Source: Glycomyces harbinensis (GTDB lineage Bacteria; Actinomycetota; Actinomycetes; Mycobacteriales; Micromonosporaceae). From it: 64,000 nt of DNA. This document shows, one piece after another, positions 1 to 64,000 of this stretch. A program made the position numbers and the translations under genes. Within the stretch, counting starts at the first letter, position 1. Each line of letters starts with the position of its first letter. Location of the stretch: positions 62,001 to 126,000 of the forward strand of contig NZ_FNAD01000020.1 of the NCBI RefSeq assembly GCF_900101745.1, given 5' to 3'. The notes under the pieces are model-generated. The model made no database searches and was not told the DNA's origin. It worked only from the letters and a program-made list of their open reading frames with translations.

Positions 1-1
1 A

Positions 2-1921
<1,920 letters not shown>

Positions 1922-1941
1922 AGTCCGAACGACGACGCGCG

Positions 1942-1974
1942 AGCGGCCCCGCCTACCGGGTAGGCGGGGCCGCT
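1942..1974 (+). terminator. ftsH terminator hairpin
   Basis: Perfect 15-bp inverted repeat (1942-1956 with 1960-1974, 3-nt loop) starting 20 nt after the ftsH stop and followed by CGTTTC. It separates ftsH from folE. Confidence 0.8.
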
Positions 1975-2022
1975 CGTTTCCGGGCGGTGACAAACCCCAC
2001 TGGAGCCCGCGGCAAAAACCCG

Positions 2023-2028
2023 TAAGCT
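2023..2028 (+). promoter_or_regulatory. -10 element of folE, leaderless type
   Basis: TAAGCT lies exactly 6 nt before the folE ATG and there is no Shine-Dalgarno sequence. Transcription would start at or next to the start codon. The same spacing recurs before several other genes in this window. Confidence 0.55.
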
Positions 2029-2034
2029 TGGCCG

Positions 2035-2676
2035 ATGGCTGAACTCGACAACCTGGCCGCCCGCCTGATCGACGGCCGCATCAACGGCAGCCCCGTCGAG
2101 GACGCGGTGGACCTGGGGCGGATCGAAGCCGCCGTCAGGGAGATCCTGGCCGCGATCGGCGAGGACCCGGACCGGCCCGGACTCAAGGAGACCCCCCGGC
2201 GCGTCGCCCGCGCCTACGCCGAACTCTTCGCCGGACTGCGCGTCGACCCCGCCGCGGTCCTCAAGACCTCGTTCGACGAGAACCACAACGAACTGGTCCT
2301 GGTGCGCGACATCGACGTCCAGTCGTTCTGCGAACACCACCTGCTGCCGTTCACCGGCGTCGCCCACGTCGGGTACATCCCCGGCGCGAACGGCCAGATC
2401 GTGGGCCTCTCCAAACTCGCGCGCCTCGTCGAGGTCTACTCGCGGCGACCGCAGGTCCAAGAGCGACTCACCAGCCAGATCGCCGACCAGCTCTACAAGT
2501 CGCTCGAAGCCAGCGGCGTCATCGTCGTGGTCGAATGCGAGCACACCTGCATGTCCATGCGCGGCATCAGGAAACAGGGCTCCAAGACCATCACCTCGGC
2601 CGTGCGCGGCTCCATGCAGTCCGACGCGCGCACCCGCGCCGAGGCCATGTCGCTGCTGCGCGGCACCGCCGGGTGA
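2035..2676 (+). CDS. folE: GTP cyclohydrolase I
   Basis: Cytoplasmic enzyme converting GTP to 7,8-dihydroneopterin triphosphate, the first step of folate synthesis. The protein has 213 residues, normal for the family. The zinc ligands are visible: Cys99 and His102 in the CEHH motif, and Cys172 in HTCMSMRGI. The pterin/GTP-site segment [20 protein letters not shown] is intact. The ATG start is supported by the -10 element 6 nt upstream and by the beginning of family homology. folE follows ftsH, as in many actinobacteria, but folP, folB and folK do not follow here; a terminator and an unrelated minus-strand gene do. Confidence 0.97.
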
Positions 2677-2718
2677 GCCGCCCGCCGCCGACGACCCGTC
2701 CCCGAGCGGGGACGCCGA

Positions 2719-2747
2719 AAGGCCGGATGCGCTGCGCATCCGGCCTT
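2719..2747 (+). terminator. folE terminator hairpin
   Basis: Perfect 13-bp inverted repeat (2719-2731 with 2735-2747, 3-nt loop) 42 nt after the folE stop. It may also serve the convergent gene that ends at 2800. Confidence 0.75.
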
Positions 2748-2799
2748 CGCCGTAAGGATGAATGAGGTCAGGGGTGTCCAGATCTCAAGCTTCCGGTTG

Positions 2800-3468
2800 T
2801 TAGAAGACCTGACCGGTCTGCGACTGGAACGAGTCGCCCTCCGGGGTGGCCTCGGTGTAGGTGGTGTCGAGGAAGCCGTCGCCGTCGTTGTCCGACACGA
2901 CCGTGTCCGCGACGCCGTCGGCGTCCGAGTCGACCGAGAGCTCGTCGAGCAGGCCGTCCGCGTTGTAGTCGGTGGCCACCACGTCGGCGTAGCCGTCGGC
3001 GTTGGTGTCCGTCGCGACGGTGTCGACGTAGCCGTCGGCGTTGGTGTCGGAGGAGACCTGGTCGGTGACGCCGTCGCCGTCGGTGTCCGACTCCCAGGTG
3101 TCGATCAGGCCGTCGCCGTCGGTGTCGTAGACGAAGGAGTCCACCGTGCCGTCGCCGTCGGCGTCGACGATGACCTCGTCGGAGATGCCGTCGCCGTCGT
3201 AGTCGGTGGCAACGCCCTCGGCGTCGCCGTCGCCGTCGGCGTCGATCAGGGTCACGCCGTCGGTCGTGATGGTCTCGTCGGCGTAGCCGTCGCCGTCGAC
3301 GTCGAAGGTCTCGGTGACCGTGGAGACCGAGGAGTCCTCGTAGTAGTCCTCTTCGGCGGTGTAGTCCTCGGCGGGGACCTCTTCGGTGTAGGTCGCCTCT
3401 TCCTCGGTCGCGTACTCGTCGGTGGTGACGTCTTCTTCGACCGCTGCCGGGTCTTCGTACTCGCTCAT
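2800..3468 (-). CDS. Asp-rich DxDxDG calcium-loop repeat protein
   Basis: Unknown function. The 222-residue, strongly acidic protein has an N-terminal third rich in Glu, Thr and Tyr, then about 11 tandem repeats of 13 residues of the type DTDGDGxxDxxxx (variants TDYDGDG, DTNADG, DSDADG). Such loops are the calcium-binding part of thrombospondin type 3, dockerin and EF-hand repeats, so calcium binding is likely. There is no signal peptide, membrane helix or catalytic domain, which makes a cytoplasmic location or a non-classical exit route the default reading. The ATG at 3468 has AAGGA about 10 nt upstream. The repeats are also visible in the DNA as a 39-bp period. Confidence 0.8.
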   Translation of the reverse strand: MSEYEDPAAVEEDVTTDEYATEEEATYTEEVPAEDYTAEEDYYEDSSVSTVTETFDVDGDGYADETITTDGVTLIDADGDGDAEGVATDYDGDGISDEVIVDADGDGTVDSFVYDTDGDGLIDTWESDTDGDGVTDQVSSDTNADGYVDTVATDTNADGYADVVATDYNADGLLDELSVDSDADGVADTVVSDNDGDGFLDTTYTEATPEGDSFQSQTGQVF

Positions 3469-3621
3469 CGCTCTTCCATCCTTAGATCTTGAAGTGTTCG
3501 GTGCTTGTGAGAAGAACTTTACGACCGCGCTGAGGGCCGTGAATCCCCAGAGTGTGCCAACCCCCTATGCTTTCTCCCGTCCCTCCCGTATGCGGTTGTC
3601 CCCGAACGTCAGGAGTGTTCG

Positions 3622-4200
3622 TTGGGCTTTGACGACAGCGCTTTCGACGTTCCCGAGCCGCCTCCGGCGCTGGTCCCGGTGCCGGCGGTGCGGGCCTTCG
3701 ACTTCCACTCCGCGCGGGTCGTGTTCGGCGCGGCGGGCTGCGGCTGGCAGTTCGACCTGCGGGCCGACGACCCGGTCACGAGGGACGGGATGCTGCTGGT
3801 GCCCTTGATATCCGAGGCGGACTACTACCGGGCGGTGGACGGCGACGGGGACGCCTACGCGAGCCTGGTCCCGGCCGAGGACGTGTACGTGCAGCGGCCC
3901 GAGCCCGGCACGGGCGCCCCGCGCCCCGGGTACCTCATCGAGCGGCTCTCCGACCCCGACCGGCCGCCGGTGCGCCGGCCCTACCCGGCCTCGGACGTGC
4001 CGAGCCTGGTCGGGCGCCGGGTCTGGTACTGGACGGACGGGGCGTTCAGGGACGACTTCCGCTGCGTCTCCGAGCCGTTCGAGGTCGACGGCGACTTCTG
4101 CGTGCGCGTGGTCGAGGAGCGGGCCTGGTACCGCTGGCAGCGCACCGGGATGCTGCCCAAGGCCCAGGACGCGTTCATCCACCACCTGTGGACGCAGTGA
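3622..4200 (+). CDS. Hypothetical protein, 192 aa
   Basis: I do not recognise this family. The start is TTG at 3622, chosen because AGGAG at 3611-3615 sits 6 nt upstream; no ATG or GTG has comparable support. The protein is soluble, with no signal peptide or membrane helix, and is rich in aromatic residues in its second half (GRRVWYWTDGAFRDDFRC, RAWYRWQRTG). The codon pattern (G/C third positions) is normal for the neighbourhood, so it is very likely a real gene. It is convergent with holB and the context gives no functional clue. Confidence 0.75.
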   Translation: MGFDDSAFDVPEPPPALVPVPAVRAFDFHSARVVFGAAGCGWQFDLRADDPVTRDGMLLVPLISEADYYRAVDGDGDAYASLVPAEDVYVQRPEPGTGAPRPGYLIERLSDPDRPPVRRPYPASDVPSLVGRRVWYWTDGAFRDDFRCVSEPFEVDGDFCVRVVEERAWYRWQRTGMLPKAQDAFIHHLWTQ

Positions 4201-4277
4201 GCGAAGCGGGCATCAGCCTTCAAAACGGGCATTCGCTGCGCCCCCGGACTGCAAGGATGCCGCAGGGGTGCGACGTT

Positions 4278-4296
4278 CGGGGGCTGCCCGCCCCCG
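4278..4296. terminator. possible bidirectional terminator
   Basis: 7-bp all-G/C hairpin (4278-4284 with 4290-4296) between the convergent genes ending at 4200 and 4366. Without a T-tract the call is weak. The rest of 4201-4365 shows nothing recognisable. Confidence 0.35.
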
Positions 4297-4365
4297 GGGT
4301 CGGGCGTGTCGGAGTTCGGCGTCCCCCGGTTCAACCATGGCGCGGGGGTGCGACAAGTGGGCCGG

Positions 4366-5523
4366 TCAGGCCTGCCAGAGCCTGGTCATCATGGCCTCCA
4401 CCGCGATGCGCGGGCGGACGTTCGCTTCGATCATTTTGCGGCAGTCCAGGATCGCGTCGATGCGGCGCAGCAGCGATTCGGCGCTGAGCCTGCCCGCCGC
4501 GGCCCTGGTCGTGTCGGCCATGTCCGGGTGGATCGGGTCGACCCGCGCGCCGAACCCGGCCGCGAGCGCGTCGCGGTAGAACGCCGCCAGGTCCACCAGG
4601 GCCCGGTCGAGCGAGTCGCGCTGCGCCCGCGTGTCGCGGGTCTTCTGGCGCTTCTCCAGCTCCTTGAGCGCCGACGCCGAGCCGCGCGAGGCCTTCGACG
4701 CGCCCTTGCCGGTGCCGCCCTTGCCGAGCGCGGTCTCGAGCGCTTCGCGTTCGGCGAGGGACCGGTCGGTGTAGGTGCCCGAGGCTTCGGCTTCGGCGGC
4801 CTCGATGAGTTCGACCGCGGCGGTGAAGCACGCGCCCAGGCCCGTCAGGCGGCGGGGGATCTGGAGGACGTCGTGGCGTTTCGCGCGCGCCTCGGCGTCG
4901 GTGGCGAGGCGCCGGGCCCGGCCGACGTGGCCCTGCGCGGCGGCGGCGTACAGCTCGGCTTCGCGCCGGTCGAGGCCGTCGCGGGCCACGAGCAGGTCCG
5001 CGATCGCCTCGGCGGGGGGCTGGCGCAGTCCCATGACGCGGCACCGGGACCGGATCGTCACCGAGATCTCGGCGGGGTTGACCGAGGGCGCGCACAGCAG
5101 GAACACGGTCCGCTCCGGCGGTTCCTCGACCGCTTTGAGCAGGGCGTTCGCGGCGGCTTCGGTGAGGCGGTCGGCGTCTTCGACGATGAGGACCTGCCAG
5201 CGCCCCTGCGTGGGGGCGCGGCTGGCCTCGAGGATGAGCTTGCGGACCTGGTCGACGCCGAGGGTGAGTCCTTCGGGGATGACGCGGGTGACGTCGGAGT
5301 GGGTGCCGCCGAGGGTGGTCCGGCAGGCGTGGCATTCGCCGCAGCCGCCGTCGGGGCACTGCAGTGCGGCGGCGAAGGCGACGGCGGCGGTGGAGCGGCC
5401 GGATCCGGGCGGGCCGGTGAACAGCCACGCGTGGGTCATGCCGGTGCCGCGGGCGGCGTCGGCGAGGACCCGCCGGGCTTCGTCCTGGCCGACCAGTTCC
5501 GCGAAGACGCCGGGGCCGCTCAC
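4366..5523 (-). CDS. holB: DNA polymerase III subunit delta'
   Basis: Clamp-loader subunit that helps load the beta sliding clamp during replication. It has 385 residues. The AAA+ fold is shown by the P-loop GPPGSGRST at residues 37-45, a zinc module with Cys56, Cys61, Cys64 and Cys67, the segment QVLIVEDADRLTEAAANALL, and SRC in TIRSRCRVMGL (sensor region). The start is GTG at 5523: its GTGA overlaps the TGA stop of the upstream kinase gene, giving translational coupling, and family homology begins a few residues later (VFAELVGQDEA). A Lys/Arg-rich low-complexity stretch near residue 280-310 precedes the C-terminal collar-type helical domain. The tmk-holB pairing is common in actinobacteria. 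Confidence 0.95.
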   Translation of the reverse strand: MSGPGVFAELVGQDEARRVLADAARGTGMTHAWLFTGPPGSGRSTAAVAFAAALQCPDGGCGECHACRTTLGGTHSDVTRVIPEGLTLGVDQVRKLILEASRAPTQGRWQVLIVEDADRLTEAAANALLKAVEEPPERTVFLLCAPSVNPAEISVTIRSRCRVMGLRQPPAEAIADLLVARDGLDRREAELYAAAAQGHVGRARRLATDAEARAKRHDVLQIPRRLTGLGACFTAAVELIEAAEAEASGTYTDRSLAEREALETALGKGGTGKGASKASRGSASALKELEKRQKTRDTRAQRDSLDRALVDLAAFYRDALAAGFGARVDPIHPDMADTTRAAAGRLSAESLLRRIDAILDCRKMIEANVRPRIAVEAMMTRLWQA

Positions 5524-7655
5524 GGGCGTCCGGCCTCTTCGGCGACGGTGCTCCATCCGTAGTCGCCGGGGGTCTTCGCGTCGTGCTTGTCGCTGTCGAG
5601 GCCGGGCCAGCCGGTTTCGGTGCGGGCGGTCTGGGTGCGGATGTCGAGCCGCTGCGCGACGGCTTCGCGGACGGCGGCGGCGATCTCGTCGGGGGTGCCC
5701 GCGGCGGGGAGGACGAGGTAGCGGTCGGCGTCGGCGGCGGCGAGGTGGAGGAAGGTCTCGCGGACTCTCTCGTGGTAGTCGAGTTCTTCCTGTTCGAGGC
5801 GGTCGCCGGTGCCGCCGGCCTTGGCGCGGTGGAGGCCGGCCTGCGGTTCGACGTCGAGGAGGACGGTGAGGTCGGGTTTGAGTCCGCCGGTGGCCCAGGA
5901 GGAGACCCAGGCGACCTCGTCTTTGCCGAGGTCGCGGCCGGACCCCTGGTAGGCGATGGAGGAGTCGATGTAGCGGTCGGAGACGACGACGGCGCCGCGT
6001 TCGAGGGCGGGCCGGACGACCTTCTCGACGTGCTGGGCGCGGTCGGCGGCGAAGAGGAGCGCTTCGGCGCGGGGGCCGGGGGCGGAGTCGCCGCCGGAGT
6101 CGAGGACGAGGGTGCGGATGCGCATGCCGATGTCGGTGGCGCCGGGTTCGCGGGTGAGGACGGCCTCGTAGCCGCGGAGTTTGAGCCAGGCGGCGAGTTT
6201 CACGGACTGGGTGGACTTGCCGGCGCCTTCGCCGCCTTCGAAGACGACGAAGAAGCCGGATCCGGCGACGGGGACGGCGGCGGAGAGGGGCCGGCCGCGC
6301 AGGGAGGACCAGAGGTCGGCGAGGACGGGCACGCCGGGCTTGTCGTCCATGGATTTGAAGGCGGTGACGCCGAGCCAGGCGACGAGGGCGGCGGCGACGA
6401 ACAGGAGGATGCGGCTCATGGAGAGTTCGACTTCGGTGAAGCCGAGGTCGAGCTGTCGGGCGGCCTGCCAGCCGGCGAGGGGTGCGGAGACGGTCATGGC
6501 GAGCATGAGGATGACGCGGGCGGAGACGGCGATGAACGCGAACATGCGTCCGCGGATCTCGTCTTCGGTCTCGCGCTGGAGGAGGGTGATGCCGGCGAGG
6601 AAGGCCATGCCGGCGCCGAGGCCGATGACGACGGAGCCGAGGAGGGAGACCCACAGCCAGGGGGCGACGGCGTCGAGTGCGAGGCCGACGCCGGCGAGGA
6701 CGATGCTCATGCCGAACCAGCGCAGGCGTGAGAGTTCGCCGATGAGTTTGGGGCCGAAGGCGATGCCGGCGCCGAGGCCGAGGAAGAGGAAGACCGCGAG
6801 GATGTAGAAGGCGGCTTCGCCGGCGTCGAGGGTGGTGGCGTAGACGGTGCCGACGCCGATGAGGATGCCGGCGCCGCTGAAGGCGCCGAGCATGCCGAGG
6901 ATGAGGCCGCGGACGCGTTCGCGGCTGCGCATGTAGGTCCAGCCTTCGACGAAGTCGTTCCAGACGCTGGAGGTCTTGGCGGCGATCTGGCCGTAGCGGC
7001 CGGAGATCTGGGGGATGAAGAAGTAGACGGTGACGGCGAGGATGCCGAACATCGCGGCGGTGAGGTACAGGGCGATGACCATGGGTTCGGCCCAGGGGCC
7101 GAGGTTGGCCCACACGTTCTGTCCGCGTTCGAGGATCGCCAGGACGGCGAAGGCCAGGGGCGGGGCGAGCCCGTAGGTGGTGGCGAGGCTGAGCTGGTTG
7201 GCGGCCTCGTACTTCTCGGGCGGGAGCAGGTTGGGGACGGCGGCTTCCTTCGCCGGGGACCAGATGAGGACCGCGCCTTCGATGCACACCTGGGCGATCG
7301 CGAGCCACGCGACGGTGACGGCGGTGTTGTTGGTGATGAGGTAGACGGTGGGGACCGAGGCGATGAGCACGAAGCGCGCGGTGTCGCAGGCGGCCATGGT
7401 CTTGCGCCGGTCGAACCGGTCGGCGAAGACGCCGGCGACGGGTCCGAGCACCAGTGACGGCAGCAGGCGGAGCACGATGGTCGCCGAGAACGCCGCGCCC
7501 TTGGCGGCGGGGTCGTCGAACAGGGACTGCGCGAAGCCCGCGGTGGCGAACAGCGCGAGCCAGTCGCCGAAGGAGGCGAGACCGAGTACGGTCCACAGCC
7601 TTCTGAACGGGCGGATACGCAGCACCGTCTGGATGTCGGCAAGGGTGTTCGCCAT
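5520..7655 (-). CDS. tmk: MFS membrane domain fused to thymidylate kinase
   Basis: 711-residue two-domain protein. Residues 1 to about 430 are an MFS-like membrane region with about 12 helices; the loop DRFDRRKT between helices 2 and 3 is the typical MFS signature. Residues about 465 to 711 are thymidylate kinase (dTMP to dTDP): P-loop FEGGEGAGKST at 472-482, the DRYIDSS motif starting at residue 560, and the TREPGATDIG segment. The kinase would face the cytoplasm at the membrane. ATG 7655 has GAGGA close upstream. The gene overlaps holB by 4 nt (GTGA). Similar MFS-Tmk fusions exist in some actinobacteria; what the membrane part transports, if anything, is not known to me. No frameshift separates the two domains. 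Confidence 0.93.
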   Translation of the reverse strand: MANTLADIQTVLRIRPFRRLWTVLGLASFGDWLALFATAGFAQSLFDDPAAKGAAFSATIVLRLLPSLVLGPVAGVFADRFDRRKTMAACDTARFVLIASVPTVYLITNNTAVTVAWLAIAQVCIEGAVLIWSPAKEAAVPNLLPPEKYEAANQLSLATTYGLAPPLAFAVLAILERGQNVWANLGPWAEPMVIALYLTAAMFGILAVTVYFFIPQISGRYGQIAAKTSSVWNDFVEGWTYMRSRERVRGLILGMLGAFSGAGILIGVGTVYATTLDAGEAAFYILAVFLFLGLGAGIAFGPKLIGELSRLRWFGMSIVLAGVGLALDAVAPWLWVSLLGSVVIGLGAGMAFLAGITLLQRETEDEIRGRMFAFIAVSARVILMLAMTVSAPLAGWQAARQLDLGFTEVELSMSRILLFVAAALVAWLGVTAFKSMDDKPGVPVLADLWSSLRGRPLSAAVPVAGSGFFVVFEGGEGAGKSTQSVKLAAWLKLRGYEAVLTREPGATDIGMRIRTLVLDSGGDSAPGPRAEALLFAADRAQHVEKVVRPALERGAVVVSDRYIDSSIAYQGSGRDLGKDEVAWVSSWATGGLKPDLTVLLDVEPQAGLHRAKAGGTGDRLEQEELDYHERVRETFLHLAAADADRYLVLPAAGTPDEIAAAVREAVAQRLDIRTQTARTETGWPGLDSDKHDAKTPGDYGWSTVAEEAGRP

Positions 7656-7688
7656 GCTGCTCCTCGAAAGTCAAAGACCGCACCGGGT

Positions 7689-7706
7689 CGACTACGAGAC
7701 TAGTCG
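7689..7706 (-). promoter_or_regulatory. promoter with inverted repeat upstream of tmk fusion
   Basis: The inverted repeat CGACTA-N6-TAGTCG overlaps a -10-like TAGTCT on the minus strand (7702 to 7697), about 42 nt before the ATG at 7655. This layout suits a repressor site over a promoter, but 6-bp arms can occur by chance. Confidence 0.35.
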
Positions 7707-7784
7707 GCCCGGCGCGGCCTCATGTCCCGGCGCGGTCGGTTGAGTGGCCTGCGACAGGTCCGGCGTGGGACCTGCCGGGGCGGC

Positions 7785-8456
7785 TCACGTCAGGCGGCGC
7801 GCGAGGTAGTCGCAGACGACGCCGTTGGCCTCGCCGATCGAGGCGGCGCACCCGTCGGGGTCGCGGCGGAACGCCAGGCGGACCAGGGCCTGCCCGGTCT
7901 CGACGGCGACCGTGACGGTCTTGTTGAGTTCGTCGTCGCCGCCGATGCCGAAGCGGTGGGCGAGTCCGGCGAGGATCTGGTCGGCGATGACGTCGCCGCC
8001 GGTGGTGACGGCGTCGGCGCGGCCCGGGTCGATCGCGTCGGCCAGGTGGAGGACGCGGAAGCCGGGCGCGGTGCGGTACATGTGGACGTATTCGCTGATC
8101 GCGGCCTCGACTCCGCCGCGCCAGTCGGCGGGCGGTTCGGCGTCGAAGCGGGCGGCGAGGCGCTCGAAGTACAGGTCGATGTAGCGCTGGCTCAGCGCTT
8201 CGGCCAGTGAGCGCTTGTCGCCGAAGAACTGGTAGACCGATCCGATGGCGACGTCGGCCCTCTGGGCGATGGCCGTGGTCGAGAGCCGGTCGTAGCCGAC
8301 CTCTTCGATCAGGTCGGCGGCGGCGTCGAGCATTCGGCGCACCCGCGCAGCCGATCGTTCCTGGACGGGCAGGCGGCGCAGCGAGTGCGTCGCCCCGAAC
8401 TTGGACACCGGTGACATCGTGGGCTGCCGAGCGGCCGGCACGGTTGCTGTGCTCAT
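7785..8456 (-). CDS. TetR family transcriptional regulator
   Basis: 223-residue DNA-binding regulator. The N-terminal helix-turn-helix lies at roughly residues 35-85 (LIEEVGYDRLSTTAIAQRAD, then GSVYQFFGDKRSL), followed by a helical ligand-binding domain with no recognisable ligand specificity. The ATG at 8456 was chosen because GAGGGGGGAGA lies just upstream; the longer upstream frame lacks a ribosome binding site and a coding pattern. It is transcribed away from mshA across a 289-bp gap, so it could control itself, mshA or the tmk fusion downstream. An inverted repeat at 8482-8507 is a candidate binding site. Confidence 0.9.
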   Translation of the reverse strand: MSTATVPAARQPTMSPVSKFGATHSLRRLPVQERSAARVRRMLDAAADLIEEVGYDRLSTTAIAQRADVAIGSVYQFFGDKRSLAEALSQRYIDLYFERLAARFDAEPPADWRGGVEAAISEYVHMYRTAPGFRVLHLADAIDPGRADAVTTGGDVIADQILAGLAHRFGIGGDDELNKTVTVAVETGQALVRLAFRRDPDGCAASIGEANGVVCDYLARRLT

Positions 8457-8481
8457 GGTGTTGTCTCCCCCCTCGTGATGA

Positions 8482-8507
8482 CAAGTCTCCCCATCATGGA
8501 CGACTTG
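8482..8507. promoter_or_regulatory. candidate TetR operator
   Basis: CAAGTC-N14-GACTTG, an inverted repeat centred about 38 nt upstream of the tetR start codon. The position suits autoregulation; the short arms make this tentative. The remainder of 8457-8745 shows a relatively AT-rich patch but no certain promoter. Confidence 0.3.
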
Positions 8508-8745
8508 CCCGGATTTGAGGCTCATTCCCGGTCGTGTCGCGAGAGAAATTCCATGTTCCCCCGACCGAGTGTCACCATGTCGACACGAAACGGAACGAAA
8601 ACTCCATGTCGCCCGGCGGCTTGACGGGATGCGTATTTGGTCACTCTGACGGTGGTGACGGTTGTGTGCGAACACCCGGGCACGGAAGGATTGCGAGTGT
8701 TTTGCGCGTTGCCTTAGGGGAGGCGACGGCGGAGAGGACATACAC

Positions 8746-10047
8746 GTGAACACACGGCGCACCCCGGCCTTCCGGGCCCGATGCCGCAAGCAGGCCGTCC
8801 ACCGCGTCGCGATGGTCTCGGTCCACACCTCCCCGCTCGCGCAGCCCGGCACCGGCGACGCCGGGGGCATGAACGTCTACGTGCTCAACACCGCCCGCGA
8901 ACTCGCCCGCGCCGGCGTCGAGGTCGAGATCTTCACCCGCGCGACGAGTTCCGAAGAGCCTCCCACGGTCGAGGCCGAACCGGGCGTCCTGGTCCACCAC
9001 CTCCCGGCCGGGCCCTTCGAGGGCCTGTCCAAGAACGACCTTCCCACGCAGCTGTGCGCCTTCACCGGCGGCCTGCTGCGCGCCGAGGCCCGCAACCGGC
9101 CCGGCCACTACGACCTCATCCACGCCCACTACTGGCTCTCCGGCCAGGCCGCCTGGGTGGCCGCGGACCGGTGGGGCGTCCCGCTCGTGCAGACCTTCCA
9201 CACCCTCGCGAAGGTGAAGAACGCGCAGCTCGCCGACGGCGACTCGCCCGAGCCGATCGGCCGGGTCGTCGGCGAGGAGCAGATCACGACCGAGGCGGAC
9301 CTCCTCATCGCGAACACCGCGGCCGAAGCCGCCGAGCTGCACCGCTACTACAACGCCGACACCCGGCGCGTCGAGGTGATCCACCCCGGCGTGGACCTGG
9401 GCGTCTTCCGCCCCGGCGACCGGTACGCCGCCCGTCAGGCCCTCGGCCTCCCCCAGGACGCCCTGGTCGTGGCGTTCGTGGGCCGCATCCAGCCCGCCAA
9501 GGCCCCGGACGTGCTCCTGCGCGGCCTCGCCCGGCTGCGCGAGACCGACCCCGAGCTGGCCCGGCGCATCGTCCCGGTCTTCGTCGGCGGCCCCTCGAAC
9601 ACCGACCTGTACTGGCTGCCCAAACTCGCCGGCGAGCTCGGCCTGGGCGAGACGGTCCAGTGGCGCACCCCGCGCTCGGGCGAGGCGCTCGCGCAGGTCT
9701 ACCGGGCCGCCGACGCCGTCGCCGTCCCCAGCTACAACGAGTCGTTCGGCCTGGTCGCCCTGGAGGCCCAGGCCACCGGCACCCCCGTCATCGCCGCGCG
9801 CGTCGGCGGCCTGCCGACCGCCGTCGCCGAGGGCTCCTCGGGCCTGCTGGTCGACTCCCACTCCTCCGACGACTGGGCCGGCGCCATCGGCAGGCTCATG
9901 GGCGACGACGACCTCCGCCGGCGCCTGGCCGCCGGCGCCCGCACCCACGCCGCGCTCTTCTCCTGGCAGGCCACCGCCGAAGGCCTCAGCAGCGCCTACC
10001 GGAGGGCGCTCCTCATGCGCTCCCAGGCGATCACGCTCAACCGCTGA
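8746..10047 (+). CDS. mshA: D-inositol-3-phosphate glycosyltransferase (mycothiol synthesis)
   Basis: Transfers N-acetylglucosamine from UDP-GlcNAc to 1D-myo-inositol 3-phosphate, the first step of mycothiol, the actinobacterial low-molecular-weight thiol. 433 residues, GT-B fold (GT4). The donor/acceptor signature [20 protein letters not shown] is near the N-terminus, [20 protein letters not shown] begins the C-terminal half, and the E-x7-E pattern is in [20 protein letters not shown]. The start is GTG 8746 with GGAGAGG 8 nt upstream, rather than an in-frame ATG at 8662 without a ribosome binding site. Followed by ybjN, gpm1, senX3 and regX3, the same order as around mshA in mycobacteria. 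Confidence 0.97.
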
Positions 10048-10228
10048 CAGCGGCCCTGCCCCACGGAAAGCGAAACCCGGCCCACCGCTGACGCGGCCCT
10101 GCCGCACGGGAAGCGGGGCCCGGACCAAGGCCGACAGCGGCCCTGCCGCGCCACCGGACGAACCTGGCCTACCGTTGACTTCCGCCTCTCGACGGGAGGG
10201 GCCGGCCCGACGACGCGCAGGAGACCTC

Positions 10229-10705
10229 GTGATCGAGCAACTCAAGTCGGCCCTCGACGAGACCGGCGCCGACTACCGCGAGGACGGCCCCCGCTCGGTC
10301 GTCGTCTCGCTCCCGGGGCGGCGCAAGCTCAACATCGCCTGCGGCCTGGTGGTCGAGGACCACGCCCTGCGCGTGGAGGCGTTCGTGGCCCGCCGGCCCG
10401 AGGAGAACCGCGAGGCGGTCTGGGCCGAACTGCTGCGGCGCAACGGGAAGCTCTACGCGGTGTCCTTCGCGACCGACGAGTCCGAGGACGTCCACCTGGT
10501 CGGGCGCCTCCCGTTCGCCGCCGTCACCGCCGACGAGCTCGACCGGGTCCTCGGCCAGGTCCTCGAAGCGGCCGACGAGACCTTCAACGTCATCCTCGAA
10601 CTGGGCTTCAGGACCTCCATCGAGGAGGAATGGCGCTGGCGACTGGCCCGCGGCGAGTCCGTCAAGAACCTCGAGGCCTTCGCGCACCTCAAGCCGAACG
10701 ACTGA
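10229..10705 (+). CDS. YbjN domain-containing protein
   Basis: 158-residue soluble alpha/beta protein of the YbjN family (structurally like type III secretion chaperones), whose actinobacterial role is unknown. GTG 10229 is chosen because AGGAG at 10219-10223 lies 5 nt upstream; an in-frame ATG at 10175 has no such support. A YbjN protein directly follows mshA in mycobacteria too, so a link to mycothiol or redox biology is possible but unproven. The 181-bp gap after mshA holds GC-rich sequence with no strong terminator. Confidence 0.88.
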
Positions 10706-10862
10706 GCCCGCCCCCTGCCCCGGCGCTCGTCGACCGCGACCGCCGGTCCGAAGGCGCCCCGGACCGCACCCGTTCCAGCAGGCGGGACGGCGGGGGCGAC
10801 GCCCGCCACACCCGTCCGGCGACCGGGCGGCCGGACGGTCGGCGAGGCGGCAGGATAGGGGC

Positions 10863-11615
10863 ATGACCTACACACTCGTGCTGCTTCGCCACGGCGAAAG
10901 CGAATGGAACGCCAAGAACCTGTTCACCGGGTGGGTCGACGCCAAGCTGTCGGCCGCCGGCGAGGACGAGGCCCGCCGCGGCGGGCGGCTGCTCGCCGAG
11001 GCCGACCTGCTCCCCGACGTCGTGCACACCTCGCTGCTGCGCCGCGCCATCAACACCGCCGAGCTCGCCCTCAGCGAGGCCGCCCGCTCCTGGATCCCCG
11101 TCAAGCGCTCCTGGCGCCTGAACGAGCGCCACTACGGCGCGCTCCAGGGCAAGGACAAGGCCCAGACGCTCGCCGAGTTCGGCGAGGAGCAGTTCATGAC
11201 CTGGCGCCGCTCCTACGACACCCCGCCGCCGCCCATCGAGCCCGGATCGGAGTTCTCCCAGGACGGCGACCCCCGCTACCGCGCCCTCGCCCCCGAGGTC
11301 AACCCCAGCGCCGAGTGCCTCAAGGACGTCCTGGAGCGGATGCTCCCCTACTGGTACGACGGGATCGTCCCCGACCTGCGGGCCGGGCGGACCGTGCTGG
11401 TCGCCGCCCACGGCAACTCGCTGCGCGCCCTGGTCAAGCACCTCGACGGCGTCGGCGACGACGCGATCGTCGGACTGAACATCCCCACCGGGATGCCGCT
11501 GCGCTACGAGCTGGACGAGCGAACCCTCAAGCCGGTCGTCGCCGGCGGGGAGTACCTCGACCCCGAGACCGCGGCCAAGGCCGCCGCCGCCGTCGCGGCC
11601 CAGGGCAAGAAATAG
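10863..11615 (+). CDS. gpm1: 2,3-bisphosphoglycerate-dependent phosphoglycerate mutase
   Basis: Glycolytic enzyme interconverting 3- and 2-phosphoglycerate. 250 residues. The phospho-acceptor His10 lies in [10 protein letters not shown], the catalytic acid in [11 protein letters not shown], and the second active-site histidine in [13 protein letters not shown]. The extra loop expected of the dPGM (not Fru-2,6-bisphosphatase) type is present. No Shine-Dalgarno is visible; a weak -10 (CAGGAT, 10851-10856) ends 6 nt before the ATG, so leaderless translation is likely. A terminator follows, with the senX3 promoter immediately behind. Confidence 0.97.
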
Positions 11616-11656
11616 CCCTGCCCGCCACCCAGGGTTAACGCGAGGTGACATGTGTA

Positions 11657-11683
11657 ACGGCCCGGCGCTCGACGCCGGGCCGT
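11657..11683 (+). terminator. gpm1 terminator hairpin
   Basis: 11-bp perfect stem (11657-11667 with 11673-11683, 5-nt loop) 41 nt after gpm1. It ends only 8 nt before the senX3 -10, so it covers the senX3 -35 region. Confidence 0.7.
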
Positions 11684-11691
11684 TCCGCGCT

Positions 11692-11697
11692 TAGTCT
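11692..11697 (+). promoter_or_regulatory. -10 element of senX3, leaderless type
   Basis: TAGTCT exactly 6 nt before the GTG start of senX3, with no Shine-Dalgarno sequence. Confidence 0.5.
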
Positions 11698-11703
11698 GGG
11701 ATC

Positions 11704-12930
11704 GTGGCCCACAACGAACCGTCGCCCAAGAGCCTGCGCAAGGGGGTCGGGCGCGTCCTCACCGGCCTCGCCGCCGGTGCCGCCTTCGGCGCCGCCGCGA
11801 CCGCCCTCCTGCGGGTGCGTCACCGCGGAAGCCCCTCCCGTCCCGAGTCCCGCACCGCCCCCGTCGCCGACTCCCGCCCGTGGGAGGCCGCGACCGACCT
11901 GCTGCGCACCGGCGTGTGCCTGGTCGACGACCACAACCGCGTCCTCTACACCAACCGCGCCGCCCGCGACCTGGGCCTGGTGGACGACCACGAGATCGTC
12001 TCGCTGACGCTGCGGGCCCTGCTCGCGCAGGCGCGCCGCTCCGGGCGCTACCGCGACGCCGAGGTCGAGGTCCCCAAGCAGGTCATGGGCGAGCCGAGCG
12101 CCGTGAGCGTCCGGATCACGCCGATGGCCGACGGGATCTCCGTCGCCGAGTTCCAGGACATCTCCGAGCTGCACCGCGTCGAGCGGGTCCGCCGCGACTT
12201 CGTCGCGAACATCAGCCACGAGCTGAAGACCCCCGTGGGCGCCATGCAGATCCTCGCCGAGGCCCTCAAGGACGCCTCGGAGGACCCGGACGCGGCCGCG
12301 CGCTTCGCCACCCGCATCCAGTCCGAGTCGGTCCGCATGAACCACCTGGTCACCGACCTGTTGGAGCTCTCAAGGCTCCAAGGCGCGGAGAAGCTGCCCG
12401 ACCCCGAGCCGGTCGAGGTCGACCGGATCGTCGCCGAGGCCTTCGACCAGACGCGGATATCGGCCGAGGAGAAGCACATCGAGCTGAAGTACACCGGCGT
12501 CGGCGGCGCCGAGGTGCTCGGTTCGGAGTCGCAGCTGGTGACCGCGGTGAAGAACCTCGTCGGCAACGCCATCTCCTATTCACCCGAGAACACGAGCGTG
12601 GAGGTCTCCACCTCCGTGCGCTCCCCCACCGGCCATCTGGCCGGGGTGCAGATGGTGTGCATCGCCGTCCGCGACCAGGGCATCGGCATTCCCGCCGAGG
12701 AGCTGGACCGGATCTTCGAGCGCTTCTACCGCGTGGACGCGGCCCGTTCGCGATCGACCGGCGGCACCGGCCTCGGCCTGGCGATCGTCAAGCACGTGGC
12801 GGTCAACCACGGGGGTAGGGTTGAAGTGTCCAGTATGCCCGAAGCTGGATCAGTGTTTACCTTGATGTTGCCTGCTCGTTCCCTTCCGTCCGACGCCATG
12901 GCACCGGACTCGGATGCAATCGGAACATAA
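11704..12930 (+). CDS. senX3: SenX3-type sensor histidine kinase
   Basis: 408-residue membrane-associated kinase of the SenX3-RegX3 pair, which in mycobacteria senses phosphate status. An N-terminal hydrophobic segment (about residues 19-37) is followed by a PAS-like domain (about 58-155), the HisKA box with phospho-His172 in NISHELKTPVGA, and the HATPase domain with N-box NLVGNAISYSPEN and G-boxes DQGIGIP and GGTGLGLAIVKH. The GTG start fits both homology and the upstream -10 element. regX3 begins 31 nt after the stop. No phoU or pst genes are nearby. Confidence 0.95.
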   Translation: MAHNEPSPKSLRKGVGRVLTGLAAGAAFGAAATALLRVRHRGSPSRPESRTAPVADSRPWEAATDLLRTGVCLVDDHNRVLYTNRAARDLGLVDDHEIVSLTLRALLAQARRSGRYRDAEVEVPKQVMGEPSAVSVRITPMADGISVAEFQDISELHRVERVRRDFVANISHELKTPVGAMQILAEALKDASEDPDAAARFATRIQSESVRMNHLVTDLLELSRLQGAEKLPDPEPVEVDRIVAEAFDQTRISAEEKHIELKYTGVGGAEVLGSESQLVTAVKNLVGNAISYSPENTSVEVSTSVRSPTGHLAGVQMVCIAVRDQGIGIPAEELDRIFERFYRVDAARSRSTGGTGLGLAIVKHVAVNHGGRVEVSSMPEAGSVFTLMLPARSLPSDAMAPDSDAIGT

Positions 12931-12961
12931 TCAGCAAGACGCCCGTCAGAAAGGTTCACTC

Positions 12962-13648
12962 GTGACCCGCGTGCTCGTAGTTGAAGACGAGGAATCGTTC
13001 TCCGATGCCCTCTCCTACATGCTCCGCAAGGAGGGCTTCGAGGTGGCCGTGGCCGCCGACGGCGACGCCGCCATCAAGGAGTACGAGCGCGCCGGTGCCG
13101 ACGTGGTCCTGCTCGACCTGATGCTGCCCGAGAAGTCGGGCACCGAGGTCTGCCGAGAACTGCGGGCGAACTCGAACGTGCCGATCATCATGGTCACCGC
13201 CCGCGACTCCGAAGTGGACAAGGTGGTGGGCCTGGAGCTGGGCGCCGACGACTACATCACCAAGCCCTACTCCTCCCGCGAGCTCGTCGCCCGCATACGG
13301 GCCGTGCTGCGCCGCTCCGCCGAGCCCGACGACCCGATCGTCACGGTCCTGGAGGCCGGGCCGGTGCGCATGGACGTGGACCGCCACACCGTCACCGTCG
13401 GCGGGCAGGACGTGCAGCTGCCGCTCAAGGAGTTCGAGCTGCTGGAGATGCTGCTGCGCAACGCCGGGCGGGTCCTCACGCGCGGCCAGCTCATCGACCG
13501 CGTCTGGGGCGCCAACTACGTCGGCGACACCAAGACCCTCGACGTGCACGTCAAGCGCCTGCGCTCCAAGATCGAGCCCGAGCCGGGCAAGCCCCGCCAC
13601 CTCGTCACCGTGCGCGGCCTCGGCTACAAGTTCGACCCCCACGCCTGA
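12962..13648 (+). CDS. regX3: RegX3-type response regulator
   Basis: 228-residue OmpR-family regulator. In the receiver domain the phospho-acceptor is Asp52 with acidic Asp9/Glu10, Thr79 and Lys101 (TKPY). The C-terminal winged helix contains LPLKEFELLEMLLRNAGRVL and ends with VTVRGLGYKF. The GTG at 12962 is chosen because AGAAAGG sits 7 nt upstream and the protein then begins VTRVLVVEDEE, as expected; an earlier ATG would add an unrelated tail overlapping senX3. Co-transcribed with senX3, and ended by the strong terminator at 13663-13706. Confidence 0.97.
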   Translation: MTRVLVVEDEESFSDALSYMLRKEGFEVAVAADGDAAIKEYERAGADVVLLDLMLPEKSGTEVCRELRANSNVPIIMVTARDSEVDKVVGLELGADDYITKPYSSRELVARIRAVLRRSAEPDDPIVTVLEAGPVRMDVDRHTVTVGGQDVQLPLKEFELLEMLLRNAGRVLTRGQLIDRVWGANYVGDTKTLDVHVKRLRSKIEPEPGKPRHLVTVRGLGYKFDPHA

Positions 13649-13662
13649 ACCGCCGAGACCGC

Positions 13663-13706
13663 GAACGCCAGGAGACCGCATGACCGGCCACCTGGCGTTC
13701 ATTTTT
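13663..13706 (+). terminator. senX3-regX3 rho-independent terminator
   Basis: 10-bp perfect stem (13663-13672 with 13691-13700) with an 18-nt loop, followed directly by ATTTTTG. One of the few hairpins here with a true T-tract. Confidence 0.85.
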
Positions 13707-13729
13707 GTGATGACGCTTTCCGGACCAGA

Positions 13730-13735
13730 TAGGCT
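13730..13735 (+). promoter_or_regulatory. -10 element of aldo-keto reductase gene, leaderless type
   Basis: TAGGCT 6 nt before the GTG start at 13742, without a Shine-Dalgarno. Confidence 0.55.
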
Positions 13736-13741
13736 GCATTC

Positions 13742-14734
13742 GTGACTCACCTTCCCGCGGACGACCGCTACGAGAACATGCAGTACCGACGCTCCGGCCG
13801 CAGCGGCCTGAAGCTGCCCGCGATCTCCCTCGGCCTGTGGCAGAACTTCGGCCACACCCGGCCGCTGGAGACCCAGCGGGCCATCATCCGCCGCGCCTTC
13901 GACCTGGGCGTCACCCACTTCGACCTGGCCAACAACTACGGCCCTCCCGGCGGCAGCGCCGAGCAGAACTTCGGCACCGTCCTCGCCGAGGACCTCAAGG
14001 CCCACCGCGACGAGATGGTCGTCTCCTCCAAGGCCGGGTACCACATGTGGCCCGGCCCCTACGGCGACCACGGCTCGCGCAAGTACCTCGTCTCCTCGCT
14101 CGACCAGTCCCTCCAGCGCATGGGCCTGGACTACGTCGACGTGTTCTACCACCACCGGCCCGACCCCGAGACCCCGCTCGAGGAGACCATGGGCGCCCTC
14201 GACGCGATCGTGCGCTCGGGCAAGGCCCTCTACGCCGGCGTCTCGAACTACAACGCCGAGCAGGTCAGGGCCGCCGCCGCGATCCTCAAGGATCTCGGCA
14301 CGCCGCTGTTGATCGACCAGCCGTCCTACTCCATGTTCAACCGCTGGACCGAGCGCGACGGCCTGCTCGACGCGCTCGAGGAGGTCGGCGCCGGCTGCAT
14401 CGTCTTCAGCCCGCTCGCCCAGGGGCTCCTGACCGACCGGTACCTCAAGGGCATCCCCGAGGACTCGCGCGTGCGCACCAGCGTCTTCCTCAACGAGGAC
14501 GCCCTCGAGGCGGAGAAGATGGACCGCGTACGGGCCCTCAACGACATCGCGGCCGCCCGCGGCCAGTCCCTCGCGCAGACCGCCCTCGCCTGGGCCCTGC
14601 GCGACACCAGGATGACCAGCGTCATCATCGGCGCCAGCAGCGTCGCGCAGCTCGAGGACAACATCGGCGCGCTCGCGAACCTCGACTTCACCGACGAGGA
14701 GCTCGCCGCGATCGACGTCCACGCCGTCGGCTGA
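13742..14734 (+). CDS. Aldo-keto reductase, L-glyceraldehyde 3-phosphate reductase type
   Basis: 330-residue NADPH-dependent aldo-keto reductase of the YghZ/AKR14 group, which reduces aldehydes such as L-glyceraldehyde 3-phosphate and methylglyoxal. Visible active-site residues are Asp61, Tyr66 (FDLANNYGPPGGSAEQNFG), Lys97 (VVSSKAGYHMW) and a His in FYHHRPD (137/138). The cofactor segment near the C-terminus is TSVIIGASSVAQLEDNIGA. The PPGSAE segment after the Tyr is the mark of this subgroup. Single gene with its own promoter and a hairpin after the stop; the substrate in this organism is inferred only from the family. Confidence 0.92.
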   Translation: MTHLPADDRYENMQYRRSGRSGLKLPAISLGLWQNFGHTRPLETQRAIIRRAFDLGVTHFDLANNYGPPGGSAEQNFGTVLAEDLKAHRDEMVVSSKAGYHMWPGPYGDHGSRKYLVSSLDQSLQRMGLDYVDVFYHHRPDPETPLEETMGALDAIVRSGKALYAGVSNYNAEQVRAAAAILKDLGTPLLIDQPSYSMFNRWTERDGLLDALEEVGAGCIVFSPLAQGLLTDRYLKGIPEDSRVRTSVFLNEDALEAEKMDRVRALNDIAAARGQSLAQTALAWALRDTRMTSVIIGASSVAQLEDNIGALANLDFTDEELAAIDVHAVG

Positions 14735-14749
14735 AAGGCGACAACGGTA

Positions 14750-14784
14750 CGGATCGGTGGGATCCCGGAAGGACCACCGATCCG
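14750..14784 (+). terminator. aldo-keto reductase terminator hairpin
   Basis: 11-bp perfect inverted repeat (14750-14760 with 14774-14784, 13-nt loop) 16 nt after the stop, without a clear T-tract. Confidence 0.55.
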
Positions 14785-14915
14785 CGCCCCGGACGAGGTG
14801 CTCGCCTTCACCACCCGAGGGACGGCCAAGGGACCGTTGCGAGGCGGTACCTGGGTATGACACCGGAGCGCTCAAGATCCGCCCCGAGTCGGAAGTCCGG
14901 TCCGCCCCCGTTCAC

Positions 14916-14921
14916 TACGAT
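14916..14921 (+). promoter_or_regulatory. -10 element of PH-domain gene pair
   Basis: TACGAT 7 nt before the ATG at 14929, with no Shine-Dalgarno; leaderless type. Confidence 0.45.
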
Positions 14922-14928
14922 TCGTGGC

Positions 14929-15426
14929 ATGAGCCCATCGACGACCACCCTTCGCCCGCCCCGGAACCGGTTCGATCCTCGCGCCAAGTCCTGGTGGCGT
15001 TGGCAGGAGATCATCACCACCGCCGTCCTCGTCGTCCCACTGGCGGTCCTCGGCATCCTCATCGCGCCCGCCCGCCCGTGGCTGCTCGGCCCGGCCGCCG
15101 TGATCCTCCTGATCGGCCTGGTTTCGGCGCTGGTCTCGCCGGTGTGGAAGCACCGCGTCCACCGCTGGGAGGTCACCGACACCGCGGTCTACGCCCTCAC
15201 CGGATACTTCTGGCGCACTTGGCGAATCGCGCCGATGTCGCGCATCCAGACCGTCGACACCACGCAGGGCCCGCTGCAACGCTCATTCGGTCTGTCCACC
15301 GTGGTCGTGACCACCGCGTCCTCCGCCGGGGCCGTGAAACTCGAAGGGCTCGATCACGACGAGGCGTCGGCCCTGGCCGCGCGCCTCACCGAACTCACCG
15401 ACGCCACCCCCGGGGACGCGACATGA
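14929..15426 (+). CDS. PH domain-containing membrane protein (YdbS-like, small partner)
   Basis: 165 residues: two membrane helices (about 25-65), then a bacterial PH domain with the characteristic VTDTAVYALTGYFWRTWR and IAPMSRIQTVDTTQGPLQR segments. This matches the small protein of the YdbS/YdbT pair, of unknown biochemical function, sometimes linked to envelope stress in Bacillus. The ATG was chosen where the homologous N-terminus begins and a -10 element lies just upstream; the open frame further 5' is antisense-type noise. The stop overlaps the next gene by 4 nt (ATGA). Confidence 0.88.
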   Translation: MSPSTTTLRPPRNRFDPRAKSWWRWQEIITTAVLVVPLAVLGILIAPARPWLLGPAAVILLIGLVSALVSPVWKHRVHRWEVTDTAVYALTGYFWRTWRIAPMSRIQTVDTTQGPLQRSFGLSTVVVTTASSAGAVKLEGLDHDEASALAARLTELTDATPGDAT

Positions 15427-16997
15427 CCGACGAGCAGCCCGACACCGCAGCGCTCGACGGCAGCACCGGCACCGCCGAACTCGAAGACACCGAGAACCCT
15501 TGGCTGCGACTCCACCCCGACGTCCTCAAGGTCTCGGCCATATTCATCCTCGGCGCCATGATCGCGGCCGGCGTGCCGACCGCGATCGGCATCGCCTCGG
15601 GAACCTCGTGGCCCATCGCGCTGGCCTGGGTCGTACCCGGCGCGGCGCTGGTCATCGGCGCGGTGGTCCTCTCCGAGGTGATCCGCCTGCGCACCACCCG
15701 CTACCGCGTCACCGGCCTCCGGGTCGAGATGACCTCGGGCATCTGGTTCAAACGCCGACGTTCCCTCGCGCGCGAACGCATCCGCTCGGTCGACCTGGCC
15801 GCCAACCCGATTGAGCGGATCTTCGGCCTGACGAAGGTCAAGGTCGGCACCGGCGAGACCGGCGGCGGCACCGATTCGACGACCGAGCAGACCCTCACGC
15901 TCGACTCGGTCCACAAGACCGAGGCCGACCGCCTCCGCGCCGAACTCCTGCGCCGCAACGCGGTCGGGGCCGGGACCGAGGTCGGCCCCGACGGCGGGCA
16001 GCGACTCGCCACCTGGGAGCCGGGCTGGCTCAAGTACGCACCGCTGTCGTTCCTCACCCCGATGCTCGCGGGCGTCGTGATCGGCGCCGTCTTCCAGGTC
16101 GCCGATTGGTTCGGCAGGGGCGGCCTGCCCGTCGAGATCGTCGGCGACATGATCGAGGAGTACGGGGCCTGGACGGCGCTGGTCGTCGGTCTCGTCGCGT
16201 TCCTGATCATCGGCGCGGCCGGCAGCCTGCTCCTCCAAGGCGAGGCCTGGTGGAACCACCGCCTCGACCGCGAACCCGGCGGGACGCTCCGAGTGCAGCG
16301 CGGTCTCATGACCTTGCGCTCGCTCAGCCTCGAGGAGAAGCGCATCCGCGGCATCGAACTGGTCGAGCCGCTCGGCGTGCGCGCCGCGGGCGCGGGGCGC
16401 CTCGACGTCGTCGCCATCGGCCTCAAGACCGACCAGGAGGGCAGCGACCTGAGCACGCTCGTGCCCGCCGCGCCACTCGACACCACGCGGGCGGCCGCCG
16501 AAGCGGTGATCGGCCCGATCGCGACCGACCTGGCCCCGCATCCCAAGACCGCCTTGACAAGACGCCTCCGCTGGGCCGCGATCGCCGTCGTGGTCCTGGT
16601 CGCCGCGGCCGTGACGTGCCATCTGCTGTGGTCGCTCCCGGCCCTGCTGAGCGCGGCCATCATCCTTGCGGCCGGGGGGAGCTCGGTCTTCGCGGTGTGG
16701 ACGGCCTTCGACGCGTACAAGTCACTCGGCCACGCGCGCACCCGCCGCCACCTGGTCTCGCGGCGCGGCAGCACCCGCCGCGCCACGGTCCACCTGGACC
16801 GCTCCGGGATCATCGGCTGGCGCATCACGCAGTCGGTGTTCCAGAAGCGCATGGGGCTCATGACCCTCGACGCGACCACCGCCGCGGGCAAGGGCCACTA
16901 CGCGGTGATCGACGCCGACGAGCACGAGATCCTCGACTTCGCCGACGACGCGGTCCCGGACCTGCTGCGGCCGTTCCTGATCCGGGAAGGCGACTGA
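15423..16997 (+). CDS. PH domain-containing membrane protein (YdbT-like, large partner)
   Basis: 524 residues with three PH-domain modules separated by paired membrane helices (around 33-85, 205-265 and 378-420). Repeating signatures are YRVTGLRVEMTSGIWFKRRR with SLARERIRSVDLAANPIER, and the later LRVQRGLMTLRSLSLEEKRI. It starts at ATG 15423 inside the upstream stop (ATGA overlap), so translation is coupled to the smaller partner. Function unknown; the two proteins probably form a membrane complex. Ends 29 nt from the convergent FAD oxidoreductase. Confidence 0.88.
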   Translation: MTDEQPDTAALDGSTGTAELEDTENPWLRLHPDVLKVSAIFILGAMIAAGVPTAIGIASGTSWPIALAWVVPGAALVIGAVVLSEVIRLRTTRYRVTGLRVEMTSGIWFKRRRSLARERIRSVDLAANPIERIFGLTKVKVGTGETGGGTDSTTEQTLTLDSVHKTEADRLRAELLRRNAVGAGTEVGPDGGQRLATWEPGWLKYAPLSFLTPMLAGVVIGAVFQVADWFGRGGLPVEIVGDMIEEYGAWTALVVGLVAFLIIGAAGSLLLQGEAWWNHRLDREPGGTLRVQRGLMTLRSLSLEEKRIRGIELVEPLGVRAAGAGRLDVVAIGLKTDQEGSDLSTLVPAAPLDTTRAAAEAVIGPIATDLAPHPKTALTRRLRWAAIAVVVLVAAAVTCHLLWSLPALLSAAIILAAGGSSVFAVWTAFDAYKSLGHARTRRHLVSRRGSTRRATVHLDRSGIIGWRITQSVFQKRMGLMTLDATTAAGKGHYAVIDADEHEILDFADDAVPDLLRPFLIREGD

Positions 16998-17026
16998 CGC
17001 CCAGACCGGAGCGGTGCAGCGGACCG

Positions 17027-18247
17027 TCATCGGAACGACTGCAGCGCTTCGGTCGTCGGCGCCTTCTCGGCCCTGATGATCGCCTCGACCTCGCCCATCC
17101 GGTCCCAGGTGTTCACGCCCATGCCCGCGAGCACGCGCCCGTCCTTGGCCCAGAACGCGACGAACTCCAGGGACTCGACCGATCCGGACACCACGACCTC
17201 GTCGTAGGCGTCCGGTCCGGCGACGAACCCCGTGTACTCCATGCCCAGGTCGTACTGGTCGGTGAAGAAGTACGGGAGCTTGTCGTACGCCGTGTCGTCG
17301 CCGAGCATCGCCCTGGCCGCGTGGCGCCCCGAGTCGATCGCGGTCTGCCAGTGCTCGACGCGGACCGGGCGGCCGAAGCGCGGCGACGGGACCGAGGCGA
17401 TGTCGCCGGCGGCCCAGATGTCGGCGCCGCTCGTGCGCAGCCTGCCGTCGACCGCGACGCCGCCGCCGAACTCCCTGCCCCGCAGCTCGAGTCCGGCCGC
17501 GACCGCGAGGCCCGTGTTCGGGGTCGCGCCCACGGCGAGCAGCACGAGGTCGGCGTCGACGCGCTCGCCGTCCTTCGTCTCGACGCCGACGGCGCGGCCC
17601 TCCTCGCCCAGGATCTTCGCGACCTGGGTGCGCCGCCGCAGGTCCACGCCGTGGTCGGTGTGGAGCTTGCCGAAGACCAGCCCCATCTCGGGTCCGAGGA
17701 CGCGTTCGAGCGGCTGCGCGCCGAGCCCGAAGACGGTGACCTCGCGCCCCATCTGGCGCGCGGAGGCGGCGACCTCCATGCCGATCCAGCCGTCGCCGAC
17801 TATCGCGACGCGCTCGGCCTCCTTCAACGCGGCGGCGAGGTGCTCGGACTGCTCGACGGTGCGCAGCAGGTGGACGCCGCGCAGGTCGGCGCCGGGGAAC
17901 GGGAGGACGAGCGGGCTCGAACCGGTCGCCAGCAGGAGCTTCGCGTACTCCAGGGCCGTGCCGTCGGCGAGCGCGAGCCTCCTGGCCCCGGGGTCGAGTC
18001 CGGTGGCGGGGCTGCCGGTGCGCACGTCGGCGTGCCGGTCGTACCAGTCCTCGTCGACGGTGAACAGCGCGGAGCGGTCGGCCTCGCCGCGCAGGTAGTC
18101 CTTCGACAGGGGCGGGCGCTCGTAGGGCCGGTGCGCCTCCCCGGTGACGATGACGAGGTCGCCCTCGTAGCCCTCCTCGCGGAAGGTCTGAGCGGCTTTG
18201 GAGGCGGCGAGGCCGCCTCCGACGATGACGTGCGGTGCGCTACTCAT
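17027..18247 (-). CDS. FAD/NAD-dependent oxidoreductase (ferredoxin/rubredoxin reductase-like)
   Basis: 406-residue flavoprotein of the ferredoxin-reductase (BphA4-like) family, which moves electrons from NAD(P)H to a small redox carrier. The FAD Rossmann motif is VIVGGGLAASKAAQTFRE at the N-terminus, the PPLSKDYL segment contacts FAD, the NAD Rossmann motif is VAIVGDGWIGMEVAASA, and the second FAD motif is IWAAGDIA, followed by RVEHWQTAIDSGR. ATG 18247 was preferred over one six codons upstream because GGGAGAAG lies between them. It sits 181 bp downstream of narI on the same strand and might be read through from the nar operon, but its partner is unknown. Confidence 0.9.
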   Translation of the reverse strand: MSSAPHVIVGGGLAASKAAQTFREEGYEGDLVIVTGEAHRPYERPPLSKDYLRGEADRSALFTVDEDWYDRHADVRTGSPATGLDPGARRLALADGTALEYAKLLLATGSSPLVLPFPGADLRGVHLLRTVEQSEHLAAALKEAERVAIVGDGWIGMEVAASARQMGREVTVFGLGAQPLERVLGPEMGLVFGKLHTDHGVDLRRRTQVAKILGEEGRAVGVETKDGERVDADLVLLAVGATPNTGLAVAAGLELRGREFGGGVAVDGRLRTSGADIWAAGDIASVPSPRFGRPVRVEHWQTAIDSGRHAARAMLGDDTAYDKLPYFFTDQYDLGMEYTGFVAGPDAYDEVVVSGSVESLEFVAFWAKDGRVLAGMGVNTWDRMGEVEAIIRAEKAPTTEALQSFR

Positions 18248-18428
18248 GTACTTCTCCCGAAGCATCGGCGTGGCCGCTCACGGGCGCCTCCGTGGCTCAT
18301 GGGCGGCGGGTCGGCCCCATTCTCCCGCTCCGCGGGCGGATCCGGGCGGTTCGACGGACCTCGGCCCGGATTCCCCGGGCGGCGGGCCCCAATCCTCGGC
18401 GCCCGGGTCCCGGGAGTTCCGGCGGCGG

Positions 18429-19172
18429 TCAGCTCCAGCCGCGGCGGATCGGGCGGGTCGACGGCGTCGGCTCCTCGTCTCTGGAGCGGTAGACCACGTA
18501 GGGCCTGAACAGGTACCAGACCGGGGCGCTGAAGGCGTGGACGAGCCTGGTGAACGGGAAGAGCGCGAACAGGGTCAGGCCGATGAGGGCGTGGAGTTTG
18601 AACGCGCCCGAGGCGGCGGTCATCGCGGCGACGTCGGGTTGCAGGTAGAAGACGCTGCGGAACCACGGCGAGACGGTCTCGCGGTAGTCGGTCTCGTGCC
18701 CGCCGGTGAGGCCCGCGACCGCCGAGAGCAGGGTCGTGGCGAGTCCGGCGAGGATCGCCGCGACCAGGACCAGGTACATGACCTTGTCGTTGACGGTGGT
18801 GGCGCTGAAGACCGGCCCGTTGGTGCGCCGCCGCCAGATGAGCAGGGCGATGCCGCCGAGGGTGGTCACGCCCGCGACGGCGCCCAGGGACAGGGCGGTC
18901 ACGTGGTACATGCCGTCGGTGATGCCGACCGCGTCGGTCCAGGTCTCGGGGATGAGCAGGCCGACCACGTGGCCGACGATCACCACGAGGAGTCCGAAGT
19001 GGAACACCGGGCTGGCGATGCGCAGCAGCCGCGACTCGTAGAGCTGCGAGGACCTGGTGGTCCAGCCGAACCTGTCGTAGCGGTAGCGCCAGACCGTGCC
19101 GCCGATGAGCACGGCGAGCACCACGTACGGCAGTGCGCCCCAGAGCAGGTAGTCGAGCGTCGTCGGGCTCAT
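18429..19172 (-). CDS. narI: Respiratory nitrate reductase subunit gamma
   Basis: 247-residue membrane cytochrome b of nitrate reductase. It takes electrons from menaquinol and passes them to NarH. Five membrane helices are visible. The four heme ligands are present as His58, His68, His194 and His212, with the same 10- and 18-residue spacings as in Escherichia coli NarI. The ATG overlaps the narJ stop by one base (TGATG), and a G-rich ribosome binding site lies in the end of narJ. Last gene of narGHJI; no convincing terminator is seen in the 181 bp that follow. Confidence 0.96.
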   Translation of the reverse strand: MSPTTLDYLLWGALPYVVLAVLIGGTVWRYRYDRFGWTTRSSQLYESRLLRIASPVFHFGLLVVIVGHVVGLLIPETWTDAVGITDGMYHVTALSLGAVAGVTTLGGIALLIWRRRTNGPVFSATTVNDKVMYLVLVAAILAGLATTLLSAVAGLTGGHETDYRETVSPWFRSVFYLQPDVAAMTAASGAFKLHALIGLTLFALFPFTRLVHAFSAPVWYLFRPYVVYRSRDEEPTPSTRPIRRGWS

Positions 19173-19843
19173 CACCCGCCCCCCATGGTGACCGGCATGC
19201 CGAGCGGCACCGCGCCGTTCCCGGGACCGCCGTTCGGAGTCCTGCCGTACGGGTCGAGGCCTACGTCCTCGACGGGCGGTCCGGCGGCGGCGATGCGGGC
19301 GGCCTCGCGGCGGGCTTGGTCGGGGGGCGGGAGGGTTGCGGCCACGGCGTCGAGGACAGCGGCGTAAGGGCTGGCGCAGTCGTGGAGCGCGGCCCGGAGC
19401 AGTTCGATCCCGGGCTGGAACTCCTCGAGCAGTCGCCGCCCCTGCTCGCGGTCGCCTCGCGCGGCGAATTCGAGGACGACGCCGAGGTGGTCGGGCAGTT
19501 CGCCGTCGCCTCGGCGTCCGCCGATGCGCCATCCGCAGGCGGCGTAGACCGCTTTGACGCGGGCGAGCGCGTGGCCGCGTCGCCTGGTGTCCCCGTCGGT
19601 GTAGTAGGTGAGGTGGAGTGCCCTGCGGCGCTTGAGGTCGAAGGTGCGGACGTAGTGGGCTCCTTGGTCGAGTTCGGATGTCGCCGCCGCGTAGTCGCAG
19701 AACGCGGCGAGCGCGGTGCGGGCCGGGCCCGCGGGCAGCTCTTCGACGGCCGCGCGCACCAGCGGGACGCGCTCGCGTGCGGGGCGGTCGGGGTAGCACA
19801 GCAGGACGGCGGCGGCCTGGCGGATGACGGCGTGGTCGTTCAC
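19172..19843 (-). CDS. narJ: Nitrate reductase assembly chaperone NarJ
   Basis: 223-residue soluble chaperone that helps insert the molybdenum cofactor and attach NarGH to NarI. It contains the NarJ/TorD-type signatures YVRTFDLKRRRALHLTYYTD and GDTRRRGHALARVKAVYAACG and then DHLGVVLEFAA. The GTG start overlaps the narH TGA (GTGA), showing coupling. The last 35-40 residues are Gly/Pro-rich and add a tail beyond the usual core. Confidence 0.94.
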   Translation of the reverse strand: MNDHAVIRQAAAVLLCYPDRPARERVPLVRAAVEELPAGPARTALAAFCDYAAATSELDQGAHYVRTFDLKRRRALHLTYYTDGDTRRRGHALARVKAVYAACGWRIGGRRGDGELPDHLGVVLEFAARGDREQGRRLLEEFQPGIELLRAALHDCASPYAAVLDAVAATLPPPDQARREAARIAAAGPPVEDVGLDPYGRTPNGGPGNGAVPLGMPVTMGGG

Positions 19844-21651
19844 TTCGACTCCCCGTGCCCTCGGAGGTGCCCGCCGTCCCGGGTGTTCCGGCGCGCCTCC
19901 GGTTCCGGGCCGTCCTGCCGGTCCGGGCTGTTCTTCTGGTCCGGTCCCGGGCTGTTCTTCTGGTCCCGTCCCGGGCTGTTCTTCTGGTCCCGTTCCGGGA
20001 ACAACCCGGGCGGGCGGCCGTTGCCATCCCAGTTGAGGAGGTTGAACCGGCGCGCCGGGCCCGAACGGCCGTCGCTGGTCTGGCGGTCGCGCAGGGCGTG
20101 GAAGGTCTCGACGCTGGCGGGCTGCGGCCGTCCCGAGGCCTCGCCGAACGGCGCCTCGCCGCCCATGCCGCCCATGCCCGGTCCGCCCTCGAAGTCGAGC
20201 GAGCAGCCGATCTCGTCGATGACGCCGCGGTCGGCCTCGTCGACCCCGTACGCCGTCGGGATCACGTACCGGTCGTCGTACTTCGCGAGCGCCAGCAGCC
20301 GGTACATCCGCTCGATGTCGGCCCCGGTCATGCCGGCCGCCGTCGCGATCGACTCGTCCGGCTCCTCGCCGAGATTGATGCGCCGCATGTAGGAGCGCAT
20401 CGCCGCGAGCTTCCCGAGCACGTCCTTCACCGGCCCGGGGTCGCCGGCGGTGAACAGCTCGGCGAGGTACTCGACCGGGATGCGCAGCGTGTCGATCGCG
20501 GCGAACAGGTTCCCGGCGTCCTCGCCGTCGTGGCCGGACTCGCTCAGCGCGTCGACCACCGGCGACAGCGGCGGGATGTACCAGACCATCGGCATGGTCC
20601 GGTACTCCGGATGCAGCGGCAGCGCCACGCGGAACCGCTTGGCCAGCAGATGGATCGGGGACCGGCGCGCCGACGCCACCCAGCGCTCGGGGATGCCGTC
20701 GCGGATCGCGGCGGCCTGGACCTCGGGGTCGTCGGGGTCGAGGAAGACGTCGAGCTGCGCCTCGTAGAGGTCCTTCTCGTCCTTGACGGCGGCCGCCCTG
20801 CCGACCCGTTCGACGTCGTAGAGGATCACGCCGAGGTACCGCAGGCGCCCCACGCAGGTCTCGGAGCACACGGTGGGCATGCCGACCTCGACGCGCGGGT
20901 AGCAGAGCGTGCACTTCTCGGCCTTGCCGGTCTTGTGGTTGAAGTAGACCTTCTTGTAGGGGCAGCCGGTGACGCACATGCGCCAGCCCCGGCACTTGTC
21001 CTGGTCGACCAGGACGATGCCGTCCTCGGCGCGCTTGTACATCGCGCCGGAGGGGCACGCGGCGACGCAGGAGGGGTTGAGGCAGTGCTCGCAGATGCGC
21101 GGCAGGTAGAACATGAACGCCTGCTCGTAGTCGAACCTGACCTTGTCGCCGATCTTCTGCACGATCGGGTCGTTCGCGGCCAGCTCCTCGCCGCCGGCGA
21201 GGTCGTCGTCCCAGTTGGCGCTCCACTTGATCTGCATCGGTTCGCCGGAGATGAGCGAGCGCGGCCGGGCCCCGGGTATGTCGTCGCCGAGCGGCGCGGA
21301 CACCAGGTGCTCGTAGTCGTACGTCCAGGGCTCGTAGTAGTCCTGGATGGACGGCATCTTGGGGTTGGCGAAGATCGTGGCGAGCTTCTTGAGGCGTCCG
21401 CCCGCGCGGGGCTTGAGCCTCCCTGTGGCCGTGCGCTTCCAGCCGCCCTGCCAGCGCTCCTGGTCCTCGTGCCGCCTCGGGTAGCCCTGTCCGGGCCGGG
21501 TCTCGACGTTGTTGAACCACACGTACTCGACGCCGGAGCGGTTGGTCCACGCCTGTTTGCAGGTGACCGAGCAGGTGTGGCATCCGATGCACTTGTCGAG
21601 GTTCATGACCATCGCGACCTGCGCCATGACCTTGCCGATGCGCTGCGCCAT
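19840..21651 (-). CDS. narH: Respiratory nitrate reductase subunit beta, with repeat tail
   Basis: 603-residue iron-sulfur subunit that wires electrons from NarI to NarG. Four cysteine clusters are present: CIGCHTCSVTC (Cys21, 24, 27, 31), CEHCLNPSCVAACP, CRGWRMCVTGCP (the cluster with Trp in place of a Cys, giving 3Fe-4S) and the CTLCYP to CSETC group. The usual length is about 510, so roughly 80 residues are extra at the C-terminus; they include three DQKNSPG-type repeats and a charged, disordered end. The ATG overlaps the narG stop by one base (TGATG). The extension sits in frame with normal codon use, so it is translated unless there is a sequencing error. Confidence 0.96.
   Translation of the reverse strand: MAQRIGKVMAQVAMVMNLDKCIGCHTCSVTCKQAWTNRSGVEYVWFNNVETRPGQGYPRRHEDQERWQGGWKRTATGRLKPRAGGRLKKLATIFANPKMPSIQDYYEPWTYDYEHLVSAPLGDDIPGARPRSLISGEPMQIKWSANWDDDLAGGEELAANDPIVQKIGDKVRFDYEQAFMFYLPRICEHCLNPSCVAACPSGAMYKRAEDGIVLVDQDKCRGWRMCVTGCPYKKVYFNHKTGKAEKCTLCYPRVEVGMPTVCSETCVGRLRYLGVILYDVERVGRAAAVKDEKDLYEAQLDVFLDPDDPEVQAAAIRDGIPERWVASARRSPIHLLAKRFRVALPLHPEYRTMPMVWYIPPLSPVVDALSESGHDGEDAGNLFAAIDTLRIPVEYLAELFTAGDPGPVKDVLGKLAAMRSYMRRINLGEEPDESIATAAGMTGADIERMYRLLALAKYDDRYVIPTAYGVDEADRGVIDEIGCSLDFEGGPGMGGMGGEAPFGEASGRPQPASVETFHALRDRQTSDGRSGPARRFNLLNWDGNGRPPGLFPERDQKNSPGRDQKNSPGPDQKNSPDRQDGPEPEARRNTRDGGHLRGHGESK
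19925..19996 (-). repeat. 24-bp tandem repeat in narH, three copies
   Basis: Three near-identical units, recognised by CTGTTCTTCTGGTCC starting at 19928, 19952 and 19976 on the plus strand. In frame they encode the DQKNSPG repeats of the NarH tail. Confidence 0.85.
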
Positions 21652-24600
21652 CAGTACCGGACCTCCGTGGTTCGCTTGCGCACGACGGTGACCTCGTCGC
21701 GCTGGTTGCCGGTGGGCCCGATGTAGTTGAAGGCGTATGAGAACTGGGCGTATCCGCCGATGAGGTGGGTGGGTTTGACGAGCAGGCGCGTGAGGGAGTT
21801 GTGGATGCCGCCCCGCTTGCCGGTGGTCTCGGTCTTCGGGACGTCGACCACGCGTTCCTGCGCGTGGTACATGTAGACGGTCCCTTGCGGCATCCGGTGG
21901 GAGACGACGAGTCGGGCGGCGACGACGCCGTTGCGGTTCACGGCCTCGACCCAGTCGTTGTCCTTGGCGCCGATGGCCTCGGCGTCCTGGGGGCTCATCC
22001 AGATGTTGGGGCCGCCGCGCGAGAGCGTGAGCATGAGCAGGTTGTCCTGGTACTCGGAGTGGATGGACCACTTGGAGTGCGGCGTGAGGTACCGGACGGC
22101 GACGGCCTTCTCCCCGCTGGGCCCGATCTCGGGTTCGCCGAACAGGGCGTGCATGTTGAGCGGCGGCCGGTAGATCGGCAGGGCCTCGCCGAATTCGTGC
22201 ATCCAGTCGTGGTCGACGTAGCAGTGCATGCGCCCGGTGAGGGTGTGCCAGGGCTTGTCGTGCTCGACGTTGATGGTGAAGGGCGAGTAGCGCCGGTCGT
22301 GCGCCTCCTTGCCGGACCATTCGGGGCTGGCGCCGACGGGGGTGGGCGCGTGCTGGGTGTCGGAGAAGACGACGCGGCGTTCGGCGGTGCCGTGGATCAG
22401 TTCGGAGAAGTCGGTGCCGACGCGTTCGGCCAGGCGCGTGAAGCCCTGCGAGGCGAGGCGGCCGTTGCTGGTGCCGGAGAGCGCGAGGATCATCTCGCAG
22501 GCTTTGACGTCGGTGTCGAGGAGGGGCCGGCCGGCGGCGGGGCCGTCGTTCGCGATGCCGTTGCGCTGGGCGAGCCAGCCGATCTCGACGTCGGGTGTGA
22601 ACGAGACGCCTTTGACGGGCAGGCCTTTGGTCTCGGCGAGCGGGCCGAGGGCGGCCATTTTGGCGGCGACGGCGGGGTAGTCGCGTTCGACGCTGATGAT
22701 CGCGGGCATGGTCTTGCCCGGGATCGGTTGCACGCCTTCGGCTTTCCAGTCGGGTGCGATGCCGCCCGGTTGGGCGAGTTCGCCGGGGGTGTCGTGCTGG
22801 TGCGGTGCGGCGACGAGGTCGGTGGCGACGCCGAGGTGGTCTTCGGCGAGTGCGGAGAACCGCTGCGCGAGCAGGTGGAAGGCCTCGAAGTCGGTGCGGG
22901 CCTGCCAGGGCGGGTCGATCGCGGGCGAGAAGGCGTGGACGAACGGGTGCATGTCGGTGGTGGAGAGGTCGTGCTTCTCGTACCAGGTGGCGGCCGGGAG
23001 CACGATGTCGGACAGCAGCGTGGTGCTGGTCATGCGGAAGTCGAGCGAGAGCAGCAGATCGAGTTTCCCCTGGGGCGCCCGGCCGTGCCAGGTGACGTCC
23101 TCGGGGCGGTCGTCGGGCCCGGCCTCACCGCCCTGCACGGAGTTCTGGGTGCCGAGGAGATGTTTGAGGAAGTACTCGTCGCCTTTGGCGGAGGAGCCGA
23201 AGAGGTTCGCGCGCCAGACGGTGAGGACGCGGGGCCAGTTCTCGGGCGCGTCGGGGTCTTCGGCGGCGAAGCGCAGTTCTCCGGAGGCGAGTTCGTCCAC
23301 GATGTACCGGCCGGGTTCCTTCCCGGCCTCCTTCGCCTCCTGCGCCAGGAGGAGCGGGTTGCGGTCGAAGGTCGGGTAGGACGGCATCCAGCCCATGCGG
23401 GCGGAGGCCGCGACGAGGTCGGCGGTGTGCACGGAGGCGAGCCGGCCGGGCCCGGTGGCGGAGGTGAGCGCGTCGGACTTGTAGGTGTCGTAGCGCCACT
23501 GGTCGGTGTGGAGGTACCAGTACGGGGTGGCGGCCATGAAGCGGGCGGGCCGGGTCCAGTCCATCGCCGAGGCGTATGCGGCCCAGCCGGTCTGGGTGCG
23601 GCACTTCTCCTGGCCGACGTAGTGGGCCCAGCCGCCGCCGTTCTTGCCCTGGCATCCGGTGAGCAGCAGCAGGGTGAGGAACGCGCGGTACATGGTGTCG
23701 CCGTGAAACCACTGGTTGGTGCCCGCGCCGAGCACGATCATGGCCCGGCCGCCGGAGTCGCGCGCGGTGGCGGCGAACTCGCGGGCGATGCGGACGGTCC
23801 GCTCGGCCTTCACGGAGGTGACGGCCTCGGCCCATGCGGGCGTGCACGGCTGGGAGGCGTCGTCGTATCCGGTGGGCCACTGCCCGGGCAGGCCCGGGCG
23901 GGCGACCCCGTACTGGGCGAGCAGCAGGTCGAAGACGGTGGTGACGGTGCGGCCCTCGACGGTGCGGACGGGCACGCCGCGCAGGATCGAGTCGCCGCTG
24001 CGCCCTCCGGTGCCGGCACCGCCGTCGGGACCGCCGCCGCCGTCGAAGCCGGCGCTGTCGAAGCGCGGCAGGTCGATCGCGACCGCGTCGCAGCCCTCCC
24101 CGTACAGGCTCAGCTGCGGGACCGCGCCGCGCAGGTCGAGGTTCCAGCGGCCCGGGTTGTCCTCGTCCCAGCGGTGCCCGAGGGTCCCGTGCGGGGCGAC
24201 GGCCTCGCCGGTGCGCTCGTCGAGGAACACCGGCTTCCACTCCGCGAACGGCTCGTCCCCCGCGAGCGCGTCGCGGCGCAGGAACTTGCCGGGCACGAGC
24301 CGCCCGTCCCGCGCCTCGATCTCGACCAGGAACGGCAGGTCGGTGTACTTGCGCACGTAGGCGTCGAAGGGCTCGGTGCGGTGCTTCACGAAGTGCTCGC
24401 GGAGGATCACGTGGCCCATCGCCATGGCGAGCGCGCCGTCGGTGCCCGGGTGCGGGGCGAGCCATTCGTCGGCGAACTTGGCGGCGTCGTTGTAGTCGGG
24501 GGCGACGGTGACGACCTTCTGGCCCCGGTAGCGGGCCTCGGCCATCCAGTGCGCGTCGGGCGTGCGCGTGACCGGCACGTTCGAGCCCCACAGCATCAGG

Positions 24601-25376
24601 TACGCGGCGTCCCACCAGTCCCCCGACTCGGGGACGTCGGTCTGGTCGCCGAAGACCTGCGGGCTGGCGACCGGCAGGTCCGCGTACCAGTCGTAGAACG
24701 ACAGCATGGAGCCGCCGAGGAGGTTCACGAACCGCGCGCCGACGCCGTGCGAGACCTGCGACATCGCCGGGATCGGGCTGAACCCCGCGATCCGGTCGGG
24801 CCCGTAGGCGCCGATGGTGTGGACGTGGGCGGCGGCGGCGATCTCGACCGCCTCGTCCCAGCCGATGCGCACGAGCCCGCCCTTGCCGCGCGCGGACTGG
24901 TAGCGGCGGCGCTTGTCGGGGTCGGTGGTGATCTCGGCCCAGGCCGCGACCGGGTCGCCCAGCCGGGCCTTGGCCTCGCGGAACATCTCGATGAGGACGC
25001 CGCGCCCGTACGGGTAGCGCACGCGCGTGGGCGAGTAGGTGTACCAGGAGAACGCCGCGCCCCTCGGGCAGCCGCGCGGCTCGTACTCGGGCCGGTCGGG
25101 CCCCACGGACGGGTAGTCGGTCGCCTGGGTCTCCCAGGTGATGATGCCGTCCTTGACGTAGACGTTCCACGAGCACGACCCGGTGCAGTTGACGCCGTGC
25201 GTGGAGCGGACGACCTTGTCGTGGCTCCAGCGGTCGCGGTAGAACACGTCCCCTTCGCGCCCGCCGTCCTTGAAGACGGCCCGCAGGTCGCCGGTGGCCT
25301 CGGTGCGGGTGAGGAAGACGCCGGTGCGCAGCAGCACGTCGGCCGCCCCGGAGGAGGTCCGGTCCGTGTCCGTCAT
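21651..25376 (-). CDS. narG: Respiratory nitrate reductase subunit alpha
   Basis: 1241-residue catalytic subunit reducing nitrate to nitrite at a molybdenum bis-MGD cofactor on the cytoplasmic side of the membrane. The N-terminal FS0 cluster ligands are His60, Cys64, Cys68 and Cys103, with spacing matching E. coli NarG. The SFYDWYADLP segment, expected to carry the Asp molybdenum ligand, and the NVPVTRTPDAHW segment are intact. The start is ATG 25376, where homology begins, with GAAGGGA upstream; the frame is open far upstream but without supporting features. First gene of narGHJI; the promoter region is shared with divergent narK. Confidence 0.97.
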   Translation of the reverse strand: MTDTDRTSSGAADVLLRTGVFLTRTEATGDLRAVFKDGGREGDVFYRDRWSHDKVVRSTHGVNCTGSCSWNVYVKDGIITWETQATDYPSVGPDRPEYEPRGCPRGAAFSWYTYSPTRVRYPYGRGVLIEMFREAKARLGDPVAAWAEITTDPDKRRRYQSARGKGGLVRIGWDEAVEIAAAAHVHTIGAYGPDRIAGFSPIPAMSQVSHGVGARFVNLLGGSMLSFYDWYADLPVASPQVFGDQTDVPESGDWWDAAYLMLWGSNVPVTRTPDAHWMAEARYRGQKVVTVAPDYNDAAKFADEWLAPHPGTDGALAMAMGHVILREHFVKHRTEPFDAYVRKYTDLPFLVEIEARDGRLVPGKFLRRDALAGDEPFAEWKPVFLDERTGEAVAPHGTLGHRWDEDNPGRWNLDLRGAVPQLSLYGEGCDAVAIDLPRFDSAGFDGGGGPDGGAGTGGRSGDSILRGVPVRTVEGRTVTTVFDLLLAQYGVARPGLPGQWPTGYDDASQPCTPAWAEAVTSVKAERTVRIAREFAATARDSGGRAMIVLGAGTNQWFHGDTMYRAFLTLLLLTGCQGKNGGGWAHYVGQEKCRTQTGWAAYASAMDWTRPARFMAATPYWYLHTDQWRYDTYKSDALTSATGPGRLASVHTADLVAASARMGWMPSYPTFDRNPLLLAQEAKEAGKEPGRYIVDELASGELRFAAEDPDAPENWPRVLTVWRANLFGSSAKGDEYFLKHLLGTQNSVQGGEAGPDDRPEDVTWHGRAPQGKLDLLLSLDFRMTSTTLLSDIVLPAATWYEKHDLSTTDMHPFVHAFSPAIDPPWQARTDFEAFHLLAQRFSALAEDHLGVATDLVAAPHQHDTPGELAQPGGIAPDWKAEGVQPIPGKTMPAIISVERDYPAVAAKMAALGPLAETKGLPVKGVSFTPDVEIGWLAQRNGIANDGPAAGRPLLDTDVKACEMILALSGTSNGRLASQGFTRLAERVGTDFSELIHGTAERRVVFSDTQHAPTPVGASPEWSGKEAHDRRYSPFTINVEHDKPWHTLTGRMHCYVDHDWMHEFGEALPIYRPPLNMHALFGEPEIGPSGEKAVAVRYLTPHSKWSIHSEYQDNLLMLTLSRGGPNIWMSPQDAEAIGAKDNDWVEAVNRNGVVAARLVVSHRMPQGTVYMYHAQERVVDVPKTETTGKRGGIHNSLTRLLVKPTHLIGGYAQFSYAFNYIGPTGNQRDEVTVVRKRTTEVRY

Positions 25377-25428
25377 GGTGCCCGTTCCCTTCGCGTGGCG
25401 GCCCGTGCATGGGGGGAGTCCGCTGCTC

Positions 25429-25472
25429 AGATTAGGTCTTTGGACCCGGCAAAGAGGACTAATCGGCATACT
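25429..25472. promoter_or_regulatory. shared narG/narK control region
   Basis: An imperfect 33-nt inverted repeat spans 25431-25463, with outer arms ATTAG and CTAAT and 11 of 16 positions paired. Its left arm overlaps a minus-strand -10 (TAATCT, 25434 to 25429) suited to narG. CATACT at 25467-25472 is a possible plus-strand -10 for narK. The 178-bp gap is more AT-rich here than elsewhere. The regulator is unknown. Confidence 0.4.
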
Positions 25473-25554
25473 GTCCGCGGACCCTGCACCTGTGCCGGGC
25501 CGATGCGGCCCGGGCCGGGCCGGGGACGTTCCGCCGTCGCGAGGGGACCTGAGC

Positions 25555-26778
25555 ATGAGCACCGCCGACCAGTCCGCCGCCGTGCAGCGCGGGGCCGGGG
25601 CCAACCTGGTCCGCGCCACTGCCGCGTTCGCGATCACCTTCTGGGCGTGGAACCTCATCGGCCCGCTGTCGAAGACCTACTCCGAGCGGCTGGACCTCGA
25701 CCCCACGCAGACCTCGATCCTCGTGGCGTTCCCGGTGCTGGTGGGCGCGGTCGGGCGCATCCCGGCGGGCATCCTCACCGACCGGTTCGGCGGGCGCGTC
25801 ATGCTGACGGCCTCCTGCTTCATCGCGACCGTGCCGGTGCTCCTCGTCGGACTCTCGGGCAACTCCTTCGCCGCCCTTCTGGCCTCGGGCTTCCTGCTGG
25901 GCTTGGCCGGGACCTCGTTCGCGGTCGGCATCCCGTTCGTCAACGCCTGGTACCCGCCCGCCAAGCGCGGCTTCGCCACCGGGGTCTTCGGCGCGGGCAT
26001 GGGCGGCACGGCCCTCTCGGCGTTCTTCACCCCGCGCCTGGTCGACGGGATCGGGCTGCTGCCCGCCCACCTGGTCATGTGCGCGGCCCTCGCGGTCATG
26101 GGCCTGATCTGCTGGGCCTTCGCCCGCAACGCGCCGCAGTGGTCGCCGAACGCCGATCCGGCCCTGCCGCGCCTGAAGTCGGTCGCGAAGCTGAAGGTCA
26201 CCTGGCAGATGTCGCTGCTGTACGCCGTGGCCTTCGGCGGCTTCGTGGCGTTCTCGACCTACCTGCCGACGATGCTCGTGTCCGCCTACGACCTGGCCCA
26301 GACCGACGCGGGCCTGCGCACGGCCGGGTTCAGCCTCGCCGCGGTCGTCGCCCGCCCGGCCGGCGGCATCCTCTCCGACCTGTTCGGGCCGCTGAGGATC
26401 TGCCTGGCCTCGTTCTTCGGCGCCGCGGCCCTGGCGGTCCTGCTCGCCTTCGAACCGCCCCTGGAGATCCCGGCCGGCACCGAGTTCGTCCTCATGGCCC
26501 TGTTCCTGGGCCTGGGCACCGGCGGCGTGTTCGCGCTGGTGGCCGAACTGGTCGAGCCCGCCCGCGTCGGCGGGGTCACCGGGATCGTCGGCGCCGCGGG
26601 CGGCCTCGGCGGCTACTTCCCGCCGCTCGTGATGGGCGCGGTCTACCAGGCCACCGGCGCCTACACGATCGGCCTGCTGCTGCTGGCGCTCACCGCGCTC
26701 CTGGTCGGCCTCTTCACGTTGAAGGCGTTCCGCGCCTCCCCGTCCGCGAAGCCCGGGGCCTCGGCGAAGACGGTGTGA
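25555..26778 (+). CDS. narK: Nitrate/nitrite transporter, NarK family
   Basis: 407-residue MFS permease with 12 predicted helices, taking up nitrate and/or exporting nitrite for the adjacent reductase. Family signatures are visible: the N-terminal FAITFWAWNLIGPLSK, RIPAGILTDRFGGR in the loop after helix 2, the nitrate-signature-type glycine run GAGMGGTALSAF, and the second one VGAAGGLGGYFPP. ATG 25555 has GAGGGG 8 nt upstream; an open frame before it is not supported. Transcribed divergently from narGHJI. Confidence 0.94.
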   Translation: MSTADQSAAVQRGAGANLVRATAAFAITFWAWNLIGPLSKTYSERLDLDPTQTSILVAFPVLVGAVGRIPAGILTDRFGGRVMLTASCFIATVPVLLVGLSGNSFAALLASGFLLGLAGTSFAVGIPFVNAWYPPAKRGFATGVFGAGMGGTALSAFFTPRLVDGIGLLPAHLVMCAALAVMGLICWAFARNAPQWSPNADPALPRLKSVAKLKVTWQMSLLYAVAFGGFVAFSTYLPTMLVSAYDLAQTDAGLRTAGFSLAAVVARPAGGILSDLFGPLRICLASFFGAAALAVLLAFEPPLEIPAGTEFVLMALFLGLGTGGVFALVAELVEPARVGGVTGIVGAAGGLGGYFPPLVMGAVYQATGAYTIGLLLLALTALLVGLFTLKAFRASPSAKPGASAKTV

Positions 26779-26915
26779 CCGGGCCGCACCTCCCGTGACC
26801 GGAGGCGCCGACGCGCCGATCCTCCGCGAGAAGCCCACGTGATTGGTACTCGCGAACGAGGCCGTGACGGTGCGGAATCACCCGCAAGGCGGAGGATCCG
26901 GCCCGCCGCCGCACC

Positions 26916-26921
26916 TAAGGT
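26916..26921 (+). promoter_or_regulatory. -10 element of ABC transporter operon, leaderless type
   Basis: TAAGGT 6 nt before the ATG at 26928, with no Shine-Dalgarno in between. Confidence 0.55.
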
Positions 26922-26927
26922 GAACCC

Positions 26928-27800
26928 ATGCTCGAAATCAAGGACCTGCACAAGCGGTTCGGCGACACCCTGGCCCTCGACGGCGTGTCGCTCTCGGCCG
27001 CCCCCGGCGAGGTGGTCGGCTTCGTCGGCGCCAACGGCGCCGGGAAGACCACCACCATGCGCATCGCGATGGGCGTCCTCGCCGCCGACTCCGGCCAGAT
27101 CGTCTACGACGGCGCCCCGCTGGGCGTCGAACAGCGCCGCCGGTTCGGCTACATGCCGTCCGAACGCGGCCTCTACCCCAAGATGAAGACCGGTGAGCAG
27201 GTCGCCTACTTCGGCGAGCTGCACGGCATGAGCAAGACCGAGGCGCGCCGGTCCGCCGGCGAACTCCTCGAGCAGCTCAACCTCACCGACCGGGCCGGGG
27301 ACTTCGTGCAGGACCTGTCGCTGGGCAACCAGCAGCGCGTCCAGCTCGCGGTCTCGCTCGTCCACGACCCCGAGGTGCTCATCCTCGACGAGCCCTTCTC
27401 CGGGCTCGACCCGATCGCGGTCGACGTCATGGGCGCCGCCCTCCGGGACCGCGCCGCCGCCGGCGCGCCGGTCATCTTCTCCAGCCACCAGCTCGACCTC
27501 ATCGAGCGCCTCTGCGACTCCGTGTCGATCATCGGCAACGGGAAGATCATCGCCGCCGGGGGCGTCGAGGAGCTGAAGGCCAAGGAGGTCAAGCAGCTGC
27601 GCGTCAGCGTCGAGACCGACGAGGACCTGACCGGGCGCCTGCCCGGCACCGTCACCCGCGACGGCGACGACTACCTCGTCGAGGACTCCCCCGACGACCA
27701 GGAGGTGCTGCGCATCGCGGCCGCCGCCGGGCGCATCACCCGCTTCGCCTACGACCAGCCCACCATCGCCGAGATCTTCCGAGAGGCCGTGACCCGATGA
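26928..27800 (+). CDS. ABC transporter ATP-binding protein (NatA-like)
   Basis: 290-residue ATPase driving the membrane protein encoded next. Walker A is GANGAGKTT near residue 37, the Q-loop region contains YMPSERGLYPKM, the signature motif is the variant LSLGNQQRVQLA, Walker B is VLILDEPFSGLD, and the switch His lies in IFSSHQLDLIE. The C-terminal 70 residues form the extra domain seen in NatA/CcmA-type proteins. The stop overlaps the next start by 4 nt (ATGA). Sodium or drug export is possible from the family, but the substrate is unknown. Confidence 0.93.
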   Translation: MLEIKDLHKRFGDTLALDGVSLSAAPGEVVGFVGANGAGKTTTMRIAMGVLAADSGQIVYDGAPLGVEQRRRFGYMPSERGLYPKMKTGEQVAYFGELHGMSKTEARRSAGELLEQLNLTDRAGDFVQDLSLGNQQRVQLAVSLVHDPEVLILDEPFSGLDPIAVDVMGAALRDRAAAGAPVIFSSHQLDLIERLCDSVSIIGNGKIIAAGGVEELKAKEVKQLRVSVETDEDLTGRLPGTVTRDGDDYLVEDSPDDQEVLRIAAAAGRITRFAYDQPTIAEIFREAVTR

Positions 27801-28999
27801 CCGCTCAGCGCAACCAGGCGCGGCACGACGAGACCTCCCGGATGCGGGGGCTCATGCTCGTGGCCGGACGCGAGATCCGCGTCCGCGGCCTGTCGAAGTC
27901 CAACGTCATCAGCCTCATCGTCACCGTCCTCATCGTCGGCGTCCTGGCCGCGCTCCCCAGTCTCTTCGGCGGGGACGACGGCGACGAGAAGATCGGCCTC
28001 GCCGGGCCCACCGCCGCCGCGATGCAGACCCAGCTCGACGCCATGGGCGGCTTCGACGTCACCGTGTTCGACTCCGCCGGCGAAGCGGAGCAGGCCGTCG
28101 AGGACGAGACCGTCGAGGCGGCCGTCGCCGACGGGTCCCTCTACAGCCGCGACGGCGTCGGCAACGAGACCGAGGCCAAGATCGACGCCGCCTGGCAGGC
28201 TGCGAGCGTCCAGACGAACCTCGCGAGCGCCGGGCTCAGCGACCAGGAGATCGCCGGCGCGCTCACCGTGCAGCCGCTGGAGTGGGTGACCCTGGAGTCG
28301 GAGGGCGGCGTCACCGGCCCGCTCGACTACTTCACCGGCCTCATCATCTCCGTCATCATGTTCATGATGCTCATGACCCCGGTGCAGTACATCGCCATGG
28401 GCGTCGTCGAGGAGAAGTCCAGCCGGATCGTCGAGATCCTCCTGACGAGCCTCAAGCCCTGGCAGCTTCTGGGCGGCAAGGTCATCGGCCTCGGCGTGAT
28501 CTCCCTGGTCAACCTGATCGCCATGGTCGCCGTCGGCCTGGGCGTCTCGGCCGCCACCGGGATGCTCTCCGACCTGCCGCCGGGCACCGCCTCCGCGGCG
28601 GTCTCCACCATCGGCTGGTGGCTCATCGCGTTCGCGCTCTTCGGCACCCTCGCCGGCGGCGTCGGCTCGCTGGTGTCGCGCCAGGAGGAGTCCGGGTCGG
28701 TCCTGACCCCGCTCATCATGTCGCTGACGCTCAGCTACCTCGGCGCGATCTTCCTGCTGAACGCGCCCACGAGCACGTTCGCGGAGGTCCTGTCGATCGT
28801 GCCGCCGTTCTCCGGCATCGCGATGCCCACCCGCATGGCGATCGCCGACGTCCCGGCCTGGCAGATCGGCCTCTCCGGAGTGCTCTTGGCGCTCGCGGCG
28901 GCCGGGGCCCTGGCGCTCGGCTCCCAGCTGTACAAGCGCAGCGTCCTGTACACGGGCTCGCGGATGAAGATCAGCGAGGCGCTCCGCCGCTCCGCCTAG
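27797..28999 (+). CDS. ABC-2 type transporter permease (NatB-like)
   Basis: 400-residue membrane partner of the preceding ATPase. One N-terminal helix (about 33-55) is followed by a large extracytoplasmic domain (about 60-180) and then about six helices. The conserved ABC-2 segment VVEEKSSRIVEILLTSLKPW precedes the second half. The layout is that of the NatB/YhaP group, which exports sodium or toxic compounds. Co-translated with the ATPase through an ATGA overlap; ends at the large hairpin shared with the convergent permease gene. Confidence 0.92.
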   Translation: MTAQRNQARHDETSRMRGLMLVAGREIRVRGLSKSNVISLIVTVLIVGVLAALPSLFGGDDGDEKIGLAGPTAAAMQTQLDAMGGFDVTVFDSAGEAEQAVEDETVEAAVADGSLYSRDGVGNETEAKIDAAWQAASVQTNLASAGLSDQEIAGALTVQPLEWVTLESEGGVTGPLDYFTGLIISVIMFMMLMTPVQYIAMGVVEEKSSRIVEILLTSLKPWQLLGGKVIGLGVISLVNLIAMVAVGLGVSAATGMLSDLPPGTASAAVSTIGWWLIAFALFGTLAGGVGSLVSRQEESGSVLTPLIMSLTLSYLGAIFLLNAPTSTFAEVLSIVPPFSGIAMPTRMAIADVPAWQIGLSGVLLALAAAGALALGSQLYKRSVLYTGSRMKISEALRRSA

Positions 29000-29002
29000 C
29001 CG

Positions 29003-29049
29003 CGCGACGTGAGAGGGCCCGGGAGGAGATCCTCCCGGGCCCTGTCGCG
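29003..29049. terminator. bidirectional terminator
   Basis: 13-bp perfect stem (29014-29026 with 29031-29043, 4-nt loop) flanked by CGCGAC/GTCGCG that can extend it. Lies between the convergent natB-like and purine permease genes. Confidence 0.8.
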
Positions 29050-29057
29050 TGCGGCGG

Positions 29058-30485
29058 CTACTCCGTCAGGAACAGGAAGTAGCCGATCGAGGCGGCCATG
29101 AGCACCCAGGCGATCGGGTGGACCTCCCGCCAGCGGCCCTTCGCGGCCATCATGACCGGGAAGAACACCAGGCCCAGCGCGATGCCGTTCGAGATCGAGT
29201 AGGTCAGCGGCATGGCGACCACGATCAGGAACGCCGGGATCGCGTACTCGAGCTTCTCCCATTCGATCTCGCCGAGCGCCTTCGCCATGAGCACGCCCAC
29301 GACGATGAGCGCGGGCGCGGTGACCGCCGGGTTGTTCGCGACCAGGCCGAACACCGGGAACGCCACGAGCGACACGAGGAACCAGAAGCCGGTCGTGACG
29401 GCCGTGAGGCCGGTGCGGCCGCCGACCGAGACGCCCGCGGTCGACTCGATGTAGGCCGTGGTGGTCGAGGTGCCCAGCACAGCGCCCGCCGAGGTCGCGA
29501 TCGAGTCGGTGGCGAGGGCGCGTCCGGCGCGCGGGAGCTTGCCGTCCTTGACGAGTCCGGCCTGGCCGGCCACGGCGAACAGCGTCCCGGCGGTGTCGAA
29601 GAAGTCCACGAACAGCATGGTCAGGATGACCGCGATCATGTGGACGGTGAACGCGTCCTCGAAACCGGTGAAGGCCGCGCCGAACGAGTCGAGGTTCGGA
29701 GTGAAGCCCTCGGCCAGCTCGAAGTCGATGACGCCGGTCAGCACGCCGAGGACCAGCGTGGCGAGCATCCCGTAGAAGACGCCGCCCTTCCAGCCCAGGA
29801 CCATGAACACGGCGGTGGCGACGAGGCCGAACACGGTGAGCAGGACCGTGCCGGAGGTGAAGTCGCCGATGGTCACCAGCGTCGCCTCGGAGCCGACGAC
29901 GATGCCGCCGCCCTTGAGGCCGATGAACGCGATGAACAGGCCGATGCCCGCGCCGACCGCGAGTTTCAGCTGCGCCGGGATGGCGTTGATGATCGCCTCG
30001 CGCGCACCGGTGACGGCGAGGATGAAGAACAGCACGCCCGAGACGAGGGTGCCGGTGAGCGCCGTCTGCCACGGGATGCCGAGGGTGAGGACCACGGTGA
30101 AGGCGAAGAACGCGTTCAGGCCCATCCCGGGCGCGGTGGCGATCGGGTAGCGGGCCCACAGGCCCATGACGAGGCAGCCGAGCGCGGAGGCCAGCGCGGT
30201 CGCGGTGAAGACGGCGCCCGGGTTCGGGGCGTCGACCCCGGCCGCGGTGAGGCCGAAGCTGAGGATGCCGGGGTTGACCGCGAGGATGTAGGCCATCGCG
30301 AGGAACGTCGTGGTCCCCGCGAGGATCTCGCGCTTCCAGTTGGTCTTGTTCGCGGTCATCCCGAAGTACTGGTCGAGGCGCCCGGTCGGGGTCGCGGGGT
30401 GCTTCTCGGGGTGTTCGTCGGAGACGCCGGGTTCGGCGGCGTCCTTCTCCGTGACATCGGGCTTCGCGGTGTCGTCAGTGGCCAT
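29058..30485 (-). CDS. NCS2 family permease, AzgA/PbuG-like purine transporter
   Basis: 475-residue membrane protein with about 12-13 helices. Family marks are GRLDQYFGMTANKTNWKRE at the start of the core, MAYILAVNPGIL, the APGMGLNAFFAF substrate-site helix, and the later TLFVDFFDTAGT-like sequence (MLFVDFFDTAGTLFAVA). These define the AzgA (adenine, guanine, hypoxanthine) branch rather than uracil/xanthine transporters. The first 35 residues are charged and variable. ATG 30485 has AGGAG 9 nt upstream. A promoter-like pair at 30577-30604 would give an 80-90-nt leader; I see no purine riboswitch in it. Confidence 0.93.
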   Translation of the reverse strand: MATDDTAKPDVTEKDAAEPGVSDEHPEKHPATPTGRLDQYFGMTANKTNWKREILAGTTTFLAMAYILAVNPGILSFGLTAAGVDAPNPGAVFTATALASALGCLVMGLWARYPIATAPGMGLNAFFAFTVVLTLGIPWQTALTGTLVSGVLFFILAVTGAREAIINAIPAQLKLAVGAGIGLFIAFIGLKGGGIVVGSEATLVTIGDFTSGTVLLTVFGLVATAVFMVLGWKGGVFYGMLATLVLGVLTGVIDFELAEGFTPNLDSFGAAFTGFEDAFTVHMIAVILTMLFVDFFDTAGTLFAVAGQAGLVKDGKLPRAGRALATDSIATSAGAVLGTSTTTAYIESTAGVSVGGRTGLTAVTTGFWFLVSLVAFPVFGLVANNPAVTAPALIVVGVLMAKALGEIEWEKLEYAIPAFLIVVAMPLTYSISNGIALGLVFFPVMMAAKGRWREVHPIAWVLMAASIGYFLFLTE

Positions 30486-30576
30486 GGGCGGGCACTCCTG
30501 TGCAGGTGCGGGTGCGATGCCGGGCAGCTGGCACCTCGGGGACCAGGGTAAATGGGTAGGCGCTGAACCTGCGGGT

Positions 30577-30604
30577 AATGTACCGGGTCCGCCACGGAAA
30601 ACAA
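30577..30604 (-). promoter_or_regulatory. promoter of purine permease gene
   Basis: TTGTTT (30604 to 30599) and TACATT (30582 to 30577) on the minus strand with a 16-nt spacer, about 90 nt before the start codon. Confidence 0.5.
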
Positions 30605-30696
30605 AGCACGCGGGCCTCGCGAATGTGAGTTTTACACGCGCGGTATGAGCTGGAAAACAGCGGAGCCGCGGTGCCGACGGCCGTCGCGGAAAATGG

Positions 30697-30737
30697 CGAC
30701 GCCCCGGAGCCAAGGGGGGGACGGCTCCGGGGCGTCG
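30697..30737 (-). terminator. strong hairpin, minus-strand terminator
   Basis: Perfect 15-bp stem (30697-30711 with 30723-30737) with an 11-nt loop. On the minus strand the tail reads CCATTTTCC. Confidence 0.7.
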
Positions 30738-30916
30738 ATTTAGGGTCGGGCCCCCGGTGGCAGGATTCCAGGGGCCCGACAAGGACCGCACCGTCAAGCA
30801 GCGGGCGGTAGTCCGTGTCTCGGTCTCGGTGCTTTCGCACCGGGTTGCCTGCCTTGAGACAACTGCTAAACGCGGGGACACCACCGGCGGTTGCATAACG
30901 TTTCGATAACGAGAAT

Positions 30917-30952
30917 CCGGGATGCGGCGACGGCTCGGCCGCCGCATCCCGG
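30917..30952 (-). terminator. terminator of LPXTG surface protein gene 1
   Basis: Perfect 12-bp stem (30917-30928 with 30941-30952) beginning 4 nt after the stop of the minus-strand gene. The minus-strand tail is ATTCTCGTT. Confidence 0.75.
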
Positions 30953-30956
30953 AGGG

Positions 30957-31937
30957 CTAGCCCTCCTCGGGCTCGCGGCGGCGGCGCATGAACGCGAGGA
31001 TCACGCCGCCCGCGATCACGAGGGCGCCCGCGGCGACGAGGACGAACGTGAGCGATGAGCCGGTGGTCGGCAGGAACGAGCCCGCCGGCGAGGTCGACGC
31101 CTCGCCCGGCGCGGAGTTCGAAGCGGCCGGTTCCGAACTGGACTCGGCCGGGCTCGACGATTCCTCGACCTCGGTGGAGGTCTCCTCGCCGGGCGTCGTC
31201 GGCTCCTCGGTCGCCGACGTGGGCGCTTCGCTCTCGGTGGTCGGCTCCTCCGTGGGGCTGGAGGGCTCCTCGCTCGTCGTGGACTCCTCGGTGGGCGAAG
31301 GCGTCTCGTCCGTCGGCGAGGTGGGTTCCTCGGTGGGGCTCGACGGCTCTTCCGTCGGCGAGGAGGGCTCTTCCGTCGGGCTCGACGGCTCCTCGCTCGG
31401 GGAGGTCGGCTCCTCCGAGGGCGTCTCCTCTCCCGGCTCGTCCTCGGTCGCCGGGCAGGTGTGCGTCAGGTTGAACCGCGGCTCCTTGCCGCCGCCGTTC
31501 CCGTTCCCGCCGCCGTCGTCCTCGAGGTCGACGGTCGCCTCGGCGTCGATGAGGGTCAGTCCGGCCGGAGTGATGATGTAGGCCTTGTTGTCGCCGCTGC
31601 CGTCGACGATCCCGCCGTCGTCCGCGGTGTTGTAGCGCAGGACGTTGCCGTCCTCGTCCTGGAAGACCGCCTCGATGTAGTGGAAGTTGCCTTCGGCCGG
31701 AACCGAATTCGGCAGGACGAACACCCAGCCGTCGAGCCAGTCGGCGGTGCCTTCGGGGATTTGGTCGCAGCTGCGGTCGCCGAAGCCCGCGGCGGTCGCG
31801 GGCACGTTGCCCGGGTTGATGCCGATGGTGGCGTCGTCGTCCGCGAGCGCGGGGACGGCGAAGGCGAGCGCGACGGCTCCCGCGATGCCCGCGGCGGCGC
31901 CTATGCCGATGGTCTTGTGGCGGCGTGTCAGTTTCAA
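30957..31937 (-). CDS. LPXTG-anchored surface protein 1
   Basis: 326-residue predicted wall-anchored protein. It has a signal peptide (KLTRRHKTIGIGAAAG then AVALAFAVPALAD), a globular domain of about 130 residues (NPGNVPATAAGFGDRSCDQI, DGWVFVLPNS, GDNKAYIITPAGLTLIDAEA, FNLTHTCP), a long Ser/Pro/Glu/Thr stalk of SSPTEEP-type repeats, the sortase motif LPTTG, a hydrophobic helix and an RRRREPEEG tail. The start is TTG 31937, chosen because GGAGA lies 8 nt upstream and the signal peptide begins there. Paralogue of the next gene. No sortase gene lies in this window. Function unknown; adhesion is only a guess. Confidence 0.85.
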   Translation of the reverse strand: MKLTRRHKTIGIGAAAGIAGAVALAFAVPALADDDATIGINPGNVPATAAGFGDRSCDQIPEGTADWLDGWVFVLPNSVPAEGNFHYIEAVFQDEDGNVLRYNTADDGGIVDGSGDNKAYIITPAGLTLIDAEATVDLEDDGGGNGNGGGKEPRFNLTHTCPATEDEPGEETPSEEPTSPSEEPSSPTEEPSSPTEEPSSPTEEPTSPTDETPSPTEESTTSEEPSSPTEEPTTESEAPTSATEEPTTPGEETSTEVEESSSPAESSSEPAASNSAPGEASTSPAGSFLPTTGSSLTFVLVAAGALVIAGGVILAFMRRRREPEEG

Positions 31938-32248
31938 GTCGGTCGTCTCCGTGATGGGTGGTCGGAGAGGTCGAACGAGCCGGGTTCGACGGCTCCGGAT
32001 ACGGCGTTGCCGTATGCGGGGATGGGCGATCCATTCACGTCGCCGGGACCTGAGGCGTTGCGTCTCTTTCGGATGAAAGCGAACTCCCCCGAACGGCTGA
32101 CCTGCCACTTCACCATAAAGAACCGCGAAAGCGACTCCCCGGACCGCCATCCGTGAAGGCGATGCCCCGTAGGCCGACCGCGGCCGAGAACCGCCGCGAA
32201 AAAAGCGGCGCCCCCGAGGTCCGACCTCGGGGGCGCCGCTGCGATCGG
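31938..32248. other. 311-bp gene-free stretch upstream of LPXTG gene 1
   Basis: Holds the terminator of the upstream LPXTG gene (32197-32240) and a probable leader for gene 1, with a 7-bp hairpin ATACGGC/GCCGTAT at 31999-32015. A promoter could not be fixed with confidence. I compared the leader with the c-di-AMP (ydaO) riboswitch pattern and found no match. Confidence 0.5.
32197..32240 (-). terminator. rho-independent terminator of LPXTG gene 2
   Basis: Perfect 17-bp stem (32204-32220 with 32224-32240, 3-nt loop). On the minus strand it is followed by a run of T (complement of A 32199-32204). The clearest terminator in the window. Confidence 0.9.
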
Positions 32249-32926
32249 CTACCAGTCCTGGGCCTCGCGGCGGCGGCGCTGCACCGCGAACAGGACGGCG
32301 CCGGCCGCGGCGAGGGCCGCGGCCGAGACGAGCGCGACCGTCAGCGGGGTGCCGGTGGTCGGCAGCGTGGAGCCGCCCGGGGTGGTCGACTCCTCGCCGG
32401 GGGCCGAGGACTCCTCACCCGGGGTCGTGGGCTCTTCGCCAGGGCTGGAAGGGTTCTCACCGGGCGTACCGGGGCACGCGTGGGTGAGGTTGAACTGCGC
32501 GCCCTCGTCGGGGTCGGTCACCTGGGCGTCGGCGTCCAGGAGGGTCCATCCGGCGGGCGTGATGATGTACGCCTTGTTGTCGCCGCTGCCTTCGACGATG
32601 CCGCCGTGGTCGCCGGTGGTGCGGGTCTGCTCGGAGCCGCCCTCGTCCGCGAAGGTCGCGGTGACGGAGATGAAGTTGCCTTCGGCCCCGGCCGCGGCGG
32701 GCAGTACGAAGACCCAGCCGTCGAGGTCGCCGGCGAGGTCGCCGGGCAGGTTGTCGCAGGAGTTGTCCTCGAAGTCCGCGGCGGTCGTGGGCACGTTGCC
32801 GGGGTTGATCTGGATGATGACCGTCTCGGCCTGGGCGGGCGAGGCGAAGGCCAGGGCTCCGCAGAGGCCTGCGGCGGCCGCGAGGCCGAGCGCGCCGCGG
32901 GCCGAGGGGGTTCGCTTGAATTCCAT
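32249..32926 (-). CDS. LPXTG-anchored surface protein 2
   Basis: 225-residue paralogue of the neighbouring surface protein, with the same architecture. A signal peptide ends near AFASPAQAE. The globular domain carries NPGNVPTTAADFEDNSCDNL, DGWVFVLPAA, GDNKAYIITPAGWTLLDADA and FNLTHACP. A shorter Pro/Ser/Glu stalk with TTPGEES-type repeats leads to LPTTG, a membrane helix and RRRREAQDW. The two Cys of the domain match those of protein 1 and could form one disulfide. ATG 32926 was chosen at the signal peptide start; an upstream in-frame ATG adds an implausible charged extension. Confidence 0.86.
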   Translation of the reverse strand: MEFKRTPSARGALGLAAAAGLCGALAFASPAQAETVIIQINPGNVPTTAADFEDNSCDNLPGDLAGDLDGWVFVLPAAAGAEGNFISVTATFADEGGSEQTRTTGDHGGIVEGSGDNKAYIITPAGWTLLDADAQVTDPDEGAQFNLTHACPGTPGENPSSPGEEPTTPGEESSAPGEESTTPGGSTLPTTGTPLTVALVSAAALAAAGAVLFAVQRRRREAQDW

Positions 32927-33074
32927 TGTCGCTGCTCTCGGTATTCGTGTGATGGGAACGAATGTGCCGGATTCGGGATGGGCACTCTTCTCACGTTCGA
33001 GATGTACGTGAGGTTGCGACACGTTCTAGTGACGGACGGGGACCGCCCGTCGCAAGCGGTCACCGCCGAGATGG

Positions 33075-33080
33075 AATGCT
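33075..33080 (+). promoter_or_regulatory. -10 element of GH95 gene, leaderless type
   Basis: AATGCT 6 nt before ATG 33087; no Shine-Dalgarno is present. A weaker -10 match than the other cases. Confidence 0.35.
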
Positions 33081-33086
33081 GATCGC

Positions 33087-35345
33087 ATGTCGCTGAAACT
33101 CACCTATGACGCCGCCCCCGGCGCCTGGCATGAAGGCCTGCCCCTGGGCAACGGCCGCGTCGGCGCGATGCTGGTGGGCGATCGGATCGAGCTCAACGAG
33201 GACGGATTCTGGTCGGGGGACGGCTCCCGGCGTATCCCCGACGGCGTCGAGGGCGTCGCCGCCGAGGCCGCCGCGCTGGTGCGCCGCGGCGAGTACTTCG
33301 CCGCCGATCAGCTCATCACCCGGCTCCAGGGCCCGGGCACCGAGGCCTACCAGCCCGCAGGGGCGCTCGTCGTCTCCCATGTGGACGATGCCGGGGACGA
33401 GCGCCGCGAACTGGACCTGCGCGACGGCGTCGCCGCCGTGGTGCGCGGCCGCGTCCGCCAGGAGGCCTTCGCCTCAGCGCGGTTCGGCGTGATCGCCCTC
33501 CGCTGGAGCGCCGAGGAGCCCTTCGACCTGGACCTCAGGTTCGAGTGGCCGCACGAGGGCGGCTCCACCGTCGCCGACTACGACGAGCTGGCGTTCACGG
33601 GGAACGCGCCGGTGAGCGTCGCGGGCGGCGTGCCCGACTACTCGACCGCGAACGGCGTGCGCCGCCTCGGCCTCAGCGCGCAGCTGCGCTGCGACGGCGA
33701 CGCGACCCCGCACAGCAAGGGCCACCGGTTCACCGGCTGCCGCAGCGTCGAGGTCTTCCTCGCGCTGCACTCCGACTTCGACGGGCCCGCCGCGCTGGAG
33801 GCCTCGCGCGACGAGGCCCGCCGCGCCGCCGCCAACGGCTGGGCGACGCTGCGCGAGCAGCACGTCGAGTCCCACCGCGAGATCATGGACCGCGTCGGCC
33901 TCGACCTGCGCGCGCCGGCCCGTCCACAGGCCGTGGACGACCGGACCATCGACGAGCGCCTGCGCCGCAGGGCCTCGGGCGAGTCCGACGAGGACCTCGC
34001 CGTGCTCGTCTTCCAGTACGGGCGCTACCTCCTGGCCGCGTCCTCGCGGCCCGGCACGCAGGCCGCGAACCTCCAGGGCATCTGGAACGCCCAGGTCACC
34101 CCGCCGTGGAACTGCGACTACACCACGAACATCAACGTCGAGATGAACTACTGGCCCGCCGAGACCTGCGGCCTGCCCGAGTTCCACGAGCCGATGTTCG
34201 ACCTCGTCGAAGGCCTGTCGCGCAGCGGCGAGGAGACCGCCCGCAAGCTCTACGGCGCGAGCGGCTGGTGCTGCCACCACAACACCGACTACTGGCGGCT
34301 GACCACCCCGGTCGACGGCAGGGCCTGCTGGCTGGCCTGGCCCATGGGCGGCCTGTGGCTGTCGATGCACCTCGCCGAGCACTGGCGGTTCGGCCGCGAC
34401 GAGGAGTTCCTCGCCGAGAAGCTCCCGATCGCCTTGGGGGCGGCCAGGTTCGCGTTCGACCGGCTCTCCGAGGGCAAGGACGGGACCCTGGTGACCAGCC
34501 CGGCCTCCAGCCCCGAGAACGAGTTCGTCACGCCCGAGGGCAACTCCGCGATCGACGAGTCCACCGGCATGGACGCCACGCTCGTGCGCGAGCTGTTCGC
34601 GTTCATCCTCGAAGCGGCCGACGCGGTCGCCGAGACCCTGCACGGCGACGACCTCCAGCTCGTCAAGAACATCGAAGAGGCCATGCCGCGCTTGGCGAAG
34701 CCGAAGATCGGCGCCGACGGGCGCCTGCTCGAATGGGCCTCAGAGCGCCAGGAGGCCGAACCGCACCACCGGCACGTCTCGCACCTGTACGGGGTCTACC
34801 CCGGCGACTCGTTCGCCGACGAGCCCGCACTGCTCGACGCCGCCCGCAAGAGCCTCGAAGCGCGCGGCGACGCCGGAACCGGCTGGTCCCTGGCCTGGAA
34901 GACCGCGCTGTGGGCGCGCCTGGGCGACGGCGACCGCGCCCACGCGCTGCTCGGGGAGTTCCTGACCCCGGTCGGGTTCCGCGGCGAGGGCGCCGAGTAC
35001 GCCGACGGCGGCGTCTACGCCTCGCTGCTGTGCGCGCACCCGCCGTTCCAGATCGACGGGAACTTCGGGACCACCGCGGCGATCGCGGAGATGCTCGTCC
35101 AGTCGCACCGCACCGAGGACGGGATGCCGGTGATCGAGCTGCTGCCGGCGCTGCCGGCCGCCTGGCCCGACGGCGAGGTGCGGGGCCTGCGCGCCCGCGG
35201 GGCCGTCACCGTCGACCGGCTCGCCTGGAGCGGCGGGAAGGTCGTCGAGGTCGCGCTGACCTCGGCCGAGAACACGAAGGTCAAGATCCTCGACGAGTGG
35301 GTGGTCCTGCCCGCCGGCGAACCGTGGCAGCGGCGGATCGGTTGA
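33087..35345 (+). CDS. Glycoside hydrolase family 95 (alpha-L-fucosidase-like)
   Basis: 752-residue enzyme of the GH95 family, which removes alpha-L-fucose (or galactose in some members) with inversion. The N-terminal signature LTYDAAPGAWHEGLPLGNGR with GAMLVGDRIELNEDGFWSG is diagnostic. The (alpha/alpha)6 barrel contains NLQGIWNAQVTPPWNCDY, the catalytic-region INVEMNYWPAE near residue 349, and IDGNFGTTAAIAEM near 656 with the expected acidic catalytic residue. There is no signal peptide, so it would act on imported oligosaccharides. It stands alone between secreted-protein genes, without a visible fucose operon. Confidence 0.92.
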   Translation: MSLKLTYDAAPGAWHEGLPLGNGRVGAMLVGDRIELNEDGFWSGDGSRRIPDGVEGVAAEAAALVRRGEYFAADQLITRLQGPGTEAYQPAGALVVSHVDDAGDERRELDLRDGVAAVVRGRVRQEAFASARFGVIALRWSAEEPFDLDLRFEWPHEGGSTVADYDELAFTGNAPVSVAGGVPDYSTANGVRRLGLSAQLRCDGDATPHSKGHRFTGCRSVEVFLALHSDFDGPAALEASRDEARRAAANGWATLREQHVESHREIMDRVGLDLRAPARPQAVDDRTIDERLRRRASGESDEDLAVLVFQYGRYLLAASSRPGTQAANLQGIWNAQVTPPWNCDYTTNINVEMNYWPAETCGLPEFHEPMFDLVEGLSRSGEETARKLYGASGWCCHHNTDYWRLTTPVDGRACWLAWPMGGLWLSMHLAEHWRFGRDEEFLAEKLPIALGAARFAFDRLSEGKDGTLVTSPASSPENEFVTPEGNSAIDESTGMDATLVRELFAFILEAADAVAETLHGDDLQLVKNIEEAMPRLAKPKIGADGRLLEWASERQEAEPHHRHVSHLYGVYPGDSFADEPALLDAARKSLEARGDAGTGWSLAWKTALWARLGDGDRAHALLGEFLTPVGFRGEGAEYADGGVYASLLCAHPPFQIDGNFGTTAAIAEMLVQSHRTEDGMPVIELLPALPAAWPDGEVRGLRARGAVTVDRLAWSGGKVVEVALTSAENTKVKILDEWVVLPAGEPWQRRIG

Positions 35346-35377
35346 CGGCGAAAGGCCCCGACCGCGAAAGCAATTGG

Positions 35378-35455
35378 GGCCCATGAGCACAAGGGAGCGG
35401 CCGGAGTCTGCGTTCCCGATATTCGGCCCATGAAGACAAGGGAGCGGCCGGAGTC
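35378..35455. repeat. 31-bp direct repeat, two copies, 47-bp period
   Basis: Copies at 35378-35408 and 35425-35455 differ at two positions. The second copy forms the left arm of the terminator hairpin at 35443-35473, so half the terminator has been duplicated. Confidence 0.8.
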
Positions 35456-35473
35456 CATCGGACTCCGGCCGCT
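35443..35473. terminator. terminator between GH95 gene and secreted protein gene
   Basis: Perfect 14-bp stem (35443-35456 with 35460-35473, 3-nt loop) between convergent genes; usable on both strands. Confidence 0.75.
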
Positions 35474-35493
35474 TGGGTATGAAAGTGATTCGA

Positions 35494-36000
35494 TCAGCAG
35501 GCGGACGCCAACGCCGCCTGGCCGACCGAGATCCCGCACACGGACCATTTGAATGCTCCGGTGACATCCGCATTCGCCAGCGAGACCCCGCTCCCGGGAC
35601 TCATCGGGTCCTGCGCGCCCTCGATCGAGTTGTCGCAGACGGCGCCCTGGGTCGTGGCGCCGACGGCGACCCCGCAGACATTCCAGTTCGCGAAGTTCCG
35701 CAGGTCGGCGTTCGCTCCCGACGGCATCCCCCCGTAGCCCGCAGGGGCTTCGGGCAGCTGCCCGCCGATCGCTTCGATCTCGTCCTCCGAAGGTGATCCG
35801 AGGACCGTGTCGCAGACCGTGTCGGCGAGCTCGCCGGTCTGGTCCGACTCGCACACGCTCGGCAGGACCGAGTCGTACTCGGATTCCACGGTGACGAGCG
35901 TCAGCCAGTCGGGCGTCGAGGCCTGTGCGGCCCCTCCCGAGAGCGCCGCCGCCACTGCGGCGGCAGCGGCCGAGGCCGCGACCATGGTGGTGTTTCGCAT
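35494..36000 (-). CDS. Secreted protein with degenerate C-x12-C repeats
   Basis: 168 residues. The signal peptide (MRNTTMVAASAAAAAVAAAL to AAQAS) predicts export. The mature part holds three cysteine pairs, each spaced C-x12-C: CESDQTGELADTVC, CGVAVGATTQGAVC and CGISVGQAALASAC, the last ending the protein. The last two are preceded by NWNV and KWSV and by SGVSLANADV, matching the frame of the WQICGQNV repeats in the three genes upstream. I therefore read it as a diverged member of the same family. Function unknown. ATG 36000 has AGAGG just upstream. Confidence 0.82.
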   Translation of the reverse strand: MRNTTMVAASAAAAAVAAALSGGAAQASTPDWLTLVTVESEYDSVLPSVCESDQTGELADTVCDTVLGSPSEDEIEAIGGQLPEAPAGYGGMPSGANADLRNFANWNVCGVAVGATTQGAVCDNSIEGAQDPMSPGSGVSLANADVTGAFKWSVCGISVGQAALASAC

Positions 36001-36016
36001 GTACCTCTACCTCTTC

Positions 36017-36175
36017 TCGACCAAACCGGTGAAGGTAGACCGATCTCGTGGCCGCTTTCGGGTTTTCGACCAGACCGGGAAAGGCCGACCGATCTCGTGG
36101 CCGCTTCAGGTTTTCGACCGAACCGGCGAGGGCCGACCGATCTCGTGGTCGTTTCGGGCCGAACCGGAGGTGGCC
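36017..36175. repeat. 48-49 bp tandem repeat, about 3.3 copies
   Basis: Units begin at 36017, 36066 and 36114 (TCGACC...ACCGG), each containing GACCGATCTCGTGG, with a partial fourth unit. The array ends 16 nt before the ATG at 36000 and fills nearly the whole gap to the next gene, so it occupies the promoter/leader region. Confidence 0.88.
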
Positions 36176-36223
36176 GCCCTTTCGAGCGGCCGCCCCCGAC
36201 CGGGCCGGGGAACGTTGACCGGC

Positions 36224-36778
36224 TTAGTAGTCGCCCTGGTCGTCGCCCTTGTCGGGGTTGTCGCCGTCGTCGCTGATGTGGTCGGCGTTCAGGCACTGCT
36301 GGTAGAGCGACGGCGCGACGCCGACGTTCTGCCCGCAGATCTGCCAGTGCGCCGCGTCCGACACGTCCAGGTTGGCGGCGGAGACGTCGCCCGCGGTGAC
36401 GCCCGAACCGGCGTTGTCGCCGATGTGGTCGCGGTTGTCGCAGGTCTGCTCGAACGACTGGGTCAGCACGTTCTGGCCGCAGATCTGCCAGTGCGCCGCG
36501 TCCGAGGCGTCGACGTTGGCCAGCGACACGTCGCCGGCGTTGACGCCGGAGCCCTGGTCGTCACCGAAGTGGTCGCGGTTGTCGCAGTCCTGGTCGTAGG
36601 ACGTGGTCAGCACGTTCTGGCCGCAGATCTGCCAGTGGGCGGCGCTCGAGGCGTCGATGTTCACCAGGGAGACGGCGCCCGGGACGGGACCCGAAGCGGC
36701 GGCCATGACGGGCGCGGCAGCGCCGAGAGCGGCGATCGCGCCTGCGGCGGCGGCAGTCGCGGTGAGAACCTTGCGCAT
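36224..36778 (-). CDS. Secreted two-cysteine repeat protein, three repeats
   Basis: 184 residues: signal peptide (MRKVLTATAAAAGAIAALGA to VMAA), then three repeats of 48 residues and an acidic Asp/Gly-rich tail. Each repeat has the pattern VSLxNxDxSxAAHWQICGQN, then V, a short variable run, Q-x-C-x-N-x-D-H, and a Gly/Ser linker. Each repeat has exactly two Cys (12-13 residues between), so one disulfide per repeat is likely. There is no catalytic motif; a structural surface role is the natural reading. I do not recognise the family. Chaplins are a loose analogy (short secreted CGN...C repeats), not a match. ATG 36778 has AAGGA 9 nt upstream. Confidence 0.85.
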   Translation of the reverse strand: MRKVLTATAAAAGAIAALGAAAPVMAAASGPVPGAVSLVNIDASSAAHWQICGQNVLTTSYDQDCDNRDHFGDDQGSGVNAGDVSLANVDASDAAHWQICGQNVLTQSFEQTCDNRDHIGDNAGSGVTAGDVSAANLDVSDAAHWQICGQNVGVAPSLYQQCLNADHISDDGDNPDKGDDQGDY

Positions 36779-36876
36779 GTGTTGCGTTCCTTACCGTTTA
36801 GTAGGAATTTGGCTCGGCCGCAGCGCTGCTGCGGCCGATGGGTGGGGCGGGCCCAGCGGGCCCGCCCCGGGTCGAA

Positions 36877-37254
36877 TTACTCGGCCGCGTGCGTGATGTG
36901 GTCGTAGTTCAGGCACTGCTGGTCGAGCGACGGCGCGACGCCGACGTTCTGGCCGCAGATCTGCCAGTGGGCGGCGTCCGAGATGTCCAGGTTGCCGAGC
37001 GAAGCGTCGCCCGCCGTGACGCCGGACTGCGGGCCCTGGCCGATGTGGTCGCGGTTGTCGCAGACCTGGCCGAACGACTGGGTCAGCACGTTCTGGCCGC
37101 AGATCTGCCAGTGCGCCGCGCTCGAGGCGTCGATGTTGACCAGGCTGACCGGGCCAGCCGCGACGCCCGAGCTCTGAGCCATGGCGGTTCCGGCGGAGCC
37201 GAGGGCGGCGACGGCGCCGGCAGCGGCGCCAGCAACGATGAGAGCCTTGCGCAT
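36877..37254 (-). CDS. Secreted two-cysteine repeat protein, two repeats (copy A)
   Basis: 125 residues: signal peptide (MRKALIVAGAAAGAVAALGS), then two 48-residue repeats of the WQICGQNV type. The first repeat is identical to that of copy B at 37391-37759, from VSLVNIDASSAAHWQICGQN through the following linker SGVTA. The second ends QQCLNYDHITHAAE. It encodes four Cys in the mature protein. ATG 37254 has GGGGA 8 nt upstream. The three repeat genes lie head-to-tail with 98- and 136-bp gaps and may each have their own promoter. Confidence 0.85.
   Translation of the reverse strand: MRKALIVAGAAAGAVAALGSAGTAMAQSSGVAAGPVSLVNIDASSAAHWQICGQNVLTQSFGQVCDNRDHIGQGPQSGVTAGDASLGNLDISDAAHWQICGQNVGVAPSLDQQCLNYDHITHAAE
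37013..37152 (-). repeat. 140-bp perfect repeat, copy 1
   Basis: Identical to 37518-37657. Covers the end of the signal-proximal region and all of repeat 1 in copy A. Confidence 0.9.
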
Positions 37255-37390
37255 GTTGAGTTTCCCCGTTCTCTGTGGATCGATTTCGAATTTCCGTGGC
37301 GCCGCCGGCCCGTTTGAGGCCGGCGACTTTCGGAAGCCTTGTCCTCCATGGGATCGTCAGCCCGCTGGGGGCTGACGGCCCCGGGAAGTC

Positions 37391-37759
37391 CTAGTGGTTC
37401 ATGTGGTCGGTGTTGAGGCACTGCTGGTCGAGCGACGGCGCGGTGAGGACGTTCTGGCCGCAGATCTGCCAGTGCGCGGCGTCCGAGATGTCCAGGTTGG
37501 CGGCGGAGACGTCGCCGGCCGTGACGCCGGACTGCGGGCCCTGGCCGATGTGGTCGCGGTTGTCGCAGACCTGGCCGAACGACTGGGTCAGCACGTTCTG
37601 GCCGCAGATCTGCCAGTGCGCCGCGCTCGAGGCGTCGATGTTGACCAGGCTGACCGGCCCGGCATCGACGCCGGAGCTGTAGCCGGCCATGGCGGGGGAG
37701 GCGATACCCGCGGCGGCGGCGGCAGCAGCGGCGGCGGCGACGTAGAGAACCTTGCGCAT
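37391..37759 (-). CDS. Secreted two-cysteine repeat protein, two repeats (copy B)
   Basis: 122 residues. The signal peptide contains a run of 10-11 alanines (MRKVLYVAAAAAAAAAAGIA), followed by GYSSGVDAGP and two WQICGQNV repeats, ending CLNTDHMNH. ATG 37759 was chosen at the MRKV start shared with its paralogues; AAGGA lies about 11 nt upstream. A longer frame upstream has no signal peptide and is rejected. Nearly the same mature protein as copy A, which suggests recent duplication or gene conversion. Confidence 0.84.
   Translation of the reverse strand: MRKVLYVAAAAAAAAAAGIASPAMAGYSSGVDAGPVSLVNIDASSAAHWQICGQNVLTQSFGQVCDNRDHIGQGPQSGVTAGDVSAANLDISDAAHWQICGQNVLTAPSLDQQCLNTDHMNH
37518..37657 (-). 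repeat. 140-bp perfect repeat, copy 2
   Basis: Identical to 37013-37152, 505 bp away in the same orientation. Confidence 0.9.
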
Positions 37760-37960
37760 GAGTTGCGGTTTCCTTCTGAGTTGTGCGCCCGTTCGTTCGG
37801 GCGGCTTTCTTTGGTTCCCCGCCTCTGTGGAGGCGGCGGTAACGACCTGACCGCGCGTCGGCGCGCCGGAGAGCGCTGGCGAGCGAGATGCTCTAGCGCA
37901 TGTACCGGTGGGAGTTTCGAAGGCGGACTTCAAGCTCCCCGCGCACCGACGCGCGGAGGC

Positions 37961-38977
37961 CTAGTCTGGGGCGACGGACAGCTCGGCGGCGCGGTCCAAC
38001 GGCCGCCCCAATTCCCCGATCACCGTGCGGGAGAGTGACACCTCTGCCCCCCCGGCGGACGGGGAGACGCAGACAGCGTTATGGCCGCTGTCGACGCTGA
38101 TACCGGCGGTCGAGCCAGTGGCTCCACCGGGGATGATCTTCAGGTCCGGAAGGCCGGGGCCGTCGAATACCCACGACCTGGCAGCGGTGCGCGGCTCGCC
38201 GTGCACCGCTTCGACTTCGGATCGGTCCGTCCCCCGCTCGCCAGGTTCGGCGGCGGAGCACTCGGTGGCGGCGGCCGGCCGGCCTTGCTGCACTCCGTGG
38301 AGTGCCGCCGCCACCTCGCTGGAGTCGTGCGCTGCCGTAAGCGCGGTGAAGCTCGGCTGTCCTGCGGCATCGGCGAGGACGCTCCCGGGCGTCGTCTCGT
38401 CGCCGAGGTGCAGGCCATCGGTCACCAGTCGCGCCAGTACGTCGACCTGATCGGTCGGGGGCGCGACAGTCTCGTAGACACCGGACACCGCGGGGGCTGA
38501 GCCGTCCGCAATGGAGGCCGTTCCCTTCACCAGGGTTCCCACCAGCGGTGCCACTACTTCGGCAGTGCCGTCTCCGACGGACTCGTCTTCCAAGTCGAGC
38601 AATCCAGGTCCGGCGCCGCCCGGCAGCATCGTGCGCACGGAGCCGTCCGTCTCGTCCATCAGCGTTTCAACCGGTTCGGAAAGGCCCGACACCAGCCCGG
38701 TGACCTCCCCCTGCCCCGCCGGCGGCCGATGTCCCTGCTGGTTTTGCGGGACCAGTCGCGCGGCCAGGCGCGACATGTCGGATACCTCTGCGGAGAGCGG
38801 GTCTGTCATCGAGGCAAGGCCCTGCGATGCGGTGGAATCGTCTGATGCCCAAGCGGACGCCGCCATGGCGAAGGCCCCCAGAAGAAGGGAGCCGAATGCG
38901 GTGAGCGCGGCGCCGAGGAGGAATCGGAGCACGCTGGCGCGGCGAGTGTCCTCGCTGCCTCCGGCGATGCGTCCCAT
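37961..38977 (-). CDS. Secreted or membrane-anchored protein of unknown function
   Basis: 338 residues. A short charged N-terminus (MGRIAGGSEDTRRASVLR) is followed by a hydrophobic segment FLLGAALTAFGSLLLGAFAM ending at ASAWAS, either a signal peptide or a single anchor. The rest is hydrophilic and low in recognisable motifs, with two cysteines. ATG 38977 was preferred to an ATG 51 nt upstream because GGGGGAGA sits in front of it. Codon use is a little less GC-biased than in the neighbours. Directly upstream of the repeat-protein genes on the same strand, so it may belong to the same island; I do not recognise the family. Confidence 0.7.
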   Translation of the reverse strand: MGRIAGGSEDTRRASVLRFLLGAALTAFGSLLLGAFAMAASAWASDDSTASQGLASMTDPLSAEVSDMSRLAARLVPQNQQGHRPPAGQGEVTGLVSGLSEPVETLMDETDGSVRTMLPGGAGPGLLDLEDESVGDGTAEVVAPLVGTLVKGTASIADGSAPAVSGVYETVAPPTDQVDVLARLVTDGLHLGDETTPGSVLADAAGQPSFTALTAAHDSSEVAAALHGVQQGRPAAATECSAAEPGERGTDRSEVEAVHGEPRTAARSWVFDGPGLPDLKIIPGGATGSTAGISVDSGHNAVCVSPSAGGAEVSLSRTVIGELGRPLDRAAELSVAPD

Positions 38978-39136
38978 CGTCTCCCCCGTCGTCCTGAACC
39001 TGATCGCGAGCGGCCCTGCCGCTCGCATCTAGAAGAACGAAACCGGCCCGAGGAGGGATACGGGGTGAACTATGTTTTCTTGCCGAAAATAGGGCGAGTC
39101 GGACTCACGGCAGCCGTTTCCTCACGCACTGCACCG

Positions 39137-39153
39137 GTTAACAGACTGTTTAC
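39137..39153. promoter_or_regulatory. candidate nitrogen-control (GlnR-like) site upstream of glnII
   Basis: GTTAAC-N5-GTTTAC has two half-sites 11 bp apart, the phasing used by GlnR in actinomycetes, about 110 nt before the glnII start. The match to the GlnR consensus is only partial. Confidence 0.3.
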
Positions 39154-39263
39154 ATGTCATCAATGAACGGGAAATTGCTTCTTGGGAGCGTGGCAGCACA
39201 GCTCCACGGCTCGAGGTCGAGCCCCGGCTGGACCGCGTCCCCCGCAAGAAGGGCTCCTACCTG

Positions 39264-40277
39264 ATGGCCATCAAAGCCGAGTACATCTGGATCGACGGCA
39301 CCGAGCCGACGGCGAAACTGCGTTCCAAGACCAAGATCCTGGGCGCCGGCGAAGAGCCGCCGATCTGGGGCTTCGACGGCTCGAGCACCAACCAGGCCGA
39401 GGGCCACTCCTCCGACTGCGTGCTGCGCCCGGTCAAGGTCGTGCCGGACCCGATCCGCGGCGGCGACTCCATCCTGGTCCTGTGCGAGGTCCTCGACACC
39501 GACTTCACCCCCCACCCGTCCAACACCCGCGCCAAGACCGCGGAACTGGCCGAGAAGTACGCGGGGCAGGAGTCCTGGTTCGGCATCGAGCAGGAGTACA
39601 CCTTCATGGTGGGCTCGCGCCCGCTCGGCTTCCCCGAGAACGGCTTCCCGGCCCCCCAGGGCGGCTACTACTGCGGCGTCGGCGCGGACGAGATCTTCGG
39701 CCGCGAGATCGTCGAGAAGCACATGGACAACTGCCTCGCCGCCGGTCTGCCCCTGTCGGGCATCAACGCCGAGGTCATGCCCGGCCAGTGGGAGTTCCAG
39801 GTCGGCCCGGCCGGCGCCCTCGAGGTCTCCGACTCGCTGTGGCTGGCCCGCTGGCTGCTGTACCGCACCGCCGAGGAGTTCGACGTCTCCGCGACGATCG
39901 AGCCCAAGCCCGCCAAGGGCGACTGGAACGGCGCGGGCTGCCACACCAACTTCTCCACCAAGGCGATGCGCGAGGACTACGAGCCCATCATCGCCGCGTG
40001 CGAGGCCCTGGGCGAGAAGGCCGAAGAGCACGTCAAGAACTACGGCGACGGCATCGCGGACCGCCTCACCGGCGCCCACGAGACCGCCCACTACACCCAG
40101 TTCTCCTACGGCGTCTCGAACCGCGGCGCCTCGATCCGCATCCCGTGGCAGGTCGAGAAGGACAAGAAGGGCTACCTCGAGGACCGCCGCCCGAACGCGA
40201 ACATGGACCCCTACGTCGTCACCGGCCTCATCGTCGGCACCGTCTGCTCTGCTCTCGAGAAGAAGGGCCTGGTCTAG
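39264..40277 (+). CDS. glnII: Glutamine synthetase type II
   Basis: Cytoplasmic enzyme making glutamine from glutamate and ammonia with ATP. The 337 residues match the eukaryote-like GSII class, not the 470-residue GSI. Signatures are WGFDGSSTNQAEGHSSD at residues 35-51, the metal-site GIEQEYTF, INAEVMPGQWEFQVGP, and GAGCHTNFSTKAMR at the nucleotide site. Found in many filamentous actinomycetes as a second synthetase next to glnA. ATG 39264 is where homology begins; AGAAGG lies about 11 nt upstream. The relatively AT-rich upstream gap suggests a regulated promoter. Confidence 0.96.
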   Translation: MAIKAEYIWIDGTEPTAKLRSKTKILGAGEEPPIWGFDGSSTNQAEGHSSDCVLRPVKVVPDPIRGGDSILVLCEVLDTDFTPHPSNTRAKTAELAEKYAGQESWFGIEQEYTFMVGSRPLGFPENGFPAPQGGYYCGVGADEIFGREIVEKHMDNCLAAGLPLSGINAEVMPGQWEFQVGPAGALEVSDSLWLARWLLYRTAEEFDVSATIEPKPAKGDWNGAGCHTNFSTKAMREDYEPIIAACEALGEKAEEHVKNYGDGIADRLTGAHETAHYTQFSYGVSNRGASIRIPWQVEKDKKGYLEDRRPNANMDPYVVTGLIVGTVCSALEKKGLV

Positions 40278-40332
40278 CACTCAGGCGCAGTACCGGGGAA
40301 GCTCCGCTCTCGAGAAGAACGGCCCGGTCTCG
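40252..40332 (+). repeat. partial duplication of the glnII 3' end
   Basis: The last 26 nt of glnII (CTCTCGAGAAGAA onward, 40252-40277) recur at 40307-40332 with three differences, outside the gene. Confidence 0.75.
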
Positions 40333-40340
40333 AACGTTCA

Positions 40341-40374
40341 GAGGGGCGGGAAGCCGATCGGCTTCCCGCCCCTC
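40341..40374. terminator. bidirectional terminator after glnII
   Basis: A 34-nt perfect palindrome (15-bp arms, 4-nt loop, extendable by flanking CA/TG) between convergent glnII and the glycosyltransferase gene. Confidence 0.8.
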
Positions 40375-40399
40375 CTCTGTGCGCAGGTCGGATAAACGC

Positions 40400-41710
40400 T
40401 CAGCGGCCCGGGACCGTGACGCCCAATGCGGCCACCCGCCGCAGCAGTGCCGCGTGCGAGAACCGCTCCTCGACCACCGCGAAGGCCCTATCCCGTTGGG
40501 CCGCATAGGCCTCCTGGTCGCGCGCCAGCGCCCGCACCACGTCGGCGACCTCGCCGGGCCCGCAGTAGACCGCCGCCGGGCCGAACAGCGGCTTGAACCG
40601 GCGGTCCATCACCACCGGCACCCCTGTCGCCATCGCCTCCAGCGGTGCAATGCCGAAGGCCTCGCGGCCCTCGTCCGCGATGAAGTACACGAAGACGTCG
40701 AGGCCGTGCAGGAACTCACGCGCGTCCATGGCGCCGAACGGGAGCACCGACCAGTTCGCCGGGAGCCCGCCGAGGCGCTCGGCGACGGTGTCGGCGCCGC
40801 CGAGCACCCGCACCTCGAAGTCCTCATGAGACGGATAGCAGTCCAGCAGGCGCCCGCTCGACTCGGGCCATTTGAGCGGGTGGTCGCGGGAATGGCGCCC
40901 GATGCGGATCGGCCCGCCTCCGGCCGGTCGGCCGCCGCGCCGCCACAGCGTCGGATCCAGGCACTCGTACCAGTCCTCGTCGGACAGCTCGACCCCGCCG
41001 AGCTCATCGGCGTGGTGTTCCAGGAGCGCCCCGCGGACCATGGGCCCCACCGGATGCCAGGTGTGCTCGCCGACCCATTCGGCCAGGCTCTCCCGCACCC
41101 TGCGCACGTCCCAGGCCTCTTCGACCCCGCCGTCCTCGCCGTAGAACTTGAACGGCGTCTGGTTGACGATCAGCACGGTCTTCGCGGCCTCGATCGCGGG
41201 CATGTCGTCGCGGCGGCGCAGCACCACCGTCGGCAGCCGCACGATCATCAGGTCGCACGAGACCCGGTCCCACGAGCCGATCCAGCGCACCCGCTCGCCG
41301 TCCACGAGGGAGGCGATCTTCGGGTTGACCTCCCTGGACACGTCCCAGTGGAACACCGGATGGTGCACCAGGCCCACGCGCAGGCCGGCCTCCGTGTACG
41401 CCCGGATCTCCTCGGCGCTCGCGGTGGCGTTGCCGCCGGGCAGCGCGAAGTGGGAGACGAGCACGATGTCGCACTCGAGGCGGACCGGCTCGGCCTTGGC
41501 GCGGCGGCGCAACTCCTGCCAGTCCAGCAGCGCCGCACCGGCGGCGAGCCGGGTCGCCGGGGTCTCGTCGCCGTCGTCGATGAGGCGGCGCAGCTCGGGG
41601 ACGGCCTCGGTGGAGAAACCGTGCTCGAGTCGCGCCGTGAGCTTGCGCAGGAGCTTGCGGCGGCTGGTCGTGACCTGTCCGAGCTCGAACCCGTCCGGGG
41701 AGCCGCTCAC
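40400..41710 (-). CDS. Glycosyltransferase, GT4-like
   Basis: 436 residues; homologous along most of its length (from about residue 80) to the C-terminal part of the protein encoded just upstream. Shared blocks: SHFALPGGNATASAEEIRAY, GLVHHPVFHWD, IRIGRHSRDHPLKWPE, and the GT-B C-terminal signature EAFGIAPLEAMATGVPVVM with its E-x7-E spacing. The GTG start at 41710 overlaps the upstream TGA (GTGA). No membrane segment. Probably adds a sugar to a wall polysaccharide; donor and acceptor unknown. The first 75 residues are Arg-rich and helical. Confidence 0.86.
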   Translation of the reverse strand: MSGSPDGFELGQVTTSRRKLLRKLTARLEHGFSTEAVPELRRLIDDGDETPATRLAAGAALLDWQELRRRAKAEPVRLECDIVLVSHFALPGGNATASAEEIRAYTEAGLRVGLVHHPVFHWDVSREVNPKIASLVDGERVRWIGSWDRVSCDLMIVRLPTVVLRRRDDMPAIEAAKTVLIVNQTPFKFYGEDGGVEEAWDVRRVRESLAEWVGEHTWHPVGPMVRGALLEHHADELGGVELSDEDWYECLDPTLWRRGGRPAGGGPIRIGRHSRDHPLKWPESSGRLLDCYPSHEDFEVRVLGGADTVAERLGGLPANWSVLPFGAMDAREFLHGLDVFVYFIADEGREAFGIAPLEAMATGVPVVMDRRFKPLFGPAAVYCGPGEVADVVRALARDQEAYAAQRDRAFAVVEERFSHAALLRRVAALGVTVPGR

Positions 41711-44700
41711 CGCTGCGCGCCCGTCGGGATCGCGACGCCGAGTCCGGCGGCGCGCCGCAGCAGCGCCCGGTGCGAGAAGTCGCGCTCGACCTTCTCGATC
41801 GCGCGGGCCGACTGCGCCGCATAGAGGTCGGGGTCGTCCATGAGTTCGCGGACGCGCGCTTCGACCTCCTCGGGCTCGCAGTAGACCGCCCCGTCGCCGA
41901 ACAGCGGCTCGAAGCTGCGCGGCAGCAGGCACGGCAGGCCGACCGCCATGGCCTCCAGCGGGGTCCGGCCGAAGGCCTCGTCCCCGGCCTCGGCGATGAA
42001 GAACACGACGACGTCCATTCGGTGCAGGAACTCCTTGGGCTGCATGGACCCGAACGGCAGGATCGTCCAGTTCTCGGGCAGGCGGCGCAGCATTCCCCTG
42101 ACGGCCTTCGCGCCGCCGAGCACGTGGATCTCGAAGTCGTCGGAGGTCGGATAGGCGGCGAGGATCCGCTCGGGGGTCTCGGGCCATTTGCGGACGTGGT
42201 CGCGCGCGTGGCGTCCGATCCGGATCGGGCCCGAACCCGGGCGGCGGCCCTCGCGGCGCCACTCGTCGACGTCGAGCACCCCGTACCAGTAGTCGGCGGC
42301 GATGTCCACGCCCTCGGTCTCGGCGGCGTGCTCGTTCTCCAGCACCTGGCGCACGACCGGGCCCTGCGGATACCAGGTGTGGTCGCCGAGCCAGGCGGCG
42401 AGGTTGCGGTGGACGGTGCGGACGTCCCAGGTGAGGCGTCGCCCGGCCCCCGGCCCGTAGTACTCGTACGGCGGCTGGTTGACCACCAGGATGGTGCGGC
42501 GGGCGTTCAAGGACGGCAGATCGTCCATGGGGCGCATCATGATCCGCGGAAAGCGCACGATCGCCAGGTCGCACTCGACCCGGTCTCGGGCGGTGATCCA
42601 CACGACGCCCTCGTCGTCGAGGAGCTCGCGGATCTTGTCGTTGAGCGGCCGGTCGAGGGGCCAGTCGTAGACCGGGTGGTGCACCAGCCCGACGCGCATT
42701 CCGGCCCGGCGCAGGGCCCGGACCTCCTCGGCGCTGGACGAGGAGCTGCCGCCCGGCAGCATGAAGTTCGAGACCACGACGACGTCGAGTTCCAGTTCCC
42801 GGCGCACGACCTTGTCGTCCAGCTCGTACCAGTCGGCGAGGATCGCGGCGGCGCCGAGCCGGTGCTCGGGCGACTCCCGCTCGTCGGCGGTGAGGCCGCG
42901 CAGGTACGCGGTCGCCTCGGTCGACCATCCTTCATGGAGTCTGGTGCGCCACAGCTGGAGCGACCGCCCCTGCGCCTCGGTGAGCGCGTGCGGCCCGGGG
43001 CGGCCGAGGAGCCGCTTGGCGAAGCGGCGGGCCCGCCCGGCCATCCGTCGCAGCGCGGAGCGCTTGCCGCGCAGGATCTTCCGGGCGACGCGCTTGGGCA
43101 GCTGCACCGTCTTCCCCGCGAGCGGCCGAAGCCGCTCGACCGCACCGAGGTTCGGCGCGGGCGCTTCGGGTTCGTCCGCGGGCCGCGGCAGGACGCGGAT
43201 CGGCCCGATCGCGGCGTCCGCGAAGTCCACGGCGATCGCTTCGGCCACCGACTCGTCGGCGGCGACGGTGCCCTCGGCCTCGATCTCGGCCAGGTCGACC
43301 CACTCGACCCCGAGCGCGGCGGCCTTCGCGAGCGGCGCCTGCGCCATCGGCAGATACTTGTCCTCTATGGAGTCCCAGCTCTGATAGTGGGCCACCGCCA
43401 CGGCGGCACCGGACGCGACGTCGCGGGCGAGCTCGGCCAGCGCGGCGCGCTGCACGGGCGTGTCGTAGCGCCAGTCCGCGACGTGGACCCGTGCCACCCG
43501 CCTCGGCCGGGTCGCCTCGCCGAGGATCGACTTCGGGGCCGGGAACGGCCGGGCGCGGGAGGCGGGGTCCAGACGCGGCTTGGCCAGCTTCTGCTGGATC
43601 GCCTTGTGCCAGTGGTGGAATCCGGCCTCGTAGGCGGCGCGGGCCGGGTGCATCCAGCCGTCGCCGACCTCGCCCAGGGAGAGCGAGCCGCTGCGGCGGC
43701 GCACGACGGTGTGGTTGGCCTCCATGCGGACCCAGCGCCGGGAGCCGAAGGCCTTCTGGATGCGCAGCCGGAACTCCGAGTCGCCGCCCTTGCGGGCGGT
43801 GTCGTAGCCGCCGAGCCTTGAGCGGACCGGTTCGGTGCGGAACATGATCGAGGTGGAGCGCGCCTCGGTGAGGCCGCGGCCGGGCGCGCCGAACAGGCGC
43901 AGGTCGGCGTCGGCGCGGATGCCGCGGCTCATGGCCATGACCGTCTCGTCGGCGGCCAGCAGCGGCGCGGCCTGCGCCTCGAGCCAGCGCGGATGGGCCC
44001 AGTCGTCGGAGTCGAGGCCGGTGGTGAAGGTCCCCGCGGCCGCCGCCAGGGCGAGGTTGCGGGCGCGGTAGGTGCCGCCGTTGGCGGGCAGGGCGCGCAC
44101 GTCCACGCGCGGGTCGAGTTCGGCGGCGGCGCGCAGGACCTTCTCGAAGTCCGGTCCGGAGGCGTCGTCGACGAGCAGCAGTTCCCAGTCGCGCCAGGTC
44201 TGCTCGACGACCGAGCGGACGGCGGTGAGCAGTTCGGGCCCCGGCCGGTGGCAGGTCATGATGATCGAGACGAGCGGGCCGTTCACGCTGCCCGCGGGGG
44301 CGGTGGAGCGGAGCCGGTCGAGCATCGGCAGCGCGGGGTCGTGGTGGTGGTCGAGGGCGATGTCGGTCCAGTCCGCGTACCGGGCGAACGCGTCGAGGAA
44401 CGCGGCCTCGCCGCCGCCATGCGCGGGGTGGGCGAGTTCGGCGTCGACGGCGGCCGCGAAGCGGTCGGGGAGCCGGTCGGCGTGCGCGCGCAGCCGCGCG
44501 ATGCGCCCGGGTTCGCCGTCCCACACGGCCAGGCTCAGATGGAGCGCCCGGTGGGACCCGGGCAGGGCGGTGCCCTCGCTCGCGCGGTCGTAGAGGGCGA
44601 GGGCCAGCTCCCGGTCGCCGGGTTCGGCGGGCCGGACGGCGAGGACGCGGGCGAGTTCGCACAGTGCCTCGGCGTCGAGGTGGCCGGTCGCCGAGAGGAG

Positions 44701-44874
44701 CTCCGCGGGATCGATCACTCCGGCCAGGGCGCGCGCGGCCAGTGCGCCGCGGCCGATCGGCGAGTTGCCGCGTACGGCGGCGGCGGCGATCGAGGACGGC
44801 GGCGCCTGGTCCAGGACCGCGCGGTGGCGGTCGAGGAAGACTTGGAGCTGTTGGGATCGTGAGTGGGCGGTCAT
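41707..44874 (-). CDS. Two-domain glycosyltransferase (GT2 fused to GT4-like)
   Basis: 1055 residues. Residues 1 to about 195 are helical. A GT2 (GT-A fold) domain follows from about 199: PLVSIIMTCHRPGPELLTAV, LLLVDDASG, and the metal-binding DSDDWAHPRW. A linker of about 250 residues includes a very basic stretch (RKILRGKRSALRRMAGRARR). From about 695 there is a GT4-like domain (VVSNFMLPGGSSSSSAEEV to EAFGRTPLEAMAVGLPCLL). Two transferase domains imply two successive sugar additions or a polymerising enzyme. ATG 44874 was chosen at the start of the recognisable coding pattern; AGGA lies just upstream. Co-translated with the next gene. Confidence 0.87.
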   Translation of the reverse strand: MTAHSRSQQLQVFLDRHRAVLDQAPPSSIAAAAVRGNSPIGRGALAARALAGVIDPAELLSATGHLDAEALCELARVLAVRPAEPGDRELALALYDRASEGTALPGSHRALHLSLAVWDGEPGRIARLRAHADRLPDRFAAAVDAELAHPAHGGGEAAFLDAFARYADWTDIALDHHHDPALPMLDRLRSTAPAGSVNGPLVSIIMTCHRPGPELLTAVRSVVEQTWRDWELLLVDDASGPDFEKVLRAAAELDPRVDVRALPANGGTYRARNLALAAAAGTFTTGLDSDDWAHPRWLEAQAAPLLAADETVMAMSRGIRADADLRLFGAPGRGLTEARSTSIMFRTEPVRSRLGGYDTARKGGDSEFRLRIQKAFGSRRWVRMEANHTVVRRRSGSLSLGEVGDGWMHPARAAYEAGFHHWHKAIQQKLAKPRLDPASRARPFPAPKSILGEATRPRRVARVHVADWRYDTPVQRAALAELARDVASGAAVAVAHYQSWDSIEDKYLPMAQAPLAKAAALGVEWVDLAEIEAEGTVAADESVAEAIAVDFADAAIGPIRVLPRPADEPEAPAPNLGAVERLRPLAGKTVQLPKRVARKILRGKRSALRRMAGRARRFAKRLLGRPGPHALTEAQGRSLQLWRTRLHEGWSTEATAYLRGLTADERESPEHRLGAAAILADWYELDDKVVRRELELDVVVVSNFMLPGGSSSSSAEEVRALRRAGMRVGLVHHPVYDWPLDRPLNDKIRELLDDEGVVWITARDRVECDLAIVRFPRIMMRPMDDLPSLNARRTILVVNQPPYEYYGPGAGRRLTWDVRTVHRNLAAWLGDHTWYPQGPVVRQVLENEHAAETEGVDIAADYWYGVLDVDEWRREGRRPGSGPIRIGRHARDHVRKWPETPERILAAYPTSDDFEIHVLGGAKAVRGMLRRLPENWTILPFGSMQPKEFLHRMDVVVFFIAEAGDEAFGRTPLEAMAVGLPCLLPRSFEPLFGDGAVYCEPEEVEARVRELMDDPDLYAAQSARAIEKVERDFSHRALLRRAAGLGVAIPTGAQR

Positions 44875-45279
44875 GGGTCCTAATACATGGCGGGATTCTC
44901 CGCGACTGCGGCTTGCGGCGCACCGGGCGGGGCGGCCAAGGGGCCGGCCGCGGTCGTGTCGGGTGCTGCACCATTGTCCCAGACCATTGCACGCCCGGCA
45001 CGTGCTCGGGTGGTCGGCTCCATGTCGGGCCACACTCCCGCCGCAGGGGGTTGAACGCCCAGCCTGCGGCTGTCTTGCGCCTCGGGCCGGCGCACTTCGG
45101 AGTCGCGCCCGGGCGCGTCCTCAACGGGGGCGCACTGGGATGCAGGACACATTTCGGACCGCGCTCGGGCCCGCCCGAACCGCGGCGCGCCGGCACCGGC
45201 GGCAGACCCCCGGGCCGTCCGGTCGCAAAGGGCCGGTCCCGCCCGCTCCGGGGCCGCCGCGAAGTAGGCTCGGGACCCG
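44875..45279. other. 405-bp divergent intergenic region between glycosyltransferases
   Basis: Separates the minus-strand GT2-GT4 gene and the plus-strand GT2 gene. TAGGCT at 45265-45270 lies 9 nt before the plus-strand ATG and may be its -10 element. On the minus strand TGTATT lies 7 nt before the ATG at 44874. I see no coding frame or RNA in the rest. Confidence 0.5.
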
Positions 45280-46779
45280 ATGGAACCCTCGATCCCCACC
45301 GCGGCCTCGGGCCTGCGCGTGCCCCGCAACGACTCCGGCTCGGTCGAGCCCCCGCCCCTGGGCGGCTGGACGCCGCGCGCCCGCGTGTCGGTGGTCGTGC
45401 CCGCCTTCGGCGGCCAGGACAAGCTCGACCTGACCCTCGCCGCCCTGGCCGCGCAGACCTACCCGTCCGAGCTGCTCGAGGTCGTCGTGGTCGACGACGG
45501 CAGCGAGCCGCCGCTGCGGCTGCCGCAGCTCGCGCCCGAAGGCACCCGCCTGGTGCCGAACACCGAGGGCGCCTGGGGCATCGCCGCGGCCGTCGACGCC
45601 GGGATCAGCGCGTCCACCGGCGAGGTCGTGCTGCGTCTGGACTCCGACGTGATCCCCGCCGCCGGCCATGTCGAGGCGCATGCGCGCTGGCACCGCCTCG
45701 CGGACTACTTCACGGTGGTCGGGAAGCTCGCGTTCGCCGACATCGAGGCGTCGGCGCTCGACCCCGAGGGCGTGCGGTCGGCCGTCGCCCGGGGCGAGGC
45801 GCCGTCGCTGTTCGCCGGCCGCGAGGTGAGCGCCGACTGGGAGATCGCGCTCGTGCGCGAATCGGGCGGGACCGTGGAGGACCCGGTGCGGGCGTTCACG
45901 ATCGCGAACGGCGCGACGATCTCGTTCACGCGGGCGATGTACGAGGCGAGCGGCGGCATGGACACCGGGATGCGCCTGGGCAGCGACACCGAGCTGGGGT
46001 ACCGGCTCGCGCAGCACGGGGCGCTGTTCATCGCCGACGCCGAGGCCGAGGTGTGGCACCTGGGCTATTCGCAGATGAAGTCCCGCCGCAACGACGGCAA
46101 GCGGTACCGCCACGCGTACATGGCCAACCGGGTGCCGCCGCTGCGGCACCTGCGGACCCGGCCGGGCGCCCAGTGGGAGGTCCCCTACGCGCAGGTCGTG
46201 ATCGACGCGGAGGCCGCACGGCTGGAGCCGGTCCGCGCGGCCGCGGCCGCGGTGCTCGGCGGGACGATCGCCGATGTCGAAGTGGTCCTGACCGGCCCGT
46301 GGCCGGACCTGACGGACGACCGGGTCGCGCCCCTCGAAGACCCGCTGCTGGATCTGCGGCTCATCCGCGAGACGTTCCGCGGCGACGCGCGCGTGCGCTT
46401 CGCCGAGCGCGCCCCCGAGGGCACCGGCCCGGTGCCGTTCCGGCTCTTCCTCGCGCCCGGCGCGGTGCTGCGGCCGGACGGCCTCGCGAACCTCGCCGCG
46501 CTCGCGGACGGGCGCCGCCTCGGCAGGGTCGAGACGGCCGTGCCCAGCAGGGTCGGCCCGCTCGCGGTCCGCTTGGACCGCACGGCGGCCCTGGCCCGGG
46601 CCGAGCGGCTGCGCCGCGACGGCGAATCGCTCGACGCGGCCCTGGAGGCCCTGTGGGGCACGGCCGCGGTCGAACCGGACGCCTATTTCGGCGAATCCCC
46701 GAAGCCGGCGGGCGCGGCCCCGCGCCGCTCCCTCCTCCGACGCGGCCTCGGACGCGTCAAGCGCGTCCTGAAGCGCTGA
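45280..46779 (+). CDS. Glycosyltransferase family 2
   Basis: 499 residues. The GT-A domain starts near residue 35: VSVVVPAFGGQDKLDLTLAA, VVVVDDGSEPPLRLPQL and the metal-binding motif LRLDSDVIPAAGH, then NGATISFTRAMYEASGGMDT and GSDTELGYRLAQHGALFIAD. A C-terminal region of about 200 residues (LDLRLIRETFRGDARVRF) has no family I can name and ends in a basic tail, LLRRGLGRVKRVLKR, that may contact the membrane surface. Close paralogue of the gene at 51461-53164. ATG 45280 fits homology and the upstream -10-like TAGGCT. Likely polysaccharide or wall-polymer synthesis. Confidence 0.88.
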   Translation: MEPSIPTAASGLRVPRNDSGSVEPPPLGGWTPRARVSVVVPAFGGQDKLDLTLAALAAQTYPSELLEVVVVDDGSEPPLRLPQLAPEGTRLVPNTEGAWGIAAAVDAGISASTGEVVLRLDSDVIPAAGHVEAHARWHRLADYFTVVGKLAFADIEASALDPEGVRSAVARGEAPSLFAGREVSADWEIALVRESGGTVEDPVRAFTIANGATISFTRAMYEASGGMDTGMRLGSDTELGYRLAQHGALFIADAEAEVWHLGYSQMKSRRNDGKRYRHAYMANRVPPLRHLRTRPGAQWEVPYAQVVIDAEAARLEPVRAAAAAVLGGTIADVEVVLTGPWPDLTDDRVAPLEDPLLDLRLIRETFRGDARVRFAERAPEGTGPVPFRLFLAPGAVLRPDGLANLAALADGRRLGRVETAVPSRVGPLAVRLDRTAALARAERLRRDGESLDAALEALWGTAAVEPDAYFGESPKPAGAAPRRSLLRRGLGRVKRVLKR

Positions 46780-47181
46780 GAACGCCGGTTCGGACCATTT
46801 CACGAAGCATTGACCCGCACGTATCCACACGTCTCTTTCGGACTCCCGAATTGAGCCGAAATGCCGGTGCGCACCCCCACTGAAGAAACCGGACTTACAG
46901 GGAAGCGGGGACGACCGTCGCGGTGAATCTGCCGCTGCTTCGCAATGCCCTTTTCGCGGTCGCACCACGCCCGATCCATTGTCCAGAGCCCGGGCCGAAT
47001 CCATTCCCGGCGCAGGCCCCGCAGCCCCGTGCGATCATGAGCGGCTCACACGACGGCACCGGTCACACTGATATCCTCTCCGAGGCGTTGTGCCTACCCC
47101 TCATTCAGCGCATGCCGTCGACACCACTCGCCAACCGTTCGCGATGACGCCTCGCCCCATGCAGAAGGTCTCACTCTCCTC
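46780..47181. other. 402-bp gene-free stretch before the acyltransferase gene
   Basis: Less GC-rich than the genes around it and with no supported frame. It contains TTGACC near 46811 and TATCCT near 47073, but no convincingly spaced promoter pair. It must hold the promoter of the acyltransferase at 47182; I see no terminator hairpin for the gene before it. Confidence 0.45.
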
Positions 47182-49305
47182 ATGACCCAATACAGCCCTC
47201 GAACCGGCGCCGTCGATTCGACGATGCAGCTGCCACGAGTCCGCGACGCCGCGGCACGCCCGGACGGCGGGGGCGCGAACGACCGGCCGCGACCGCCCCG
47301 GGCCGTGCACCGGGCCTTCCGGCCCGAACTCCAGGGGCTGCGCGCGATCGCCGTCCTCCTCGTGGCCGTCTACCACATCTGGTTCGGCCGCGTCTCCGGC
47401 GGCGTCGACGTGTTCCTCCTGTTCACCGGCTTCCTCATCACCGGTTCGCTGCTGCGGTCGATCGAGCGGAAGGGACGGATCGAGCCGATCCGCTTCCTCG
47501 CCCGCCTGGCCCAGCGCCTGCTCCCCACCATCGCCGTCGTCCTCGTGGGCGTCCTCATCGCCACGTACCTGTGGATGCCGCCCTCGCGCTGGGCGGAGAT
47601 CCTCCGGGAGACCCTCGCCTCGGCCCTGTACTACGAGAACTGGCTGCTGGCCGAGAAGTCCGTCGACTACCTCACCCGCGACCAGGGAACGAGCCCGCTC
47701 CAGCACTTCTGGTCGCTGGCGATCCAGGGCCAGTTCTACCTCGTGTGGCTGGCGCTCATGGCGCTCGTGCTGCTCGTGGTGCGCCGGTTCGGCGCCGACC
47801 CGAAGTGGCTGGTGTTCACCGCCTGCTCCATGGTGTTCGCGGCCTCGCTGACCTACTCGGTCCTCCAGACCGGCATCAACCAGCCCTGGGCGTACTTCGA
47901 CACCGGCGCGCGCCTGTGGGAGTTCGGCTTCGGCGGGATGCTCGCCGTGGCGCTGCCGTACCTCAACCCGCCCCGAGCGGCGCGGATCGCGCTCGGCTGG
48001 ATCGGCCTGGTCGCACTGTTCGCCTGCGGCGCCCTGTTCGACGTCTCGGCCATGTTCCCCGGGTACATCGCCTTCTGGCCCCTGCTCGCCGCCACCTGCA
48101 TCATGATCGCCGGTGAGACCGGCTCCCCGGTCGCGGCCGACCGCCTCCTCACGTCGAAGCCCCTGGTCCGGGTCGGCGACTGGTCCTACGCGCTGTACCT
48201 GTGGCACTGGCCCGTACTGCTCATGTACCTCCAGGTCGCCGGCCGCGACCACGCCTCCTGGCGCGGCGGCGCCTACGTCCTGATCGCCTCCCTCGCCCTG
48301 GCCGCCGCCACCACGTGGATCGTGCAGCAGCGGATCGCGAACCTCCCCAGGTTCCGGTCGAGCCCCGGCTGGTCCTTCGGCATAGCGGTGCTGTTCATAG
48401 CCCCCGTGGTCATGGGCGCCTCCTTCGCGCAGAACCGCGTCCTGGAACGGGACGCCGAACTCGCCGAGGCCGCGGAAGCGGCCGCGCAGGACACCGAGGT
48501 CTACCCCGGCGCCGCGGTCCTGGCCGACGAGGAACTGGCCGCGGCCCTCCCCGAGGCCGAATTCATCCCGCCGCTGACCGACGAGCTCGACCTGCCCGAG
48601 CTCTACGACCAGGGCTGCGACGCGGAGATGGACGGCCCCGACGCGATCGTCTGCGAATTCGGCGACCCCGAAGGCGAGCACACGGTGCTGCTGGTCGGCG
48701 CCTCGCGCATCGGCCACTGGGTCCCCGCGTTCGAGGCCGCCGCCCAAGAGCAGGGCTGGCGCCTGGTGTCGATCACCAAGGACGGCTGCCAGTTCACCAC
48801 CGAAACCCCCTACGACGACGACGGCAACGTCAACGAGTCCTGCATCTCCTGGAACGAGGACGTCGCCGCCGAGATCGAGGAGATCGCTCCCGACCTCGTC
48901 GTCACCCTGTCCTCGCGGGCGTTCGCCGAGAGCGAGAGCGTCTACGACGGCTTCGCCGAACGCTGGGAGCAGCTCGACGAGCAGGGCATCCAGGTCCTCG
49001 CGCTGCGCGACATCCCGCGCCTGGAGGAGAACCTCCCCGAGTGCATGGAACTGCACGGCGAGAAAGGCTGCGTCACCGCCGTCGACTTCAGCCAGGACGA
49101 GACGCCGCCCGAGGAGCGCTACGAGGACGCGCCCGCCAACGTGACGTTCGACGACCTCACCGCCTACGTCTGCCCCGACGGCGAGTGCCCCGCGGTGATC
49201 GGCAACGTCCGCACCTACCGCGACCACTCCCACCTCACCGCCACCTACTCGGCCACGCTCGGCCCGTTCGCCGCCGCCGCTGTCCTGGACGCCACTGGAT
49301 GGTGA
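47182..49305 (+). CDS. Acyltransferase 3 / SGNH-domain protein with altered motifs
   Basis: 707-residue membrane protein. Residues about 50-400 form the acyltransferase-3 (OafA/YrhL-type) membrane domain with about 10-11 helices (HRAFRPELQGLRAIAVLLVA, GGVDVFLLFTGFLIT). Residues about 440-707 form an extracytoplasmic SGNH domain. Normally such proteins O-acetylate surface sugars. Two core motifs differ: the conserved SLAVEEQFY reads SLAIQGQFY, losing the Glu of ExxFY, and the GDSH box reads GASR, keeping only the Ser. The later DHSH element is present. Activity may be changed or lost. Start chosen at the Met before the variable N-terminal tail; no clear ribosome binding site. Confidence 0.85.
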   Translation: MTQYSPRTGAVDSTMQLPRVRDAAARPDGGGANDRPRPPRAVHRAFRPELQGLRAIAVLLVAVYHIWFGRVSGGVDVFLLFTGFLITGSLLRSIERKGRIEPIRFLARLAQRLLPTIAVVLVGVLIATYLWMPPSRWAEILRETLASALYYENWLLAEKSVDYLTRDQGTSPLQHFWSLAIQGQFYLVWLALMALVLLVVRRFGADPKWLVFTACSMVFAASLTYSVLQTGINQPWAYFDTGARLWEFGFGGMLAVALPYLNPPRAARIALGWIGLVALFACGALFDVSAMFPGYIAFWPLLAATCIMIAGETGSPVAADRLLTSKPLVRVGDWSYALYLWHWPVLLMYLQVAGRDHASWRGGAYVLIASLALAAATTWIVQQRIANLPRFRSSPGWSFGIAVLFIAPVVMGASFAQNRVLERDAELAEAAEAAAQDTEVYPGAAVLADEELAAALPEAEFIPPLTDELDLPELYDQGCDAEMDGPDAIVCEFGDPEGEHTVLLVGASRIGHWVPAFEAAAQEQGWRLVSITKDGCQFTTETPYDDDGNVNESCISWNEDVAAEIEEIAPDLVVTLSSRAFAESESVYDGFAERWEQLDEQGIQVLALRDIPRLEENLPECMELHGEKGCVTAVDFSQDETPPEERYEDAPANVTFDDLTAYVCPDGECPAVIGNVRTYRDHSHLTATYSATLGPFAAAAVLDATGW

Positions 49306-49487
49306 CGGGTCCAGTGCGCATTGGCACGAGCCGATAACATGGCCCCATATCGACGGTCGTCCGGCGCCCTTTCCGACGGGAAGGGCGCCGGGCGGCCGCG
49401 GGACGCCCCCGCACGAGCCGATCGGGGCACCGCGCAGCGGCCCCGCAGTCGTGCCAGCCCGGCACCCGACCTTCCGAAAGCGACCAT

Positions 49488-51464
49488 GTGATCAGCGATC
49501 CTCCGTTCAGCCCCCGCCTGCGCGCGCTGCTACAGGACGACCCCTCATTCGTCGGCGTCATCGGCTTCGAGGACGGTGCGGCGGCGTTCGCACCGCTCCT
49601 GCCCGACGACGTGGCGGCCGTCGAACTGCAGCGCCTTCCGGAGCGGGCCTCGGCGGCGGTCACGCAGTCGCCGTTCACGCACCTCGGCGCGGCGATCATC
49701 GTGGCCCGGACGCTGACCGACCTCGCCGAGGCCGCGATCTACGGCGAGTTCCTGCCCACCGGCAGGCACCTCTACATCGAAGTCGTGCACATGGCCGAGC
49801 CGAGCCGGCCCACCTCGATCGCCCTGCCGCAGACCCGGCCGTGGCGAACCCTGACCGAGCAGCGGATCAGGCGCAGCAAGACCGGCCAGTGGTCGGTCGA
49901 GGTCGTCCTCGACCAGGCCGTCGACCTGGCGTCGCTCCTGCGCGGCAGCATCGCCCACCGCTCGCCCCGGTCCCGCCCGCGCGCCCCGCGGATCGGCCTG
50001 GCCGGCCGCGCGGCCGTGGCCTGGGGCGCAGGCACCGCCGCCTACGCGATCGCCCCGACGGCCGCCGACGGCACGGCGCCCGCCGACGCCTATCCCGAGG
50101 CCGACCTGGTCCTCCACTCGCTGCCCGCCGAAACGGTGCCCACCTGGGACGGGCACGCCCGCCTCGTCGACCGGCGCCCCGCGGCGCCCGCGCGGACCGG
50201 CGGCCTCTTCCCCGACTGGCGCGAACCCGTCCACGGCGCTCCCGGCCCCCAGCACCTGCCGCCGGTGAACGAATACCTCGTCAACCCCATCGGCTTCCGC
50301 TGGGACACACCGCCCGACGACCCGGTGATGTCCTACGACAACCGGAGCTGGCGGCTCTACCCGACCGACGCCGACGCGTTCTCCATGCCCGCCTCGGGAA
50401 CGGTCACCGACCTCGAGGTCGAGCGGTGCCGCGCGTTCCGCTCCGTCGCGATCGACTGGGACTCCCACCCCGGCACCACCGCCGGAGCCGCCGCGATCGC
50501 TGGCCTGGCCGCCGCCGGCGTTCCCCTCGTCTCGCACGGCAGGTCCCCGGGCTGGGCGCGCGCGCTCGGCGACGACCTGCTCGCCCACATCGACCGCTAC
50601 CGGCCCCGCGACCTCCACGACCCGCTCCTGCGGGAACTGCACAGCGTCCGGCTGCGGCGGACCGCGATGTCCCTGCACGGCTCCGCGCGGCGCCGGCGCG
50701 ACGGCGGCCTCGCGGCCGACCCGGACGACACCGTCTCCGTCATCCTCTGCACCCGGCGGCCCACCTTCCTGTCCGCCGTGTTCGCCCAGATCGCCGCCCA
50801 GCGCCACGACCGCCTGGAACTGGTCCTGGTGCTGCACGGCATCGCCGCCGAGCACCCACAGGTGAAGGCCGCGGTCACCGAGGCGTCCCTGCCGATGCGC
50901 ATCGTCGAGGTCCCCGCCGAGGCCGCGTTCGGCACCGCGCTGAACGCGGGGGTCCGGGCGGCGTCCGGCAAGTACGTCACGAAGTTCGACGACGACGACT
51001 GGTACGGACCCCACCACGTCCCCGACCTGCTGCTGGCCGCGCACTACTCCGGCGCCGACCTCGTCGGCACGCAGCCCGAGTTCGTGCACCTGGAGCAGCT
51101 GGACACCACGATCCACAAGCGCCCCGGCCGCAGCGAGCGGTTCTCCGTCCACGTCTCGGGGGCCACCATGCTCATCAGGCGCGAGGACCTGCTCGAACTC
51201 GGCGGCTACCGGCCGCTGCGCACCAGCGAGGACCGGGGCCTGCTCCAAGACGTCCAGCGCGGCGGCGGCGCGGTGTACTGCACGCACGGCCTCAACTTCC
51301 TGGTGTCGCGGCGCGTGCAGGGCCACACCTGGAACGCCGCCCCCACTTCGTTCCTGCGCAACAACGACCGGCAGTGGCACCGGGTCGACCTCGGCCCCGC
51401 CATCGCCGCCGACACCCTCGAAGACCACCTCCGAGCCCGGAAAGGCACGGTCGCCCAGCGATGA
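49488..51464 (+). CDS. Glycosyltransferase with C-terminal GT2 domain
   Basis: 658 residues. The first 400 have no recognisable domain but include DSHPGTTAGAAAIAGLAAAG, a segment like the GT-B donor half of glycan synthases. From about 413 a GT2 domain begins: DDTVSVILCTRRPTFLSAVF, then the DxD region KFDDDDWYGP near residue 500 and GATMLIRREDLLELGGYRPL. No membrane helix. The GTG start at 49488 follows GAAAG by about 9 nt. The stop overlaps the next start (ATGA), so both transferases are made together. Likely part of a surface glycan pathway; specificity unknown. Confidence 0.84.
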   Translation: MISDPPFSPRLRALLQDDPSFVGVIGFEDGAAAFAPLLPDDVAAVELQRLPERASAAVTQSPFTHLGAAIIVARTLTDLAEAAIYGEFLPTGRHLYIEVVHMAEPSRPTSIALPQTRPWRTLTEQRIRRSKTGQWSVEVVLDQAVDLASLLRGSIAHRSPRSRPRAPRIGLAGRAAVAWGAGTAAYAIAPTAADGTAPADAYPEADLVLHSLPAETVPTWDGHARLVDRRPAAPARTGGLFPDWREPVHGAPGPQHLPPVNEYLVNPIGFRWDTPPDDPVMSYDNRSWRLYPTDADAFSMPASGTVTDLEVERCRAFRSVAIDWDSHPGTTAGAAAIAGLAAAGVPLVSHGRSPGWARALGDDLLAHIDRYRPRDLHDPLLRELHSVRLRRTAMSLHGSARRRRDGGLAADPDDTVSVILCTRRPTFLSAVFAQIAAQRHDRLELVLVLHGIAAEHPQVKAAVTEASLPMRIVEVPAEAAFGTALNAGVRAASGKYVTKFDDDDWYGPHHVPDLLLAAHYSGADLVGTQPEFVHLEQLDTTIHKRPGRSERFSVHVSGATMLIRREDLLELGGYRPLRTSEDRGLLQDVQRGGGAVYCTHGLNFLVSRRVQGHTWNAAPTSFLRNNDRQWHRVDLGPAIAADTLEDHLRARKGTVAQR

Positions 51465-53164
51465 ATCAACCGGTCAGCACCACCGGCCCCCAGCTCCGCG
51501 TCAAGCGGAACCGCTACGACGGCCTGGGGGTCCCCGAACTCGGACGCTGGAGCCCCGACCGGGTCGTGTCCGTCGTGATCCCCGCCTACGGGGCGCAGGA
51601 CAAACTGGACGTGACCCTCGCGGCGCTCGCGGCGCAGACCTATCCGGCGCACCTGCTCGACGTCGTCGTGGTCGACGACGGCAGCGCGCCGCCGCTGCGG
51701 CTGCCGCAGGTGCGGCCCGAGCGCACGAGGCTCATCGCCAACTCCCCCGGGTCGTGGGGCATCGCCAGCGCGGTCGACGCCGGCGTCGAGGCGGCCGAGG
51801 GCGAGGTCGTCCTCCGGCTCGACTCCGACGTCATCGCCGAGGACCGGCACGTCGAGGCGCACGCCCGCTGGCATCAGGACGTGGACTACTGCGTGGTGAT
51901 CGGCAACCTCGCGTTCGTCGAGATCGAGGGGATCGCACTCGACCCGGTGAAGGTGCGGGCCGCGGTCGAGGCGCGGGACCCCGAGTCCTTCTTCGGCCCC
52001 CAGGAGACCGGTGAGAGCTGGGAGGCGGCCCTGTTGGAGCGGTCCGACCGGCTGCTCGACGACGAGCTGCACGCGTACTCGGTGACCAACGGCGCCACCG
52101 TCTCCTTCACCAAGGCCCTGTACCGGCGCTCGGGGGGCCTGGACACGGCGCTGCGGCTCGGCAGCGACACCGAGCTGGGCTACCGGCAGGCGCAGGCCGG
52201 GGCGGTGTTCGTCCCCGACGCCGCCGCACGCGCCTGGCACCTGGGGCGCTCGCAGCTCCAGTCCCGGAACGAGGAGGGCAAGCGGTACCGGCAGCCGTTC
52301 GTGGCCAACCGGGTCCCGACCCTGCGCTATCTGCGGGCGCACCCGGGGATCGCGTGGGGCGTCCCGTACGTGGAGGTGGTGGTCGAGGCGGGCGGCGCCG
52401 CGTTCGAGGCGGTGACCGCTTCGGTGGCCTCGGCGCTGTCGGGGACCCTGTCGGACGTGCGGGTCTCGCTGGTCGGCCCGTGGTCGTCGCTGAAGGACGA
52501 CCGGGTCCGTCCGCTCGACGACCCGCAGCTGGACCTGCGGCTCATCCGCGAGGTGTTCGCGGGGGACTCGCGCGTCTCGTACGTGGAGGAGGCGGCGGTG
52601 ACCGCCGCCCCCGCGCCGTTCCGGCTCACGCTCGGCGCTGGAACGGTCCTGCGGCCCGACGGGCTGCGCGACCTCGTCGCGGTGGCCGACAAGGAGCGGG
52701 TCGGCCGGGTCAAGTGCCTGGTCGGCACGTTCGGGGACGAGCCCGCGGCCGTGCTCGACCGAACCGCCGCGCTGGCGCGGGCGTTGGACACGCAGGGGCC
52801 CGGCGAGGACCTCGACACCGCTATCGACGAATCCTGGGGCCTGTGGTGGGCCGACGGCGAGGGCTGGTTCGGCGATTGGGCCGAGGAGGACGCGTCCCGT
52901 CCGCCGTCGCACCTGCTGCAGCGGACGGCTTCGCTGGAGGCCTCGATCCGGCGGCTCGAAGCGCGCGAGGAGGAGCTCCGCCAGCGGATCACCCGCTGGA
53001 ACAGGGCCGGGAACGCCGCGCGCGACGAGGCCAAGGAGTGGGAGCAGGCCGCCCGCCACTGGCGGCAGGCGTCGGACGCCTGGCAGGGTTCGGGCAAGGC
53101 GCCTGCGCGCCGTTCGTTCACGCAGCGGGTGAAGGGCCGGCTCCGCCGGGGCCTGGGGAGGTGA
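51461..53164 (+). CDS. Glycosyltransferase family 2, with C-terminal coiled coil
   Basis: 567-residue paralogue of the protein at 45280-46779. GT-A domain: VSVVIPAYGAQDKLDVTLAA, VVVVDDGSAPPLRLPQV, LRLDSDVIAEDRH, NGATVSFTKALYRRSGGLDT, GSDTELGYRQAQAGAVFVPD. The same uncharacterised middle region follows (LDLRLIREVFAGDSRVSYVE). It differs by an extra C-terminal helix predicted as a coiled coil (about 485-530, SLEASIRRLEAREEELRQRI), ending in a basic tail KGRLRRGLGR like its paralogue. ATG 51461 overlaps the upstream stop. The coiled coil suggests self-assembly or a partner protein. Confidence 0.88.
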   Translation: MNQPVSTTGPQLRVKRNRYDGLGVPELGRWSPDRVVSVVIPAYGAQDKLDVTLAALAAQTYPAHLLDVVVVDDGSAPPLRLPQVRPERTRLIANSPGSWGIASAVDAGVEAAEGEVVLRLDSDVIAEDRHVEAHARWHQDVDYCVVIGNLAFVEIEGIALDPVKVRAAVEARDPESFFGPQETGESWEAALLERSDRLLDDELHAYSVTNGATVSFTKALYRRSGGLDTALRLGSDTELGYRQAQAGAVFVPDAAARAWHLGRSQLQSRNEEGKRYRQPFVANRVPTLRYLRAHPGIAWGVPYVEVVVEAGGAAFEAVTASVASALSGTLSDVRVSLVGPWSSLKDDRVRPLDDPQLDLRLIREVFAGDSRVSYVEEAAVTAAPAPFRLTLGAGTVLRPDGLRDLVAVADKERVGRVKCLVGTFGDEPAAVLDRTAALARALDTQGPGEDLDTAIDESWGLWWADGEGWFGDWAEEDASRPPSHLLQRTASLEASIRRLEAREEELRQRITRWNRAGNAARDEAKEWEQAARHWRQASDAWQGSGKAPARRSFTQRVKGRLRRGLGR

Positions 53165-53172
53165 GGCCCGGT

Positions 53173-53197
53173 GGCCGACGGCGGTCCGCCGTCGGCC
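53173..53197. terminator. bidirectional terminator
   Basis: 10-bp perfect stem (53173-53182 with 53188-53197, 5-nt loop) in the 42-nt gap between the convergent glycosyltransferase and lipoprotein genes. Confidence 0.75.
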
Positions 53198-53206
53198 GGT
53201 TCGGGC

Positions 53207-53803
53207 CTACCAGTCCTCGGGGTAGGCGATGTTCTGCGTCAGGTCGGTGCACGCGGTGCGGATGTCCTCGAAGTGGTACCGCCACTGGCAGGTGACCTGG
53301 ATGACCCGGTTCCCAGAGAACACGTAGTAGTTGTTCTGCTTGACCAGCGGGCGTTCGGCGTCGCCGTCGTCGATCGGGAACTCGGTGTACCGCTGGACGC
53401 CCTCCTCGCGGTGCATCAGCGCCGGGTAGTGGGTGTTCTGGTCGGCGGCGAAACCGCGGCCCTCGTCGTAGGCGAGCACCAGGTCGAGCTGGGCGTCGTA
53501 TGCGGCGGTGTCCACTCCCGGTTCGAGCAGGTAGCTGGTCACGATGAGGCGGTCGTCGGTGAACTGGTCGCCCTCGATGCCGAACGCCTGGGTCACGGCG
53601 TTCTCGGCCATGAGGTCGGTCCGCTCTTCGCCTTCGGCGAGCACGAAGCCCGCGGGGGGAGCGATCTCGACGGGGGCCAGGCTGTCGAACACGGCGGCCT
53701 CCCCTTCGGAAGCGGTCGGTTCCGGGTCCCCGCCGTCGCCTTCGCCGGTGCATCCGGCCAGCAGCAGGGCGGCGGCGCCGATGATTGGCACGACTGTCCT
53801 CAT
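53207..53803 (-). CDS. Putative lipoprotein of unknown function
   Basis: 198 residues. The signal peptide with lipobox LLAGC (MRTVVPIIGAAALLLAGC) predicts lipid attachment outside the membrane. A short acidic linker follows, then a globular domain of about 150 residues with a Cys pair (VTCQWRYHFEDIRTAC). ATG 53803 is chosen because AAAGGA lies 5 nt upstream and the lipobox distance is normal; a Met seven codons earlier would place charged residues first. It follows the acyltransferase gene at 53877 on the same strand (73 nt apart) and may be co-transcribed. Family not recognised. Confidence 0.8.
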   Translation of the reverse strand: MRTVVPIIGAAALLLAGCTGEGDGGDPEPTASEGEAAVFDSLAPVEIAPPAGFVLAEGEERTDLMAENAVTQAFGIEGDQFTDDRLIVTSYLLEPGVDTAAYDAQLDLVLAYDEGRGFAADQNTHYPALMHREEGVQRYTEFPIDDGDAERPLVKQNNYYVFSGNRVIQVTCQWRYHFEDIRTACTDLTQNIAYPEDW

Positions 53804-53876
53804 AGTGTTCCTTTCACAAGCCATGGAGGCGGTTGGGCGCCGCTGAACGGATGCGGTCGCGGCCGTTCCGGGGTCG

Positions 53877-56174
53877 TCACAGCCCTGGGAGGGCGTCTTC
53901 GAGGAGGCCTCCCAGCGAGACCGCGTAGTGGGTGGTCATATGGTGGGCGTCCCTGTAGACCAGGATATCGCCGACGATCACGGGGCAGGTGCCCTGCGTG
54001 CAGAACCAGCCGAGCGGGTCGATGACGACCGCTCCGGCCTCCTCCTGGAGTTCCATCGACGAGGCCCTGCGGTCGGGCAGTTTGATCCCGTCGGCCTCGG
54101 CGAGGTCGCACTCGTGCGGGGTGTCCAGGTTGAGCGAGATGCACTCGGGCACGGGCTGTTCGGACCAGGGCGTGTCGGCGATGGCGACGGCCTGGGAGCC
54201 CGAGCCGTTGACGCGGTCGAGGGTCTCCTGCCAGCCGTCGAGCCACGCCTGGGTCTTGTCGTCGACGCCGACCAGCATGGAGGTCTCGGCGGAGCCGAGG
54301 ACGACCAGGTCCGGCGTCTCGGCGTCGATCTCGTCGAGCACGTTGCCCCGCCATTCGTCGCACTCGGCGTAGTACTCGCCGGTCTCCTGGTCCTCGACCG
54401 AGACGGACACGGGGGTGCAGGCGCTCTTGGTCCGCGAGACCAGGCGCCAGCCGTTGTCCTCCATGATGGAGTCCAGTGCCGGGAACCATTGGGCGGCATG
54501 GGAATCGCCGAACAGGTACGCCGTCTTGTCCCCGTCGGGGTCGCCGTAGACGCAGTCGTCGGGCAGTGCGGTCTCGACCTTCCGGAGGTGGCATTCGTTG
54601 TCGTAGATGGCCGGCTGGTCGTTGGCGACGTCGATGAGCGAGGGGGTGAGGCCCTCGGGCACCTCGGTCGTCTCCAGGGCCTCGGCCAGCTGCGCCTCGA
54701 GGGAGGCGAGGTTCTCCGACTGCACGACCTGGTCGGTGCCTTCGAGTTCGTCCAGGGGCGGCTTCACGAAGGTGACGGTGAGGGTGACGATCAGGGCGAT
54801 GCCGGCCACCGAGGAGACCACGCCTACGGCCAGGCCCCACAGGTTGGGCGACTTGAAGGGCTTCGCGCGGCGGACCGGCTCTTCGATGTACCGGTAGGAG
54901 AACTGGGCGACCGCGATCGTGCCCAGGAGCAGCACGACGTTGAGCAGGATCGACGGTTCGGCGTCGATGGCGAGGGGGATGAGGATGAGGATCGGCCAGT
55001 GCCACAGGTAGAGGCTGTAGGAGATCTTCCCCACGAACTGGAACGGGCCCGTCGCCAGCAGGGACGACACGGGGCTGCCGCCCGCGGCCGTGCCCGCGGT
55101 GATGACGAGCATCGTGCCGAGGACCGGCAGCAGCGCGGTGTAGCCGGGGAAGGGCGTCGTGTCGGAGTAGACGACGCCGGCGGCGACGATCGCGGCGAGG
55201 CCGCCGATGCCCAGGGCCCAGGCGAGGAACTTCGGGGTCTTCTTCAGGCCCGGGAGCGTCAGGGCCAGCAGGGCGCCGGCCGCGAGTTCCCAGGCGCGCG
55301 TGTGGGCCGCGTAGTACGCGGTCGGCTGCGACTGCTCGGTGATGAGCGCCGACAGGACGAGGCTGAGGGCGAAGACGCCCGCAGCGACGGCGATCCCGGT
55401 GCTCACGAGTCGGCGCGGGTTGCGCTTGACGAGCAGGAGCAGGCCCAGCAGCAGGAGCGGCCAGACCAGGTAGAACTGCTCCTCGACCGCCAGCGACCAG
55501 TACTGCTGGAACGGCGAGGGCATCTGGTCGGCGTTGAGGTATTCGGTCTCCTGCGCGATGAACCGGTAGTTCACGACGTAGATGATGACGGTGAAGGCGT
55601 CCTGCATGACCGCTTCGAGGCGGGTGACGGGGAACCACAGCCACGCGCCGATCACCGTGGCGATGGTGACGACGCTGGCGGCGGGCAGGATGCGGCGGGC
55701 GCGGCGGGCGTAGAACCCGGCGATGGAGATCTTCCCGGTGTCGAAGACCTCCTTGACGAGCAGGGAGGTGATGAGGAAGCCCGAGAGCACGAAGAACACG
55801 TCGACGCCGACGTAGCCGCCCGCGGCGAAGGCGAACCCGGCGTGGGACAGCAGCACGAGGGTGACCGCGACGGCCCGGAGCCCTTGGATGTCGGGCCGGA
55901 ACCCCAGTCCCTCCCAGCGGCCCGGGGCTGCGGGTGCGGCGGCGCGGGGCGCGGGCCTGGGCGGCGCCTCCGGCGGCGCGGTCGGCGGCGGTGCGGGTGC
56001 GCGGAACGGCGGCCGGACCGGGTAGGGGCTCGGGGCCGTGCGGGGCATTCCCGGCGCCGGCGCCACGGGCGGGGCGGCCGGGCCCGGCGTGGTCATCGGC
56101 AGGTGGAGCGTCTCCTCGTTGACCGCCCCCGCGGCGGCTCGGTTCGGTGGCCTGGGGGGCTGGGGCGAGGTCAT
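53877..56174 (-). CDS. Acyltransferase 3 / SGNH O-acyltransferase (copy 1)
   Basis: 765 residues. The first 85 are Pro/Ala-rich and disordered (cytoplasmic). Residues about 90-440 are the acyltransferase-3 membrane domain: FRPDIQGLRAVAVTLVLLSH with the catalytic-type His, GVDVFFVLSGFLITSLLVKE, FYARRARRILPAA, and the intact SLAVEEQFYLVWP. Residues about 500-765 are the SGNH domain with GDSHAAQWFPAL and the C-terminal DAHH element (YRDAHHMTTHYA). Predicted to move an acyl group across the membrane onto a surface polysaccharide. Paralogue of the downstream copy 2. The start has GGAGA 10 nt upstream and a palindromic promoter further up. Confidence 0.93.
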   Translation of the reverse strand: MTSPQPPRPPNRAAAGAVNEETLHLPMTTPGPAAPPVAPAPGMPRTAPSPYPVRPPFRAPAPPPTAPPEAPPRPAPRAAAPAAPGRWEGLGFRPDIQGLRAVAVTLVLLSHAGFAFAAGGYVGVDVFFVLSGFLITSLLVKEVFDTGKISIAGFYARRARRILPAASVVTIATVIGAWLWFPVTRLEAVMQDAFTVIIYVVNYRFIAQETEYLNADQMPSPFQQYWSLAVEEQFYLVWPLLLLGLLLLVKRNPRRLVSTGIAVAAGVFALSLVLSALITEQSQPTAYYAAHTRAWELAAGALLALTLPGLKKTPKFLAWALGIGGLAAIVAAGVVYSDTTPFPGYTALLPVLGTMLVITAGTAAGGSPVSSLLATGPFQFVGKISYSLYLWHWPILILIPLAIDAEPSILLNVVLLLGTIAVAQFSYRYIEEPVRRAKPFKSPNLWGLAVGVVSSVAGIALIVTLTVTFVKPPLDELEGTDQVVQSENLASLEAQLAEALETTEVPEGLTPSLIDVANDQPAIYDNECHLRKVETALPDDCVYGDPDGDKTAYLFGDSHAAQWFPALDSIMEDNGWRLVSRTKSACTPVSVSVEDQETGEYYAECDEWRGNVLDEIDAETPDLVVLGSAETSMLVGVDDKTQAWLDGWQETLDRVNGSGSQAVAIADTPWSEQPVPECISLNLDTPHECDLAEADGIKLPDRRASSMELQEEAGAVVIDPLGWFCTQGTCPVIVGDILVYRDAHHMTTHYAVSLGGLLEDALPGL

Positions 56175-56521
56175 GGTGCAACAGTCTCCGTCTAAGGGTG
56201 CCGGGGGCCGGGACGCCTCATATTAGGCGTCCCTGTTCCACCGAAGGGTCCGGTGGCGGGCGGCCCGTCCTGCCGGGCACAGTCGGTCGGAGCCGTGTCG
56301 CGGCTCGCCATTGTCATCGTACCGAGAGACGGCGAGACGCGCCCGCCTCGCACAGGCGTACTCGGTCCTCGCAGTCCTGTGCCGCGCGACGGAGAGTCGC
56401 CGTCGCATCGCACAGAAGCACTTGCGGCCCTTGCGTTCCCGCCCTGAGAGGCGACGAGGGGCGCTGGGCCCGTCTGCCGGGCGAGGTCGCCGCCCGCCTC
56501 GCGCCGGAGCCGCTCCGGCCC
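56175..56521. other. 347-bp gap between the two acyltransferase genes
   Basis: Contains the palindrome at 56210-56233 and then about 280 nt of sequence rich in GACGGCGAGACG/GACGGAGAGTCG-like near-repeats (around 56331 and 56389) with no supported frame. I see no terminator with a T-tract for copy 2. Confidence 0.5.
56210..56233 (-). promoter_or_regulatory. palindromic operator over the promoter of acyltransferase copy 1
   Basis: Perfect 9-bp inverted repeat GGGACGCCT-N6-AGGCGTCCC. On the minus strand the centre creates TAATAT, a -10-like hexamer about 45 nt before the ATG at 56174. A regulator bound here would cover the promoter. It could alternatively be an mRNA leader hairpin. Confidence 0.45.
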
Positions 56522-58645
56522 TCACGCCAGGTCGGGCAGGGCCTGGGCGAGGACCGTGGACAGCGACACCGCGTACGGGGTGCTGATGTGGTGCTTGTCG
56601 CGGTAGACGGCGAGGCCGTCCACGATGAGCGGGCAGCCTTCCGAGAGGCAGAACCACGGCTCGGTGTCCACGACCACCGCGTCGGACGCCTCCTGCGCCT
56701 CCAGCGCCGACTCGCGCAGCTCCAGGTGGGACAGGGCGTACGGGTCGCCCTCGACGCACTCGTCGGCCGCGTCCATGTGCAGCGACAGGCAGTCGGGGGC
56801 CGCTTCGCCGGTCGCCCAGGGCGTGTCGGTGAGAACTGCCACATTCGCGGCGGATTCGCCGGCGCGGTCGAGGGACTCGGTCCAGCCGTCGGCCCATGCC
56901 GCGGCCGGGTCGTCCTCGCCGAGGGGGGTGGCGTTGTTGGTGCTGCCGAAGATCACCAGGGCCGGCTCGACCTCGTCGATCTCGTCGAACACGTTCTGCT
57001 TCCAGTCCCAGCACTCGGTGTACTCGCCCTCGCTCTGGGTGCTGCCGACGTGGACCATGACCGAGGTGCACGAGCTCTTGGTGCGGCTGATGAGGTTCCA
57101 GCCCTCCTGCTCGGCGATGGTCTCCAGGGCCGGGAACCACTGGGCGGCGTGCGAGTCGCCGAAGAGCACCACCGTGGTGTCGGATTCGGTGTCGCCGTAC
57201 GCGCAGTCGTCGGGCTGGTCGGTCTGGTCGAAGTCGAGGTGGCAGCCGTCGGCGTAGGTCTCGGGCCGGTCGGCGTTCATGCCCGCCAGGGGCGGGGCGA
57301 GGTCGGCCGGGACGGTCGTGACGTCCAGGCCCTCCTGGAGCCGCGCCTCGAGCGCGGTCTGGTCCTCGGCCTGCTCGACCGCCTGGAGGTCGACCGTCTC
57401 GTCGGCGTTCTCGGTCTTGGGGAACACCTGCGTGAGCGCCAGGACCGTCGCGACGCCCAGGACCGAGCAGGCGAAGCCCAGGAGCAGGCCCGCGCCGTTG
57501 CTCCGCTTGACCGGCTTCCAGTTGCGCATCGGCTCTTCGATGTACTGGTAGCTGAGCTGCGCGATGGCGACGGTGGCGGTCAACAGGATCAGGTTGAGCA
57601 TGAGCGTCGGCTCGACGTCGAGGGCCAGCGGGGCGAGGATGAGGATCGGCCAGTGCCACAGGTAGAGGCTGTAGGAGATCTTCCCCACGAACTGGAACGG
57701 GCCCGTCCCCAGCAGGGACGACACGGGGTTTCGGCTCGCGGACGAGCCGGCGATGATGACCGCGACCGTGCCGAGGACCGGGGCCAGCGCCGCGTAGCCG
57801 GGGAACGGCGTCGCCTCGGTGTAGAGGAAGCCCGACGCGATGATCGCGGCGAGGCCGCCGATGCCCAGGAGCCAGGCGAGGGCCGCCGGGGTCTTCTTCA
57901 GCTGCGGGAGGGTCAGGGCCAGGAACGCCCCGGCCGCGAGTTCCCAGGCGCGCGTGTGGGCCGCGTAGTACGCGGTCGGCTGGGACTGCTCGGTGATGAT
58001 CACCGACAGGGCCAGCGTCGCGGCGAAGATGATGACCGAGAAGACGATGCCGGCCTTGACGAGGCGGCCCGGCTTGCGCCCGACCAGGAGCAGCAGCACG
58101 AGCAGCAGCACCGGCCACACGACGTAGAACTGCTCCTCGACCGCCAGGGACCAGAACTGCTGGAACGGCGAGGGCATCTGGTCGGCGTTGAGGTATTCGG
58201 TCTGCTCGGCGACGAACCGGTAGTTGACGATGTACACGATGACCGCGAGCGCGTCCTGCATGACCGCTTCGAGCCTCGTGACCGGGAAGAACAGCCACGC
58301 CCCGAGCGCGGTCGCGATCGTGACGGCCATGGCGGCGGGCAGGATGCGGCGGGCGCGGCGGGCGTAGAACCCGGCGATGGAGATCTTGCGGGACTCGAAG
58401 ACCTCCTTGACGAGCAGGGAGGTGATGAGGAAGCCGGAGAGCACGAAGAACACGTCGACGCCGACGTAGCCGCCCGCGGAGTAGAAGAATCCGGCGTGCG
58501 AGAGCAGGACCAGGCCGACCGCGATCGCCCGCAGTCCCTGGATGTCGGGGCGGAAGCCCATCCCGTCCCAGCGCTCCCGCTCAGCGGGTTCCGCCTCGGC
58601 GGCGACTCGCGGAAGCAGGAGCGTGTCGCTGTCGAGTCGGCTCAT
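56522..58645 (-). CDS. Acyltransferase 3 / SGNH O-acyltransferase (copy 2)
   Basis: 707-residue paralogue of copy 1 without its long Pro-rich start. Membrane domain: FRPDIQGLRAIAVGLVLLSH, GVDVFFVLSGFLITSLLVKE, FYARRARRILPAA, SLAVEEQFYVVWP. SGNH domain: LFGDSHAAQWFPAL and YRDKHHISTPYAVSL. All core motifs are intact. The SGNH loops differ from copy 1, so the acceptor may differ. ATG 58645 has GGAGA 10 nt upstream. The 147 bp before it, after the permease gene, contain a strong hairpin, so this gene is probably transcribed separately from the permease operon. Confidence 0.93.
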   Translation of the reverse strand: MSRLDSDTLLLPRVAAEAEPAERERWDGMGFRPDIQGLRAIAVGLVLLSHAGFFYSAGGYVGVDVFFVLSGFLITSLLVKEVFESRKISIAGFYARRARRILPAAMAVTIATALGAWLFFPVTRLEAVMQDALAVIVYIVNYRFVAEQTEYLNADQMPSPFQQFWSLAVEEQFYVVWPVLLLVLLLLVGRKPGRLVKAGIVFSVIIFAATLALSVIITEQSQPTAYYAAHTRAWELAAGAFLALTLPQLKKTPAALAWLLGIGGLAAIIASGFLYTEATPFPGYAALAPVLGTVAVIIAGSSASRNPVSSLLGTGPFQFVGKISYSLYLWHWPILILAPLALDVEPTLMLNLILLTATVAIAQLSYQYIEEPMRNWKPVKRSNGAGLLLGFACSVLGVATVLALTQVFPKTENADETVDLQAVEQAEDQTALEARLQEGLDVTTVPADLAPPLAGMNADRPETYADGCHLDFDQTDQPDDCAYGDTESDTTVVLFGDSHAAQWFPALETIAEQEGWNLISRTKSSCTSVMVHVGSTQSEGEYTECWDWKQNVFDEIDEVEPALVIFGSTNNATPLGEDDPAAAWADGWTESLDRAGESAANVAVLTDTPWATGEAAPDCLSLHMDAADECVEGDPYALSHLELRESALEAQEASDAVVVDTEPWFCLSEGCPLIVDGLAVYRDKHHISTPYAVSLSTVLAQALPDLA

Positions 58646-58745
58646 CGGGCGGCGATCTCCATCGTGGCGTCGGGTCCGGGCATCGGGACATTCTCCCTCC
58701 TCCAGGCTAATCCCCGGTGAACGGCACCCGGCTCCCGGATGACAA

Positions 58746-58775
58746 CACGGCCCCGACCATCCGGTCGGGGCCGTG
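58746..58775. terminator. terminator of export permease operon
   Basis: Perfect 13-bp stem (58746-58758 with 58763-58775, 4-nt loop) 17 nt after the minus-strand permease stop. Confidence 0.8.
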
Positions 58776-58792
58776 CACTGTCCTTGGAATCC

Positions 58793-60442
58793 CTAGAGCG
58801 CCTTGAGCACCCTCGGTTCGAGCTTGTAGAAGACCCAGCGTCCGAAGAACATCAGGAACGCCGACAGTCCGACGGCGAAGCCGAGCTGCATCGTGTTCGG
58901 CGCCAGCTCGGGGATGAACGCCGCGCGGTGCATCGAGAAGATGCCGATGAGCGGGTTCGCCGAGTAGATGTCGAACAGCACCGGGTGCGCCTGGAGGAAG
59001 TCCGCCTCCGAGACCTTCGTCACCGGGTAGATGATCGCCGAGGAGTAGAAGAGCACGCGCATGACCAGCGGCAGGAACCGCGAGACGTCCTTGTACAGCA
59101 CGTTCATGGCCGCGAGGATGAACGTCATTCCCGCCAGGAGCATCGTCTGGACCAGGATCGCGGGGATGAGCCACAGCAGGTTGAGCCCGAAGGTGCCGCC
59201 CTGCCAGATCGCGACGATCACGAGGATCGGGAAGCCGACCGCGTACTCGGCGAAGCGAGCGAAGACCTTCGAGACCGGGAAGACCTCTCTGGGGACCTTC
59301 ATGACCGTGATCAGGCTCGACTGTCCGCCGAGGGACTTCGCGCCTTCGTTGACCGCGGAGCTGAACCACTGATAGGCGAAGATGCCCGACACGATGAAGA
59401 GCAGGTAGCCCACGCCTTCGGGCATGGCCGAGCCGCCGCCGAAGACCAGGGCGAAGACGAACCAGTAGATGATGGTCAGGCCCAGCGGCTCGATGAGCGA
59501 CCAGACGTAGCCCATCACCGTGGCCTGGTATTTGACGGCGAGGTCGCGGCGGACCAGGACCGACATCGCGTACCGGTGGCGCAGCAGCGCGGTGAAGCCG
59601 GTGGTCAGCGGGAACTTCCGCTTGAGCGGCTTGACCTCCGCAGCTCGGTTCTCGGTGCCCGGGCCCTCGTCGCTGCGGGCCGAGTCGAGGAACGCGGGGA
59701 GCTCGGCGGTGTCGTCGAGGTTCCGCCGGATCGGCGAGGCCCCGGCCATCGGCATGTCGCGGCCCGGTTCGACCCGGGTCGCGTACGGCGCCTGCGGGAC
59801 CTGCCCGTGCGGGTTCGGCGCGCCGACCGGGACGGGCTGGCCCTGCGGCTGCTGGGGCGAGCCGGGCGGCGGAGGCGGCGACGGCTGGTGGCCGTACTGG
59901 CCGGGCCGCCCGTAGGCGTTCGGCGGGCCGGCCGGGTGCGGCGGCGGACCGGCGGGAGGCGGGCTCCCCGGCCCGTGCGGAGGCGGCGGCGAACCGTAGG
60001 GCGGCTGGTTCCCGTACGGCTGCCCCTGCGGCGGGCTGCCGTACTGCTGATTGGGGTTCGCGGGGTGCTGCTGCCCGGGATTCGGCTGCGCGGGGTTCTG
60101 CTGCGCAGGACCGCCGTAAGCGCCCGGGTGCTGCGGCGCCGGCGCGTTGTACTGGGCCGGGCCGCGGCCCTGCGGGCCCGCGGGCGGCGGCGTGGGGTAC
60201 CCGCCCTGGTTCGGGTGGGACTGGTGGCCGGGCGGCGTCATGCCGGGCGCGGCCGACGGCGGCGGGCTCGCGAAAGCCGCCGAACCTGAACTCATGGCCC
60301 CCGGCGGGTATCCCGCGGGAGTGGCCGAAGGCCCGTTGCCGAAACCGCCCTGGGGAGCGGCCGCATCGGGGTTGTCCGAGCTCCCGTCGTCGTTCCCGGG
60401 TGGGCCGGAGACGCCGTCGGGGTGCGGGCTAATCGAGCTCAT
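58793..60442 (-). CDS. ABC-2 polysaccharide export permease with disordered N-terminus
   Basis: 549 residues. The last 280 are a TagG/Wzm/KpsM-type permease with six helices (RHRYAMSVLVRRDLAVKYQA, the classic VMGYVWSLIEPLGLTIIYWF, and LKVP-like VMKVPREVFPVSKVFARF). This class exports teichoic acid or O-antigen-like polymers. The first 265 residues are extremely Pro/Gly/Gln/Asn-rich and certainly disordered; the usual family length is about 280. The long form is supported by GGAG shortly before ATG 60442, a 14-nt overlap with the upstream gene, and uninterrupted coding pattern. The ATPase partner (Wzt/TagH) is not in the window. Confidence 0.88.
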   Translation of the reverse strand: MSSISPHPDGVSGPPGNDDGSSDNPDAAAPQGGFGNGPSATPAGYPPGAMSSGSAAFASPPPSAAPGMTPPGHQSHPNQGGYPTPPPAGPQGRGPAQYNAPAPQHPGAYGGPAQQNPAQPNPGQQHPANPNQQYGSPPQGQPYGNQPPYGSPPPPHGPGSPPPAGPPPHPAGPPNAYGRPGQYGHQPSPPPPPGSPQQPQGQPVPVGAPNPHGQVPQAPYATRVEPGRDMPMAGASPIRRNLDDTAELPAFLDSARSDEGPGTENRAAEVKPLKRKFPLTTGFTALLRHRYAMSVLVRRDLAVKYQATVMGYVWSLIEPLGLTIIYWFVFALVFGGGSAMPEGVGYLLFIVSGIFAYQWFSSAVNEGAKSLGGQSSLITVMKVPREVFPVSKVFARFAEYAVGFPILVIVAIWQGGTFGLNLLWLIPAILVQTMLLAGMTFILAAMNVLYKDVSRFLPLVMRVLFYSSAIIYPVTKVSEADFLQAHPVLFDIYSANPLIGIFSMHRAAFIPELAPNTMQLGFAVGLSAFLMFFGRWVFYKLEPRVLKAL

Positions 60443-61484
60443 GCATCATCTCCGTCAGGTGTCGCTCCAGCGCCACCGAGTCCAGTTCACGATGTTCGAG
60501 AATCGTATAACGGCCTGGCCGGGTCCTCGGAGCGTAGGCCACCGCTGTGGCAAGCTCCGCTGTGGTCAACCCCAGTTCGGCCGCGGTGCGCGGCAGCCCG
60601 TGCCGCCCCATCGCGGCCGAAAGCTCGCTGAACAGGGCCTCGTCGCCCCGCAGCCACGTGCACACGAGCGCCCCGACCGCGCCCTGCTCCCCGTGGGAGG
60701 CCAGGCCCGGATGGAGCACGTCGAGCGCGTGCGAGATCTCATGGCACCCGCCCGAACACGGCCGCGAGGAGCCCGCCATGCCCATCGCGAGGCCCCCTTG
60801 CACGAGGGCGTACGCGAGGGAGGTCAGGAACCCGTCGTCGGACACGGTTCCCGGGTGGCGCAGCACGGCCTCGGCGCCGGAGCGGGCGATCGCGACGGCG
60901 AGCCCGTCGATGGCCTCGCCGTTGACGTCGTGCGACAGCTGCCAGTCGGCCACCGCCGACAGGTTCGTCAGCGCGTCCCCGATCCCCGAGCGCAGCTGCC
61001 CCACGGGCGCGCGGCGGATGAAGTCGAGGTCGGCGAGGACCGCGAGCGGCGGATGGACCCCGTACGAGACCGAGACGCCGTCGCGTTCGAGCGAGGCCGT
61101 CGGCGACGCGAGGCCGTCGTGGGCGAGGCTCGTGGCGACCGAGACCATCGGCAGGCCCAGCTCGGTCGCGGCGAACTTCGCGGTGTCGAGCAGCTTGCCC
61201 CCGCCGATCCCGACGAGCGCGTCCACCCGGTGGTCGTCGCGCAGGCGCCCGGCCAGGTCTCGGGCGCTGGCGAGGGAGCCGGGCTTGACGGTGTGCACCG
61301 TCGCGTCCGGCAGGTGGTCGAGTTCGGTCGCGATGGTCTCGCCGAGCCCCGGCCCGAGGGCGACGGCGACGCGGCCGCCGGCGGAGATCCGGGCGTCCAC
61401 GAGCAGCTCGGGCAGGCGCGCGAGCGCCCCGGCCGAGACCTCGACCGTGATGGGGGCGAGGACCGTGCGAGCGAATGTCGGCAC
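60429..61484 (-). CDS. Iron-containing alcohol dehydrogenase, glycerol-1-phosphate dehydrogenase-like
   Basis: 351-residue enzyme of the dehydroquinate-synthase-like fold. NAD site: ALVGIGGGKLLDTAKFAA and VSVATSLAHDGLASPTASLE. Metal ligands are likely the Asp in SGIGDALTNLSAVADW and the His residues in CSGGCHEISHALDVL and GLASHGEQGAVG. This set resembles sn-glycerol-1-phosphate dehydrogenase/AraM proteins, which reduce dihydroxyacetone phosphate. The GTG start at 61484 shares one base with the upstream stop (TAGTG). Placed between a nucleotidyltransferase and an export permease, it probably supplies a polyol phosphate for a wall polymer. The exact substrate is inferred. Confidence 0.85.
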   Translation of the reverse strand: MPTFARTVLAPITVEVSAGALARLPELLVDARISAGGRVAVALGPGLGETIATELDHLPDATVHTVKPGSLASARDLAGRLRDDHRVDALVGIGGGKLLDTAKFAATELGLPMVSVATSLAHDGLASPTASLERDGVSVSYGVHPPLAVLADLDFIRRAPVGQLRSGIGDALTNLSAVADWQLSHDVNGEAIDGLAVAIARSGAEAVLRHPGTVSDDGFLTSLAYALVQGGLAMGMAGSSRPCSGGCHEISHALDVLHPGLASHGEQGAVGALVCTWLRGDEALFSELSAAMGRHGLPRTAAELGLTTAELATAVAYAPRTRPGRYTILEHRELDSVALERHLTEMMHELD

Positions 61485-62248
61485 TACAGGCCCTTCACGG
61501 CGGCTGCTCCGGGCTCCGCGGACGGCTCCCGGAGGATCGCCCTCGCCACCGCCCAGTCGGCGTGGTCGTCGACCTCGGTCCAGGCGACGGGCCCGGTGGA
61601 GACGGTCCCGATCTGGCCGGCCTCGGCCAGGAGCTGGTAGGCGTCCTCGTAGTAGAGCGTGTGATCGCGGGTGAAGGTCGCTTCGAGGGCCTTGGTGAGG
61701 TCGTCGGCCAGGCCCGCGGGGATGAGGCTGACGCCGATGTACTCGCCCGCGGCGGACTCGGTCGGCTGCCGCTTGTGGATGAGCTCGACGCCGCCGGCCC
61801 CGACGCGGACCTTCATGGCCTCGTCGGTGAGCTGCTTGTGGTCGTCCAGCGCGAGGAGCAGCCGCGGGTCGATCGCGGCGGCGGCGAGGAGGTTCCGCTC
61901 GATGCTCGAGGGGTGGACGGTGTCGCCGTTGACCAGGATCGCGCCCCCGGTGTACCGCTCGCGGGCGGTCCACAGCGAATAGGCGTTGTTCCAGTGCGGC
62001 TTGTCGTTGTCGACGATGGCGACGGTGACGCCGTAGCGCTCCTCCAGCACGGGGGCGTGCTCGCGGATCCTCTCGGCGGCGTGGCCGACGGTGACGGCCA
62101 GGTCGGTGATCCCGACCTCGGCCAAACCCTGGACGATCGTGTCCAGGATCGTCTCGGTCGCGGTGACCGGCAGGAGCGTCTTGGGCAGGTCGTCGGTGTC
62201 GGGGCGCAGGCGCTGCCCCTGTCCGGCGGCGAGGATGACGCCTCTCAC
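61484..62248 (-). CDS. Nucleotidyltransferase (phosphocholine/polyol-phosphate cytidylyltransferase-like)
   Basis: 254-residue sugar-nucleotide type nucleotidyltransferase. The signature RGVILAAGQGQRLRP is at the very start, followed by LPKTLLPV, and the metal-binding Asp is in ILVNGDTVHP. NNAYSLW and YEDAYQLL are typical of the LicC/phosphocholine-cytidylyltransferase-like subgroup. It would activate a polyol phosphate or phosphocholine to a CDP derivative. GTG 62248 is chosen because homology begins exactly there and AAAGG lies 9 nt upstream; an ATG 13 codons earlier adds an unrelated tail. First gene of a three-gene overlapping operon with the dehydrogenase and the permease. Confidence 0.86.
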   Translation of the reverse strand: MRGVILAAGQGQRLRPDTDDLPKTLLPVTATETILDTIVQGLAEVGITDLAVTVGHAAERIREHAPVLEERYGVTVAIVDNDKPHWNNAYSLWTARERYTGGAILVNGDTVHPSSIERNLLAAAAIDPRLLLALDDHKQLTDEAMKVRVGAGGVELIHKRQPTESAAGEYIGVSLIPAGLADDLTKALEATFTRDHTLYYEDAYQLLAEAGQIGTVSTGPVAWTEVDDHADWAVARAILREPSAEPGAAAVKGL

Positions 62249-62336
62249 GAATGTCTGCCTTTCGCTCGACCAAGCATTGAGCCGCACGCGAATCGGGCCG
62301 CGTGCAACCCGCCTAGTTTACAAGCCGCGAAAGGGG

Positions 62337-62383
62337 GGAGGCCCCGGCCGAGTGTGCGCTCGCACACGTCTGCCGGGGCCTCC
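62337..62383 (-). terminator. icd terminator region, compound hairpin
   Basis: Outer 12-bp stem (62337-62348 with 62372-62383) enclosing an inner GTGTGCG/CGCACAC stem. A second hairpin (62463-62471 with 62478-62486, 9 bp) lies nearer the icd stop. Both would act on the minus strand before the nucleotidyltransferase operon. Confidence 0.65.
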
Positions 62384-62515
62384 AACTGGGAAGGGACGGG
62401 CCGCCACGCGAAGTAGCGGACCGCTCCCTCTACAACGAGCCTTCGGCGGCCGGGTTACGCCGCGTTCGGGGCGGGACCCCCGAACGTGGCGATGCGCCTT
62501 CGGGCGAAGCGCCGC

Positions 62516-63739
62516 CTACTTCGCGGCGACGGTCTTGGCGAGGTTCTCCGACAGGGTGTCGAGGAACTCGTCGGTGGTCTGCCATTCCTGGTCGCGGCCC
62601 ACCAGGAGCGCGAGGTCCTTGGTCATCTTGCCGCTCTCGACGGTGTCGACGATGACCTTCTCCAGGCCGTTCGCGAACGCGGTGACCTCGGGGGTGCCGT
62701 CGAGCTCGCCGCGGTGGGCCAGGCCCCGGGTCCAGGCGAAGATCGAGGCGATCGGGTTGGTCGAGGTCTTCTCGCCGCGCTGGTGGGCGCGGTAGTGGCG
62801 GGTCACGGTGCCGTGCGCGGCCTCGGCCTCGACGGTCTGGCCGTCGGGGGTCATGAGGACCGAGGTCATGAGGCCGAGCGAGCCGAAGCCCTGCGCGACG
62901 ATGTCGGACTGGACGTCGCCGTCGTAGTTCTTGCAGGCCCAGACGTAGCCGCCCTCCCACTTGAGCGCGGCGGCGACCATGTCGTCGATGAGGCGGTGCT
63001 CGTAGGTGAGCCCCTTGGCCTCGAACTCGGCCTTGTACTCGTTGTCGAAGACCTCCTGGAACACGTCCTTGAACATGCCGTCGTAGGCCTTGAGGATGGT
63101 GTTCTTGGTGGACATGTACACCGGGTAGTTCCGCAGGAGGCCGTAGCGGAACGAGGAGTGCGCGAAGTCCTCGATCGACTTGCGGAAGTTGTACATGCTC
63201 AGGGCGACGCCGCCGCCCTCCGGGTAGCGGGCGACCTCGAACTCGATGGGCTCGGTGCCGTCGTCGGGGGTGAAGGAGACGGTGAGCGTGCCGGGGCGGT
63301 CGACCTTGAAGTCGGTGGCGCGGTACTGGTCGCCGAAGGCGTGGCGGCCGACGACGATCGGCTTGGTCCAGCCCGGGACGAGCTTGGGGATGTTCTGCAT
63401 GATGATCGGCTCGCGGAAGATGGTGCCGCCGAGGATGTTGCGGATGGTCCCGTTCGGGGAGCGCCACATCTTCTTCAGGCCGAACTCCTCGACGCGGGCC
63501 TCGTCGGGGGTGATGGTCGCGCACTTGACGCCGACGTGGTGCTCGGCGATCGCGTTGGCGGCGTCCACGGTGACCTGGTCGTCGGTGGCGTCGCGGTGCT
63601 CGATGCCGAGGTCGAAGTACTTGAGGTCCACGTCCAGGTAGGGGTGGATCAGCTCGTCCTTGATCTTGCTCCAGATGATGCGGGTCATCTCGTCGCCGTC
63701 GATCTCGACGACGGGGTTCGCGACCTTGATCTTGGCCAT
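62516..63739 (-). CDS. icd: Isocitrate dehydrogenase, NADP-dependent
   Basis: 407-residue TCA-cycle enzyme converting isocitrate to 2-oxoglutarate. The sequence is of the homodimeric eukaryote-like type: [13 protein letters not shown] at the N-terminus, the substrate loop SPNGTIRN at residues 94-101, [20 protein letters not shown], the metal-site [20 protein letters not shown], and the NADP-site [12 protein letters not shown]. This is the dimeric class, not the 740-residue monomeric type. ATG 63739 has AGGAGAG 8 nt upstream. The 221 bp upstream hold a presumed promoter that I cannot place with confidence. Confidence 0.97.
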
Positions 63740-63960
63740 GGTTTCGACCTCTCCTCGCGCGTTCGCCGCGCCCGGTTGACTGCACCCGGTTCGATACGGG
63801 CGCGGAGCGGACTGCTCCTAACAGTACGAGCGTACTGGCCCGGCGCCGGGGTCCGTCGACCGGCCCGCCGAGTCGATGGTCACACCGTGAGCGGCGGGAA
63901 CGGCCTCCGCGCGCGGGCGAGCGGCTACCGTCGAGCAACGGCGAGGCGCAGGGACAGCGA

Positions 63961-64000
63961 ATGAGAGCAGGGGAAACACTCCCCGAAGTTCAACGTAACG
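63961..64000 (+). CDS. possible start of a further gene, cut by window
   Basis: ATG at 63961 opens a frame with no stop to the window edge (MRAGETLPEVQRN). CAGGGACA lies shortly upstream, and TACCGT near 63926 could be a -10 element. Thirteen codons are too few to name it or to be sure it is real. Confidence 0.3.
   Translation, partial: MRAGETLPEVQRN

Follow-up and report, generated by a model that had tools for sequence, protein, structure and literature searches.

Repeats of Ca2+-binding loops are usually found in proteins outside cells. The genome of Glycomyces harbinensis encodes a protein with eleven loops of this kind and no recognizable export signal, and the question raised by its gene is where the product acts. 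The window referred to below is the whole stretch of DNA that was analysed, 64,000 nucleotides of contig NZ_FNAD01000020.1 (positions 62,001 to 126,000 of the forward strand; NCBI RefSeq assembly GCF_900101745.1). A promoter signature held in common with other genes suggests that this repeat protein does not merely buffer calcium by accident of location but functions within a response to envelope stress.

The gene lies on the minus strand at 2800-3468 (ATG at 3468, stop at 2800-2802) and encodes a leaderless protein of 222 residues. An acidic N-terminal tail that begins MSEY (residues 1-55, 3304-3468, minus strand), differs in length from species to species and is predicted to be disordered (pLDDT below 50 for residues 1-50) precedes a block of 143 residues containing eleven Dx[DN]xDG loops (residues 56-198, 2875-3303, minus strand), each 13-residue unit of which has one short predicted beta strand. 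The C-terminal tail (residues 199-222, 2803-2874, minus strand) ends in GDSFQSQTGQVF and is nearly identical in many long members of the genus. The eleven D.[DN].DG matches start at residues 56, 76, 89, 102 and so on to 193; loops 2 to 11 keep an exact 13-residue register, and loop 1 is offset by an insert of seven residues (residues 69-75, 3244-3264, minus strand). Tandem Repeats Finder reports a 39-bp period at 2866-3087, 3070-3166 and 3147-3245, with 67-79% matches, and a 117-bp period at 2875-3244. The eleven 13-residue repeats of DxDxDG type and the 39-bp DNA period described in an earlier, sequence-only reading of this locus are thus borne out. Elsewhere in the window, tandem repeats occur at 19923-19999 (24-bp unit, 3.2 copies, 96%) and at 36324-36681 (144-bp unit, 2.5 copies, 82%). 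Asp and Glu make up 71 of the 222 residues of the protein, and Lys, Arg and Cys are absent. Because both Lys and Arg are missing from 27 of 31 long genus members, such proteins would yield no ordinary tryptic peptides, and even an abundant one would be missed by standard proteomics.

The absence of an export signal, also remarked on in that reading, withstands closer inspection. The reading frame extends 32 sense codons upstream of the ATG to the preceding stop, and none of these codons is ATG, GTG or TTG; a missed upstream start, which the same reading had named as a finding that would overturn it, was not found. The upstream codons would encode a slightly hydrophobic stretch, but besides having no start codon they overlap the promoter, and the predicted -10 hexamer TAAAGT (pattern TANNNT, 3516-3521, minus strand) leaves a leader too short to code for a signal peptide. 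A ribosome-binding-site-like stretch, AAGGA plus GGAAGAG (3471-3483, minus strand), recognized in the sequence and in the upstream alignment, is kept in many genus members. Within the protein the maximum Kyte-Doolittle mean over 19 residues is 0.43, and neither frame, upstream codons nor hydropathy revealed a signal peptide or membrane anchor. The puzzle over location is real. The gene stands alone in the window, with no operon partners, between folE and a gene for a 191-aa protein that belongs to no family. The repeat gene and folE converge, and a G+C-rich, perfect-looking hairpin in the gap that separates them, at 2718-2750, is probably a terminator shared by the two. The divergent neighbour (3622-4200, plus strand; start at 3622 or 3679, about 173-192 aa) has no match in Pfam or NCBIfam. 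Its relatives cluster in loci L124, L126 and L130, and in L130, too, the copy diverges from a Dx[DN]xDG gene beside folE.

Matches to the repeat protein are present in all 22 genomes of the genus, beyond what chance would give, at two to five per genome, a few of these being pieces of one gene; the five in the window genome (G000) correspond to three long paralogues, one medium and one short. In the family, 60 of 61 sampled genomes match the family profile, although the weaker matches could represent different Dx[DN]xDG proteins. The named relatives include Plantactinospora, Actinocatenispora, Micromonospora, Corynebacterium and Millisia, and the family takes in Phytomonospora, since a protein of Phytomonospora endophytica (L059) is identical to one (L037) of family genome G046. 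A mobile origin finds no support, as no match was found in phage records and none of the 29 matching plasmid records reached 80% query coverage.

The repeat block is conserved in length and in order. Of 36 proteins taken into the repeat parse, three were left unparsed, and among the 33 parsed homologues the block is exactly 143 residues long in 32 and 144 in one, which contradicts the earlier suggestion that the copy number could vary. Among 30 proteins, repeats of the same index are 67.5% identical between proteins, as against 44.6% for repeats of different index and 45.1% for repeats within one protein; the best match between proteins was the same-index repeat in 5981 of 9570 comparisons (62%, with 9% expected by chance). 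Because the same-index repeats match best across proteins, the repeats are ancient, each retained in its own right, and are not recent copies. Within the 330 repeats of these proteins the loop columns are nearly invariant (D1 in about 100%, D/N3 in 95%, D/N5 in 100%, G6 in 97% and D/E/N9 in 100%), in agreement with the pattern of Ca2+-binding Dx[DN]xDG proteins, which have D at position 1, D or N at 3 and 5, G at 6 and an acidic residue at 9. Over 78 pairs the block has a median pN/pS of 0.71, with values from 0.28 to 1.38, which speaks against strong constraint and indicates that residues outside the loops are only loosely constrained.

AlphaFold2 models predict an all-beta repeat fold. For the window protein (9 sequences; mean pLDDT 71.2, pTM 0.59), ten-residue blocks over residues 71-200 have pLDDT values of 79-92, with one four-residue strand per 13 residues and a disordered tail over residues 1-50, and a second run with the Phytomonospora protein (7 sequences; mean 76.2, pTM 0.62) gave the same pattern. 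Foldseek searches with the model returned nothing at E<=0.001 (best 8.7e-3). The best VIA-align match was an engineered OspA (Z 10.8, rmsd 3.5 over 165 residues), and the sheets of TarM/SdgB scored Z 8-10; these matches hint at a single-layer sheet, perhaps an antiparallel meander, and are no sign of kinship. Because the models contain no ions, we infer Ca2+ binding from loop chemistry, and the protein probably binds, and folds with, Ca2+.

Lanmodulin and EF-hand proteins are built on helix-loop-helix units. They were matched weakly through their loops in a PDB sequence scan (E 0.17-0.19), but kinship with either is rejected on the all-beta models, in neither of which is there a helix of at least four residues, and no EF-hand Pfam model was matched. 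Thrombospondin type 3 repeats have the 13-residue spacing seen in the window protein. That protein differs from them in having no Cys, no signal peptide and a predicted strand in each unit; it likewise departs from the family trait of signal-peptide export, having neither signal peptide nor upstream start, and the TSP3 model was absent from a Pfam scan at E<=10, in which short repeat models are easily missed. The likeness to TSP3 and other Dx[DN]xDG proteins of the Rigden and Galperin type lies in the loop and the acidic residue at position 9 (PMC3123361). The best Pfam match, DUF6802 (E 0.0016, three stretches), falls at 18.8 bits below its gathering cut-off of 27, and a search of open-licence papers for that name found none.

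What is new here concerns the promoter. Alignment of the upstream regions of the repeat genes first brought out a conserved element, the box TGGCACACTCTGGGGAT (3543-3559, minus strand; consensus TGGCAC-N6-GGGAT), which lies 20-23 nt upstream of the -10 hexamer. With at most one mismatch, TGGCACNNTCTGGGGATT occurs at three sites in the 6.17-Mb window genome, one before each long paralogue. A scan for the full promoter pattern, TGGCAC-N6-GGGAT-N19..23-TANNNT, found five sites in that genome and 79 in the 22 genomes of the genus; the reversed pattern, used as a control, gave none, and first-order Markov simulation gave no match in 20 Mb. The initial TGGCAC suggests a sigma-54 promoter, but the remainder of the element does not fit one, and to our knowledge actinobacteria are without sigma-54.

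The 79 sites fall into three groups. Thirty-six precede repeat-protein genes: 35 have a Dx[DN]xDG match no more than 400 nt away, and the other stands ahead of an additional gene of this type. All 32 long genus members have the box within 400 nt, so the association is unlikely to be incidental; among the weaker or short relatives in the genus it is present in 3 and absent from 42 of 45. A further 22 sites, found in 22 of 22 genomes, have the spacer type seen before EsxB/EsxA, and the 12 inspected all precede small WXG100-like genes. In the window genome this site (C33:12631) is followed by two WXG100 genes confirmed by Pfam, in a locus that also has genes for EccE and an FtsK/SpoIIIE-type ATPase. 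The remaining 21 sites are in 21 genomes, and the five inspected all precede the gene for a P/Q-rich protein with a single membrane span. The window genome's own copy of that protein (611 aa, L229:2706-4541, contig C35) has the box upstream and matched nothing in Pfam or NCBIfam. Judged from these scans, the exact box in the genus is found almost only before the repeat proteins, the EsxB/EsxA operon and the P/Q-rich membrane protein. Boxes with two mismatches recur in several genus genomes, lying between genes for a PP2C phosphatase and a kinase-like protein (L184, L189, L194, L195) and before or near an eccB gene (L192, L193).

Beyond the genus, the exact pattern is present in 70 of 101 genomes of the family and in 21 of 160 of the order, where the control gave three sites. 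Of 25 loci read from further genera of the family, 12 have the exact box before a dynamin-like gene, eight before the gene of a protein with at least two Dx[DN]xDG loops and three before that of another acidic leaderless protein, two being unclear. At the level of the order, genes of Dx[DN]xDG type follow it in families f11, f12 and f13 and both gene types do so in f5, and several sites have another gene, or no clear gene, downstream. Genomes of genus g44 (L255, L257; G064, G083, G099, G112) have 9-17 copies of the box each, some before acidic leaderless proteins without Dx[DN]xDG loops, and a much larger regulon there is possible.

The dynamin-like genes connect the box with a candidate regulator. 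The window genome has one dynamin-like pair, in an operon of the order dynamin, GrpE-like, dynamin, acidic protein, which is divergent from a gene for a large ATPase with a LuxR-type C-terminus; between the divergent genes, in all 22 genus genomes, lies a box with one mismatch (GGGAG for GGGAT). A divergent large ATPase gene was found at each of the ten dynamin loci read (nine from seven genera and two families, plus the window genome), and the LuxR-type C-terminus is visible in eight, the other two being cut by contig ends. In the window genome the domain matches of regulator and operon are GerE (E 5e-16), Dynamin_N twice and AAA_16, the last at 30.5 bits and so under the Pfam cut-off of 32.6. 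In kind this is the layout of IniR-type loci, where two dynamin-like genes adjoin one for an ATPase that carries a LuxR-type helix-turn-helix (HTH). The regulator aligns with its mycobacterial counterpart over a 62-residue HTH region alone (42%), and within the family it shows good conservation, being 48% identical over its length to that of another genus. Given the HTH-only alignment and the sub-threshold AAA_16 match, the label IniR-like rests on architecture and gene position.

The repeat genes of the window genome are not near the dynamin operon, and none of 22 family loci examined has dynamin neighbours of the repeat gene. An independent link comes from beyond the family, where the repeat gene and dynamin-like genes fall within the same retrieved stretch at six of six loci, namely two in Corynebacterium, one each in Millisia and Actinomycetospora, and one each on a Rhodococcus and a Gordonia plasmid; this count sets aside loci L094, L101, L102, L103 and L108 (Mycobacterium and Gordonia sputi) and all non-actinobacterial loci. 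Genes for Hsp70-like proteins are nearby in five of the six, as are genes for RNA polymerase sigma factors in five. The window genome itself has 13 matches to the Hsp70-like profile (L133-L142 and three more), and ten of these are much stronger than a single DnaK per bacterium would lead one to expect. On the Rhodococcus plasmid (L113:11854-13885) the Dx[DN]xDG gene is followed by genes for a C39-like peptidase, a small acidic protein and a sigma-70 factor.

A box common to EsxB/EsxA and the dynamin-like operon points to a role at the envelope or membrane. Our favoured reading, to which we give a little less than an even chance, is that the repeat protein, leaderless and purely anionic, is a Ca2+-folded effector of an envelope-stress regulon under an IniR-type regulator. 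Upon envelope damage, the IniR-like protein, or another activator, would bind the box and turn these genes on jointly. The newly made chain would stay mostly unfolded in the low-Ca2+ cytoplasm until it met millimolar Ca2+, either at a membrane lesion or after leaving the cell by ESX or in membrane vesicles; each loop would then take up Ca2+, and the chain would snap into a rigid beta-sheet rod. Ca2+ would then bridge the acidic surface of the rod to envelope material that is itself anionic, and the dynamin-like GTPases, induced at the same time, would reshape or reseal the membrane. Exit by an unusual route, through ESX or in vesicles made with the dynamin-like proteins, is a possibility suggested by the co-regulation.

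Other readings have to be weighed against this one. The repeat protein may be a non-classical type VII (ESX) substrate, co-expressed with EsxB/EsxA and exported alongside them to fold outside in Ca2+, as the promoter box common to esxBA, the usual extracellular setting of Ca2+-loop repeats (compare PMC3123361) and the Y-x-x-x-E stretches in its Glu/Tyr-rich N-terminal tail would allow. Those stretches, however, are N-terminal and would be expected to arise by chance in a tail as acidic as this, the repeat gene lies outside the ESX locus, and of the WXG100-like helical hairpin with a C-terminal YxxxD/E that marks type VII substrates there is no trace, since sequence scans and models revealed neither WXG100, another helical hairpin nor any helix. 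We consider ESX export unlikely; being a rival as to location, it could be compatible with the role of an envelope-stress effector.

Quite unlikely, in our estimation, is a cytoplasmic Ca2+ buffer or sensor with no link to the envelope, the main idea of the sequence-only reading. Eleven potential sites, several paralogues and the lack of an export signal would suit a buffer, but the ordered, position-specific conservation and fixed length surpass what a buffer needs, and the promoter is held in common with ESX and dynamin genes. Very unlikely is an extracellular matrix or adhesin-like protein freed by lysis or in vesicles, for which the link to the regulon would be incidental: the closest described relatives are indeed exported myxobacterial, beta-barrel-associated and leptospiral proteins, all of them weak profile matches far under cut-offs, yet a box before 32 of 32 long members is unlikely to be so. 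A part in a defence or conflict system around dynamin-like GTPases and Hsp70-like and GrpE-like proteins is highly improbable, for although the dynamin-like proteins match the PADLOC models LeoA/LeoBC (E down to 1e-16) and related clusters are found on plasmids, neither the repeat protein nor the Hsp70-like protein matched any PADLOC model, and a gene matched at E<=0.001 in every one of the 22 genus genomes and in no phage record is unlike the patchy genes of defence.

The reading as an envelope-stress effector extends, with somewhat more reserve, to a wider proposition. Micromonosporaceae-type actinobacteria and some of their relatives may possess a box-defined envelope-stress regulon, run by an IniR-like protein, that jointly controls the dynamin-like/GrpE-like operon, EsxB/EsxA and leaderless, Lys/Arg-poor Ca2+-loop beta proteins, the last serving as Ca2+-triggered structural effectors, counterparts of IniB that are invisible to trypsin-based proteomics. 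Searches of open-licence papers under Glycomyces calcium repeats, under IniR with Micromonospora or dynamin, and under dynamin with type VII secretion found no description of such a regulon. As far as that literature shows, the Dx[DN]xDG loop is of a known kind, and what is new is the leaderless form of fixed length and the link defined by the promoter. If the proposition is true, an orphan calcium protein in an unexpected place becomes a named member of a regulon, the box becomes the first candidate operator of a non-mycobacterial IniR-type regulator, and one testable circuit joins Ca2+ to bacterial dynamins and type VII secretion, with a bearing on the function of iniBAC and on the purpose of Ca2+ in bacteria.

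The nearest known system is mycobacterial iniBAC. IniR is described as the dedicated activator of iniBAC in cell-wall stress, with AAA+, MalT-III-like and LuxR-like DNA-binding domains (PMC5760070), IniA as cutting membranes (PMC6715688), IniA/IniC as linked to vesicle release (PMC11832169), and IniB as glycine-rich (PMC6715688) and present in the cell wall (PMC7350357). Three mycobacterial loci that we read have genes of IniR, IniA and IniC type in the described layout, the IniR gene falling within the stretch in two. None of the three has TGGCAC-N6-GGGAT at up to one mismatch, though the iniB promoter may be missing from one of them. The IniR-like protein may have the box as its operator, a role that we infer, since none of these three loci carries it and the regulators align in the HTH alone. 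Two further differences stand out. IniB, judged from one short mycobacterial gene, has no Dx[DN]xDG loops, and in Glycomyces the genes of the putative effectors lie dispersed along the chromosome and esxBA has the same type of promoter. The likeness lies in two dynamin-like GTPases encoded next to a large ATPase whose C-terminus is of LuxR type, and in a low-complexity partner that is not a GTPase, which in mycobacteria is the co-expressed IniB and here, by its box, the Dx[DN]xDG protein; in role, the repeat protein would occupy the position that IniB holds in iniBAC.

Follow-up and report, generated by a model that had tools for sequence, protein, structure and literature searches.

Chaplins are the hydrophobic sheath proteins of Streptomyces and the textbook coat of its aerial hyphae. 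Coat proteins outside Streptomyces are, to our knowledge, mostly unknown, and we know of no rodlin sequence that carries a 48-residue two-cysteine repeat of the kind described below. The chaplin domain is described as having three GN motifs placed 12-13 residues apart (PMC13251363). Rodlins (RdlA/RdlB of Streptomyces) are essentially limited to streptomycetes (PMC4255298). Genera related to Glycomyces clearly use other coat proteins; in Actinoplanes missouriensis two hydrophobic, sortase-anchored surface proteins, CwpA and CwpB, do chaplin-like work without chaplin domains (PMC13251363).

The window analyzed here is a stretch of 64,000 nucleotides from Glycomyces harbinensis (contig NZ_FNAD01000020.1, positions 62,001 to 126,000). 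It holds a cassette of five genes, four of which encode small proteins with signal-peptide-like N-termini and cysteine-pair repeats; the fifth is of a type that elsewhere stands beside chaplin genes.

The cassette and its surroundings

Three adjacent minus-strand open reading frames (A, B and C; 36224-37759), each with a good ribosome-binding site, encode signal peptides followed by two, two and three copies of the repeat, just as the first-pass annotation had described them. The cassette extends beyond that description: a diverged fourth gene, D, and an upstream companion gene also belong to it. Its features, in window coordinates, are the following.

37961..39028, minus strand: companion gene, upstream of A; 355 residues; a membrane segment near the N-terminus is followed by an exported part of low complexity and the conserved C-terminus GRPLDRAAELSVAPD
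37391..37759, minus strand: gene A; 122 residues, with a Sec signal peptide (cleavage after ...SPAMA) and two repeats
36877..37254, minus strand: gene B; 125 residues, with a signal peptide, then two repeats
36224..36778, minus strand: gene C; 184 residues, with a signal peptide, three repeats, then a tail that is acidic and closes with KGDDQGDY
36017..36158, no strand assigned: non-coding tandem array lying between C and D, made up of 2.9 copies of a 48-bp unit
35494..36000, minus strand: gene D; 168 residues, with a signal peptide, an N-terminal cysteine-pair segment, two diverged repeats and cysteine as the last residue
35443..35473, minus strand: intrinsic terminator-like hairpin with a 14-bp stem, downstream of D

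The N-termini of A, B and C are short, hydrophobic MRK... signal peptides with an AxA cleavage site. The ATG of gene A at 37759 is preceded by the ribosome-binding site AGGAAA; a longer start in the list of open reading frames, the TTG at 37933, is not required. Mature A has a pI of 4.35 and lacks lysine; taken together, mature A and B (37394-37684 and 36880-37179) are strongly acidic (pI about 4.4) and contain no lysine at all. No sorting signal (a C-terminal LPXTG or LAXTG with a membrane segment) was found in the tails of A-D. Gene D is a diverged paralogue of A-C, both by alignment and by its matches to the repeat HMM (1e-17 and 5e-13); its two repeats read ANWNVCGVAV... and FKWSVCGISV..., each with a second cysteine. 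The strong hairpin downstream of D probably marks the end of the cassette.

Neighboring the cassette, two LPXTG-type sortase substrate genes (30957-32150 and 32249-33022) adjoin a GH95 gene. This GH95/sortase-substrate neighborhood is retained in locus L065, and one of the two substrate genes also in L082; the region thus has the character of a cell-surface island.

A 48-residue repeat with one cysteine pair

All seven repeats in the window contain AAHWQICGQNV and a distal C-x-N-x-D-H, with one cysteine pair each. The DNA pattern of the core has seven matches across the 6.17-Mb genome, every one of them in A-C, and gene C has a 144-bp (48-residue) period (TRF). The core had been called invariant, which is true of the seven window repeats but not of the family as a whole: the tryptophan, the CG, the second cysteine and N-x-D are retained family-wide (except that the tryptophan is missing from the most distant members); H and RDH are variable, with histidine positions replaced in some members (AKW, AQW) and RDH missing in L085-L087, in D and in others. 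The two cysteines per repeat, described in the same annotation as 12-13 residues apart, keep that distance almost throughout the family: 12 residues separate them in 132 of 185 repeats, and 13 do so in 52. Copy number ranges from 2 to 4 repeats per gene across the family, L082 having 4+4.

Searches of Pfam, NCBIfam and PHROGs yielded nothing that rose above noise. A PDB sequence search with two profiles returned no match, and the PDB searches found no lectin or inhibitor fold for the repeat. The literature searched offered no description of the repeat family and no paper that meaningfully joins Glycomyces with chaplins. The impression that this is an undescribed family of secreted two-cysteine repeat proteins was correct in that Pfam and NCBIfam have no match for it, and the family is real and genus-wide.

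The AlphaFold2 model of protein A, built on 52 aligned sequences, is all-β at low confidence (pLDDT 58.6, pTM 0.43). For each repeat this low-confidence model predicts two main strands (VSLVNID and HWQICG) and a short one at the second cysteine; the model of protein D has a pLDDT of 35.5. A fold search with the protein A model against the PDB gave no match, to which little meaning attaches at a pLDDT of 58.6. These predictions for A and D do not establish a fold.

Distribution, conservation and selection

Of 22 Glycomyces genomes 21 contain the repeat, and the one that lacks it is a 3.3-Mb assembly in 360 contigs; every one of the 20 named Glycomyces genomes has the companion gene. Gene order (companion-A-B-C-D) holds genus-wide, some species being one small gene short. 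In the wider GTDB family 30 of 301 genomes have matches, several of the weakest probably due to chance; in broader samples, 396 genomes from the phylum and 346 from the class, the repeat is essentially absent. The named relatives that carry the family are Glycomyces species, Phytomonospora endophytica and Actinorhabdospora filicis; the clear non-Glycomyces members are L011/L114 (from a 3.54-Mb genome), L012/L080 and L013/L077, and L017/L115 is a single-gene relative with repeats reading ...AAHVPVCGVN... and ...AAHLPICGVN.... Beyond the genus, the repeat family is rare and limited to close relatives. Two weak matches outside the lineage (L036 and L127) fall in spurious frames of ordinary genes and were discarded, as were L018 and L019.

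The C-termini of C and D are conserved, each in its own way. KGxDQGD[YFWH] stands at the extreme end of all 21 complete C genes, and cysteine is the final residue in 18 of 19 D genes, the exception being L081. Such paralogue-specific ends argue for a division of labor among subunits. In L081 (7393-7845) the D gene of G. amatae stops early and the cysteine of its last repeat is missing, possibly because of a frameshift or an assembly error.

Comparison of A with its G. artemisiae orthologue gives dN 0.095 and dS 0.295, and the corresponding comparison for D gives dN 0.208 and dS 0.516. A dN/dS of about 0.3-0.4 signifies constraint, not diversification. Purifying selection thus acts on A, B and C, which rules them out as chance open reading frames. 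A and B share 285 nucleotides at 92% identity (36889-37173 and 37394-37678); their paralogue dS, 0.208, lies below that between orthologues, so that gene conversion has probably taken place inside the cassette.

Comparison with chaplins and other surface proteins

Ordinary chaplins are encoded on another contig of the same Glycomyces genome, so that the two-cysteine family supplements chaplins and does not replace them. Like chaplins (PF03777, ChpA-C), A-D are small Sec-exported repeat proteins with one cysteine pair per unit, are encoded by several tandem paralogues with the same type of companion upstream, and are as anchorless as the short chaplins. Contrary to the first-pass annotation, cysteine spacing does not separate the two: 13, the commonest value among this lineage's chaplins (51 of 68), falls within the 12-13 of the repeat. 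Neither A-D nor their distant relatives match PF03777 even with the E cutoff relaxed to 1 or to 10, whereas the chaplin of Glycomyces harbinensis itself, the positive control, scores 1e-28; GN motifs are absent from the repeat, which has AG[DP], CGQN and CDN instead. Unlike chaplins, moreover, the repeat is four residues longer before CG and has a conserved tryptophan (lost in the most distant members), and the family has its paralogue-specific conserved tails and coexists with true chaplins in one genome.

Profile-profile comparison of repeat and chaplin (hhalign) gives a score of 12.95 and an E value of 0.014; the alignment places [VI]CG and both cysteines in register, with a score that column-shuffled controls also reach, 2 of 60 surpassing it. 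One earlier shuffle scored 129.5; it is unexplained, did not recur in the 60 and was disregarded. Acidic and, with a mean GRAVY of -0.13 as against +0.32 for 98 chaplin domains, slightly hydrophilic, the repeats do not imply a hydrophobic sheath of the chaplin kind. No near-consensus BldN-type site was found upstream of A, B or C across Glycomyces, in a weak test that relies on a Streptomyces consensus. By analogy, the family may be chaplin-like in its working without being a member of the chaplins.

Rodlins, as secreted β-rich surface proteins with a role alongside chaplins, are a functional analogue; with E allowed up to 1, neither Pfam nor NCBIfam matches A-D to a rodlin. CwpA and CwpB, which are surface β-cluster proteins, resemble A-D in coming from a related lineage; they differ in their hydrophobicity and in their sortase anchor, for which A-D lack the signal. 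The parallel with chaplins, which had been called loose, does exist, and it is stronger than first thought because the type of companion gene next to A also sits beside chaplin genes.

A type of companion gene found at repeat and chaplin loci

Canonical chaplin genes in six of the loci examined (L112, L118, L119, L121, L123 and L124) are directly preceded by a gene of the companion type. These chaplin-linked companions, which belong to Micromonosporaceae and relatives, are 326-399 residues long. Their N-terminal part holds a membrane segment, their body is of low complexity and their C-terminus reads ...[AT]VSPD; those that were scanned against Pfam and NCBIfam match no family. They lie as follows.

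L112, 732-1712: chaplin-linked companion
L118, 3254-4390: chaplin-linked companion
L119, 4621-5820: chaplin-linked companion
L121, 3331-4383: chaplin-linked companion
L123, 3943-5055: chaplin-linked companion
L124, 5650-6714: chaplin-linked companion

Companions also lie upstream of two-cysteine repeat genes in L065, L077 and L080, in the latter two as positional equivalents. Upstream of the repeat family the C-termini read ...SVAPD (Glycomyces), ...TVAPD (Phytomonospora) and ...IIAPD (Actinorhabdospora). Among 695 open reading frames of at least 100 residues in these regions, all 10 that end in [VIAT][SA]PD are companions. When 720 open reading frames are ranked by the similarity of their last 16 residues to those of the window companion, the top six are companions, with a best score of 39 against a mean of -13.7 (sd 9.8). 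Full-length similarity between chaplin-linked and Glycomyces companions is not significant; architecture and C-terminus are what they have in common. Of the chaplin loci examined, about half, that of Glycomyces harbinensis itself among them, are without a companion. In view of these last two facts common ancestry of the companion types is no more than likely.

L112 brings several of these elements together. Its companion and chaplin genes are followed, about 2 kb on, by a second companion, three tandem genes for secreted 120-residue cysteine-pair proteins and a distant relative of the repeat (68 residues, AKLPVCGLNVANQTLAPDC, E 4.8e-5). We take the genome to be that of Stackebrandtia nassauensis. 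Chaplin-like proteins have been reported in that species (reviewed in PMC4255298).

A second family of small secreted cysteine-pair proteins, here called C-xx-NW, was noted at L112 (6853-8156), at L141 of Glycomyces harbinensis (1471-1881) and at L136 (1435-1881). Its motifs read NVLSNLCIGNW... and NICALNWDW..., it occurs in Stackebrandtia-like, Glycomyces and related genomes, and it has no Pfam match. Its members are like A-D in size (about 120-140 residues), signal peptide and two cysteine-pair units, and in L112 take the position of A, B and C behind the companion gene; they differ in sequence motif and in their longer cysteine spacing.

A proposed extracellular layer and its alternatives

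Because the companion type adjoining it elsewhere neighbors chaplin genes, the cassette probably builds part of a filament or spore coat. The reading that we favor, with a probability of about 0.5, is that the five genes provide a non-anchored, disulfide-locked extracellular repeat layer on Glycomyces hyphae or spores that functions somewhat as chaplins do. A, B, C and D would pass out of the cell through Sec and be released unanchored to the wall. Every repeat would become a small β unit closed by one disulfide, and these units would polymerize or stack, within and between proteins, as an acidic β-repeat layer on hyphae or spores; its timing, like its location on aerial hyphae or spores, we infer. 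A and B would serve as two-unit subunits, and C and D, each with a conserved C-terminus of its own, as specialized linking or ending subunits. The companion, held in the membrane through its N-terminal segment, would aid export or surface assembly, and its counterparts would presumably do likewise for chaplins.

Several other explanations account for part of what is seen. That A-D are true chaplins, so diverged that hydrophobicity and GN motifs have been lost while the same amyloid sheath is still made, is unlikely. The weak profile alignment, the similar cysteine spacing, the common companion type and the small, secreted, repeated and multi-copy nature of the proteins would all fit such an origin, but the profile score is no better than that of shuffled controls, PF03777 finds the genome's own chaplin and not A-D, the GRAVY values have opposite signs and true chaplins are present in the same genome. 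Decidedly unlikely, in our estimate, is a soluble binding protein (an adhesin, lectin or enzyme inhibitor), for instance one acting on glycans freed by the adjoining GH95 enzyme. Acidic, secreted multi-repeat proteins of varied repeat number (2-4) next to a GH95 gene invite that interpretation; outside Glycomyces, however, GH95 is not tied to the family (L077, L080), no lectin or inhibitor fold was found in the PDB searches, and beyond W, Cys, Gly and N-x-D there are no conserved non-structural residues.

We give very little credence to secreted antimicrobial or inter-strain competition peptides, disulfide-rich and bacteriocin-like, with the companion as an immunity or export factor: the locus lacks processing, immunity and transporter genes, the family is present in nearly every species of the genus and not patchily, dN/dS is about 0.3-0.4, and the companion type is found at chaplin loci as well, even if small, secreted, disulfide-bearing tandem paralogues beside a membrane-protein gene have the look of such a system. 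Extracellular metal or redox buffering through the His, Asp and Cys of the repeat is equally hard to credit. Most Glycomyces members do have H-W, two cysteines and D-x-D/H in each repeat, but both histidine positions are lost in members of the family and only the cysteine pair, W, G and N-x-D are retained; metal binding is rejected because the histidines are not conserved.

If the extracellular-layer reading is extended, the cassette might represent a second, chaplin-independent extracellular polymer of actinomycetes, made of acidic, disulfide-locked β-repeat subunits with dedicated linking or ending subunits (the KGxDQGDY tail of C, the C-terminal cysteine of D), and the membrane-tethered companion, in also serving chaplins, a general and so far unrecognized assembly factor for actinobacterial surface layers. 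This extension is tentative and, taken whole, rather doubtful.

Implications

That the cassette is a new system in any categorical sense is not supported; a lineage-specific variation on the theme of secreted coat proteins describes it better. It is a genus-wide, undescribed candidate coat of Glycomyces, and its companion gene provides a sequence marker for what may be an assembly factor common to it and to chaplins that is unnamed in the databases searched. If confirmed, the cassette would show a chaplin-like layer supplemented by a different polymer.
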